In this document: piece by piece, positions 1 to 47,508 of the stretch
How positions within the stretch are numbered: position 1 is the stretch's first letter
How the letters are laid out: each line of letters starts with the position of its first letter
Assembly (NCBI GenBank): GCA_001784115.1
Contig: MFPD01000018.1
Coordinates: 1 to 47,508, forward strand
Source of the DNA: Candidatus Levybacteria bacterium RIFCSPLOWO2_02_FULL_37_18
GTDB taxonomy: Bacteria > Patescibacteriota > Microgenomatia > Levybacterales > UBA12049
Reading direction: 5' to 3'
DNA length: 47,508 nucleotides
Notes under the pieces: generated by a model
Told to the model about the DNA's origin: nothing
Database searches by the model: none
What the model saw: only the letters and a program-made list of their open reading frames with translations
Translations under genes and position numbers: made by a program

Positions 1-111
1 ATATGCTTTATCTTTATCACCTCCTTTCCGGAAAGTGATTAAGATTATGTAACAATTGAAACTTCGTTTACATGTAACAATTCAAATGTCGTGTAACATC
101 GCGCATAAATA

Positions 112-128
112 CTTGACAAGTTGTCAAG
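112..128. promoter_or_regulatory. Palindromic operator-like site CTTGACAA-G-TTGTCAAG overlapping a -35 (TTGACA) upstream of the TA operon
   Basis: 8-bp perfect arms with 1-nt centre; TTGACA 113-118, 17 nt spacer, extended -10 TGcTACATT at 133-141. Confidence 0.6.
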
Positions 129-149
129 AAAATGCTACATTTATCTTGT

Positions 150-389
150 ATGCATCAATTAACAGTGGGGCAGTTTAAAGCAAAATTTTCTGATGTTGTG
201 CAAAAACTTCTTTCCGGACAGGAAGTTGTAGTTTCTTATGGCAAAAAAAAAGAAAAGATAGGGGTTTTTGTTCCCTACAAAAATTATCAAAAGAAAACAA
301 AAAGAAAATTGGGAATCTGGGAAGGTAAAGCCTCTGTTAGATTTGCAAAGGATTTTAAAATGACAGTTGACGAGTTTTTGAATTCATGA
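150..389 (+). CDS. Phd/YefM-like antitoxin (start likely at internal Met MHQLTV rather than 132)
   Basis: ORF protein 'MHQLTVGQFKAKFSDVVQKLLSGQEVVVSYGKKKEKIGVFVPY' matches the Phd/YefM pattern; ATGA overlap with downstream PIN gene. Confidence 0.75.
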   Translation: MHQLTVGQFKAKFSDVVQKLLSGQEVVVSYGKKKEKIGVFVPYKNYQKKTKRKLGIWEGKASVRFAKDFKMTVDEFLNS

Positions 390-784
390 ATTACCTTCTG
401 GATACCCATACACTCTTATGGAATTTAATTTCAACTAAAAAACTTTCAACACAAGTCAAAAAGATAATATCAAATCCGCAGTCGAGTATATTTATAAGCA
501 CGGTTTCGCTTTGGGAAATATCATTAAAATATCGGATTGGAAAGCTGGAACTTGAAGGGAAAAATCCGGAGGAAATTCCGGGTGCAATAAAGTCTTTGGG
601 ATTTAATATTCTAAATTTAGATGAAGACACCGCAGCGACATTTTATAAATTTCCTGTATCTAAAAATCAAGATCCATTTGATTTAATGCTGGCCTGGCAA
701 GCCATACGTAAAGACCTATTACTACTGACCAAAGATCCGGATTTTGCCGGCTGCAGAAAGCATGATCTGAAAATAATCTGGTAA
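386..784 (+). CDS. PIN-domain toxin (VapC-like)
   Basis: 'MNYLLDTHTLLWNL...FISTVSLWEISLKYRIGKLEL...DPFDLMLAWQAI...LLTKDPDF' PIN acidic residues and order. Confidence 0.85.
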   Translation: MNYLLDTHTLLWNLISTKKLSTQVKKIISNPQSSIFISTVSLWEISLKYRIGKLELEGKNPEEIPGAIKSLGFNILNLDEDTAATFYKFPVSKNQDPFDLMLAWQAIRKDLLLLTKDPDFAGCRKHDLKIIW

Positions 785-858
785 AGAGAACCGCTCCTTA
801 GCGAGCGCCCTTCCCGAAACGCCTTCAACTTCACGCGAGTAGGCCCAGAGGGAATCGG

Positions 859-930
859 TAGGTCCGGAAGGATTCGAACCTTCAACCCTCAAGATATAAG
901 CTTGATGCTCCGCCATTGAGCTACGGACCT
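859..930 (-). tRNA. tRNA-Ile with UAU anticodon; CCA not encoded
   Basis: Minus strand AGGTCCG-TA-GCTC-AATGGCG-GAGC-A-TCAAG-CTTATAT-CTTGA-GGGTT-GAAGG-TTCGAAT-CCTTC-CGGACCT-A folds as a full cloverleaf. Confidence 0.88.
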
Positions 931-987
931 AAATAGTATTATACCAGGTAGAAAAAGTAGAATAAAGTAGACGAAGTAGAAATCAGA

Positions 988-1153
988 TTAACTTTCTATT
1001 TGTTTTTTGTAGCGGTATAAAAGAAAAGATACTTTAGAACGCTGACTATCAAACTCTTGATATTGTTCTTCTTCCCAGTATCCAATTTCTCTAGCTACCT
1101 CACCTTGGCTTTCTAGTTCTAAAAGTGAACCTTCTGCAATTTTGATATCCACT
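988..1153 (-). pseudogene. C-terminal remnant of a four-helix-bundle (23S rRNA intervening-sequence-type) protein
   Basis: Manual translation DIKIAEGSLLELESQGEVAREIGYWEEEQYQEFDSQRSKVSFLLYRYKKQIES*; in-frame stop immediately upstream. Confidence 0.45.
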
Positions 1154-1202
1154 TATCATGCTTTCCTTCTCTACTTTCACTACTTCTTCTACCTTATCTA
1201 CT

Positions 1203-3581
1203 TTATAATCTAGCCCGTTGTGCTATCTCCGCTTCCACGACATTCACGTCGCGGGCATATTTGAGGCGTGATAGCTCTTTAATGAGCTCTGCGACACGGG
1301 GGTTAGCAAGCTTTTTCTCATTGGTTAAATCACGAGTTAGGTCCATGGAAAACGGCGGGACAGGCTCACCACCAACAATAGTCTTAATATAGGTGTTAAA
1401 CCGTTCGATATTAATTAAATCCGCTTCGTTAAATGTTGGCTGGAATTCATGCTGAAGGTAATTTGCATCCGTAACTCCAACTCTAAATGATACGACCGAA
1501 CCAACATTGCCAAAAATAGCATTTTTAACTTCTTCTTCCATTTGTCCGATAAACTGATTGGCAACAATTAAGTTAAGCTTGTACTTTCTCGCCTCAGACA
1601 AAATCTGAGCAAAATCAGGCGTGGCAAAATTTTGGAACTCGTCAACGTATAGAAAAAAATCCTGCCTCTGTTCTTTAGGAATATCCTGCCTGCTCATGGC
1701 CGCAACAAGAATTTTAGGAACAAGAACCAAACCAAGAAAGCTACTATTCTCTTCTCCGATTCGCCCTTTGGAAAGATTAATAAGTAAAATTTTTCTCTCG
1801 TCCATAACTTTTCTAAAATTAAACGCGCTGTCGGATTGGCCGATAATATTTCGAATCATTTTATTGGTAACAAATCGTCCAAACTTGGAAACAATGTAAT
1901 CCAAGACTTCTGACTTGTGAAAATCCGACGTCTGGGCGATCTGGTCTGTCCAATAACGCCTGACAATCGGGTCACTCACTTTGGGCAGTAATTCCTGGAC
2001 AAAGGCCGCATCGGTTAACACACGCACAACCTCTATAAACGTGTTTCCTTTCTCTGACATAACAGTTAACATTGCGTTTCTGATTGCGTGCTCAAACCGG
2101 GGTCCAATTATTCCTGTTTGATGAGGATCAAATAATTTGTACATGAGTCCTATGATGGAAGAAACTACATAATGTTTTTGCTCCTCGGTTGCTGCTTCCA
2201 ACATGTTAAAACCCATGGGACGCTGGGTATCCGAAGGGTCAAATAAAATTACTTCTTCTGCTCTTTGGGGCGGAATCATGGGTAAAACATCCTCGATTAA
2301 GTCTCCATGCGGGTCAATTACCGCCAAACCCTGGCCGCTTCGAATGTCTTGCATAATCATGTCTTTTAAGAACTCTGATTTACCAGTGCCTGTTTTGCCT
2401 ATTATATACATGTGTCTTCGTCTGTCATCCAAAGACATATACACAGGCTTGGAAAGACCCCTGTACGTACTTTTTCCTAAGTACAGTCCCGAGTCTGGGA
2501 CTTGGGCCGGTGCGGGAGCTCGCTTTGAAGTAATCCAATGGATATGATGTGTGGCAACACTTTTATTGGGCAAGTGGAAAATCGTTGCCAATTCTTCTGA
2601 GGTTAGTAATGATTTTTGACCCCTGATAGGCATATAACGATAAATAAAATCATTCATGAATAACCCTTTAAAGCGGTGTTTATTGCTTGTAAAAGAATTA
2701 ATGCCGTCAAACTGGGCAAATGCGCTTTTTATATTATTTAAATGCGCTTTTGCAGCTTCTTGGGTAGTTGAGGAAACTACCATCCGAATCACAACTTTAA
2801 ACCCCGGTTTACCGATTTTATTTTCGATTGCTTCTAATTCTTTTGCGTCCGAAGAATATTTCGCAGTCTCAGGATTTGCTTCTGTTTTCTTAACATGGGC
2901 AATATGGTTTCTGCCATGCTCTTTCCATTTACCCGAAGCAGGCTCAACCAAAATTTGAATTGTCGCTCCCTCGCCTTCTGTCATTTTTGCCAGTACCGAG
3001 GTAATCGAAGACAAAGGATCTGTTGGCAAATCTTTAAATACCTTAATTGGTACGTATTCATGTCCTTTTGTTTTTAATGACGTAAAAGCAACTTTTCCTG
3101 TTTCTGAAAATATATTGTACTCATTGCCTAAGATATATTTTTTTCCCTGTCCTTCTTCTACAACAGTGATTTCCGCATCCGGATACGCGCCGTTTATTTG
3201 TTTTTCTACCATGTCCCGCAATTTTTGAGGTATGTAGATAAAAAATCGGATGTCTCCCGGAAGACCGGCAATTTCAAAACCAATATGAGGCTGGTGTTTT
3301 AAAAAAGAAAACCTTCCTCCCTCGTAAAGTGAAGCAAACGAAGCAAACATTTGCTCTGCTGCGTCTATTTTTATTTCATTATCCCTTGGCAGGGCAACTT
3401 GAAGAAGTACGCTATGGAGCGAGCGATCTTCCCTGTCTTTATTTCTATACCAAAGAACAAACAGGTATCCAAGTCCCCATAAAAGAAATGCTGCAATAAT
3501 CGCAGCAAACAACCCAAAAGTCAGAGCGATTAATAAATTTGTTAATGCATCAAGTGAAAAGGTTTGAATAGTAAGATTCAT
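1203..3581 (-). CDS. Type IV secretion VirD4/TraD-like DNA-binding ATPase
   Basis: Walker A 'IIGKTGTGKSEFL', Walker B 'DFFLYVDEFQNF', N-terminal TM, 'LAVIDPHGDLIEDVL'. Confidence 0.85.
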   Translation of the reverse strand: MNLTIQTFSLDALTNLLIALTFGLFAAIIAAFLLWGLGYLFVLWYRNKDREDRSLHSVLLQVALPRDNEIKIDAAEQMFASFASLYEGGRFSFLKHQPHIGFEIAGLPGDIRFFIYIPQKLRDMVEKQINGAYPDAEITVVEEGQGKKYILGNEYNIFSETGKVAFTSLKTKGHEYVPIKVFKDLPTDPLSSITSVLAKMTEGEGATIQILVEPASGKWKEHGRNHIAHVKKTEANPETAKYSSDAKELEAIENKIGKPGFKVVIRMVVSSTTQEAAKAHLNNIKSAFAQFDGINSFTSNKHRFKGLFMNDFIYRYMPIRGQKSLLTSEELATIFHLPNKSVATHHIHWITSKRAPAPAQVPDSGLYLGKSTYRGLSKPVYMSLDDRRRHMYIIGKTGTGKSEFLKDMIMQDIRSGQGLAVIDPHGDLIEDVLPMIPPQRAEEVILFDPSDTQRPMGFNMLEAATEEQKHYVVSSIIGLMYKLFDPHQTGIIGPRFEHAIRNAMLTVMSEKGNTFIEVVRVLTDAAFVQELLPKVSDPIVRRYWTDQIAQTSDFHKSEVLDYIVSKFGRFVTNKMIRNIIGQSDSAFNFRKVMDERKILLINLSKGRIGEENSSFLGLVLVPKILVAAMSRQDIPKEQRQDFFLYVDEFQNFATPDFAQILSEARKYKLNLIVANQFIGQMEEEVKNAIFGNVGSVVSFRVGVTDANYLQHEFQPTFNEADLINIERFNTYIKTIVGGEPVPPFSMDLTRDLTNEKKLANPRVAELIKELSRLKYARDVNVVEAEIAQRARL

Positions 3582-3626
3582 AAGTTCATAATGTCATTCC
3601 GAGCAAAGCGAGGAATCTCTGATTCG

Positions 3627-4055
3627 TCACTTTTTTTCAGCATCTTTTTCTTTTTGTCTTTTCAGTTTTTTCAACACTAAAGCTGTCCAATATCTAAGAG
3701 AATCTCTCCATGAGGTTCTTGCTATTGTTGCTTGTGCCTGATCAATTGTCCCTGGAACCGAACTTGTACCAGCCTGAGGGAAGGCTGGAACAGGTGTTGA
3801 TTCTGCTGCATATTGAACAAGTCTTGGATCAGCTAACGTAAGATCAGGTCTTTCAGGCGTAGCTTCCACTCCATGCTCTTTTAATTCAGGCGGAACAACG
3901 ACCTCTTGATTTGAAGACCTAACTACTTCTTCTTGTTCTCGTCTTACCACTCCAAGGGTTTCTACAGGAACTTGTGGGGCAACAGAAGGCACAACCGGAT
4001 CTACCGATGTTGTTGGTTGTGAAACTGGTGGTTTAACTACCGCGTCTTCCGCCAT
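3627..4055 (-). CDS. Hypothetical proline-rich low-complexity protein
   Basis: 142-aa ORF; Pro/Val-rich N part and basic C-terminal helix; same strand as neighbours. Confidence 0.6.
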   Translation of the reverse strand: MAEDAVVKPPVSQPTTSVDPVVPSVAPQVPVETLGVVRREQEEVVRSSNQEVVVPPELKEHGVEATPERPDLTLADPRLVQYAAESTPVPAFPQAGTSSVPGTIDQAQATIARTSWRDSLRYWTALVLKKLKRQKEKDAEKK

Positions 4056-4117
4056 ATATTCATCATATCATGCCCCTTCTACTTTTTCTACTTTGTTGTC
4101 TACTTCTTCAAGTTTTT

Positions 4118-5512
4118 TCATTTGCAAACAGGCATTCCTTCTTCCTCTGCCTTCTTTTTTGTTAAACCGCATTTCTGGCATGCACCGTCTCCAATAGGTC
4201 CATCCGCTTTCCACCCACAAACACACTCAAACCATTCTCCATCGTCATCTCCACCAAGAATAGTCTTAAATGCCCTATTAAATTGATACGCAAATGAACG
4301 TTTATCTTTTGTTCCTCCTCCGGCACAGCCTGGAATCTTTGCCACATTTCTTAAAGCTCCGCCAAACGAATACCCATCCATGAGTCTCGGATCAAAAGGA
4401 ATAACGTTTTGGGGAAGTTCTGGGTATAACGTACGGATTTTCTTTTCTTCTTCTTTTCTTAGCACATAACGCGAAAGCCGAAGGATTGTTGCCGCAAGAG
4501 CTTCTTTTACATTTTTATACGACCAGTCCTTTAAGCTTCTTGAATAATCAACCCACTGATTTATAAATGTTTTTGTTGCATCATCATAATCCCACAGCTT
4601 ATTCCAGTCTTTAGCCGCCGCAAGTACGTCATCAATAGTTTTATCCCGATAAATTCGACGGGTATTCTTTTTGGCTCTTATTTTCGCCATTATCTCAACT
4701 ATATCTTCTATTTGAGTTACTGTTGAACCGTCAAAAAGTGCTGGGTTTGCCATAAAATCTTCGGGAGAAGAATCTTTGGTAAGATGCGGGTCTTTCTGAC
4801 CTGACAACGTATAAAGCCTTGTCATCAACTCTCCATGTTCTTGATAATCAAAATCATTACAAATAGTATACGTAGGAATGTCTTCTCCATTTTCTTGCAT
4901 TTTCAAAACAGTAAGACGTGACTCCGGGTACTTAATCATAACTCCATCTTCATCGGGAAGTCCGTCTCCGTGAGTACTATTTACTACCGCAAGCCGGCCG
5001 ATTTTAAAAAATGGCGCTATCTTATTAACATAGGTATCATAGACAACGCCATTTCGTTCTTTTTTAGAAAGTGTTTCTGCGAGATTAAACCCTGCACCAT
5101 GCAAAGGATCTTTTAATATATATCTTCCGTTTTCAAATCTGAATCTTAAAAGTCCTGGAAGGACCGGATCTTGCACCAAATATTCACCTATCCAGCTTCT
5201 TAATGAATATTCCGTAAGACTTATCCAGAGTTCTTTTTTTCTTTCCAAACTTAAATCTTTTAATTTAGGAGAATCTAAAAATCCCATCTGGTACCCAAGC
5301 ATAAACCCGACTCCCGGTAAATCAACCCAGTTTTTGGGGAGTTTTTCTTTTTGCCAATTATTTCTAAGATGATCTATTTCTTCCTGAAGATTCCTCTCTA
5401 GAAACGTTAACTCTTTATTGTCATGCTGAACTTGATTCAGCATCTTATTGGATCCTGAAATAAATTCAGGATGACGATAGGAAGATTCTCTTTCTAAAAC
5501 TGCAACTGCCAT
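4118..5512 (-). CDS. Uncharacterised protein with C-terminal CxC/CxxC zinc ribbon, downstream of cobalamin adenosyltransferase; repeat-derived N-terminal segment
   Basis: 464-aa ORF; 'FECVCGWKADGPIGDGACQKCG'; N-terminal 'YRHPEFISGSNKMLNQVQHD' encoded by the 56-bp repeat. Confidence 0.75.
   Translation of the reverse strand: MAVAVLERESSYRHPEFISGSNKMLNQVQHDNKELTFLERNLQEEIDHLRNNWQKEKLPKNWVDLPGVGFMLGYQMGFLDSPKLKDLSLERKKELWISLTEYSLRSWIGEYLVQDPVLPGLLRFRFENGRYILKDPLHGAGFNLAETLSKKERNGVVYDTYVNKIAPFFKIGRLAVVNSTHGDGLPDEDGVMIKYPESRLTVLKMQENGEDIPTYTICNDFDYQEHGELMTRLYTLSGQKDPHLTKDSSPEDFMANPALFDGSTVTQIEDIVEIMAKIRAKKNTRRIYRDKTIDDVLAAAKDWNKLWDYDDATKTFINQWVDYSRSLKDWSYKNVKEALAATILRLSRYVLRKEEEKKIRTLYPELPQNVIPFDPRLMDGYSFGGALRNVAKIPGCAGGGTKDKRSFAYQFNRAFKTILGGDDDGEWFECVCGWKADGPIGDGACQKCGLTKKKAEEEGMPVCK
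5420..5475. repeat. 56-bp palindromic repeat unit (gtcat...atgac) inside a CDS
   Basis: gtcatgctgaacttgattcagcatcttattggatcctgaaataaattcaggatgac; same length and ends as copies at 6141-6196 and 44351-44406. Confidence 0.85.
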
Positions 5513-6132
5513 ATTGTCTCCTTTTTCTTTTCTTTAAAATTTATAAATCTCGCCATGGTAAACAAAAGATCTGAAAGTCGATTCATGTAGACAATAATGT
5601 CAGGAGTAACCTTCTCATTCTCCGAAAGTTCAATAATCCGTCTCTCCGCCCGCCTGGCTATTGTCCGGCATACATGCAATTGTGAACCTGTTTTACCAAC
5701 ACCGGGCAAAATAAAACACTGAAAATCAGGGATTACTTCTGCCATCTTGTCTATGAGTTTTTCGAAGCTTTGAACTCTTTTCTCTAAGAATTCCGAAGTT
5801 TCTTTGGGATACTTAGGATTGGGATTTGCAATCGATGCTCCAATATCAAAAAGGTCATGCTGAACTTGATTCAGCATCTTTTTAACTTTTGAACTGTAAT
5901 CCTGCCTGCCGGCAGGCAAGGTTTGACTTTTGCCTTTTGACTTTTGAATTTCCGCAATTACTACTCCGATTGCGCTACTGAGCTCATCAACAGTCCCCAC
6001 TGCTTCTATTCGAAGGCTAAACTTAGGAACCCGTTTTCCACCAAACAATGAAGTTATACCTTTATCTCCTGTTTTGGTATACACTTTTACTTTTTGATAC
6101 TCCCGTTGATCTTTAGTTTTTCGTTTTGTCAT
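5494..6132 (-). CDS. PduO-type ATP:cob(I)alamin adenosyltransferase with repeat-derived insert
   Basis: 'KVYTKTGDKGITSLFGGKRVPK...RIEAVGTVDELSSAIG...DLFDIGASIA...FILPGVGKTGSQLHVCRTIARRAERRI...YMNRLSDLLFTMARF'. Confidence 0.92.
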   Translation of the reverse strand: MTKRKTKDQREYQKVKVYTKTGDKGITSLFGGKRVPKFSLRIEAVGTVDELSSAIGVVIAEIQKSKGKSQTLPAGRQDYSSKVKKMLNQVQHDLFDIGASIANPNPKYPKETSEFLEKRVQSFEKLIDKMAEVIPDFQCFILPGVGKTGSQLHVCRTIARRAERRIIELSENEKVTPDIIVYMNRLSDLLFTMARFINFKEKKKETIWQLQF

Positions 6133-6673
6133 TTTTTCTTGTCATTCCGGACTTGATCAGGAATCTGTATGGATCCCGAATCGAGATCAGGATGACATTC
6201 TTAATGAATTCATAACTTCCAAAAAATACTCCTGTATAGAACAAATCCCCAAGGATTGTGTTCCGAAAGAATGGGAGGGCATACACATAGCATTGAACTA
6301 AACCCTGAAGAGTTTTTGGATATAGACTGCCAACTAGCCACACTCCAAAATTAGTGATTATAAAGAAAAGAACTGAAGATGCAAGTGTGCCTAAAATAAC
6401 GTTTTGAATTGACTTATGCTGTCGTATCCAAAGTCCTATGAGTCCTGTTAATAAAAAGCTTCCATACACAAACAAAATTGTGCTATGAAAACCAATAAAC
6501 AAGTCAGAAACAAACATTGCAAGTAATGGAACAATTAGCGCATATTTTTTATTTAAATACACTCCCCCAAACAAAGCCATCCCTGCAATTGGTGCAAAAT
6601 TTGGAGGATGCGGAAGGAGCCGTAGAAGTACGGCAAAGAGAATAATTGAAATTGGTGTAATAATCTTCTTCAT
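6113..6673 (-). CDS. DUF6580-like putative transport membrane protein (ECF S-component-like); start at MKKIITPIS
   Basis: Hydrophobic; 'LLPHPPNFAPIAGMALFGGVYLNKKYALIVPLLAMFVSDLFIGFH'; C-terminus encoded by a 56-bp repeat. Confidence 0.75.
   Translation of the reverse strand: MKKIITPISIILFAVLLRLLPHPPNFAPIAGMALFGGVYLNKKYALIVPLLAMFVSDLFIGFHSTILFVYGSFLLTGLIGLWIRQHKSIQNVILGTLASSVLFFIITNFGVWLVGSLYPKTLQGLVQCYVYALPFFRNTILGDLFYTGVFFGSYEFIKNVILISIRDPYRFLIKSGMTRKNDKTKN
6141..6196. repeat. 56-bp palindromic repeat unit at the DUF6580/adenosyltransferase junction
   Basis: gtcattccggacttgatcaggaatctgtatggatcccgaatcgagatcaggatgac. Confidence 0.85.
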
Positions 6674-6681
6674 ATAAAATT

Positions 6682-6780
6682 GTCGTCCTGAACCTGATTC
6701 AGAATCCCGAAACAAGTTCGGGACAGCGTCCTTGATGCTGAAATACCCTGCCTGCCGGCAGGTAGGAATTCAGCATGATA
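6682..6780. repeat. Composite palindromic repeat: atgctgaaat...aattcagcat hairpin with a CCTGCCGGCAGG palindrome nested in its loop
   Basis: gtcgtcctgaacctgattcagaatcccgaaacaagttcggg...atgctgaaataccctgcctgccggcaggtaggaattcagcatgat. Confidence 0.75.
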
Positions 6781-6784
6781 AGGA

Positions 6785-7165
6785 TTAGTATTTCTCTATC
6801 TTCCATTCGACTACGTCTCCATCTTTCGTCTTATAATCAGCAGGTCCTACATCAGACAACTTTCCATTTACATAAAACGCCCAATATTCATGCTTTTGAG
6901 CATCTGCTTTTCTGCCATTGATTGAAACCACCAATCCTGAACTATCCTTTTCAATTTCTGTTTTTTCTTTGAGGAGTGTTCATGCATCTTTTCCCGTTTG
7001 TCCTTTGTATGAGAATTGGTCTTGAGTTGTCTTTATGATTGTTGGTCGAACAGTCGAAGAAACAATAATCTGTTCAACAATACGTTTCTTACTATTGTTC
7101 TTAACCCAGACCAACCCGAAAACTAAAATAACAACTCCTATCCCAATGAATATTTTCTTTTTCAT
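6785..7165 (-). pseudogene. DUF4430 (transcobalamin-like C-terminal) secreted/anchored protein interrupted by in-frame TGA at 6980-6982
   Basis: MKKKIFIGIGVVILVFGLVWV...QFSYKGQTGKDA[TGA]TLLKEKTEIEKDSSGLVVSINGRKADAQKHEYWAFYVNGKLSDVGPADYKTKDGDVVEWKIEKY*; same frame on both sides. Confidence 0.8.
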
Positions 7166-7192
7166 AAAAAAAACTCCTCGTTCCCGAAGAGT
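7166..7192 (-). terminator. Intrinsic terminator/attenuator hairpin directly abutting the DUF4430 ATG; its 3' arm contains the SD (GAGGAG)
   Basis: ACTCTTCG-GGAA-CGAGGAGT followed by T8 then ATG (minus strand); 8-bp stem. Confidence 0.85.
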
Positions 7193-7229
7193 CGTTCTAC
7201 AAAAAAACTCCTGCTCGGGATATTTACTA

Positions 7230-7312
7230 CTACATGGGGCAGTATAGTTTTCTGGCTTTACAGTTGCGGCACAGCCACGGATTTTCACCGTGATTCCCTA
7301 TACAAACGTATA
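7230..7312 (-). promoter_or_regulatory. Cobalamin-type riboswitch
   Basis: Minus strand GGGAATCACGGTGAAAATCCGTGGCTGTGCCGCAACTGTAAAGCCAGAAAACTATACTGCCCC; conserved GGTGNNAATCC / CCGCAACTGT / GCCAG..CTGCC core of cobalamin riboswitches. Confidence 0.88.
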
Positions 7313-7396
7313 TACTTTATAATTTTTACTTTTGAACTGTAATCCTGCCTACCGGCAGGCAGGCAAGGTTTGCATTTTGCATTTTGAATTTTTGCT

Positions 7397-9856
7397 TTAG
7401 CACGCTGAATATCCGCATGAATAACATTTCTGGCAACCTTCTTCATAAGCTAAGCTTCCTCCGCCGCACTCAGGACAGAGGTCAAACAAACTCGTGTTTG
7501 ATACGCTTACGGCAAACGTTTCTTCTCTTCCATCGATTGCCAGCTGTTGCACAGGCGGGTCTATATCTGGAGCAATTGCGCCATTTGAACCACTTATCAG
7601 ACGTTCGTTTGTATGCCCGTTATTCTGCTTTGCAGAACCATTTGACCCTTCTCCTGCAACCGGTGTTGCCAACGGCTTATCTTCTACAAACCCATTCACT
7701 CGAAACCCGCAGTATTTGGCAATAACTTTAGCAACCGCATCGGGAAGCGAACGCACTTTATTTTCTCCAAATCCTACACTTCGCGCTCCTCCAAGTCCAG
7801 ATAATTCAGAAACTATTTTTCTCATTCTCTCTCTGGCCGGTACCGGACTTGAAAGTCTTAAAAATACCGAAATGACCCTTCCCAAAGCATCTGCCATCGC
7901 AGCAACGTCAGAGCCTGATTTGCCGTTAGTGATAAATACCTCAAAAGGTTTGCCTTCCTTGTGATTTATAGTGACATACATTTTCCCTACCGGGCTTTCC
8001 ACTTGATACGTTACTCCTTCAACCACCATGGGTCGTGGCACAAACGGATCGGTAGGAGCTTTTACTACTGGTTGAATTTCTTTCTTTTCTTCTTTTTTCT
8101 CGGAAACACGTTCTAAGATCGATTGCCTACTTCCATCTCTCATGTACGTTATCCCTTTGCAACCCAAGTCGTACGCTAGCATATATAATTTTTTTACATC
8201 CTCAACTGTATGGACACTGGGCGCATTGACTGTTTTTGAAATCGACGCATCAACGTATTTTTGCACAGTAGCTTGAACTCTGACATGATCTTCCGGAGTT
8301 AAGTCATTTGCCGCGACAAAATAATCAGGTCGGGCTTCTTGAGGATGTGCTTTTCTCCACTGCCCATACAAATGGTGATATACGAGTTGCTTACCAAGTC
8401 TACCCATGTGATAGTATTCAAATTCATACACCGGCTCAATTCCGGAAGAAGCAGCGGAGAGCAAGCTCGTTGTCCCTGTTGGAGCAGCTTGTAAAAGCAT
8501 TGAGTTTCGAATACCGTATTTTTTCATCTTACTCTTAATCTCTTCGGGTAACTGACTGATAAAATGTCCTTCCAGGTGTTTTTTAATATTAATTTTTGGG
8601 AAAGGTCCTTTTTCGCGGGCAATAGCAATTGACTCATCATACGCAACATCTCTGATGGTCTTGTAAATCTTATCTATAACAGGCACTACTTCTTCAGACC
8701 CGTAGCGAAGATGCATTTTAATCAAAGCATCTGCAAGTCCTAATGTACCAAGACCAATTCGCCGTTCTCCTTCTCTTTGCATTTGTTTTATTTCCGGGAA
8801 AACATACTGGTCTGCATCAACAACGTCATCCTGGAACCTAACCCCGATTCGGGCATGAACAGCTAGAGCCTCATAATCCATTTCTCCCGGCTTATCGACT
8901 TCGTATCCTTTCACAAAAGCAGAAAGGTTGAGTGAAGCTAAATTACAAACTCCCCAGGCTGGAAGTCCCTCTTCACCACATGGATTTACGCAATTAATCG
9001 TATTCCAATACCAGTTGTTGTACCACTTGTTGTAGCGCTCCATAAACACAAGTCCCGGTTCAGCCGAACGCCAAGCAGCAGTACAAATAAGATCCCACAA
9101 ATACCTGGCTTTTACCGTCTTATATACTTTTACTTTTTTACCTAAAGCTGTCCAGTGATCCAATATTCCATCCCACTTTTCATCGTACTGCGGATCCGAA
9201 GTATCCGGGAAAACCAAATCCCAATCCGCGTCTTTTTTGACCGCTTCCATGAAGGAATCGGAGACGCAAATAGAAAGGTTTGCACCGTTAATGCGGGTTA
9301 AGTCCTGCTTGACGGTAATGAATTCTTCGATATCCGGATGCCAATCCCACAGCATAAGCATTAAAGCACCTCTCCGGGAGCCTCCTTGTTGAATAATGTC
9401 ATGCGTTGCCAAAGAATACATTCCCGCCCAGTTAATAGGCCCAGATGAAAACCCGTTGACTTTTTTAACCCGTGCCCCCCGTGGCCGAAGAGAAGATATA
9501 TTAACCCCTACCCCACCGCCCCGCGCCATAATTTCTATCATGGCTTTTAAGTTATCTAGTATTCCATCCCGTGAGTCTTTTGGAGAAGGAATAACAAAGC
9601 AGTTATAAAATGTCACCCCGTACCCAGTTCCTGCTCCAGCAAGAACACGACCGCCGGGGACGAATTTAAAATCCTCCATGGCGTTATAAAACGTATCTTC
9701 CCATTTTTTTCTGACCTCTTTTTTCTCAACCGAAGCAATCCTCTTTGCAATTCTTCTCCACATTTCTTCAGGAGTTTGCTCAATGGGATTACCCTCTTTA
9801 TCTTTTAAAGAGTACCTGTCCAAAAATACTTTTTCCCTGACACCTTCAAGCTTCAT
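7397..9856 (-). CDS. nrdJ: Adenosylcobalamin-dependent (class II) ribonucleotide reductase with C-terminal Zn ribbon
   Basis: 'FVPGGRVLAGAG','GGVGVNISSLRPRG','NPCGEEGLPAWGVCNLASLNLS','LQAAPTGTTSLL', C-term 'CPECGGGSLAYEEGCQKCYSCGYSAC'. Confidence 0.95.
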   Translation of the reverse strand: MKLEGVREKVFLDRYSLKDKEGNPIEQTPEEMWRRIAKRIASVEKKEVRKKWEDTFYNAMEDFKFVPGGRVLAGAGTGYGVTFYNCFVIPSPKDSRDGILDNLKAMIEIMARGGGVGVNISSLRPRGARVKKVNGFSSGPINWAGMYSLATHDIIQQGGSRRGALMLMLWDWHPDIEEFITVKQDLTRINGANLSICVSDSFMEAVKKDADWDLVFPDTSDPQYDEKWDGILDHWTALGKKVKVYKTVKARYLWDLICTAAWRSAEPGLVFMERYNKWYNNWYWNTINCVNPCGEEGLPAWGVCNLASLNLSAFVKGYEVDKPGEMDYEALAVHARIGVRFQDDVVDADQYVFPEIKQMQREGERRIGLGTLGLADALIKMHLRYGSEEVVPVIDKIYKTIRDVAYDESIAIAREKGPFPKINIKKHLEGHFISQLPEEIKSKMKKYGIRNSMLLQAAPTGTTSLLSAASSGIEPVYEFEYYHMGRLGKQLVYHHLYGQWRKAHPQEARPDYFVAANDLTPEDHVRVQATVQKYVDASISKTVNAPSVHTVEDVKKLYMLAYDLGCKGITYMRDGSRQSILERVSEKKEEKKEIQPVVKAPTDPFVPRPMVVEGVTYQVESPVGKMYVTINHKEGKPFEVFITNGKSGSDVAAMADALGRVISVFLRLSSPVPARERMRKIVSELSGLGGARSVGFGENKVRSLPDAVAKVIAKYCGFRVNGFVEDKPLATPVAGEGSNGSAKQNNGHTNERLISGSNGAIAPDIDPPVQQLAIDGREETFAVSVSNTSLFDLCPECGGGSLAYEEGCQKCYSCGYSAC

Positions 9857-9903
9857 ATATATATGTAGCGTCTATAATTATTTTATCACACTATATGTAA
9901 GAA
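9856..9903. promoter_or_regulatory. Tandem NrdR-box-like sites upstream of nrdJ
   Basis: tatatatatgtagcgt (9856-9871) and acactatatgtaagaa (9888-9903); partial matches (10/16, 11/16) to acaCwAtATaTwGtgt, start-to-start 32 bp. Confidence 0.5.
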
Positions 9904-9933
9904 TTATACCAAAATCTGTAATAAAACTGTAAT

Positions 9934-10401
9934 TTATCCAATCAGCCGCTTTACTTCTTTTTCAAATTCTTCAACATCAACAAACCGTCTAAAAACGCTT
10001 GAAAAACGAATATATGCTACCTTATCAAGTTTTTTTAACCGATTTGCAACCATCTGGCCTATTTTTTTACTTTCCACTTCAACTGAATCTGAGCTTAATA
10101 ATTCCCGCTCCACCTCTGTTACTATTTTTTCAATTTCAGAAATCGGTACCGTAGTCTTTTCACACGCTTTTAATATTCCCGTCCGAAGTTTGTCTCTGTT
10201 AAACTGTTCTCTTTTTCCATCTCTTTTAATTACCAGTAAGTAGATATTCTCAACTCTTTCATATGTCGTAAACCGCTTTTGACAAGAAACGCATGCTCGT
10301 CTTCTTCGAATTGTTTCTAAGTCCTCGCTGTCTCGCGTTTCTACCACCTCTGTATCTTTGCTTCCGCAATACGGACACTTCATAACAAAATCAAAAGTCA
10401 A
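9934..10401 (-). CDS. nrdR: Transcriptional repressor NrdR (start likely at MKCPYCGS, 10383)
   Basis: 'MKCPYCGSKDTEVVETRDSEDLETIRRRRACVSCQKRFTTYERVE...VIKRDGKREQFNRDKLRTGI'. Confidence 0.97.
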   Translation of the reverse strand: MTFDFVMKCPYCGSKDTEVVETRDSEDLETIRRRRACVSCQKRFTTYERVENIYLLVIKRDGKREQFNRDKLRTGILKACEKTTVPISEIEKIVTEVERELLSSDSVEVESKKIGQMVANRLKKLDKVAYIRFSSVFRRFVDVEEFEKEVKRLIG

Positions 10402-10441
10402 AAGTAATTAATTTTGAATTTTATTTGTAATTTTGACTCAA

Positions 10442-10493
10442 ACTCTATATCTAGTGCAAAAAAATCATACTGGCACTAAATATATTGTGTCAA
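10442..10493 (-). promoter_or_regulatory. nrdR promoter with tandem NrdR boxes
   Basis: Minus strand TTGACA (10493-10488), 18 nt, TATGAT (10469-10464); boxes actctatatctagtgc (10442-10457, 13/16) and actaaatatattgtgt (10475-10490, 14/16), 33 bp apart. Confidence 0.7.
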
Positions 10494-10589
10494 CTATCAA
10501 CTTCTGTATCAATTACTATCAATACAAAAAATTAGCTTCAGAGTTTGTGCTACGGAAAAAATGCAGAAAATCTTGAGTAAATATGGAAC

Positions 10590-11147
10590 TCAATTTGATA
10601 AAAATATACTTACTTGACCGTCAAAGCCCCTCAGTCTTTTATCGCTATGCATAAACTGTTCTTTTAGATTTTTTGGTCCAGTTTTGAGCAAAGAGGCAAG
10701 AATAGCTCTGTGTTTTTTAAGAGAACGGACAAGATTTTGAGCTTGATTTGCAATATCTTTTCCCTGTGTTTTTGCATCTTTTGCCAGCATTATTGCCTTT
10801 TCAAAATAATTCTCACTTTTTGAAATGGTAGAATATGCAAGCTCGGACTTATCAGCACGCTTTTTAAGAAGCATTATACCTGCTTGTAACCGCTTATCAG
10901 ACTCAAGCAGGTAAAACTCTGATTTTTTAAGTGAATCCGCGATTAAAAATTCGATGATTCTGTCTCGTATAACTTTTGCTATATATAACGGGCTGTCCGG
11001 TAAAAGACCCGGATACGGAAGTATATACTCTTCTCCTGAGGCAGTAGAAACAGAATCCAAAAACGCATCTTTTACCTGAGCGTATACCATCAAAGGATAT
11101 ATTAATAGACACATTGACAGCAGAAAGATTAAAACAAAATTTCTCAT
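10590..11147 (-). CDS. Secreted DUF5667-like protein
   Basis: Signal peptide; 'LPYPGLLPDSPLYIAKVIRDRIIEFLIADSLKKSEFYLLESDKRLQA'. Confidence 0.65.
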   Translation of the reverse strand: MRNFVLIFLLSMCLLIYPLMVYAQVKDAFLDSVSTASGEEYILPYPGLLPDSPLYIAKVIRDRIIEFLIADSLKKSEFYLLESDKRLQAGIMLLKKRADKSELAYSTISKSENYFEKAIMLAKDAKTQGKDIANQAQNLVRSLKKHRAILASLLKTGPKNLKEQFMHSDKRLRGFDGQVSIFLSN

Positions 11148-12385
11148 CTTTTCCCAACTATATTAAGCCAGTAACTTTTTGACTCATTAAATGGATATGT
11201 AAACAACTGCCCGTACATCTCGCTTCCATAAAACTCAAGATGCCGAAAACCGGCTTTTCGTAAAACACTGCTTACCTGATCTTTATCCATATGTAAAGTT
11301 GGAAGACTATTGGCTGTTCGAAATATCCATTTCCCCTTATTATAATCAAAAATCATACGCGTATAGGTAATCATCTTCCCTCTTTTATTGCTGTAAAAGC
11401 TTATTGAAAGATTTCCTTCCTTTTTAGATGGATTATAGCGCTGGATAAAATCCCTCATTCCTCCCTGCTCGTTATAAAACCGGTGGAAATTTGCGATCTG
11501 AAATATAAACAAAGATCTTTTTTGATTCATGACATTTTTTATTCCTGATAGAATATTTTTTTCAGTAAACGATACATGAGGCAATGCATTACCCATAAAA
11601 ATTACTGCGTCAATATCGCTAGGTATTAGATTGACAATTTTTTTATATGGCCCTCTTAAAAAGGTTATTTTTTCCTGAAGGTGTTTTGGGAGTTTCTCTT
11701 TCTTTTTTTCGGCAAAATCAGTCATAATTCCGCTTACTTCAAGCCCAAATACCTCAAATCCTTTTTGCGCTAAAGCAATCGTATGTTCACCAGTACTTGA
11801 AGCGATATCAATTACTTTTACCACTTTTTCTCGCCTAAAAAGAGTTAATAAATCTGGGATTTCACCAGCAAGTCTTTTTTTCCAATCTATAACTAAGTCA
11901 TAATATCGAGCAAGCCAATCGTAAAATCCTTCTTCTTCATGTAAGGGAAGCCTTTTTTGAATAACAGCTTCAAAAATATCACCCTTAGATACTATACCAA
12001 TTAGTTTATCTTGTGAATCAACAACTGGAAGACGCCCGATTTTATGAACAAACATGAGTGATTGGGCTTTTAAAAGAGGTGTGTCTTCGGTTACTGTCTG
12101 AAGGTTTTTACTCATGATTTTTTCTGCCGGCAGGCTCAAAACATCGGCTGTCTTTTTTTCCATGCTCTCAAAATCCGAGGCATGAACCGGATCTTCGATA
12201 AATTCTGATACCGAGGGAAAAAGTTGCGCAATAATATCTCTTTCTGTTATAAAACCAACAAGTTTTAATCCGTCTACTACGGGAACTCCGTTAATTCCTC
12301 TGCCAAAAATAATCCGCGCGACATCTTTGATGGCCGTGTTGACGGTTACATAGTCAACTTCCCGATTCATTACATCAGAGACTTT
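11144..12385 (-). CDS. Fusion: tandem CBS domains plus class I SAM-dependent methyltransferase (ORF extends to 12442; likely start MKVSDVMNR)
   Basis: 'MKVSDVMNREVDYVTVNTAIKDVARIIFGRGINGVPVVD...IMSKNLQTVTEDTPLLKA...GRLPVVD' then 'VVKVIDIASSTGEHTIALAQKGFEVFGLEVS'. Confidence 0.85.
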   Translation of the reverse strand, partial: KVSDVMNREVDYVTVNTAIKDVARIIFGRGINGVPVVDGLKLVGFITERDIIAQLFPSVSEFIEDPVHASDFESMEKKTADVLSLPAEKIMSKNLQTVTEDTPLLKAQSLMFVHKIGRLPVVDSQDKLIGIVSKGDIFEAVIQKRLPLHEEEGFYDWLARYYDLVIDWKKRLAGEIPDLLTLFRREKVVKVIDIASSTGEHTIALAQKGFEVFGLEVSGIMTDFAEKKKEKLPKHLQEKITFLRGPYKKIVNLIPSDIDAVIFMGNALPHVSFTEKNILSGIKNVMNQKRSLFIFQIANFHRFYNEQGGMRDFIQRYNPSKKEGNLSISFYSNKRGKMITYTRMIFDYNKGKWIFRTANSLPTLHMDKDQVSSVLRKAGFRHLEFYGSEMYGQLFTYPFNESKSYWLNIVGKR

Positions 12386-12511
12386 CATAGACGAATTTTT
12401 CTCCCCTACTTTATCATTTGCAGAAAAAAATAGCAAGAACAAAGAATTCTTCTTACAAGCTTATTACCCCCCCCTTCCGGTATGTTTCCGTAAATATCCG
12501 GCACTACTCTC

Positions 12512-12660
12512 TTCTTAACAGCGTTTTCATACCAAGACCAAGATGCGGTCTATGATAGAGATATCTATCTAAGAAAACTTCTACATATTTGTTCAGTTCC
12601 GGTATCTCTTTTGGTTTGTATTTAATCCATCCTAAACATTCTTTTCTTACTACTTGTTCT
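12512..12660 (-). pseudogene. C-terminal fragment of a DDE (rve-type) integrase/transposase
   Basis: Manual translation ...RKECLGWIKYKPKEIPELNKYVEVFLDRYLYHRPHLGLGMKTLLRRE*. Confidence 0.5.
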
Positions 12661-13193
12661 AAGTACTCTGTGGTACGGGAAATGAATCCATCCTAGGAAA
12701 TCAACACCGGAAAAATGGGTTTTAATATAAACTTTATCTGGATGTAATGAGAGCTTTAATCTCATCTCTAAAAATTTAGATATTTTGGGTATCAGATTTT
12801 CCAAATAGGATTTATCTGTATGAAAAACTACAAAGTCATCAGCGTAACGAACAAAACTTGATGGTCGATAGTTGCAAAAAATTTCCTAATGTCACCCTTT
12901 AGGACCCATGTAGTTTTGTTATTGTTTTTAGAGACTTTTCGAGAGAATTCTCTAAAACGGTTTAATGCTTTGTGCGTACCCTTATTGTTTCAGCAGGAAT
13001 AGGAATCAAAAATGAACTTCTGGTCGAAGTAAGGATATAAAATTCTATAAATTGCGTGATGGACAATCCGGTCAGCCACTGTGGCCTTGTGTATATCACG
13101 AGGTTTTGGGTCGTTAATCTTGAAAGCGTAGTAGGTGCTGTGCGTATAGGTCTTACTAAGAAGTGCATTGCGAAGTTGCATTCTCTCTCTCAT
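12622..13193 (-). pseudogene. Degraded reverse transcriptase (DGR/group II-intron-like family)
   Basis: QLRNALLSKTYTHSTYYAFKINDPKPRDIHKATVADRIVHHAIYRILYPYFDQKFIFDSYSC[TGA]NNKGTHKALNRFREFSRKVSKNNNKTTWVLKGDIRKFFATIDHQ//FVRYADDFVVFHTDKSYLENLIPKISKFLEMRLKLSLHPDKVYIKTHFSGVDFLGWIHFPYHRVLRTSSKKRMF; YADD at 12834-12845; nonsense codon plus deletion/frameshift. Confidence 0.85.
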
Positions 13194-13331
13194 AAAGCCT
13201 TAGCCGTATATAATCTCAATCTGTATCTGCCGGAAGGGTCTCGAAAAGAGTATATCCGTTCGATATAACCAATCTGGTAATAAGGATAACAGGTATCTCA
13301 TAAATACCCATTTTTATGGTATAATTTAAGC

Positions 13332-13595
13332 ATGTATAATTGGTCTATCGATGAAGAATACTTCAAAAAAAATAATCCTAAAAAGTATAAATTATGGAGG
13401 CTAACCCAGCTTATTAACTATGGACTAGATGGGGAAAAGCTAGATAGGGAGGAGGTTAAAAAAGCCTGGCCAGAGATTAAAGATCAACTTGATCCTTATG
13501 CTAAGAGGGCTATAGAATTTTTATTATGGGGAAAAGTATACTCACTACCGAACAACTTAACTTTCTGGAATATGCACAAGCACAAGCTTCCATAG
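13332..13595 (+). CDS. Small putative antitoxin partner of AbiEii-like toxin
   Basis: 87-aa ORF overlapping the downstream nucleotidyltransferase gene by 70 nt. Confidence 0.6.
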   Translation: MYNWSIDEEYFKKNNPKKYKLWRLTQLINYGLDGEKLDREEVKKAWPEIKDQLDPYAKRAIEFLLWGKVYSLPNNLTFWNMHKHKLP

Positions 13596-14206
13596 TCAAA
13601 AACTTCTACCTTACAGGTGGCACTGCTTTAGCTGAGTTTTATTTCCAACACCGGTTATCAGAAGATATTGATCTTTTTTCAGAAAACGAGGTAAGGGTAG
13701 CTGCGGTAGAGGCGTTTTTACAAGGAGCTTCATCTAAACTTGGCATTTCAGAAATCGTCAAGCAAAACTTTCTTGGTCTTTATACATACCAACTGAAATA
13801 TAAAAATGGCACAACACTAAAGGTTGATTTTAGCTATTATCCATTTCCTAAAATTGAAGAGGGTATCCGCTTTGGTAAATTGGAAGTCTCCAGTATGTAT
13901 GATATTGCTGTTAATAAAATTCATACCATTGCCTCAAGAACGCGTGCCAGAGATTATATTGACATGTTTTTTATTATTAAAAGCTCCAATATACCCTCTG
14001 GTAAATACCTTGAACAGTTAAGGTTAGATAGTAAGGCAAAGTTTGATTGGCCTTTGGAAAATAAAAACCTCGTTGCGGCATTTTTGAAAGTTAAAGATCT
14101 TAAAAATGAGGATTTTCCTAAAATGTTGGTAGACTTTGATCAAGAAGAGATGGAAAAATTTTTCCTTGACCTTGCCAGATCATTAGAAAAGCAAATATTT
14201 AAATAA
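13526..14206 (+). CDS. AbiEii/AbiGii-like nucleotidyltransferase toxin
   Basis: 'FYLTGGTALAEFYFQHRLSEDIDLFSE' (GGTAL... DIDLF) and 'MYDIAVNKIHTIASRTRARDYIDMFFII'. Confidence 0.88.
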   Translation: MGKSILTTEQLNFLEYAQAQASIVKNFYLTGGTALAEFYFQHRLSEDIDLFSENEVRVAAVEAFLQGASSKLGISEIVKQNFLGLYTYQLKYKNGTTLKVDFSYYPFPKIEEGIRFGKLEVSSMYDIAVNKIHTIASRTRARDYIDMFFIIKSSNIPSGKYLEQLRLDSKAKFDWPLENKNLVAAFLKVKDLKNEDFPKMLVDFDQEEMEKFFLDLARSLEKQIFK

Positions 14207-14207
14207 A

Positions 14208-16208
14208 CTAAAAAGAGGACAAAAAGTTACGTAAGATTCCAAGTTTCGAAGTTTTCTTTTCCGCCTTGCGGAGACTGAAGACAAACTCATCGTCGGGACT
14301 CCAACGATCGTCAGGAAGGGTAAAATAGTCGTACAGACAGGCTCCGCCGTCCTCATTGCGCCCCAGATAGAACACAGGCGGGTTGCGACCAGCTATCTGT
14401 TTCATAGCCATGAAGTACCATTCTCCTAATGGTTGGTTCGTGTCTTTAAGTCTTTGATACACTGCCACCTCAGGCAAACAAAGATCTAAACCCAGTTCAT
14501 TGGCTTTGGCGTAAATTTGGTCTGTTGTGGATGATCCATCTAGTCCTAAGTCTTGGACTTTCAGTTTAGCTGTTTTAATAGTTTCTGGATTTGAGAGAGT
14601 GGTAAAATCACGGCTTTTTATCATATCGTCTACGTATGATGAGGTTTGAATATTCCTCTCTTTTAAATCTTCCTGTAACTGTTCTTTTGGTCTGCCACCA
14701 ATAGCTAGATCTTCAATTCTAATTTTCTCTTCAGGAAAGGAAGTATATACCTGATCAATATTATATCTGGTTAAAATATCAAAGATACCTGGTTCTAACG
14801 GTCCTATGTAACCTCTGGTTTGCGGATTAATTTCTTTGACAGATTTGGCGATCTGTGCCTTCTCACATCCCAACACAATAGGCATATCTTCGTCGACACT
14901 TCTTTGAGATCGGATTTCAGCAATGCGAGGGTCTTTCTGGTACCCAAATCCTTCAATAGGAGAATTTATCTCATAAAGAAATACAAGATCAGTTGCATCA
15001 AGGGATACTCCAGTTTTTGTTTTGCGATCAACACTCGTGAGAGCTCTCATATCAGTGCTTTTCTTTTTCCACAATCTTCCTTGTTGTTCAAATTCTGGCT
15101 CTGAAAGTTTTGTCTCTACAACATCACCTATATACGCATCAAGGTTTTCCTCTTTTTCAACTCCTCTGACCTCAGCAATCGTACTACCTCTATCGATAAC
15201 CATAACCACACGGGGAACAACTGGGTTTCCATTCGCATCATTTGAATAGTAAACATGTAAATCATACTGGTCTCTAACTAGATATCGCTGTGCCATTTGT
15301 TCTCCTCTTATACACCAACCAGTACCATATGGCGCAATCGAGTCAACAAGCTTCCTATGGTCTGAGCCTTTTGGATATTTCACCCATTTTCCTTCAGTAA
15401 CTCTAAGAAGATATTCGGAGATTGGTTTAAATTCTTCTATGGCAAGGGCGTAAAGTTTGGCAAAATTCTTATTCTCTAGCGCCTGACGATATTTTTGTTT
15501 TGCCTCCTCAGATATATCGAAACGACGAGTAAACTGAAGGTCTGACTGTCCTGGATCAGACCTAGCGTTTTCATTCGGATACTTCTTTTCTAAATCCCCA
15601 AGAACTATCGCCAAAGCCTCCCTATTGAGATCGGCGAATGGACTCACTGTTCCACCGGTTCTCTCGGTAAATGAACTCTTCTGCTTATCGTATCTACCCA
15701 TGCGCAACACACTTCGGAAGGCAAAATATTTTAGCCAATCAGGGTATTTCGCATCGTCTGATGCCAAATAATCAGCCCAATTGTCCAATGACCTCTCCTG
15801 GTCTTTAATAAGGGTCTCTGTTAACTCTTTTCTGTAATCATCAGGAATTTCAATATCTCCATGACCTTCTTCCCTGTGTTTACGTTTTATAGAGTCAAAG
15901 TATGCTTCGGGGACTTCTTCAGGTTTGATAACAAAACGGTTATGGAGGCCATGCTTTAACATTGAGAGGTTCCGCTCTCCTCTGCTTTCAGCATCTTCTT
16001 TACCTACTAATTTCGGGGGGTGAATAATATTATTTAACCGATCAAGATAATTTTGGATTCTAAGTACGTAACTACTTTGAGGTATAACTTCCCATGTTCG
16101 TTGCTCAAAGCGTCTCGCCGACGCTTTGACACCAGGGTCGGTATTTAATTGGTATTTTTGTTGAAGAAACTCTGCACCTGTATTTTCTGCCATACGCTCT
16201 ATTCCCAC
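14208..16208 (-). CDS. Large uncharacterised protein (distantly PcfJ-like core is possible)
   Basis: 666-aa ORF; 'IAPYGTGWCIRGEQMAQRYLVRDQYDLHVYYSNDANGNPVVPRVVMVIDRG'. Confidence 0.7.
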   Translation of the reverse strand: MGIERMAENTGAEFLQQKYQLNTDPGVKASARRFEQRTWEVIPQSSYVLRIQNYLDRLNNIIHPPKLVGKEDAESRGERNLSMLKHGLHNRFVIKPEEVPEAYFDSIKRKHREEGHGDIEIPDDYRKELTETLIKDQERSLDNWADYLASDDAKYPDWLKYFAFRSVLRMGRYDKQKSSFTERTGGTVSPFADLNREALAIVLGDLEKKYPNENARSDPGQSDLQFTRRFDISEEAKQKYRQALENKNFAKLYALAIEEFKPISEYLLRVTEGKWVKYPKGSDHRKLVDSIAPYGTGWCIRGEQMAQRYLVRDQYDLHVYYSNDANGNPVVPRVVMVIDRGSTIAEVRGVEKEENLDAYIGDVVETKLSEPEFEQQGRLWKKKSTDMRALTSVDRKTKTGVSLDATDLVFLYEINSPIEGFGYQKDPRIAEIRSQRSVDEDMPIVLGCEKAQIAKSVKEINPQTRGYIGPLEPGIFDILTRYNIDQVYTSFPEEKIRIEDLAIGGRPKEQLQEDLKERNIQTSSYVDDMIKSRDFTTLSNPETIKTAKLKVQDLGLDGSSTTDQIYAKANELGLDLCLPEVAVYQRLKDTNQPLGEWYFMAMKQIAGRNPPVFYLGRNEDGGACLYDYFTLPDDRWSPDDEFVFSLRKAEKKTSKLGILRNFLSSF

Positions 16209-16389
16209 TTATCTGTAATCTATTATAGCAATTATGATCTTGGGGTGTCTATTCTTCCACATCTTCTGAAGAAATCTTTAGAGGATATTATTTATTTGAC
16301 TAATTCAAATTGACCCACTACCGAATAATGCGAATACTTGACTTTATTAACCTCTATCATATAGGATGTAAATCCTGCCAATTTAATTA

Positions 16390-17247
16390 TTGGATTTTTT
16401 TATGGCATTAGCAATAAATACACTTGAGGGAGAAAGAAGACCACCACTGAATGGAAATATACCTATTGCTGCAATTGGTACTTCTGTTCCCGAAAATTGT
16501 CACCATATTCATCATCCTCGTTATCCAACAACACGCGAAGAGTGGACAACATTTCCAGTGACAAGGACCAAATATGACGATGGTGTTGTCAAAGGTGAAC
16601 GACTTATGATCGGTGGATGGTCTGTTATGGAAGAATGGGAAAAAAACATGGAACAACTGACAGTAGCACGATTACTTAACGATCTTCCTGAAAGAGCAAA
16701 TATACTTATCAGAGGCGAAGGATTAGGATACTGCACAGAAGCTTTTATTCGAGGATTAAGCATGACCGGAGGAGGAGAAATTCATGTCATCGAACTTCAC
16801 CCTGAAATTTTAGAGCAAGGAAGAAAACGAACCAAACGCATCTTAAAAACCTTACCCCCACATCAAGAGAAATCTATAAAAATGGTTTGGCATGAGGGCG
16901 ACGCGCTTAAAGTTACGCGAGGTCTTCGATCTAATTATTTCCACCGTGTTCGTTCTGATACCTTTCCTTTGAGTAAAAGCGAAAAAGACGTAAATGATGT
17001 TATAGACAGAGATGAAATTATTCGAATAATGACAGATAGCGGTGCATTTAGTCCGTATGTCGGGCATAGATCAGCAACTCCTGAACAATTAGCGTATATG
17101 AATACTCGATATTTCCGACATATAGAACAATTCGTTGTACCTGTAACACCTCCAAGAGATTGCCATTACTACAAAGATACTGAAATGGCTATAATGATTT
17201 GCAAAGGTCCGAGAAAAGGAGAAATAGTATTTCAGGCTTCTAAATAA
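16390..17247 (+). CDS. Class I SAM-dependent methyltransferase, guanidinoacetate/arginine N-methyltransferase-like
   Basis: 'IGGWSVMEEWEKNMEQ...ILIRGEGLGYCTEAFI...IHVIELHPEILEQGRKR'. Confidence 0.6.
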   Translation: MDFFMALAINTLEGERRPPLNGNIPIAAIGTSVPENCHHIHHPRYPTTREEWTTFPVTRTKYDDGVVKGERLMIGGWSVMEEWEKNMEQLTVARLLNDLPERANILIRGEGLGYCTEAFIRGLSMTGGGEIHVIELHPEILEQGRKRTKRILKTLPPHQEKSIKMVWHEGDALKVTRGLRSNYFHRVRSDTFPLSKSEKDVNDVIDRDEIIRIMTDSGAFSPYVGHRSATPEQLAYMNTRYFRHIEQFVVPVTPPRDCHYYKDTEMAIMICKGPRKGEIVFQASK

Positions 17248-17837
17248 GTTATCCCTTGATACCCCACCGCTTCAAAGGCAAGTTTGAGCGTTTGTTGGGC
17301 GTTATTGGAATACGTATTAATTACCAAGTCATAATATCTTTTATCCCAATATACCCAATTTTGGTCATTATGAGCATACATTCTCCTCCACTTTTCTAAA
17401 TTATTCTTTTCCCGCTCAAGTATCTCCTGCTTTGCTTCATCAATGGAAATTTTTCGCCTGTTTGCCAATCTGTCAATTCTAATTTCCGTTTTATCATTGC
17501 CTCTATCATCTTCGCATATAATTAAAATCTTAAAAATATTATGGATTCCTTGCGCATCAAATCCTGCTAAATGACTTTGAATCACATAATGATTTTTTTC
17601 TTTTAAGAGATTTTTTATTTTATCTTCGTAAGTTAAATCAAAACTGTCAGGCCTGTCTTCAACTTGAATTTCGGTAAGATGTAAATCTTTATGTATGTGT
17701 TCAAAAAGCACTCCTCCTTCTAACAACTCCCAACCCAATGTGTTTGCCAAACCTTTGGCTAATGTGGTAGTCCCGGATGCAATCCGGCCGGAAACGGTAA
17801 TATTACGAATATTTGGTAAATCAATAGGAGTGTTCAT
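17232..17837 (-). CDS. Cytidylate-kinase-like nucleotide kinase
   Basis: P-loop 'ITVSGRIASGTTTLAKGLANTLGW'; LID-like 'RIDRLANRRKISIDEAKQEILERE'. Confidence 0.75.
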   Translation of the reverse strand: MNTPIDLPNIRNITVSGRIASGTTTLAKGLANTLGWELLEGGVLFEHIHKDLHLTEIQVEDRPDSFDLTYEDKIKNLLKEKNHYVIQSHLAGFDAQGIHNIFKILIICEDDRGNDKTEIRIDRLANRRKISIDEAKQEILEREKNNLEKWRRMYAHNDQNWVYWDKRYYDLVINTYSNNAQQTLKLAFEAVGYQGITYLEA

Positions 17838-17967
17838 AAATATCTAATTTCTAATATCTAAATCCTAAACAAATTCTAATGCTCAAATACCTTAAATTCT
17901 AAAAGTTTTGAACTTTGGTTATTTGTATTTTGATATTATTTAGAATTTAGAGCTTAGTATTTGGAAT

Positions 17968-19059
17968 TTATTGGCTAGCGGATCCAACCATAATCGTTTC
18001 TTCCACCAATCGATTCACATATCCAAACTCATTGTCATACCAAGCTATAACTTTGACTAAATTTCCTCCGACAACCTGGGTTAAAGAAAGGTCAACAATA
18101 CTTGAATATGAACTTCCGATAACATCCGATGAGACAATAGGATCTTCTGTTACCGCTACAATTCCTTTATATGCTTCACTTTCCGCTGCTTTTTTAAGAA
18201 CTTCGTTTACTGCTTCTTTTGTGGTTTCTTTTTTAAGCACAAAAGTAAAATCCGAAAGTGAACCAACAGGAACAGGAACGCGAATTGCTAAACCGGCAAA
18301 CTTGTTCTCAAGTTGAGGGAATGCTGCCGCTGCTGCATACGTTGCTCCGGTTGATGTAGGAATAATGTTTTGCGCTGCCGCCCGAGCCCGCCTATAATCT
18401 TTATGCCCCCCGTCGGCAAGCCGTTGATCTGAAGTGTAACCGTGAATAGTTGTCATCATTGCTTTTTCTATACCAAAATTCTCTTCTATTATTTTTGCAA
18501 TAGGAGTTATGCAATTTGTTGTACACGAAGCATTGCTAATGATTGGTTCACCGCTGTATGTATCTTGATTTACGGAAAGAACATAAGTGGGTATATCTCC
18601 GCCTTTTTCAGGAGCAGACAGTACAACTTTTTTTGCGCCGGCTTGAATATGTTTTTCCAAATCTTCTTTTTTCCGAAACACTCCGGTTGATTCTATAACA
18701 ACATCAACGTCTAAATCTTTCCAAGGTAAAAGTGAGGGATCTTTTTGAGAGTAAACTGGAATTTGAACTCCATCAATCACCAAACAACCAATGTCATTGC
18801 GAGGGTTTGCAAAACCCGAAGCAATCTCTGTTCCTATTGGGGATTGCTTCGCGGAGTTTACAATGACATCAAGAGTATGATTTGCAAGTGAACCATAAAC
18901 ACTATCATACTTCAAAAGAAACATCCAACCCTGTATATCAGTTGAGCTTCCCGCATTAATCCCAACTACCTCTGCTTGATCGAAAAATCGTTCTAAAAGA
19001 ACTCTATGGACAAGCCTGCCAATCCGTCCAAACCCATTTATCGCAACCTTTATCATTAC
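17968..19059 (-). CDS. gap: Glyceraldehyde-3-phosphate dehydrogenase with 75-nt in-frame repeat insert (ORF start 19092; likely start MIKVAINGFGRIGR)
   Basis: 'KVAINGFGRIGRLVHR','SNASCTTNCITPIAKII','TTIHGYTSDQ','WYDNEFGYVNRLVE'. Confidence 0.96.
   Translation of the reverse strand, partial: VMIKVAINGFGRIGRLVHRVLLERFFDQAEVVGINAGSSTDIQGWMFLLKYDSVYGSLANHTLDVIVNSAKQSPIGTEIASGFANPRNDIGCLVIDGVQIPVYSQKDPSLLPWKDLDVDVVIESTGVFRKKEDLEKHIQAGAKKVVLSAPEKGGDIPTYVLSVNQDTYSGEPIISNASCTTNCITPIAKIIEENFGIEKAMMTTIHGYTSDQRLADGGHKDYRRARAAAQNIIPTSTGATYAAAAAFPQLENKFAGLAIRVPVPVGSLSDFTFVLKKETTKEAVNEVLKKAAESEAYKGIVAVTEDPIVSSDVIGSSYSSIVDLSLTQVVGGNLVKVIAWYDNEFGYVNRLVEETIMVGSASQ
18793..18867. repeat. 75-bp palindromic repeat inside gap
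   Basis: gtcattg...cgaagcaatc...gattgcttcg...caatgac; encodes part of VNSAKQSPIGTEIASGFANPRNDI. Confidence 0.85.
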
Positions 19060-19126
19060 CTTGAGTATAGTTTCTAAAAACAGAAGAATCAAGAGGAAAA
19101 TACCACGTGATATAATTTTTGTATGA

Positions 19127-19243
19127 CTGGGACATAAATGTCATTCTGAACTTGATTCAGAATCTATAAAATGGAGATGCTGAAACCGAGTCTGACTCGG
19201 TGAAATAAATCCAGCATGACAATGTGAATTATGTCTCACTCAC
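19127..19243. mobile_element. MITE-like palindromic element (family I) with 13-bp flanking direct repeats
   Basis: aatttttgtatga at 19114-19126 and 19244-19256; imperfect terminal inverted repeats; second copy at 38963-39091. Confidence 0.75.
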
Positions 19244-19261
19244 AATTTTTGTATGAAAAAA

Positions 19262-20335
19262 TTATTGTAGAAGTGCTTCGATTCCCGGGAGTTTTTCACC
19301 GGCTAAGAAAGAAAGCATGGCTCCCCCTCCGGTTGAAACAAAATTGAATTTATCAAAAAGTCCTTCTTTCTGCAAAAATTCTATAGTATCTCCTCCGCCG
19401 GTCACAGAATATGCTCTACTTTTAATAATTGCCTGAGCAATTCTTCTCGTCCCCTCCTCCGTATCCTCTTGGTCTAACTTTGAACTTTGAACTTTGAACT
19501 TTGAACTTAATTTCCCCATGGAACCGTTCCAGACAATTGTTTTAGCTTGTGATATTACTCTGACAAACTCATCGGTACTGACCTGAGCAATATCTGTTGC
19601 GTCTTTATTTTGTCTGGCAAGTTTTAATTTCGCGTTATAGATTGGATGATGTTCTTCTATTTCCTTGGCAATCAAACCTCCAACTAACACAAAATCTGCA
19701 ATTTCTAGCATTTTTTCAACCAATGGCAATTTTGTCTCAAGTTTTTTTCCTCCTATAATAACTATACATGGTTTTTGAGGATTATCCGTGATTTTTGATA
19801 AGCTCTCTATTTCTTTTTGTAGTTGCAGCCCGGCAAAATGATGCAAAAGCTTGGGAATGCCGACAATTGAAGCATGATCTCTATGACTTGCCGCAAACGC
19901 GTCATTAACATATATATCTCCCAACCAAGATAGCTTCTGAACAAAAGAAGAATCCTTACTCTCCTCTCCCGGATAAAACCTGAGGTTTTCCAGAACAACT
20001 AACTTCTCTCCAATCTTCCACCCGCTAAATTCTCCGATACTAAATACTAAATACCGAATACTAAATACTTGCGAGTACCATTTGGCAATTGGCTCAAGAC
20101 TATACTCAGCTTGAACTTTTCCCTCAGGCCTTCCCAAATGCCCGATTAAAATAACAGTTGCCCCTGATTTTAATAGATAATCAACAGTTGGGAAACCTGC
20201 TACAATTCTTGTATCATCATCAATTCTAAACTCTGAATTCTGAACTCTGAATTCTGTTAATGGCACATCCAAATCGCCTCGTACCAATATTGTCTTACCT
20301 GCGACCTCTGCTTTTAGTATGTCGGGTAGGTTCAT
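19262..20335 (-). CDS. pgk: Phosphoglycerate kinase
   Basis: 'KTILVRGDLDVPL','DDTRIVAGFPTVDYLL','LIGHLGRPEGK','ENLRFYPGEE','NDAFAASHRDHASIVG','TGGGDTIEFL','STGGGAMLSFLAGEKLPGIEAL'. Confidence 0.97.
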   Translation of the reverse strand: MNLPDILKAEVAGKTILVRGDLDVPLTEFRVQNSEFRIDDDTRIVAGFPTVDYLLKSGATVILIGHLGRPEGKVQAEYSLEPIAKWYSQVFSIRYLVFSIGEFSGWKIGEKLVVLENLRFYPGEESKDSSFVQKLSWLGDIYVNDAFAASHRDHASIVGIPKLLHHFAGLQLQKEIESLSKITDNPQKPCIVIIGGKKLETKLPLVEKMLEIADFVLVGGLIAKEIEEHHPIYNAKLKLARQNKDATDIAQVSTDEFVRVISQAKTIVWNGSMGKLSSKFKVQSSKLDQEDTEEGTRRIAQAIIKSRAYSVTGGGDTIEFLQKEGLFDKFNFVSTGGGAMLSFLAGEKLPGIEALLQ

Positions 20336-20347
20336 AATTCTTTCTTT

Positions 20348-20407
20348 GTCATCCTGAACTTGTTTCCGGATCCATCAAGATAGATTCCGGATCAAGTCCG
20401 CAGTGAT
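20348..20407. repeat. Degenerate copy of the 56-bp palindromic repeat
   Basis: gtcatcctgaacttgtttccggatccatcaagatagattccggatcaagtccgcagtgat. Confidence 0.6.
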
Positions 20408-20411
20408 AGTA

Positions 20412-21455
20412 CTAGTCTGTAAATTCCTGCGTAAACATAATACCATACACTCCCGCGTCAACTGCGCCAATACCAATTTTATGAAACTTCTCAGATAAAA
20501 TATTTGCCCTATGCCCGGGACTATTCATAAGCCCTTGCATTGCTAAATCCACACTCGGAGCAAGCGCTAAGTTTTCTCCTGCGACAGAAAAAGAAATTCC
20601 AACCATTCGATCAACGGGTCCTGCTCCTTCGGGTGTATGGTGAGAAAAATATCCTCTCTCAAACATATCTTTTGAGTGTTCTAGTCCAACCTCAGAAAGC
20701 TCTTCGTCAAAAAGTAAAGGCAAAAGACCTGCCGAAGTTCTTTCTTTATTTACCAACTCAAACATCTGTTTTTCGGATTTTGTATCTCGGGTACCATTTT
20801 GGACTTTGAAACGAAGAGATACAAAATCATCACCATGAGGAGAAACGGTAAAAAAATGCACTGTGTCATAGAGCGACCCGCCAAAAATATCTCGAAGGTT
20901 TTTTTCAAAATTTTGCGTCCTGCTCACAAGCAATTTTCCAACATACGATCGAGAAATCGAGCGGCTCAAAAACACAGAAATCGGTAACGATACTAAAATA
21001 GAGAAAAGAAACGAAAGTAAAACAAACGCACTGGCAATTCCCGAGAAAAACCCCAACAATTTATTTGCAAATGCAAGTGTTTCAAGCCGGTCAAACCGAG
21101 AAATTTCAGAAAGCCGGGGAAACAGTTTACCAAAAATGATTTTAAATATAATCTCAAAGATGGTTGCAGCCACAAAAAATCCAATAGCATTCGCAAATCC
21201 AGGCGAAAGAGAAAAAGCACTCATAAGCAGTTTTCCTACGATGCCATATAATTTGAGTCCAAACGTAAACGACAAAGCAAAACTGATAAGCTCTGTAAAA
21301 CTTTCGATAAAGCCAATGGAAAATCCTTGAACCGCATAAAACAGAAATATTACAAAAACAATATAATCAAGCCAGGTAAACGGGTTTTGAGAGGTAAACA
21401 ACGCAGAGAGATTATCCAACAAAGAGGTTAAGAATGAAGGAAGTACCATGTTCAT
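20412..21455 (-). CDS. CvpA-like membrane protein fused to CAP/SCP domain
   Basis: N-terminal 'FTWLDYIVFVIFLFYAVQGFSIGFIESF'; C-terminal 'MFELVNKERTSAGLLPL...HSKDMFERGYFSHHTPEG...AGENLA...LMNSPGHRANIL'. Confidence 0.88.
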   Translation of the reverse strand: MNMVLPSFLTSLLDNLSALFTSQNPFTWLDYIVFVIFLFYAVQGFSIGFIESFTELISFALSFTFGLKLYGIVGKLLMSAFSLSPGFANAIGFFVAATIFEIIFKIIFGKLFPRLSEISRFDRLETLAFANKLLGFFSGIASAFVLLSFLFSILVSLPISVFLSRSISRSYVGKLLVSRTQNFEKNLRDIFGGSLYDTVHFFTVSPHGDDFVSLRFKVQNGTRDTKSEKQMFELVNKERTSAGLLPLLFDEELSEVGLEHSKDMFERGYFSHHTPEGAGPVDRMVGISFSVAGENLALAPSVDLAMQGLMNSPGHRANILSEKFHKIGIGAVDAGVYGIMFTQEFTD

Positions 21456-21546
21456 ATTCCTTATTATATCTCAAAACTCACTATATAAGTACACAAAATT
21501 GGATATTAACAGGAAGCAGGAAACCCGGACCAAAGTTCCTCACAAT

Positions 21547-21810
21547 ATGACTCCTTATGAAGAGATGAAACCTGGTGATAGGGTTGTCTTTACCCGTAAG
21601 ACTGATCAAGGAAAGATGGTTGTAGAAATCTTGGGGGCGAGACACTACAAAAACGTGGCAGAGATGTTAGATGCTGAAGGACAGGATAATTGTATGTCTT
21701 ATGATGCACCCAGAGATAAGGCTATAACAAGTTATGATCAACTAAGAGGTTACACAGAAGGGATAAAACAATATGGCATTTGGGCAATAGAAGTCAAACC
21801 AATAATGTAG
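21547..21810 (+). CDS. ASCH-domain protein (likely start at MTPYEEMKPGDRV)
   Basis: 'MKPGDRVVFTRKTDQGKMVVEILGARHYKNVAEML...YTEGIKQYGIWAIEVKPI'. Confidence 0.75.
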   Translation: MTPYEEMKPGDRVVFTRKTDQGKMVVEILGARHYKNVAEMLDAEGQDNCMSYDAPRDKAITSYDQLRGYTEGIKQYGIWAIEVKPIM

Positions 21811-21920
21811 GTGAGCTAGCGGATCATATACGCCTTTCAGTTAGAATTAAGCTCTCAGATATATTAAAACGGCACTCAAACTTGCTGGTATTAATTCACT
21901 ATCTGAGCTGAAAGGAGGAA

Positions 21921-22765
21921 TTGATGAAAGCTGATCAACAGTTAGATGTAATCTTGAACTACTCTAGCTTATGCAAGCTAAACCCTGAAACAGCAATGGT
22001 TGTAATACTGGAGGTTTTTAAACAGACTAATAATATTTCTCAAACAGCAAGAGTTAAGGATCTGATTAAGGGAGAAAGAGTTAGGGGTGTCAATGGTAAG
22101 AAAGTGCTTTTATGACTGGTATATAGCCCAACCTTTTGAGATTATCCAGACTGATTTAAAGGATATTCTGGATAAAAAAGCCCTGCCCCAAGAGGTTTAC
22201 CACCATCTGCAAAGATATAATCTACCACCCTACCAGTGGACAGCAGAGTGTGTGAATACCAGGATCAGATTTTTGTGTTACTCCTATGAAAAATCATTTA
22301 CTAATGGGTTATGTTTTTACCTGATGGTGATTGCATGGTTAAGAGCACATAATATCAGGGCAGAGTTAGTCTTTACAGTTGATTGGGGTGAAGAGTTTTG
22401 TGGTAAATCCAGGCAAAAGATAACTGATGTAAGGAAATTGCTCAAACCATTAGGAGCAACCATCCACCAAAACCATAAGGGTAGGCCAGAAGAGAATGGT
22501 TTTGTGGAAAGATCACATAGAACTGATGATGAGGAGTTATACATACCAAAAGAGGACATACTGGCAATGGCATGCAAGACAAACCACCCCACCAGAAACT
22601 CCAAAAACAGCGCTGCTGGATAGCTAAAGATATTTGTGCTTTTCCACCCTTGTTACTGGATAACATATCTACTACTATTGGTCCCTGGGGTGGATACAAT
22701 CACCTAGCTCATTACCATTGTATATCTTTGGCAAATTTGGTGTTGTTTTGGTATCATATTGGTAT
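21921..22765 (+). mobile_element. Decayed IS481/rve-type insertion element (HTH fragment, DDE integrase core, frameshifted C-terminus)
   Basis: 'MKADQQLDVILNYSSLCKLNPETAMVVILEVFKQTNNISQTARV' then 'IIQTDLKDIL...RIRFLCYSYEKSFTNGLCFYLMVIAWLR...TVDWGEEFCG...HQNHKGRPEENGFVERSHRTDDEELY' then out-of-frame 'PPLLLDNISTTIGPWGGYNHLAHY'. Confidence 0.75.
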
Positions 22766-22774
22766 CATATATAG

Positions 22775-24907
22775 ATGAAAAAAATCCTTAACACTCGCAA
22801 GATTAAATGGACAATTGCAGGCATTATACTAACTGCAGCAGTTTGCTTTTCCCTTCTTTTTTATTTTTATATTATCAAAGACCTTCCTTCTCCAACCCGG
22901 CTCGTAAGCGCTTCTATTCCTCAGTCAACTCAAATTTTCGACAGAAATAATACGCTCCTTTATACCATTTACTCCTCAAAAAACCAGACCTTTATTCCCC
23001 TGTCTTACATTCCTGCCTCCATGCAGCAAGCAATTATTTCCATCGAGGACAAAGACTTTTATAATCACGGCGCAATTGACATAAAAGGCACTGTCAGAGC
23101 TTTTATTTCAACGGTTTTCAAACGAGAAATCCAGGGAGGATCAACGATTACCCAACAACTGGTAAAAAATTCATTACTTACTTCTGAAAGAACAATTATA
23201 AGGAAAATCAAAGAAGCCCTTCTTTCTTTTGCAGCCGAAGCTTTATATTCAAAAAAGAAAATTTTGGAAATGTACTTAAATCAAGCTCCGTTTGGCGGAA
23301 CTGCCTGGGGCATTGAAGCTGCTTCTCAGAGGTATTTTGGCAAATCAGCAAAAGACCTCACCCTTGCCCAAAGCGCGCTTTTGGCAGGCCTTACCGAAGC
23401 GCCAACAGCATATTCTCCTCAAACCAATCCCCATCTGGCCAAGCAAAGACAAATTGAAGTACTCAAAAAAATGTACCAGCAAAAATATATCTCAAAAAAA
23501 CAACTGGATGAAGCAATTAAAACTCCACTTACCTATCAACAGATATCAGAAGGCATTAAAGCGCCTCATTTTGTCTTGTACGTCAAAGAGTTATTAGTGC
23601 AAAAATATGGAATTAAAAAAGTTGAGCAAGGCGGTTTAAAAGTTATTACAAGCCTTGATTTACCGACTCAAGAATATGCCCAAGCTACAGTTTCAGCAGA
23701 AATTTCCAAGCTGGTATCCTTTGACGTTGGCAATGGGGCAACTCTTATCACCAATCCCAAAACAGGAGAAATCTTAGCCATGGTTGGCAGCCGGGATTAT
23801 TTTGACACCGAGCATGACGGAAATGTCAATGTTACCTCATCTCTTCGGCAACCAGGTTCTGCCATAAAACCAATCAACTACGCTGTTGGACTTATAAAAG
23901 GATTTACCGCTGCTTCTCCTTTTGTTGATCAAAAAACCTGCTACCCAAATCCCACTGGCAGTCCCTATTGCCCGGTTAACTATGACGGGAAATTCCATGG
24001 TGTAATGCAAATGCGGTTTGCGCTGGCAAATTCAATCAACATTCCGGCGGTAAAAATGTTAAAAGCAAATGGAGTTTCGGATATGATTGCCACTGCTTCT
24101 GCCATGGGTATTACTTCTTTTACCGATTCTAGCAGATATGGACTTTCTCTCACCCTAGGAGGAGGCGAAGTCACCATGCTTGAGCTTACAACCATGTATG
24201 GCGTATTTGCCAATAATGGCTATCGGGTAGATTTGCATCCGATTTTAAAAGTAACCGATGCAAACGGAAAAGTACTGGAAGAATACAAGCCAAAAGAAAT
24301 TTTATTTGCCAAAAAAATCCTCCCGGAAGGAGTCGCGTTTATTATTTCCCATATTCTCTCTGATAATGGCGCTCGTGAACTTGAGTTCGGGCCAAATTCA
24401 GAGCTTAAAATCAGCAATTTTCCCGTATCAGTCAAAACAGGAACCACGAATGATTTCAGAGACAACTGGACTGTTGGATACACCCCGGATAGAGTTGTAG
24501 CCGTATGGGTTGGAAATAATGACAATCACCCCATGAGCGGACTGGTATCTGGAGTAACTGGCGCAGCTCCCATTTGGCATAAACTCATGAAGCACATGCT
24601 GGAAGGCACAAAACCCAGACTTCCTGTTATGCCGACAAATGTTATCGGCAAAACCATTTGTGCTGCTTCTGGTCTTTTGCCACCTGAGGAAAGTACTCCC
24701 GACCGCTGCCCAACGAGATTTGAGTATTTTATACGAGGCACTCAACCCGCAAAAGTAGATCCGGGAAGGCAAAAAGTTTTAATAGACAAAGCAACCAATG
24801 ACCTGGCAAAGCCAGATCAAAAAGATAATGTTGAAGAAAAAGATGAACTGGTGGTAACCGACGTTGTCGGCGACCGCTATTGCATCACCTGCCCCCACCC
24901 CGAATAA
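22775..24907 (+). CDS. Class A penicillin-binding protein (PBP1A-like transglycosylase/transpeptidase)
   Basis: 'AIISIEDKDFYNHGAIDIKGTVRA...IQGGSTITQQLVKN','TSSLRQPGSAIKPINY','VKTGTTNDFRDNWTVGYTPD'. Confidence 0.95.
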   Translation: MKKILNTRKIKWTIAGIILTAAVCFSLLFYFYIIKDLPSPTRLVSASIPQSTQIFDRNNTLLYTIYSSKNQTFIPLSYIPASMQQAIISIEDKDFYNHGAIDIKGTVRAFISTVFKREIQGGSTITQQLVKNSLLTSERTIIRKIKEALLSFAAEALYSKKKILEMYLNQAPFGGTAWGIEAASQRYFGKSAKDLTLAQSALLAGLTEAPTAYSPQTNPHLAKQRQIEVLKKMYQQKYISKKQLDEAIKTPLTYQQISEGIKAPHFVLYVKELLVQKYGIKKVEQGGLKVITSLDLPTQEYAQATVSAEISKLVSFDVGNGATLITNPKTGEILAMVGSRDYFDTEHDGNVNVTSSLRQPGSAIKPINYAVGLIKGFTAASPFVDQKTCYPNPTGSPYCPVNYDGKFHGVMQMRFALANSINIPAVKMLKANGVSDMIATASAMGITSFTDSSRYGLSLTLGGGEVTMLELTTMYGVFANNGYRVDLHPILKVTDANGKVLEEYKPKEILFAKKILPEGVAFIISHILSDNGARELEFGPNSELKISNFPVSVKTGTTNDFRDNWTVGYTPDRVVAVWVGNNDNHPMSGLVSGVTGAAPIWHKLMKHMLEGTKPRLPVMPTNVIGKTICAASGLLPPEESTPDRCPTRFEYFIRGTQPAKVDPGRQKVLIDKATNDLAKPDQKDNVEEKDELVVTDVVGDRYCITCPHPE

Positions 24908-24983
24908 CCCCATCCAACTAAGTCTCCATAATTCTTCCCCTTCCAAAAAAATCGCTCCTATAGTATAATCTTCTGACCGAAAT

Positions 24984-27401
24984 TTGAGCTTATCTTATAT
25001 GGATTATCTTACCCGCCTGATTGTCTTCATTTTACTCGTGTTTATAAAAATAGGTGACCCTGTGTTTTGGGTACTATCAACTCTAACTAAAATAGTGTGG
25101 CAGATCTGCCTTGTAGTACCTAAAACTATTACAGCCCTTGCAAAACTGAGTAAGCGAATTGCCAAAAGAACTTCCAAAAAAGAAGTAGTTATTTTTGAAA
25201 CCAAACCTTATTTACTAGAAAAAAAACCAAAGAGAAAACCTAAAAGAAAGTTTAAATTCCCAAAATTCCATTTTTCCCTGCCGAAGATTTCTATCCCAAA
25301 ACCTTCTTTTTCTTTTTTATTTGTAAAAAAACTTAAGAAAAAAGCTTCTCATAAAAAGAAAAAACAAGTATTGCTTCCGCAAAAAATTAAAAAACCAAAG
25401 CGTTTTGCTACGTTTCAATTTCCATTTTTATTAAAATTCAGATACTTTTTTATCGGATTTTTCTTTTCCACTTGTTTTGTATTTATTCCGGCAGTCTTAG
25501 TTATTTTTCTTCAAGACATCCCAAGCCCAAAAGAGCTTTTATTTCGCCAGATTCCCCAAACTACTAAAATCTACGATCGAAACGGCATTCTCTTGTATCA
25601 AGTCTATGCCTCACAAAACAGAACTCTCGTAACTCTCTCTGACATTCCTGTGTCTCTAAAGCAAGCCACCATTTCCATAGAAGATAAAGATTTTTATAAG
25701 CATCCAGGATTTGACCTTGTAGCCATAGCCCGGGCAACCTATGTAAATCTTTCTGGAAAAGATATACAAGGCGGTTCAACTATTACTCAACAACTCGTTA
25801 AATCCGCCCTGCTTTCTTCGGAACAAACTTTTTTACGCAAACTCAAAGAAGTTATTATCGCGTTCTTAGCAGAAAAAATATACACAAAGGAACAGATTTT
25901 GGAGATGTACTTTAATCAAGTTCCTTATGGAGGCACAGCCTGGGGTGCGCAAGCTGCTTCGGAAAAATACTTTGGTAAGAGTGTAAAAGAGATAGACCTT
26001 GCCCAAAGCGCTTTTTTAGCCGGCATGCCTGGGGCTCCCACCTTTTATTCACCATATGGAGAAAATAAAACTGCCTGGAAAAAGAGACAAAAAGAAGTAT
26101 TAAACCGCATGCTTGCACTCAGGTTTATCTCTCCCGAACAAAAAATCCAGGCAGAAGAGGAAGAATTATTTTTTATCAACGAACAACCACCGCTCAGAGC
26201 TCCCCACTTTGTCTTATATGTCAAGGATGTATTAGTCAGGAAGTATGGACTGGCTGCGGTCGAACGAGGCGGATTGTCAGTAACAACCAGTATTGATTTA
26301 AATCTGCAAGAACAAGTGCAAAAAATCGTCCAAGAAGAAGTAGAAAAAGCTTCTCCCCTCCATGTCACCAATGGCGCCTCACTTGTCACCAACCCGCAAA
26401 ACGGAGACATTTTAGCTATGATTGGCAGTATTGATTACGATAACGAAAATGGAGGGAATGTAAACGTGACTACGTCTCTTCGCCAACCAGGTTCTTCCAT
26501 AAAAGTTGTGACCTATGGGGCAGCACTTTCCAAAGGGTATACATCGGCTTCTCTTTTAGACGACAGCCCCATTACATTCACAAATCCCTATGGCCAGTCG
26601 TACTCTCCGGTTAATTATGATGGTAAATTCCGTGGAAAAGTCTCTTTACGCCTTGCATTAGGAAATTCATTTAATATTCCTGCTGTTAGAACTATTAATC
26701 AACTCGGAGTTCCAACCATGGTAGATTTAGCCAAAAAAATGGGTATAAAAAGCTGGGGACTGCCTAATCAATACGGCGTATCTATTACGCTTGGGAGCGC
26801 CGAAGTAACCATGCTTGATTTGAGCAATGTGTATGGAGTGTTGGCAAACAGAGGTATCCGAGTCGACGTCAATCCCATTTTAAAAGTAACAGATTACAAA
26901 GGGAATGTGCTTGAAGAAAAATCACAAGATTATTGGTACACCCAACCGTCAACGAATAACCAGCGCGTCCTAGACGAAGGCGTGACATATATAGTATCTG
27001 ATATACTTGCCGATAACAGTGCCCGTGTTTTAGAATTCGGCCAAAATTCCCCTCTGTATATTCCTGGAAAAAAAATATCTGTAAAAACAGGCACCTCCGA
27101 TAACAAACGGGACAACTGGACAATCGGGTATTACCCAAAAAGACTTGTGGCTGTATGGGTCGGCAATAATGACAACACACCCATGAGCCCAAACTTAGCC
27201 TCCGGAATCACTGGCGCGGCTCCCATTTGGAATCGAATTATGAATCTTTTGACTTCTTCTATTCCTGTTGAGAATGTAAAAATGCCGGATGATATTGTTG
27301 CAAAACAATGTCTTGGAAGAACCGAATATTTTATTAAAGGGACGGAAAATTCAGTCAACTGCGCCCCCCCGCCAAAACCAAGTCCAACGCCTACTCCGTA
27401 G
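24984..27401 (+). CDS. Second class A PBP (PBP1A-like) with long basic N-terminal extension
   Basis: 'ATISIEDKDFYKHPGFDLVAIARA...IQGGSTITQQLVKS','TSLRQPGSSIKVVTY','SVKTGTSDNKRDNWTIGYYPK'; Lys-rich segment between two TMs. Confidence 0.95.
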   Translation: MSLSYMDYLTRLIVFILLVFIKIGDPVFWVLSTLTKIVWQICLVVPKTITALAKLSKRIAKRTSKKEVVIFETKPYLLEKKPKRKPKRKFKFPKFHFSLPKISIPKPSFSFLFVKKLKKKASHKKKKQVLLPQKIKKPKRFATFQFPFLLKFRYFFIGFFFSTCFVFIPAVLVIFLQDIPSPKELLFRQIPQTTKIYDRNGILLYQVYASQNRTLVTLSDIPVSLKQATISIEDKDFYKHPGFDLVAIARATYVNLSGKDIQGGSTITQQLVKSALLSSEQTFLRKLKEVIIAFLAEKIYTKEQILEMYFNQVPYGGTAWGAQAASEKYFGKSVKEIDLAQSAFLAGMPGAPTFYSPYGENKTAWKKRQKEVLNRMLALRFISPEQKIQAEEEELFFINEQPPLRAPHFVLYVKDVLVRKYGLAAVERGGLSVTTSIDLNLQEQVQKIVQEEVEKASPLHVTNGASLVTNPQNGDILAMIGSIDYDNENGGNVNVTTSLRQPGSSIKVVTYGAALSKGYTSASLLDDSPITFTNPYGQSYSPVNYDGKFRGKVSLRLALGNSFNIPAVRTINQLGVPTMVDLAKKMGIKSWGLPNQYGVSITLGSAEVTMLDLSNVYGVLANRGIRVDVNPILKVTDYKGNVLEEKSQDYWYTQPSTNNQRVLDEGVTYIVSDILADNSARVLEFGQNSPLYIPGKKISVKTGTSDNKRDNWTIGYYPKRLVAVWVGNNDNTPMSPNLASGITGAAPIWNRIMNLLTSSIPVENVKMPDDIVAKQCLGRTEYFIKGTENSVNCAPPPKPSPTPTP

Positions 27402-27489
27402 GAAAAAGTTCAAATTTCAAAATTAAAAGTTAAAAGTAATGTCATCCTGAATTTTGCATTGTAATTTTTCATTTGATATTGAGGGAAGA

Positions 27490-28125
27490 TCAGTGCAGAC
27501 TACAAGATTCTAGAAGAGTTTTGAAAGCAAAATGTGGGTCGGGGTTTTTGTAGATAAAACTGGTTGAAACAAAATCTGTTGCGCCTGCGTTACGTGCTTG
27601 AATTAAACTGATATCATTGATTCCTCCATCAACTTCCAGAGGAATTGCAGTTTTTTCTCGCAAATCCTGGACTTTTTTTAATAACTCAGAGGTAAACGCT
27701 TGCCCGGAGAATCCTGCCTTAATTGTCATTACTAATACCATATCTAAATCATTAAACGGGACTCGTATCGCATCAATTGGCGTTTCTTTATCAAGCGCAA
27801 GTCCTACTTCCCCCAACTGCTCTCCAATAGCCACAAACTCTTCCTGATCTGACATTTTTTCAACGTGTCCCAAAAATCTTCTGAATCCTGCTTGGGCAAA
27901 TGGTTTTAGATATTGGATCGGATCTTCCACCATCATATGAAGCTCAAAAAACAAATCTTTTGCGTATTTGGCAAACGGTTTGGGGTCTAAGAAAGAAGTG
28001 TTATTCGTAAATTCTCCGTCAAGAATATCAATATGAAAAGCATCAGCAAACCCACGTCCGATTTCAATCTTTTTTTCTATACTTTCCCAATCTTTTTCTA
28101 AAATGCCAGGGATAACTTTAAACAT
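27490..28125 (-). CDS. rpe: Ribulose-phosphate 3-epimerase
   Basis: 'FHIDILDGEFTNNTSF','ELHMMVEDPIQYL','VLVMTIKAGFSGQAF','LEVDGGINDISLIQARNAGATDFVSTSFIY'. Confidence 0.87.
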   Translation of the reverse strand: MFKVIPGILEKDWESIEKKIEIGRGFADAFHIDILDGEFTNNTSFLDPKPFAKYAKDLFFELHMMVEDPIQYLKPFAQAGFRRFLGHVEKMSDQEEFVAIGEQLGEVGLALDKETPIDAIRVPFNDLDMVLVMTIKAGFSGQAFTSELLKKVQDLREKTAIPLEVDGGINDISLIQARNAGATDFVSTSFIYKNPDPHFAFKTLLESCSLH

Positions 28126-28228
28126 AAAATAAATCGCAAAACTAACAACTCAAATCGTAAATGTTTGGAGCCTAAGATTTTAGATTTACTATATAGATTT
28201 GCCATTTGAGATCTAAGATTTAAGCTGT

Positions 28229-28687
28229 TCACTTTTTATCTTCGATATCTTCTATCTTACCTATTCTCCTTATGTGTCTTTCTTCACCGGAAAATTGAGT
28301 TTTAAGAAAAACATCTACTGCCTGCAAAGTAATTTCTTCTTTCGTAAATCGAACCCCAATTGAAAGAATATTTGCATTGTTATGCTCCCTAAATACCTTG
28401 ATTATGTCAATATTGTCTCCATAAAATACAACCGAACGGATGTTTTTAAATTTATTGGCAACAATATTTTCTCCTTGCCCAGACCCGCCAAAAATAATTG
28501 CTTTTGAACTATCAGGATCTTTTGAAACTTCCTCTGCTGCTTTTGCAATAAAATCCGGATAATCATCTTCTGGATCAAACGTGTATGCTCCACAATCCTC
28601 TGCATCATAGCCTTTTTGAACAAGAAATTCTTTGACTTTTTCTTTTGCTTCAAATCCTGCATGGTCGGTTGCTAAAAATATTTTCAT
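28229..28687 (-). CDS. rpiB: Ribose-5-phosphate isomerase B
   Basis: 'KIFLATDHAGFEAKEKVKEFL','DYPDFIAKAAEEV','IIFGGSGQGENIVANKFKNIRSV','EHNNANILSIGVRF'. Confidence 0.93.
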   Translation of the reverse strand: MKIFLATDHAGFEAKEKVKEFLVQKGYDAEDCGAYTFDPEDDYPDFIAKAAEEVSKDPDSSKAIIFGGSGQGENIVANKFKNIRSVVFYGDNIDIIKVFREHNNANILSIGVRFTKEEITLQAVDVFLKTQFSGEERHIRRIGKIEDIEDKK

Positions 28688-28746
28688 ATCTTTTATTTTA
28701 TTATTGTAGCAAATTTATCAGAAAAAATGTAAGCATTTGCAGAAAA

Positions 28747-28871
28747 GTAACAGGTCACAGTTCTAACATAAAACTGTCATTCTGAGACTGAAAGCAGAAG
28801 AATCTTTTACCGAATAGATCCTTTACTACGCTCAGGATGACGAGATCGTGTCGGAAGCGTGAACAGTTACC
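28747..28871. mobile_element. MITE-like palindromic element (family II), copy A
   Basis: gtaacaggtcacagttctaac...gcgtgaacagttacc; reverse-complement copy at 39140-39264. Confidence 0.75.
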
Positions 28872-28900
28872 TACAAAAGCTTAATTTGACACAGAACCTT

Positions 28901-29042
28901 TTTTATATGCAAAAAGATAACATCTTATTCGCTTGGAGACTATAGATGGAGAGTAGGAAATTACCGCATAATTTTTGAGATACATAAAGAAGAAGTCACT
29001 ATCCTTCGTATTGAACATAGAAAAGAAATCTATGAGAAGTGA
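28901..29042 (+). pseudogene. 5'-truncated RelE/ParE-type toxin fragment
   Basis: Manual translation ...FICKKITSYSLGDYRWRVGNYRIIFEIHKEEVTILRIEHRKEIYEK*; starts just after the family II element. Confidence 0.7.
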
Positions 29043-29043
29043 A

Positions 29044-29805
29044 TTAGCAAGTTTGATCAAAGATAATTTCTTTCAACTTCCTTGTCACTTCCAATGGTTC
29101 TTTGCTTTGCCAAATATTTCTTCCCACAGCCATACCAAGTGCGCCACTTTTTACAACTATTCGCGCCGTTTCCAAAAACTCCTCCTCGCTTTCTTTTTTT
29201 CCTCCGGAGACAACTACTTTTGTTTTCCCTGCTGACTGTATCACGTGTTTTAAAGATTCGAGTGAACCCGGGTACTGCACCTTCACAATATCCGCTCCTA
29301 ATTCTAAACCAAGTCTGGCAGCATATGCAATAATTTCTGGATCAGTTGGATTTGGAACATTTTTTCCCCTGGGATACATCCACCCAACTACAGGAATTCC
29401 TTGTGCGTGTGCTTCTCGAACAACTGTTGCCAACTCCTCTGTCATTTTTGCTTCAAACTCACTCCCCGGATATACAGTGTATCCTACTCCCACTGCACCA
29501 AGTTTAATTGCTTCATCTACCGAACAAAGAAGTGGGGAGTATGGATCTTGATCTTTTACTAAATTTGTTTTTCCATTCAATTTGACTATAAGCGAAAGTT
29601 CATTCTTTAACTCAGAACTATAGTATTTCTCAGCGATCCCTTTCTGAAATATGATTGCGTTGAACTTACCATCAAGTCCTATTTTGAGAATGAACTCAGG
29701 ATCAATAGTTTCATCATTAAAATCAGTCGGCCCATGCTCTAACCCTTGGTCATATGCCAAAAACAACGCACGACCGTTGGATGTAATATGAGAAAGATCT
29801 ATCAT
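29044..29805 (-). CDS. DhnA/LsrF-type class I fructose-bisphosphate aldolase
   Basis: 'ALFLAYDQGLEHGPTDFN','AVGVGYTVYPGSEFEAKM','DIVKVQYPGSLESL','KVVVSGGKKESEEEFLE','GALGMAVGRNIWQ'. Confidence 0.87.
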   Translation of the reverse strand: MIDLSHITSNGRALFLAYDQGLEHGPTDFNDETIDPEFILKIGLDGKFNAIIFQKGIAEKYYSSELKNELSLIVKLNGKTNLVKDQDPYSPLLCSVDEAIKLGAVGVGYTVYPGSEFEAKMTEELATVVREAHAQGIPVVGWMYPRGKNVPNPTDPEIIAYAARLGLELGADIVKVQYPGSLESLKHVIQSAGKTKVVVSGGKKESEEEFLETARIVVKSGALGMAVGRNIWQSKEPLEVTRKLKEIIFDQTC

Positions 29806-29848
29806 AAAATGAATGATATCGCTAATGGTAAAAATCTAGAATTCTGAA

Positions 29849-30865
29849 TTAGTCTAATATTACTGTCTCCATCTCCGGATGCTCTATCACTTTTTCTTCT
29901 ATTTCTTCTCTTTTTAATAGTCCCCCTTGGGCTCCTGTTTTTTGGACAACACTCCAGGCATTTATTGTCCCCCACTTCATTGCTTCTTCAAGTGGTTTTC
30001 CCAATATTACTGCTGACAAAAACCCTGACGCATACCCATCTCCTGCTCCGGTTCTTTCAATAATAGGGCCATTGGCAATGGAACAATAATACGCTTTTCC
30101 CAGCTCATCATAAACAAACGAACCCTTCAACCCGTCTGTTATTACTACAATCTTAGGCCCCAAAGTTTGAACTTCAACCAAAAGCTCTCTCATACTTTTT
30201 TTATTATCTTCCCAATCATTAGAAATTAGAAATTTGAAATTGGAAATTCTTACTCCTTCTTCTTTATTTACAAACAAAATATCTGTATGTTTAAGAATTG
30301 GTTGTAAGCTACGTACGTCTCCTTCTAACTGATGCGAACCAGGGCTAAAGGCAAGTTTTATATTGCTGTTTTGAACAAACTCTACGGCTTTATCGTACGC
30401 TTTTTTCCACTCTTCTCCCAAAGATGTGAGATACAACCATTGAGTTTGTAGTAAATCGAAATCAAACTCATGGTTTCTATTGATATGTCTGGAAAAAATT
30501 GTCCGTTCTTTTTGGAAATTAATAATTACACTAAATGTTGAAGGAGACTGAGAATGAACTAAAAATGATGTATCTACTTGTTCATTCTTAAGCGTATGAA
30601 TAATTTTACTTGAGAACTCATCATTGCCAATTTCTGCGATAATGCTGCTTGTAAAACCGAGTCTTGAAAATCCGACTGCTGTACTTGCTCCATTTCCGCC
30701 TAAAAGAAACTGGCAATCCTCAACCGGAATTTTGTCGCCGAAGCGAAAACAAAGCTCCCGATTTTTTTCTTCCACATGACAATGAATACTAGCCTCATGG
30801 ATTTGCAAAAACGCATCTATAACACAATCACCAATGGAGACAATATCAAAAGAAGAACTATTCAC
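29849..30865 (-). CDS. PfkB-family sugar kinase
   Basis: 'DIVSIGDCVIDAFLQ','LLGGNGASTAVGFSRLG','ERTGAGDGYASGFLSAVILGKPLEEAMKWGTINAWSVVQKTGAQGGLL'. Confidence 0.9.
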   Translation of the reverse strand: MNSSSFDIVSIGDCVIDAFLQIHEASIHCHVEEKNRELCFRFGDKIPVEDCQFLLGGNGASTAVGFSRLGFTSSIIAEIGNDEFSSKIIHTLKNEQVDTSFLVHSQSPSTFSVIINFQKERTIFSRHINRNHEFDFDLLQTQWLYLTSLGEEWKKAYDKAVEFVQNSNIKLAFSPGSHQLEGDVRSLQPILKHTDILFVNKEEGVRISNFKFLISNDWEDNKKSMRELLVEVQTLGPKIVVITDGLKGSFVYDELGKAYYCSIANGPIIERTGAGDGYASGFLSAVILGKPLEEAMKWGTINAWSVVQKTGAQGGLLKREEIEEKVIEHPEMETVILD

Positions 30866-30928
30866 AATCTTATAATATACAATCGAGGAACTGTAATCAA
30901 CTTTTAACTTTTAATTTTGAACTTTAAA

Positions 30929-31549
30929 CTATTTCCCCACCGTCACCACTGCATCTGCAGATGCACTTGCCGATAGCGTTGCTGATGTTGAACCAATGGT
31001 ATAGGATAATCCTAAATCTTTTTTAAGAAGAGATAAAAACTGATTTTTTGTACTGTTTATTTCAATCTGTATGTCTTGATAATCAAAATTATCCGCGTTT
31101 CCAACAGAAACAACGTGATATCCTAATTCTTTTAAAATATCCGATGCCTTAGAAGCTGCTCCGACTTCTCCGCTTCCATTCCTGACAACAATCGACAATT
31201 CACTCCTGTCAAGACCAGTTACCTTATCAACCGGGTTTATAGTTGGACGTGGAGTAGTTACCGAGGGAGTTGCCAACGCAATTGCCGCAGGCGCTTCTGT
31301 AGGTTGAACCTCTTGAGCTTGTTCTATTGTTGGAACAGGAGTAACTTCTGTCTCTTTTTTAACCGAAGCATTTTTATAAAAAAACGTCTTACCTAAAAAT
31401 AAAAGTAACCCAACACTGCCGATAAAAAGAAGCAAAAACAGAAATCTATTGGGTTTTTTGCTGTTTGGGGATGGGGAGTATTCTCTTTGAGCAACAGAGG
31501 TATGTGTTAAATTTTGAAAACTTTCTTCCATTGGCTTTGAGTATAACAC
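30929..31549 (-). CDS. Membrane-anchored LytR_C domain protein
   Basis: Single TM then 'LSIVVRNGSGEVGAASKASDILKELGYHVVSVGNADNFDYQDIQIEI'. Confidence 0.75.
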   Translation of the reverse strand: MLYSKPMEESFQNLTHTSVAQREYSPSPNSKKPNRFLFLLLFIGSVGLLLFLGKTFFYKNASVKKETEVTPVPTIEQAQEVQPTEAPAAIALATPSVTTPRPTINPVDKVTGLDRSELSIVVRNGSGEVGAASKASDILKELGYHVVSVGNADNFDYQDIQIEINSTKNQFLSLLKKDLGLSYTIGSTSATLSASASADAVVTVGK

Positions 31550-31599
31550 AAACCAAATTCAAAATTCAAAATTCAAAATTTGCTATAATACTTCTGCCG

Positions 31600-33336
31600 A
31601 TGAAACAGCATATCCTACGCTTGTTTTTCCTCATTTCTTTGTGTCTCTTTTTTTTCTTTGCACAAACTTCTTTTTCCGAAGATCAAATTGACACGCTTGG
31701 CAAGCAGATTGACGAACTGACGAGGGCTTTAAATATGTCCATCAACGCCACAAGACCATTAGAATCAGAACTAAGCAGGCTCCAAAACCAAATCACGGGT
31801 ATAAAAGGACGGGTTTCTGCTATCGAACAAGACATCTTTGTAAAAAGAAGAAACATTGAGGAAGGGTATACATCGCTTGACAAACAAACAGCGATTTTAG
31901 AAAGAGCAATTCGAGACTTTTACATTAAAAGCTACTACTCTTCTCCCTTTTTGATATTTATTTCTGCTTCCTCTGCATCCGAAATCACCCGTCTTTTGAC
32001 GTACCAAAAAAAAGCCACAGAGCAAGACAAGGCAATTATTACCAATATTGCCCTGACCATTGCCGACTTAGAAACAAAGAAAAAAAATTTAGAACTGGAA
32101 CAAACTCGTTTAACAGCATTTAAAAAAAACTTGGACGAGCAGTCTGACAAACTTGACAAAGTAGTAACTGGTGCAAAAGCATACCAGGCAAACCTTTCTT
32201 CCCAAATCGCCCAGCTTTCGGCCCAACAACAACAATTAATTTCTCAAAGACAGTCTGGTTTAAACATTCCAAGGTCTGCCGGAACAGGCGCTCCCGCCTG
32301 CATTGATGACAGAACCATTGATCCTGGTTTTTCTCCGAGAATTGCTTTTTTTACGTACGGTGTGCCCAATCGAGTCGGCATGAACCAGTACGGCGCTTTT
32401 GGGAGAGCCAGGACAGGCCAAGATTACTCAACAATTTTACATGCATATTATAATTTTGACGAAGTCAAAGACGTTGATGCCAACATTCAAATTAGAGTTG
32501 ACGGCCATGGCACCTATAGCCTTGAAGACTATGTAAAAAGAATCTATGAAGTGCCAAATTCCTGGGGCGATAATGGCGGCATGGAAGCGCTCAAAGCCCA
32601 AGCCATTGCTGCCAGATCATACGCGCTTGCGTATACTAATAATGGATCTGGGTCAATTTGTGACTCGCAAAATTGCCAGGTATTTCAAGACGGAGAAAAA
32701 GGAGGTAATTGGAATAGTGCTGTGGAGGCAACCCGTGGCAAAGCAATGACGCAAGGAGACCAAGTTATAAAAGCCTGGTTTTCTTCAACCCATGGAGGAT
32801 ATATTTTTAGCTCCAGTGAAATTGGCTGGAACTCAACATCCTGGACAAAACACGCTATTGATACGCCTTCCGGAGGCGCGGGAGGATTTGGAGAGCTGCA
32901 AAACAACGCCTATGACAAAGACTCGCCATGGTTTTACTGCGACTGGGGAGCACGAGGCCAGTATAATAAAACCGCCTGGCTAAAATCAGAAGAAATTGCA
33001 GATATAGCCAATGTGATTCTCTTTGCCAGAGCCGACTCTTCTACCAAGGACCATTTTTATCAAACCGACAGACCTCATCCGTATGGAGGAGAAGTTTGGA
33101 ATGCTGATCGGGTCCAATCGGAACTAAAAAATAGAGGCATTACTCCGTTTACGTCTGCTTCTGATGTGTCTATTTCCGATGTTGATTTTTCCGGCGGCAG
33201 AACAAATAGAGTAACTATTTCTGGAAATGGCAAAACAGAATCGTTTTCAGGTTCTGAGTTTAAGGACTGGTTTAATCTTCGAGCTCCTGCTAATATTCAA
33301 ATTGTAGGTCCGTTGTATAACGTAGAAAAGAGGTAA
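31600..33336 (+). CDS. SpoIID/LytB-domain protein with N-terminal coiled coil (start at MKQHILRLFF)
   Basis: 'IRVDGHGTYSLEDYVKRIYEVPNSWG...MEALKAQAIAARSYALAYTNNG...CQVFQDGEKGGNWNSAVEATRGKAM...WFSSTHGGY'. Confidence 0.9.
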   Translation: MKQHILRLFFLISLCLFFFFAQTSFSEDQIDTLGKQIDELTRALNMSINATRPLESELSRLQNQITGIKGRVSAIEQDIFVKRRNIEEGYTSLDKQTAILERAIRDFYIKSYYSSPFLIFISASSASEITRLLTYQKKATEQDKAIITNIALTIADLETKKKNLELEQTRLTAFKKNLDEQSDKLDKVVTGAKAYQANLSSQIAQLSAQQQQLISQRQSGLNIPRSAGTGAPACIDDRTIDPGFSPRIAFFTYGVPNRVGMNQYGAFGRARTGQDYSTILHAYYNFDEVKDVDANIQIRVDGHGTYSLEDYVKRIYEVPNSWGDNGGMEALKAQAIAARSYALAYTNNGSGSICDSQNCQVFQDGEKGGNWNSAVEATRGKAMTQGDQVIKAWFSSTHGGYIFSSSEIGWNSTSWTKHAIDTPSGGAGGFGELQNNAYDKDSPWFYCDWGARGQYNKTAWLKSEEIADIANVILFARADSSTKDHFYQTDRPHPYGGEVWNADRVQSELKNRGITPFTSASDVSISDVDFSGGRTNRVTISGNGKTESFSGSEFKDWFNLRAPANIQIVGPLYNVEKR

Positions 33337-33370
33337 ATAATTAAAAATTGTAAATTGAAAATTTTTTAAT

Positions 33371-33973
33371 ATGCCAGATATATTCGTTAAAGACGATACA
33401 ATACATGCGACAAACAATCAACCCCTTACTTTTTTTTCTGCTTTTTGTAAAGACCCTCTTGGTGTTAGGTTTCAGTCGCAGGAAGATAACGAAAAGGTAA
33501 TTTTGTTTGTCAGGAAGCACTTTATTACCAATATCTCCTGGATATTAACAGGTGCAATATTTTTCTTCCTTCCTCCTGTTATACAAATATTTAAAGCATA
33601 TATCCTTTTACCGTTTTACCTCCCAAACCAATACGTATTCCTGCTTATATTGTTTTACTATGGTCTGGTATTTTCATATCTTTTTAGTCAATTCATCACT
33701 TGGTATTACACAGTGTCCTTAGTTACCAATAAACGCATTGTTGACGTTGACTTCTTCTACCTGCTGTATCATGATGTTGCTATTACCAAATTAGATCTGG
33801 TTGAGGATGTGCATTACAAAAAAACTGGGTTTTTTAGTTCGTTTTATAACTACGGCGACGTATATGTCCAAACAGCTGCCGAACGCGGACTTTTTGATTT
33901 TCTTCAAATTCCAAAACCGGAAATTGCTGTCGAGATTATTGGTGATTTAATAGGTAAACAAAACCATGCTTGA
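33371..33973 (+). CDS. PH-domain (bPH2-like) membrane protein
   Basis: Two TMs then 'YTVSLVTNKRIVDVDFFYLLYHDVAITKLDLVEDVHYKKTGFFSSFYNYGDVYVQT'. Confidence 0.75.
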   Translation: MPDIFVKDDTIHATNNQPLTFFSAFCKDPLGVRFQSQEDNEKVILFVRKHFITNISWILTGAIFFFLPPVIQIFKAYILLPFYLPNQYVFLLILFYYGLVFSYLFSQFITWYYTVSLVTNKRIVDVDFFYLLYHDVAITKLDLVEDVHYKKTGFFSSFYNYGDVYVQTAAERGLFDFLQIPKPEIAVEIIGDLIGKQNHA

Positions 33974-34196
33974 ATCAACGCTGTCTATGGCACTCGAACC
34001 GCTTTTTATCACAAAACTTATATTTTTAATAGTATTAGGCATGTACTCCGCTTTTGCCTTTGTGCTCTCAAGTCAAATTAAGACCATGAACGCGATTGTA
34101 GAAATTAAAAATTCTTCAGCTTTATTATATGCCGTCTCCCTAATTCACCTTGTTTTAGTACTTTCGCTTTTTATCGCAGGACTTGTTATACTGTAA
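33966..34196 (+). CDS. Small two-TM membrane protein, unknown
   Basis: 76-aa ORF overlapping the upstream PH gene by 8 nt. Confidence 0.6.
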   Translation: MLESTLSMALEPLFITKLIFLIVLGMYSAFAFVLSSQIKTMNAIVEIKNSSALLYAVSLIHLVLVLSLFIAGLVIL

Positions 34197-34238
34197 GTGA
34201 ACTTTTGAATTTTGACTTTTACCTTTTAACTTTTCATT

Positions 34239-35963
34239 ATGGACTCGCATATTTCTTTTGGTAAAATTGTCGCAAGTCCTACGTTTTCTTCCTGGTCTCA
34301 GGTTTATAGCACAGGCTCTCTTTTTGCCGTTATCTCCCTTTCCAAAACTCAAGCAGACCAAGACGAACATACCTCCCTTTCTTTAGCGGGAAAAGAGATG
34401 TTAGACACTCTCGAACAAGAGTATTTTTCTCTTGAAGAAAAGAATCTGGACACGATAAGGCAAACAATTTTGCAAACGAAAGAAAAGCTACCAGATGGTA
34501 TTTTACTTTGTTTTGTCGTAACTGCAATTGTTAAAAATATTGCTTATTTGATAATCATTGGAAACGGAAAAATAATACTCAAAAGGCAGGAAAAAATCGG
34601 TGTGTTGCTTTCAAATTCCCATGATCAAGATGTACTTTCCGCCTCAGGCGTGCTTAAACCCGATGACTTGCTTATACTCCAAACCCAAAGCTTTGCCAAA
34701 CTGGTATCCTTTGCGACCTTAAAAGAAGCAATTGATCACAACTCCCCTTCTGAAATCGCAGAAACACTTTCTCCGACAATACATGAAAAAGAAGAAGGAG
34801 CAGCAGCATGCATAATTATCCGCTACACTCCTCCGCTGGTTTCCCACGAACATGAAGATGCAGAACAAGAAGTTGAGGATGGAGAACCTTCCTCATTTTC
34901 CACATTTTCCTCCATTATAATACTTATAAAACGTATCGTACGCCTAAAACAAGAAATTCAGTCTTCAAAAAAACTCTTTTTAGGCCTTGCCGGAATTATT
35001 ATTGTCATTCTTGTCATAAGCGTTTTACTGTCTGTAAAAGGAAGGGAAAATACGAAACGAAATCAATTATTTAAGGAAGTGCTTACGTCTGCTCAAAGAA
35101 AATACGATGAAGGACAAAATCTTATGTCTTTAAATAAAAACATAGCCCGAGACGATTTTTTGCAGGCTTATAAGCTTATCAAAGACAACCTGTCTAAATT
35201 TCCCAAAGGCACATCTGAGGAAAAACAATTATCAGAGTTTCTAAAAAAATCTCAAGACGCGGTACGTTCTTCGCTGGAAACCTCATATATAAATCCAAAA
35301 GAAGTAAGCAATAACATGTCCCCACTATTATCTGCAATAATCGAACATCATGCGCTATTTGGAACGCAAGATGAAGAAAGAATATATTTTCTTGATCAAA
35401 TAGGCATATCTTTTATAGATAAAAAAACCAAGGCAACAAAACAAATTATAAAAAAAGACGAGTACAAAAACCCGGTTGGCCTTGGCACGTTTTTTTCCAA
35501 TATCTATCTCATTGACGATAGTAAGCTTAGTAAATTTGTTTCTTTAGGTTCGGGTTATGCCAAAACAAATTATTTTCCAAAAGACACAAATCCGGATCTG
35601 TCTAAAGCAGTATCCCTGACAATTGACGGAGCGGTATGGGTTTTAAGAAACGATGGCACAATTCAAAAATTTTTAAAAGGCAATGTCGAGAATTTCTCCG
35701 TGAATGGCTTGGATAAACAACTCAACGGCGCAGTCCGTATATTTACCATGATTGATTCAAGCAAGCTATATGTTTTAGATAATGGCAACAGCCGAATTGT
35801 GGTTATTGACAAAGACGGAACGTACAAACAGCAATACCAATCAGACCTGATTAAAAAAGCTAAAGATTTTGAAATTGTAGAAAAAGACCTGCCTGCCGGC
35901 AGGCAAGGCAAAAAAGGCTATCTCCTTGTGGATAATAAAGTATTTGAGTTTGAATTGAAATAA
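34239..35963 (+). CDS. PP2C-like N-terminal domain, one TM, C-terminal propeller-like domain; unknown function
   Basis: 574-aa ORF; TM 'LFLGLAGIIIVILVISVLLSV'; CCTGCCGGCAGG palindrome encodes 'LPAGRQG' near C-terminus. Confidence 0.65.
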   Translation: MDSHISFGKIVASPTFSSWSQVYSTGSLFAVISLSKTQADQDEHTSLSLAGKEMLDTLEQEYFSLEEKNLDTIRQTILQTKEKLPDGILLCFVVTAIVKNIAYLIIIGNGKIILKRQEKIGVLLSNSHDQDVLSASGVLKPDDLLILQTQSFAKLVSFATLKEAIDHNSPSEIAETLSPTIHEKEEGAAACIIIRYTPPLVSHEHEDAEQEVEDGEPSSFSTFSSIIILIKRIVRLKQEIQSSKKLFLGLAGIIIVILVISVLLSVKGRENTKRNQLFKEVLTSAQRKYDEGQNLMSLNKNIARDDFLQAYKLIKDNLSKFPKGTSEEKQLSEFLKKSQDAVRSSLETSYINPKEVSNNMSPLLSAIIEHHALFGTQDEERIYFLDQIGISFIDKKTKATKQIIKKDEYKNPVGLGTFFSNIYLIDDSKLSKFVSLGSGYAKTNYFPKDTNPDLSKAVSLTIDGAVWVLRNDGTIQKFLKGNVENFSVNGLDKQLNGAVRIFTMIDSSKLYVLDNGNSRIVVIDKDGTYKQQYQSDLIKKAKDFEIVEKDLPAGRQGKKGYLLVDNKVFEFELK

Positions 35964-36052
35964 ACCGGTAAATTTGAATGTCAACTTCCTTCGCCTATAC
36001 TTCGTCCCACATTGATTGCTATTTTTTCAATTTTTCTGTATACTTAAAAAGT

Positions 36053-37318
36053 ATGGGAATTGGAGATAACGAGAAAAAAATCTTCATCAAACCGACGATT
36101 ACAACTAAGAAAATACTTGTAGGAGATATTGCACCTCAAAAGACGACTACTGATCCATATGAATTGAACAGAAGATCTGCTGTAGAAAGATTATTAAGGC
36201 AAGGTACTCCTGCTCCTTTAGTCCGTGTAACTAACGCAGAAACAGTTCATCCAAAACCAGAACCACAAAGAGACCCTGATGCAGTAACGCTCGAACAGCT
36301 TGCAGACAGGTTAAATCCAGATAGTAAAACCGCTCCAGATTTTCATTCCAGTGCCAAAATATTAGATACTAAAACAGACTGGAGAATGGTCGAAGGAGAA
36401 AGACGTTCTACCCTGCCTCCAATTGACAGGTTAAAAAAACTAAGAGATCGTTTAACCCAAGAGATTGACGAAATTAAAGACAAAGAAAGAGATCCAAGTT
36501 ATGGCAGCTTACTCGGTGCGCTTCACGGAGTTGAAGATGCTATTGCTGAGGCACGGGGTGGAAACGGAGGGCCAGAGCTGCCTGATCCTAACGAATTTGT
36601 CAGAAGGGCGAGAGCAGAATATCCCCAAGAACTGCCTCCTGATACTTCAACAATCAGCATGAGGAAGGGACGGTTGGGCGCAATCGCAACTGCGGCCTTA
36701 AGCGCTGTAGGTCTGGGTGGTTTGTTTGGAGGATGGAAAGCTAGAAAAACATGGGAAGATATTGAATCGGACGCACAGGGAAGAGACCAAGAAAAGCAGA
36801 CCCGAAGTAAGGATGAAACCATGAGAAAAAAATGGGAGAAAGAAACGGAATATCAGGCGACTCATACTTTAGGGATAGATAAAGAACCAATAGTCAGCAA
36901 TGACGGTGTATCTGTTTTACCTGTCAAACATGACCCTGATATTACATTTGAAAAAATTGCTATAGATGGTTATACCTATCCCTTAGAGTCTGGAAGAACA
37001 ATCAGGTTGCCAAAGCCTGGATCAAGCGCAAAGTTTAATCCTTCCGTCCTTGGAGCAGACAACAGAACTGCGATCGAACTAGATGATAGAGAATTACCCG
37101 ATAGGACTATTGAACCTGTGTTTCATATTATTGCGGGAAGAAAAGACATTGAACGTACTTTTCCTAAAGATCCAAAGCTTGGATTTGAACCTGATGTTTT
37201 CCTTTTTGAATGGAATGACAAGAAAGGTTATCTAGTTAAAATTACTCCGCTACCTCCAGATAGAAACAACCGAACAGCTTATACAATTTCTATCGTTGAG
37301 GCAAAAAGGGACGAATAA
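36053..37318 (+). CDS. Uncharacterised protein, one central TM (start at MGIGDNEKK)
   Basis: ORF; 'GAIATAALSAVGLGGLFGG' TM-like segment. Confidence 0.6.
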   Translation: MGIGDNEKKIFIKPTITTKKILVGDIAPQKTTTDPYELNRRSAVERLLRQGTPAPLVRVTNAETVHPKPEPQRDPDAVTLEQLADRLNPDSKTAPDFHSSAKILDTKTDWRMVEGERRSTLPPIDRLKKLRDRLTQEIDEIKDKERDPSYGSLLGALHGVEDAIAEARGGNGGPELPDPNEFVRRARAEYPQELPPDTSTISMRKGRLGAIATAALSAVGLGGLFGGWKARKTWEDIESDAQGRDQEKQTRSKDETMRKKWEKETEYQATHTLGIDKEPIVSNDGVSVLPVKHDPDITFEKIAIDGYTYPLESGRTIRLPKPGSSAKFNPSVLGADNRTAIELDDRELPDRTIEPVFHIIAGRKDIERTFPKDPKLGFEPDVFLFEWNDKKGYLVKITPLPPDRNNRTAYTISIVEAKRDE

Positions 37319-37362
37319 CTCTTCTTTTTTTATCTCCCCAACTTGCCGAAGCATTGATGCCC

Positions 37363-37449
37363 TGGCGGAGGGTATGGGAGTCGAACCCATTAGACCCTTT
37401 CGGGTCACGGTTTAGCAAACCGTCCTCGTAACCGTCTGAGTCACCCTCC
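37363..37449 (-). tRNA. tRNA-Ser (GCU anticodon), CCA encoded
   Basis: Minus strand GGAGGGTGACTCAGACGGTTACGAGGACGGTTTGCTAAACCGTGACCCGAAAGGGTCTAATGGGTTCGACTCCCATACCCTCCGCCA; long variable arm. Confidence 0.95.
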
Positions 37450-37493
37450 GTATCTTGATTATACCACGAACCGCTATTTGATACACTGTACGT

Positions 37494-38273
37494 GTGAGCC
37501 TCTCAGACATTCTCTTTCCCAAATATTGTATCAATTGTAAAAAACTGGGACATTACCTCTGCAGCAATTGCTTTTCGTATATTTCTTTTGACGAAAACTC
37601 AATTTGTCTTATGTGTGGCAGACCGAGTTTTGACGGAAAAACTCATCCTGGTTGTAAAACTCGATACGCAATCGATGGGGTATTTTCTGCTTTAAAATAT
37701 AAAGGAATTGTAAAAAAATTAGTCTATCAATTTAAATACAAACCATTTCTTTCGGACTTAAAAAGTGTCCTATCGGATTTCTTGTATGAAAGCCTTATCC
37801 AGAACGAAAATTTTATGACAACAATGCAACAATTTAACAATGTAACAATTTTTTTTGTCCCCATTCCTCTCCACTCTTCCAGATTTAAACAGCGGGGATA
37901 TAACCACGCGGAAATCCTGGCAGAAGAACTAGGTAAAAAGTTTGATATTCCCGTTGCAAATCTTTTGGAAAGAACCAAGCAGACACGTTCACAATTCGGT
38001 CTCAAGCGAGATGAGCGCAAAGAAAACCTCAAAAACGCCTTTTCTTACTCTTCCTTACATACATTGTCATCGCGAGCGAAGCGTGGCAATCTCTTACCGC
38101 AAGAGATTACTTCGTCTGGTTCGACTTCGCTCACCATTCCTCGCAATGACAGTACCACTGTCTTTCTCATCGACGACATCCTTACCACCGGCTCAACTCT
38201 CCTAGAAGCTGCAAACATACTCAAAAGACACGGTACCAAACACGTCTGGGGAATAACCTTAGCAAGGGATTGA
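37494..38273 (+). CDS. ComF-family phosphoribosyltransferase with repeat-derived insert
   Basis: 'CINCKKLGHYLCSNC','CLMCGRPS','VFSALKYKGIVKKLVYQFKY','RGYNHAEILAEEL','FLIDDILTTGSTLLEAANIL'. Confidence 0.92.
   Translation: MSLSDILFPKYCINCKKLGHYLCSNCFSYISFDENSICLMCGRPSFDGKTHPGCKTRYAIDGVFSALKYKGIVKKLVYQFKYKPFLSDLKSVLSDFLYESLIQNENFMTTMQQFNNVTIFFVPIPLHSSRFKQRGYNHAEILAEELGKKFDIPVANLLERTKQTRSQFGLKRDERKENLKNAFSYSSLHTLSSRAKRGNLLPQEITSSGSTSLTIPRNDSTTVFLIDDILTTGSTLLEAANILKRHGTKHVWGITLARD
38066..38150. repeat. 85-bp palindromic repeat (gtcatcgcgagcgaagcg...ctcgcaatgac) inside comF-like CDS
   Basis: Encodes 'SSRAKRGNLLPQEITSSGSTSLTIPRND' between PRTase segments. Confidence 0.85.
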
Positions 38274-38702
38274 TTACTTGGTGGAACGAGAATATTCGCT
38301 TACGTGTTTTACGAAAGGCAAACGTACTTGTTTTATAAATTGTAAATCTGCGGTAATGAGGTAACATTTCTTTTCTTCTGCCAATACTGCATAGAAAGCA
38401 TCATACACCGTGGTTTTATATTTTTTGGCAAACTCAGAAGCTTTTGTAACAAGTGGAATGGTTATCGGCTTAATGGTAAGGCGAATTGTTTCAAGATCTG
38501 CTAGAAATATCCGAATTTCCCCTGCTGTAAGTTTGGTTTTTGTTGTAAAAGCATTAGCAAGTTCGTAAACAATCATATCAGGAACAAGAATAGGCTCTTT
38601 TTTGTCTAAATGGTTTTTCAAGAGCAACAAAGCTTTGGGAAGATGATCTTCTTTATCCGAAGCAAACCATTTGAATGCAACAGAGGTATCAACAACTACC
38701 AT
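38274..38702 (-). CDS. PIN-domain toxin (VapC-like)
   Basis: 'MVVVDTSVAFKWFASDKEDHLPKALLLL...VYDAFYAVLAEEKKCYLITADLQFIKQV'. Confidence 0.87.
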   Translation of the reverse strand: MVVVDTSVAFKWFASDKEDHLPKALLLLKNHLDKKEPILVPDMIVYELANAFTTKTKLTAGEIRIFLADLETIRLTIKPITIPLVTKASEFAKKYKTTVYDAFYAVLAEEKKCYLITADLQFIKQVRLPFVKHVSEYSRSTK

Positions 38703-38947
38703 TTCGCCCCATCTCTCATCTCTCTTACCGTTTTAACGGTATCAATATCCTGTAAGGAACTTCTATTTCCCAAAGCATGCTTTCTGATAGTTTTAAAAAT
38801 ATCCTCAGGAGATTTTTCTGTATGTGCTTTTGTAATTTTAGCTCGAATTATAGAAGCCAGGCTTTTTCTGGTTTTGAGTGCTTCTTCCTTAAGCCGTATA
38901 TAATCCTCTTCGGGAATTCTGATATTTGTAGTTATAAAACTTCCCAT
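38696..38947 (-). CDS. Ribbon-helix-helix-like antitoxin
   Basis: 'TTNIRIPEEDYIRLKEEALKTRKSLASIIRAKI'; overlaps PIN gene by 7 nt. Confidence 0.75.
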   Translation of the reverse strand: MGSFITTNIRIPEEDYIRLKEEALKTRKSLASIIRAKITKAHTEKSPEDIFKTIRKHALGNRSSLQDIDTVKTVREMRDGAKW

Positions 38948-38962
38948 ACAAATATATTATGA

Positions 38963-39091
38963 CTGGGACATAAATGTCATTCTGAACTATCTGAAAGCAG
39001 CGAATCAGAATCTATAAAATGGAGATGCTGAAACCGAGTCTGACTCGGTGAAATAAATCCAGCATGACAATGTGAATCATGTCTCACTCAC
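38963..39091. mobile_element. MITE-like element family I, second copy
   Basis: ctgggacataaatgtcattctgaac...catgtctcactcac; near-identical to 19127-19243. Confidence 0.75.
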
Positions 39092-39139
39092 AGATATATT
39101 GTATCTAATTCTTTGAATTTATAAAAGTTTACAAAAGGT

Positions 39140-39264
39140 GGTAACTGTTCACGCTTCTGACACGATCTCGTCATCCTAAACGTAGTAAAGGATCTATTCG
39201 GTAAAAGACTCTTCTGCTTTCAGTCTCAGAATGACAGTTTTATGTTAGAACTGTGACCTGTTAC
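39140..39264. mobile_element. MITE-like element family II, copy B (inverted relative to 28747-28871)
   Basis: ggtaactgttcacgcttctgacacgatctcgtcatcc...gttagaactgtgacctgttac. Confidence 0.75.
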
Positions 39265-39402
39265 TTTAAATGCTTGTTCTAGTTCTTCTTTAGAGGATTC
39301 TGTTTGGGCAGGTTGCAGTCGTTGCCTAACTTGAGCAATAGTTTCGGGGGTTGCGCCTCTTAGTTGTTGCTGTAATGCAGCAAGTTTTTCTGCTTGTATC
39401 AA
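39226..39402 (-). CDS. Small TTG-start ORF downstream of the FliG-like gene; C-terminus encoded by the family II repeat
   Basis: LIQAEKLAALQQQLRGATPETIAQVRQRLQPAQTESSKEELEQAFKVTGHSSNIKLSF*; GAGGTG SD-like site upstream. Confidence 0.4.
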   Translation of the reverse strand: MIQAEKLAALQQQLRGATPETIAQVRQRLQPAQTESSKEELEQAFKVTGHSSNIKLSF

Positions 39403-39405
39403 TTT

Positions 39406-40590
39406 TTAAAAATCACCTCGTTCCATTTCGGCGGCAACAATGGTTTTGGCATCCTCAAGATTTGTTATAGGATTTTCTGGTTTACTCATAAGTTCGGAAA
39501 TACGTTCGGCAGCTACTTTTGTTCGCGCTGTTGCCTCGCCATCTCCTAACATGCGAAGATCGTTTACTCTCTGCCGAAGATCATTTCTTCCTTCTTGTTC
39601 TCTTGCCGCGTCTTGAGGTATGTTTTGTCGTCTTCCAAGCGTCCACCAGCTTCTTCCTTGAGAAGGAGTTGGATGTGGTGGAGAAGTTGGTTGTGGACGT
39701 GCTTCTGGCCGAGTCGCTGCCCGCAAACGCTCGATGTCTTCGGCAGTTACCTCAGGCTGCTCTTCTTCTGTCGCTTGTCTTAGATAAATTTCTCCAGCCT
39801 GGTTAAGTCTTCTGGCTCTTGCAACCATTTCCTGCTGAGCGTCTTCAATTCTGGATAGTCTTTGCGGACCCATTTTGGCAAATGCGTCAATTACCGCTCC
39901 GCTCCGGTTGCCTAGTGTTTTAATAATCTTTTCTCGAGTTTTTTGAGAGGCGCCGCGCAAGGCAAGAGCAATAGTTTCCACATCGTTTACACCTTGAAAA
40001 ACCCGGGCAACAGTTGTGGGATCTAAATTTGCCAAGTCATCAAACGTAAACATATTCTTTCTAATTTCATCGGCAAGTTCTGGTGAGGATTCATCAAGGA
40101 ACTCCAAAGCATCTTCTCGACTAACAGGATCTTCGGCTTTAAGTATCTCAACAAGTTGTTTTACTCCGCCAACACTTGTATACTTACCTTGCGTTGATTC
40201 TACTTTTTTTCTGAGTAAATCAGATGCTTGCCGTATGACCTGGGAATTTGTTCCGGTTGCCTCCAACTGCGCAATCCGCATGGCAACATCTGCTTGGGCT
40301 TCTGAAGATAGTGAAGTTAAAACTTGCGCTGCTTGTTCTGGGGGCATATGAGACAACGTAAGGGCAATGGCCTGCGGATGTTCACCTTGAATAAGGGGAA
40401 CTAACTGAACTGGAGCTACATCAGCAAGAAAATCAAATGGACGATTTTCTGTCTGAGTTCCTGGCTCGGTAATCTGTGGATTGGTAGAGAACGCAGTGGT
40501 TAACTCAGCAGACGATAAAGCAGAAACAGGCAGAATTGCCAGGGGATTAACCGGTTCGCGAGGCGGAATTTGTACAGCTTCACTAATCAT
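39406..40590 (-). CDS. FliG-like protein (FliG middle and C-terminal domains; disordered N-term and C-terminal extension)
   Basis: 'LVPLIQGEHPQAIALTLSHMPPEQAAQVLTSLSSEAQADVAMRIAQLE' and 'SSPELADEIRKNMFTFDDLANLDPTTVARVFQGVNDVETIALALRGASQKTREKIIKTLGNRSGAVIDAFAKMGPQRLSRIEDAQQEMVARARRLNQAGEIYL'. Confidence 0.88.
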   Translation of the reverse strand: MISEAVQIPPREPVNPLAILPVSALSSAELTTAFSTNPQITEPGTQTENRPFDFLADVAPVQLVPLIQGEHPQAIALTLSHMPPEQAAQVLTSLSSEAQADVAMRIAQLEATGTNSQVIRQASDLLRKKVESTQGKYTSVGGVKQLVEILKAEDPVSREDALEFLDESSPELADEIRKNMFTFDDLANLDPTTVARVFQGVNDVETIALALRGASQKTREKIIKTLGNRSGAVIDAFAKMGPQRLSRIEDAQQEMVARARRLNQAGEIYLRQATEEEQPEVTAEDIERLRAATRPEARPQPTSPPHPTPSQGRSWWTLGRRQNIPQDAAREQEGRNDLRQRVNDLRMLGDGEATARTKVAAERISELMSKPENPITNLEDAKTIVAAEMERGDF

Positions 40591-40646
40591 ATAGGTTTAG
40601 TATAGGCATATTTTTACGAGAATGCAAGCGTTTTCTCTAAAGCGTT

Positions 40647-41801
40647 TTAACGGCGTACGGGAGTAGCGGGAGGGGTCTCTTTAAGGAGCGATTCTAAATC
40701 TAAAAATTCGGATTCAGGCTGAGCCAGCGCTTTGGCAACAGGTGGTTTGGAGGCTTGTAGAGCCGAAGCTGCTTTTCTTGCTTTTCCTCTACGGCTGAGC
40801 TGGGCTGTTTGAATAGTTGGACTGGCAGCAGGTTCGGCACGTTCGAGTATAGTTTCTTCAAGTATCGTAAAATCAACCCTTCTTCCTTTTGTATGGGCTG
40901 CTTCATAAGCTTGAGCTATAACTTGTTGGTATTTCTCTGGTTCCTCCTCTTTAAAAAGTTCTTCAGGATCTTGATCTAATTGGTCAGTTATGTATTTTTT
41001 ATATTCTTCAGAAGAAGTAGTCATGCCTTTTCTTTGCAGGATTTCTGCAATAAGCTCTCTACGATACTTCTGATACAAGGGGTTCTCATGGAGAAATGCT
41101 TGGATGGTATTTTGTTCTCGAATTTTAGTAGCTTCTTTTTCTGGATTAACAAATGTGCCTTCTAGGATATTTTCTCCAATTTTATAATCTACATATGATC
41201 CGGGTTTATAGTCTGGAGGAAGGGTATATTGCAATCGGTGTCTTAGCCTGGCATTTTCTTTTTGACTTTCATCAAGCAATCTTCTCGTGTTTACCAGTTC
41301 TTCTGCTTGTTGCCGATTTTGTTGTGAGGACGATTCTTGGATTCCTACAGCTTCTTTTTTTGCCCGTGCAGTTCTTATATGAAGCCTTTCAAGCTCTGCT
41401 TTTGCAGCTTCGATTTGAGGAGTGAGCTCGTCTAATACAGCTTGTGCTGCTGTTTTTATTTTCTTAAGAGGTAGTTCTTTTATTTCTCTCGCTCTAGCGG
41501 CTTGACTTACGCTTTTACGGACGCGTTGTCTGTTTTGTAAATCTTCCACTTTTAAAGGAAGCGATGTTGCCGCGATTTGTTCTTGGGGGGCTGACGGCGG
41601 TGGTTGGTATTCCTCAAGTCGCTTCCGAATAGTATCTAAAGATTGAGGATTTTCTTTTTGGGCGGTATTCCCGGATACAACAGAGGAGAATGCGGATGCT
41701 AAGTCTGCTGATGACAATTGAGTAGCCGATCGGAAGGCATGTCCTGTTTGAGGCTCACTTTTCGGTTGTATTTGATGTGGAAAAGGCAGTTCGGATGGCA
41801 T
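40647..41801 (-). CDS. Coiled-coil protein upstream of the FliG-like gene, unknown (ORF extends to 41858; likely start MPSELPFPHQ)
   Basis: Long heptad-rich region 'IEAAKAELERLHIRTARAKKEAVG...QQAEELVNTRRLLDESQKENARLRHRL'. Confidence 0.7.
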   Translation of the reverse strand: MPSELPFPHQIQPKSEPQTGHAFRSATQLSSADLASAFSSVVSGNTAQKENPQSLDTIRKRLEEYQPPPSAPQEQIAATSLPLKVEDLQNRQRVRKSVSQAARAREIKELPLKKIKTAAQAVLDELTPQIEAAKAELERLHIRTARAKKEAVGIQESSSQQNRQQAEELVNTRRLLDESQKENARLRHRLQYTLPPDYKPGSYVDYKIGENILEGTFVNPEKEATKIREQNTIQAFLHENPLYQKYRRELIAEILQRKGMTTSSEEYKKYITDQLDQDPEELFKEEEPEKYQQVIAQAYEAAHTKGRRVDFTILEETILERAEPAASPTIQTAQLSRRGKARKAASALQASKPPVAKALAQPESEFLDLESLLKETPPATPVRR

Positions 41802-41977
41802 GCTTGCATTATACAAATACAGAGGAGTTGTTTGCAAGCTTGTTACTTGACCGCACACATTTTACCGTTCGCCTTTTCAGTACTATTCGTACACGGTTCA
41901 CGGAGCAATGTTGAAGGGTCTTCGCTTAGGTTTTGACGACTTGACTTTTTATTTGTTAAATATAACAATGGATATAT

Positions 41978-42310
41978 ATGGAGCTTTCAAAAGAGCGGTT
42001 GTATCGTGTAGAGCAGTTGCTTGTCGAGACAGTTATTAAAGCATTGGAGCAGGGTGGAATAAAAGAAATAGATCTTCCTCCTGTTTCTTCTTATATCTTA
42101 GACCATGTGCAAATCATAAAAACAGAAGAAGAGTTAATGAAATTCCTGCGGGAACTTTCTAGCAAATGGTCAATTTTTACACCGGTATTAGTACTGGAAA
42201 GCGGGGAGGTGCAAAAAAAAATGGAATCTGAAGTTATTTCAGGAATTTTAGAACTTGCAAAAGATAATAAAATTGACGAAGCGGTAAGCCTAGCAAAGTC
42301 AGCAACTTAA
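41978..42310 (+). CDS. Small uncharacterised protein
   Basis: 110-aa ORF, 5 nt upstream of the next gene; divergent from the FliG-like operon. Confidence 0.65.
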   Translation: MELSKERLYRVEQLLVETVIKALEQGGIKEIDLPPVSSYILDHVQIIKTEEELMKFLRELSSKWSIFTPVLVLESGEVQKKMESEVISGILELAKDNKIDEAVSLAKSAT

Positions 42311-42314
42311 ATTT

Positions 42315-44039
42315 ATGCCACCAAGTACAGTGCCTGGTAGTCAAGTAGAATTAGCCAGATCAATGGCGCAAGCTCCGGCAGTGCGAACATTGGGGTGGGA
42401 ACGCGCGGAAAAACTAAACCAAAGATATCAGGAAATAAAAAACACAGAGCACCCAACAGACGCGCTTCGTCCGGAAACTCGAGGAGCATTTACCATAGAT
42501 ACGGCAGCAGAAATTAGTAGGCGCATCAAAGACCCAACGCGTCTTGGGCAAGCAGATGCCGCAGTCAGAAGATCAGAGGCAGCAAGACGAGGACAATTAA
42601 CTGTTCCTCCTCTTGCTCCGGCCCAACGAGCTGCCCTTGTTGAAAACCTTACCAGGGAGGCAGTTATGTCCCGTCCTGCGTTTCGGGCGCTTCTAGATCC
42701 TACAACAGGCGCAATGACGTCGGAGGCGTTGTCTGTTATTGATCAAGTAATAGACAGTACGCGGTATCAGGAAAAGGTTCAAAAACTCATGGAGGCAAGT
42801 CTTAATCCCGATGAGGATATTGTCACCGCTTTGGCAGCGGTTGTAAAAGAAGAATTAGACGCAAAAACAGCCCTCGATACAAAAGTTGCCACATTTCCTT
42901 CGGCCCGAGGTATAACAGAAGCCCAGCTTCAAGCAGAAATTGATGAATTCGCGGAAAGTCCTTGGAATACAGCAGGTACAAAAGGAGATTGGATAAAAGC
43001 ATTAGCAACAAATGAAGCAACAGATAGACAGCTTATAAAAGATATTACAGATGAAGCAAATGATCTTGTAACAGCTGGCAGGCTTACAAGAGCGCAGTGG
43101 GATGCGCAGTTAGCAGATGTAAGACACAAAGTTCGTACAGGAGTCGCGTTAAGCGCAAGTGAACAAAATCTTAAAGATTTTATGGATGCTCAAAATCGTA
43201 TGCGAGAGCTTGATGGATTAAAAGTAGAAAAGGCGAATTGTGAAGAAGTTCTTAAGCTTACCAAAGATCACGCTGCCGCAAAGGAAAAATTAGATACCGC
43301 GAAAGCACGTCAAGAAGACGCAGTGGTAAAGAAATTAGACAGTATTATTAAAGACGCTGCGGATATAATATTAGACGAAGAAATCAATGCTCGACTAGAA
43401 GTCTTAAATACGCAACTAGCTGAGGACACTACTAACGCCAAATCAGAAGATGAAAAACATCTGTTTGAAAGTCTTAAGCTACAACTAGAAAAACCGGTAT
43501 ATAAAAATGGCGTTGAGGTAGATTCTAAGATAGACAAAGATATGACCCGAATGTATTTTGGCGAAATGATGGCAAAAGGACCTGAGCATGCAATAAGAGA
43601 ATTACTCATGGGAGATATTACAAGGAGAATAGATCCAACAGCAGTACCACCTGCTCGGTATAGACCAGGAACTCCTGGATATATTGCAGAAGTTGTCCGC
43701 ATCAACAAACAATTAAGCAATAGAGAGTTTATGGATGCAGTAAGAGGAAAGGTTGTCAAACACGTAGCTTCTAGACACTTCTTAACCGGCGGTAAGATTA
43801 CAAAAAATCAAATCAGGTTGCTTAGAGAGACAGACTGGGGTCAGGCATTAGTAAGCGACGCGATGGAAGAAAATAGAGAGCTTATGAGGCAGATATCAGC
43901 AGCAGGAGATAATCTTGCCGGATTCTGGAATAAGGTTAAGCGTGCAAGTAGTGGAAACTTCCTTTTGTTTCTCGTCATGCTTCTTGCGATCCCAACAGTT
44001 ATGAAGCTTGGCGGAGTAGTGAATCCTAACAAATTTTAA
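42315..44039 (+). CDS. Ala/Glu-rich helical protein with C-terminal TM anchor
   Basis: 574-aa ORF; C-terminal 'FLLFLVMLLAIPTVMKLGGVV'. Confidence 0.7.
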   Translation: MPPSTVPGSQVELARSMAQAPAVRTLGWERAEKLNQRYQEIKNTEHPTDALRPETRGAFTIDTAAEISRRIKDPTRLGQADAAVRRSEAARRGQLTVPPLAPAQRAALVENLTREAVMSRPAFRALLDPTTGAMTSEALSVIDQVIDSTRYQEKVQKLMEASLNPDEDIVTALAAVVKEELDAKTALDTKVATFPSARGITEAQLQAEIDEFAESPWNTAGTKGDWIKALATNEATDRQLIKDITDEANDLVTAGRLTRAQWDAQLADVRHKVRTGVALSASEQNLKDFMDAQNRMRELDGLKVEKANCEEVLKLTKDHAAAKEKLDTAKARQEDAVVKKLDSIIKDAADIILDEEINARLEVLNTQLAEDTTNAKSEDEKHLFESLKLQLEKPVYKNGVEVDSKIDKDMTRMYFGEMMAKGPEHAIRELLMGDITRRIDPTAVPPARYRPGTPGYIAEVVRINKQLSNREFMDAVRGKVVKHVASRHFLTGGKITKNQIRLLRETDWGQALVSDAMEENRELMRQISAAGDNLAGFWNKVKRASSGNFLLFLVMLLAIPTVMKLGGVVNPNKF

Positions 44040-44103
44040 CTCCTCTTGCCGTGATTTTTTCTTCTCCCCTCCCAAGCTTTGTGGAGTTTGCTACAATTTC
44101 TCC

Positions 44104-44901
44104 ATGGCGTATTTTTTCCTGTTTTTATTTGAGCTTTTGGTTTTGTTTTTTGTTTCCCAAAAACTCACAAAATCACTCTCACAGTTTTTGTTCTCACTCA
44201 CTAAAAATCAACGATTAACTATTAATCTTTTGTCTATTTTGTTTTTACCGGGAGTGATTGTGCATGAGCTGTCTCATTTTATCATGGCCAGAATTTTATT
44301 TGTGTATACGGGAGAAATAGAATTTTTTCCCTCCATCCGTCATCAATCACGTCATTCCGAACTTGCTTCGGAATCCCATGGGATACTGAATCAAGTTAAG
44401 GATGACAGAAAGTCGGTTCGCAGTGACACCGTTGAAATCAAATTAGGTTCTGTGACGATTGCCAAAACAGATCCTGTGAGAAGACTTTTGATTGGAATTG
44501 CGCCGCTACTTGTGGGTATAGCAATTCTTTTATATATCCTTTCTTTAATCATAAATAACACTTTAATGATATATATCATTAAAGTGTCGTGGTTTATGCA
44601 AATTGGTGAGTGGGTTTTGGTTTTTTATGTTATTTCTAATATTAGTTGTACTATGTTTTCGAGTAAAAAAGATATGGAGGGGAGTGCGATTATTGTTGTT
44701 ATTGTTATATTGCTGCTATTGTTTTTGTATGTAGCTGGGGTTCGGGTTCAATATTCCTTTATAGAACAGTTATTTACACCAAGAGTGAGTGAGTTTTTTT
44801 GGAAAAGTGATTTGTTTCTGTTAGTTCCGCTAGTAATAAATTCAATTATCAGTTTTCTCTTGTCATCGCGAGCGAAGCGAAGCAATCTAAATAGATTCTG
44901 A
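44104..44901 (+). CDS. Membrane protein with HExxH-like 'HELSH' motif (putative membrane metalloprotease) carrying repeat insert
   Basis: 'LPGVIVHELSHFIMARILF'; multiple TMs; insert 'RHSELASESHGILNQVKDDRKS'. Confidence 0.65.
   Translation: MAYFFLFLFELLVLFFVSQKLTKSLSQFLFSLTKNQRLTINLLSILFLPGVIVHELSHFIMARILFVYTGEIEFFPSIRHQSRHSELASESHGILNQVKDDRKSVRSDTVEIKLGSVTIAKTDPVRRLLIGIAPLLVGIAILLYILSLIINNTLMIYIIKVSWFMQIGEWVLVFYVISNISCTMFSSKKDMEGSAIIVVIVILLLLFLYVAGVRVQYSFIEQLFTPRVSEFFWKSDLFLLVPLVINSIISFLLSSRAKRSNLNRF
44351..44406. repeat. 56-bp palindromic repeat unit inside CDS
   Basis: gtcattccgaacttgcttcggaatcccatgggatactgaatcaagttaaggatgac. Confidence 0.85.
44558..44587. repeat. Perfect 30-bp palindrome within CDS
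   Basis: acactttaatgatatatatcattaaagtgt equals its own reverse complement. Confidence 0.95.
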
Positions 44902-44960
44902 ATCAAGTTCAGAATGACAGGAATGAGATTGCTTCGGAACTAAAGTTCCTCGCAATGACA
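44862..44960. repeat. Nested palindromic repeat (one family inserted in another) at the 3' end of a CDS
   Basis: gtcatcgcgagcgaagcgaagcaatct[aaatagattctgaatcaagttcagaatgacaggaatg]agattgcttcggaac...cctcgcaatgac. Confidence 0.8.
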
Positions 44961-44976
44961 TGGGTAACGTTGAGAT

Positions 44977-45381
44977 TCATTTGCACGTATCAAATCCTAC
45001 CATTCTAATGCAGGGGATGCTAAGAACATAAGAGAGAGTGGAGAGGATAAAGCCGGATAACAATACTAAGACGAGTCCAACAATGGCATACGTTATTACG
45101 GTTCTGGCTTCTTCGACTTTTTTCGGATCACCATGGGACAACAGAAATTTTACCCCGGACCAGATAATGAGCAGTACCGCAATTGACCCGGCAAGCGTAA
45201 AAGCGGCAGTGATGAGGTTTTGAAATAAATACGGAACACAGCTTAAGGTAGCAGCGCCTTCTTTGAGACAATCTCCCCAGAAATTAGTTTGGCCGGTGGT
45301 ATTTCCCGGATCAAGCTGAGGATCTTGGGCAAGAAGGTTGTCCATACCTTGTAGCATAGCAAGGAAAAAAACAGAAAACAA
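44977..45381 (-). CDS. VirB2/TrbC-like pilin paralog 1
   Basis: 'AAFTLAGSIAVLLIIWSGVKFLLSHGDPKKVEEARTVITYAIVGLVLVLLSGFIL'. Confidence 0.8.
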   Translation of the reverse strand: MFSVFFLAMLQGMDNLLAQDPQLDPGNTTGQTNFWGDCLKEGAATLSCVPYLFQNLITAAFTLAGSIAVLLIIWSGVKFLLSHGDPKKVEEARTVITYAIVGLVLVLLSGFILSTLSYVLSIPCIRMVGFDTCK

Positions 45382-45441
45382 GACTTAGATTTGTTATAGA
45401 TTTGGTAAAAGAAAGTAAGTGTCACTTGCCACACCAGGAGT

Positions 45442-45900
45442 TTAAGTTGGAACTGGAATAGCTGTGGGTTGATCTGTTACAGTTTTAAGAGTTGGAATTT
45501 TAAGATTGCTAAGATTTACCCCAGATCCCAGGAAAAAGTTTAATACTAAGTTGATAATAAGATAGGAAAGAGCAATGATAACAAGACCAATGATAGCTGC
45601 AATAATCTGATTTCTGGCTGTTTCTACGTGTCCTTTGTCTCCTTCGGATGTAATCCACTTAATAGCGCCATAAATAAGGTAGCCTAAAGCCAAAATTATA
45701 GCAAGAACAAAGATTAATCCAATTGCCTGACCGACAATGGGACCAAATCTGTCAACAGTAAGGCCGCAAAGTGGACTAAACGAACCATCTTTGGGACATA
45801 CGTCAACTTCAGTTTCCACTGCAAATGCAGGCATCGCAAGAGTTAGATATGAAATAGCAGCAACAAGAGGAGCAAGAATTTTTCTCATTACTACAATCAT
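45442..45900 (-). CDS. VirB2/TrbC-like pilin paralog 2 with signal peptide
   Basis: 'LIFVLAIILALGYLIYGAIKWITSEGDKGHVETARNQIIAAIIGLVIIALSYLIINLVL'. Confidence 0.8.
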   Translation of the reverse strand: MIVVMRKILAPLVAAISYLTLAMPAFAVETEVDVCPKDGSFSPLCGLTVDRFGPIVGQAIGLIFVLAIILALGYLIYGAIKWITSEGDKGHVETARNQIIAAIIGLVIIALSYLIINLVLNFFLGSGVNLSNLKIPTLKTVTDQPTAIPVPT

Positions 45901-45918
45901 AAGACTTTTTTTTCACAC

Positions 45919-46269
45919 TTGTCAAGATGGGAAAAAGAAGATAGGATAAAAAAGATGAAGCTTCTAGCGCTTTCTATTCCCACATTTGGTGATGTAAGAG
46001 GACCATCGGGGATTCCAACCGGCGGATATGGGAGTTTGGGTACTATTATTCAATTTTTAGTGAGCTTTGCTTTTTTTGGAGCAATTATTATCTCGTTATT
46101 TTTTGTTGTTTGGGCTGGAATTAAGTTTACTATGTCCCAAGGTGACAAGCAAAAAATCGAACAATCCAAAGATATAATAAAATACGCGGTTATTGGTATT
46201 ACGATTATTGCGCTTTCGTTTTTGATTGTTGGAATAATTGGTAATTTTTTTGGAGTTCCATTGGTGTAA
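45919..46269 (+). CDS. VirB2/TrbC-like pilin paralog 3 (likely start MKLLALSIPTFG, 45955)
   Basis: 'FFGAIIISLFFVVWAGIKFTMSQGDKQKIEQSKDIIKYAVIGITIIALSFLIVGII'. Confidence 0.78.
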   Translation: MSRWEKEDRIKKMKLLALSIPTFGDVRGPSGIPTGGYGSLGTIIQFLVSFAFFGAIIISLFFVVWAGIKFTMSQGDKQKIEQSKDIIKYAVIGITIIALSFLIVGIIGNFFGVPLV

Positions 46270-46309
46270 ACTGACACAATTAAATTCGATATTCGAAATT
46301 TTCTTTGGC

Positions 46310-47488
46310 CTATCGGCCAAGGCCCGGTAAATGCAAAATATCCACTCCTACTACCTCTAGAATAACCAGAGAAAAAACAATAAAAAGAAGGCCGACGATT
46401 GCAGAAGTGAGGGTTTCCCGCGCGCCTTGCAATTTGGCCTGGTCGCCGGCTGCCGTCATGTACCTATAACCTGAAAAAATAATAATAAGCATGGCAACAC
46501 CGCCTGATAGAGACAGTAAAATCGAAAAGACTTTTTTGACAAATTCCATGGGATCTGTGCCGATAATGCCAAGCCCCGTATCAAACTCAACACATTTGTA
46601 TTTAATAGCTTTATCCTTTTTTATCTGATCTACTGTAACCTCTTGTCCATCTTGTATGTTTATAAACTTTTTGCAAGGAGGAAGAGGGGGAGTGGGTGAG
46701 GAAGAAGGAAGAGGAGTTGCGGTTCTTAAATTTGTAATATTAAAATTTGCTGTACCTGATTTATATTCTGTGCTTCCTATATTAAAAACAGCATATGCAC
46801 AAACCGTACCCGTTGTTGACGTGGTGGCCCTAATGGATCTAACCTCTGTTGAGATATCTTTTGAAAAAAGTCCAGCTTCATCGCTAGTGACAGTTGCAAG
46901 CGCAGAATACGTTTTACAATCATCTGCATATAAAATATTAATAGGAGTTTCAGAAGGATTTGTTATATTTAATACTTTTCCACTAAAAATAAAAGTATCT
47001 TCAAAGGCTCCGGTATTTGTACATCCTCCATTCGGGAGAAAAGGTGGAGCTGGTTCTCCTTGCTTGTATACACAAATACTAGCATCCTGAATTTTTGGTC
47101 CCGTAGTATTCTCAGTTACAATAAGAGTAATAGTTGCAGAATCATTTCCTACAGAATTATAACCACTTATTCTTAACGTATAAGTTCCGGCATTTGGAAT
47201 ACCTCCCATATAAAGCGATCTACTTCCCGACTTTAGTTTATACCCTGCGTAGGCACCGGTTGGTACTGTACAGGTTGATATAAGAGAAGAAGGAGAACCA
47301 CTTGGGACAGAAGGAGTGTAAAAAAATCCGTAACAACCATTTCGTACAGCTCCGCTGTATTGAATAGAAAAAGACTGGCCTTTAGCAAGTGGACCTGTTG
47401 GAGGAGTGACGCGAAAACCTGCGTATGCTTTTTGCGCAGAAGAAAAACTAAGAAGTAATAAAATGAAAAAAAAGAAAAACTTTTTCAC
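46310..47488 (-). CDS. Secreted Ig-like ectodomain fused to C-terminal VirB2/TrbC-like pilin module (paralog 4)
   Basis: Signal peptide; 'GTYTLRISGYNSVGNDSATITLIV'; C-term 'KKVFSILLSLSGGVAMLIIIFSGYRYMTAAGDQAKLQGARETLTSAIVGLLFIVFSLVIL'. Confidence 0.8.
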   Translation of the reverse strand: MKKFFFFFILLLLSFSSAQKAYAGFRVTPPTGPLAKGQSFSIQYSGAVRNGCYGFFYTPSVPSGSPSSLISTCTVPTGAYAGYKLKSGSRSLYMGGIPNAGTYTLRISGYNSVGNDSATITLIVTENTTGPKIQDASICVYKQGEPAPPFLPNGGCTNTGAFEDTFIFSGKVLNITNPSETPINILYADDCKTYSALATVTSDEAGLFSKDISTEVRSIRATTSTTGTVCAYAVFNIGSTEYKSGTANFNITNLRTATPLPSSSPTPPLPPCKKFINIQDGQEVTVDQIKKDKAIKYKCVEFDTGLGIIGTDPMEFVKKVFSILLSLSGGVAMLIIIFSGYRYMTAAGDQAKLQGARETLTSAIVGLLFIVFSLVILEVVGVDILHLPGLGR

Positions 47489-47508
47489 TCTTCAATCGTA
47501 GCGAATGA

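Follow-up and report, generated by a model that had tools for sequence, protein, structure and literature searches.

Results

A FliG core that lacks the FliF-binding domain

The stretch of DNA analysed here (the window, 47,508 nucleotides) is one whole contig, C18, of a 31-contig draft genome of 1.11 Mb that is 96.5% complete. On its minus strand, positions 39406-40590 hold an intact open reading frame of 394 codons with an ATG start, whose product we refer to as the FliG-like protein. Pfam recovered both the FliG middle domain, FliG_M (9.9e-22; residues 60-134, positions 40189-40413), and the C-terminal domain, FliG_C (6.7e-30; residues 165-270, positions 39781-40098), each over its cut-off, and the best solved relative found by phmmer in the PDB was the middle plus C-terminal fragment of T. 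maritima FliG (1.6e-45 over residues 50-276). The TIGR00207 fliG model also matched, with an E value of 1.7e-53, through model positions 107-334 only; its score of 182.2 bits lies below the curated full-length cut-off of 226.7 because the first third of FliG is absent. An alternative identity, MgtE_N (the N domain of the Mg2+ transporter MgtE), was rejected, given its Pfam value of 7.9e-6 against 6.7e-30 for FliG_C.

We modelled the protein with AlphaFold2, using 27 FliG relatives, and obtained a core with pLDDT of about 85-95. In the AlphaFold2/Foldseek comparison each domain of this core matched crystal structures of its counterpart, FliG_M or FliG_C, with TM scores of 0.82-0.93 and rmsd of 1.1-1.5 Å. 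An earlier note, made from the sequence, had read FliG middle- and C-domain signatures at this position, and Pfam, TIGR00207, phmmer and AlphaFold2 all agree with it, in coordinates as well as strand. We conclude that 39406-40590(-) encodes a genuine FliG middle and C-terminal core without the FliF-binding N domain.

Pfam did not recover FliG_N in this reading frame, and the TIGR00207 alignment starts at model position 107, in keeping with the earlier note, which had found that domain unrecognisable. The sole Pfam FliG_N match (0.0032, residues 72-135) falls on the middle domain and is thus a cross-hit between related repeats. In place of FliG_N there is an N-terminus (residues 1-49, positions 40444-40590) containing the motif QIPPREP...LSSAELTTAFS. 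Its residues 1-46 have pLDDT below 50 and one short helix at 28-32, so that AlphaFold2 predicts the same disorder that the note had described. Contig C9 gave a weak further hit to the N-terminal region (E 8e-4), which is interrupted by two in-frame stops and was set aside as chance. The C-terminal extension, put at about 130 aa in the note, does exist and measures 118 aa (residues 277-394, positions 39409-39762). It is made up of a helix, a Pro-rich linker and a three-helix module at residues 324-391 (pLDDT about 63-87), and had no Pfam match and no significant PHROGs or PDB match.

In flagellar FliG, 62 positions show conservation of 93% or more, and these we counted as near-invariant. The FliG-like protein retains 43 of these, including EHPQ (residues 70-73), GG and MFxF (MFTF at 180-183), and is altered at the other 19. 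Salmonella FliG residues K264, R281, D288, D289 and R297, which we take to be the stator-contacting charged residues in E. coli/Salmonella, map to R212, R229, D235, A236 and R244; four of the five charges are therefore kept, and the D289 position is an alanine. In flagella, EHPQ sits at the FliM contact and MFxF is a key node of the C-terminal domain (PMC4642947, PMC3091841). The retention of EHPQ, GG and MFxF together with four stator charges suggests that constraint still acts on the fold and surfaces.

A genome without FliF, FliM, FliN or MotA

The region around fliG has no flagellar operon. Genome-wide searches with YscJ_FliF, FliMN_C and MotA_ExbB gave no match, while controls in flagellated species were positive; the motor-gene search consisted of these three families. 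What had been noted earlier for the window, that no motor genes are present, thus extends genome-wide for these families. The FliM-contact and MFxF motifs and the stator charges persist although FliM and MotA were not found in the genome. FliG itself is rare in this part of the tree: among about 740 distinct related genomes (374 of the class and 380 of the phylum, overlapping sets), FliG_C occurred in one, the window's own, and no other CPR FliG was found.

A coiled-coil neighbour with a similar N-terminus

Directly upstream, positions 40647-41801(-) encode a lineage-specific coiled-coil protein of 384 aa. Its product is predicted to be soluble, with long helices at residues 85-151 and 158-193 in a low-confidence single-sequence model. 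We obtained no significant Pfam, PDB or PHROGs/phage match for it, no detectable match to FliH, FliF or FliM, and no homologue in 59 related genomes. Its phyletic pattern is the same as that of fliG, absent from the relatives searched, so the co-occurrence that the earlier note had considered holds for this gene.

The two proteins have a short N-terminal similarity, 16 identical columns over about 41 residues, with the common core QIxPxxEP...LSSA[DE]LxxAFS. When the first 80 residues of the 40647-41801 protein were shuffled 500 times, its local score of 50 was reached twice; 46-residue pieces cut from the other window ORFs scored 41 at most. A motif model run against the whole genome with E up to 10 returned only these two N-termini; because it was built from both sequences, this search speaks to uniqueness, not significance. 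No likeness between the two genes was seen at the DNA level for this motif, so recent duplication is not supported.

Each gene is also preceded by a promoter-like element of similar type found by pattern search. TTGCAT-17-TATACT (40599-40627, minus strand) lies 8 nt before the FliG ATG and TTGCAA-18-TATAAT (41808-41837, minus strand) 6 nt before that of 40647-41801, both in leaderless arrangement. Three TTGCA-17/18-TATAMT elements occur in the window, compared to 0.42 expected. Since each gene has its own element, the two are likely to be separate units under common regulation, not a single operon. The 40647-41801 promoter is flanked by inverted heptamers, GCTTGCA...TGCAAGC, at 41802-41845; GCTTGCA also opens the fliG promoter-like element, and a shared operator is possible.

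T4SS genes and other neighbours

Divergent to the fliG/40647-41801 pair are two plus-strand genes. The one at 41978-42310 encodes a 110-aa protein conserved in CPR relatives beside T4SS genes (36-45% identity to genes in L015, L016 and L017), and its companion at 42315-44039, present in some CPR relatives, encodes a 574-aa tail-anchored protein with a C-terminal TM segment. Four T4SS pilin genes of PF18895 (Pfam 1e-11 to 1e-7) follow on both strands at 44977-47488, about 4.4 kb from fliG, and a T4SS coupling-protein (VirD4/TraG-like) ATPase is encoded at 1203-3581(-) (Pfam T4SS-DNA_transf 4.5e-9, TrwB_AAD_bind 4.8e-9). The relatives compared, L015-L018, belong to the same family or order as the window genome. 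In such relatives the 110-aa and ~600-aa genes adjoin T4SS pilins, or genes that by eye look PrgI-like and VirB4-like. L015 (4594-9067) carries two tandem copies of the pair formed by the 110-aa and the ~600-aa tail-anchored gene, which points to a two-gene module tied to CPR T4SS loci.

The 110-aa, 574-aa and pilin genes at 42-47 kb have counterparts in L015-L018 (the pilins in L016), and on the other side of fliG the ComF and PP2C-like genes at 34-38 kb have counterparts in L018 in a matching neighbourhood. Because genes on either side have CPR homologues, the contig is not a stray contaminant. The relatives' genome sizes (0.3-1.6 Mb), the T4SS pilin genes and this shared neighbourhood indicate that the organism is probably a member of the Patescibacteria (CPR). 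In L015-L018 the T4SS-associated genes occur without FliG, which argues that FliG is not a conserved T4SS component; the link between the fliG pair and the T4SS is one of proximity only. The gene at 42315-44039, which had been named along with 40647-41801 as a gene that might co-occur with fliG, belongs to the wider T4SS neighbourhood instead.

Several other genes of the window deserve mention. Directly downstream of fliG, 38274-38947(-) encodes a PIN-domain toxin and a ribbon-helix-helix antitoxin (VapBC-like). The gene at 34239-35963(+) encodes another 574-aa protein with a TM segment, whose N-terminal half is PP2C-like and C-terminal half propeller-like by weak family scores; it is 40% identical to the product of an L018 gene near ComF and is possibly an envelope phosphatase. 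Two successive class A penicillin-binding proteins (transglycosylase plus transpeptidase), one with a long N-terminal extension, are encoded at 22775-27401(+), and 11144-12442(-) holds an unusual fusion of CBS domains to a methyltransferase domain.

Origin of the fliG gene

An alignment-based scan of GTDB genomes yielded at least 556 FliG-encoding stretches, of which 80 loci were kept for comparison. Among the matches listed, the closest FliG by far was that of L019, a Chloroflexi groundwater MAG (JACQGX010000393.1), with an E value of 6e-61 (next, 2e-51). Its 47% identity made it the nearest of 88 compared, again among the matches listed, and none of 41 genomes of its class held a closer FliG. 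As read from the sequences, the L019 protein is full length with FliG_N, and its gene is preceded by flgC-like, fliE-like and fliF-like ORFs. FliGs from IMG/VR and phages were rejected as near relatives, since they were flagellar-operon fragments, clustered with Spirochaetota/Bacillota or were very divergent (L102).

In an 89-row tree, the window FliG and L019 shared one branch (support 76/91), a grouping that is not decisive because both are long branches; that of the FliG-like gene has 1.84 changes per site versus a median of 0.10. The placement may thus reflect a long-branch effect. The two also share a 2-residue insertion in FliG_M (EATGTNS/EGTGVAP), found in no other of the 89 rows from the matches listed, and this points to horizontal acquisition. 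The earlier note had envisaged a FliG phylogeny that would include CPR sequences; the tree we obtained places a Chloroflexota flagellar FliG nearest, the window's protein being the sole CPR member. Acquisition from a related flagellated bacterium would be the most economical reading of these sequences, with Chloroflexota as the likely donor.

The codon composition of fliG is host-like. GC3 is 0.306 for fliG and 0.273 for 40647-41801, both inside the contig range of 0.24-0.43, which suggests long residence and not recent arrival; the overall GC of fliG is the highest among the genes tabulated. Around fliG we saw no repeats of the kind that flank an insertion element.

Discussion

We propose that a Patescibacteria (CPR) lineage without flagella took up a flagellar fliG, the donor probably being a flagellated groundwater bacterium of the Chloroflexota type. 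The captured FliG would have shed its FliF-binding N domain, acquired a helical module at its C-terminus and a new, disordered N-terminus, and been retained as a cytoplasmic, self-associating scaffold of the armadillo type that works with the coiled-coil product of 40647-41801. In flagella, FliG_M and FliG_C are armadillo-like, touch their ring neighbours and pass on conformational change (PMC4642947, PMC3091841). For a FliG that has lost its MS-ring anchor and acquired two new termini, the simplest function would be a cytoplasmic oligomer recruited with its partner. The N-terminal docking motif common to both proteins and their similar leaderless promoters lead us to propose co-expression and recruitment to the same site, which may lie at the envelope, possibly at the neighbouring T4SS. 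We put at about even the chance that a FliG core was domesticated in this way, as an oligomerising scaffold with the 40647-41801 protein. The earlier suggestion of a repurposed FliG scaffold agrees with the lost anchor, new termini, missing motor partners, host-like GC3 and motif-sharing neighbour.

Another history would be that a horizontally acquired fliG fragment is a neutral or decaying passenger, still open by chance and without function. FliG_C in a single genome of about 740 fits such a history, as does the adjoining PIN/ribbon-helix-helix toxin-antitoxin pair, which is typical of mobile regions; the long branch and the 19 changed positions would also arise under relaxed constraint. However, 394 codons remain unbroken in a reduced genome, the host-like composition argues that the frame has been open for long, and functional motifs have been selectively retained. 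In addition, new terminal modules and a partner with a common motif and promoter type are additions, not decay, and we regard the passenger as unlikely, while giving it some weight. A binning or assembly artefact that brought in fliG from another organism could be imagined for a 31-contig draft in which the window is one whole contig, but this is scarcely credible when the genes on both sides have CPR relatives in matching neighbourhoods, the GC3 of fliG matches its neighbours and the protein encoded next to it has the same N-terminal motif.

Because fliG lies about 4.4 kb from four pilin genes, divergent to the T4SS-accompanying 110-aa/574-aa pair and on the same contig as a coupling ATPase, it could instead encode a structural or regulatory T4SS/pilus component, a cytoplasmic platform below the T4SS like the C-ring below the flagellum. 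The earlier note had raised a ring or platform of this kind as a possibility for an envelope machine such as the pilus-like system, and this part of its proposal is not supported: relatives have the same T4SS genes without FliG, so FliG cannot be a general component. Moreover, the fliG pair is on the opposite strand with its own promoters and its N-terminal motif is not common to the 574-aa or pilin proteins, making a platform distinctly unlikely. There is also a small chance that the T4SS sends the FliG-like protein, together with the 40647-41801 product, into a flagellated host, where a FliG without the FliF anchor but with its FliM- and stator-contact surfaces would compete with host FliG and alter motility; in its fullest form, to which we give a slim chance, a CPR epibiont exports the captured, anchor-less FliG as a decoy for FliM and stators, and the parasite controls host motility. 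Such a decoy would account for EHPQ, MFxF and four of five stator charges being kept in a cell with no FliM or MotA and for the missing FliF anchor; the source resembles groundwater Chloroflexota, and the N-terminal motif that the two proteins have in common could serve in targeting. Patescibacteria T4SS are mostly without relaxases, and another role such as protein export has been proposed (PMC12102498, PMC10633639). On the other hand, the kept motifs may reflect fold constraint alone, and the 40647-41801 partner has no flagellar resemblance. It also counts against export that, to our knowledge, no export signal is known for Patescibacteria T4SS. Among the passenger, platform and decoy explanations, the decoy is the least supported; should it prove correct, a parasite bacterium would here be interfering with its host in a new way.

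On the domesticated-scaffold reading, a component of the rotor has apparently been turned to a different use: a stray FliG has lost its anchor domain and gained a new partner. The case is a clean one, since no other flagellar gene was found (FliF, FliM/FliN and MotA families), the likely source lineage is traceable, exactly the motor-anchoring domain has been lost and the neighbour has a common docking motif. It is also a two-gene system that is open to expression and testing.

Compared to flagellar FliG (TIGR00207), the protein has FliG_M and FliG_C over residues 50-276, with about 40% identity to T. maritima FliG, and keeps EHPQ, the GG linker, MFxF and most stator-contact charges. Unlike flagellar FliG, it has no FliG_N, scores below the cut-off, has a disordered N-terminus and a 118-aa C-terminal extension, and comes from a genome in which neither a flagellar operon around fliG nor FliF, FliM, FliN or MotA was found. 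With the L019 FliG it shares the 2-residue FliG_M insertion and the stretches QADVAMRIAQ and LDESSPELADEI, whereas the L019 protein has FliG_N, stops right after FliG_C and directly follows FliF in a flagellar operon.

Arrays of VirB2-like pilins have been described for T4SS of Patescibacteria, most of which are without relaxase; in one species epibiotic growth requires the T4SS, and such systems may serve to export proteins (PMC12102498, PMC10633639). The window's contig resembles them in its pilin array, coupling-type ATPase and 110/574-aa genes; it differs in its FliG, which goes unmentioned in PMC12102498 and is missing from relatives with the T4SS genes. We found no description of FliG in Patescibacteria in the literature searched. 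Rotor-protein homologues without filament genes have been counted in 11% of non-motile species, and an alternative function was raised for them (PMC12199754). The FliG-like protein is like these orphans in being a rotor protein retained without a flagellum, and unlike them in its lineage, Patescibacteria being unmentioned in the accessible part of that study, and in the domain loss, added modules and partner described here. Measured against that part of the study, which already counts orphan rotor proteins in non-motile species, an anchor-less chimeric FliG with a motif-sharing partner is new.
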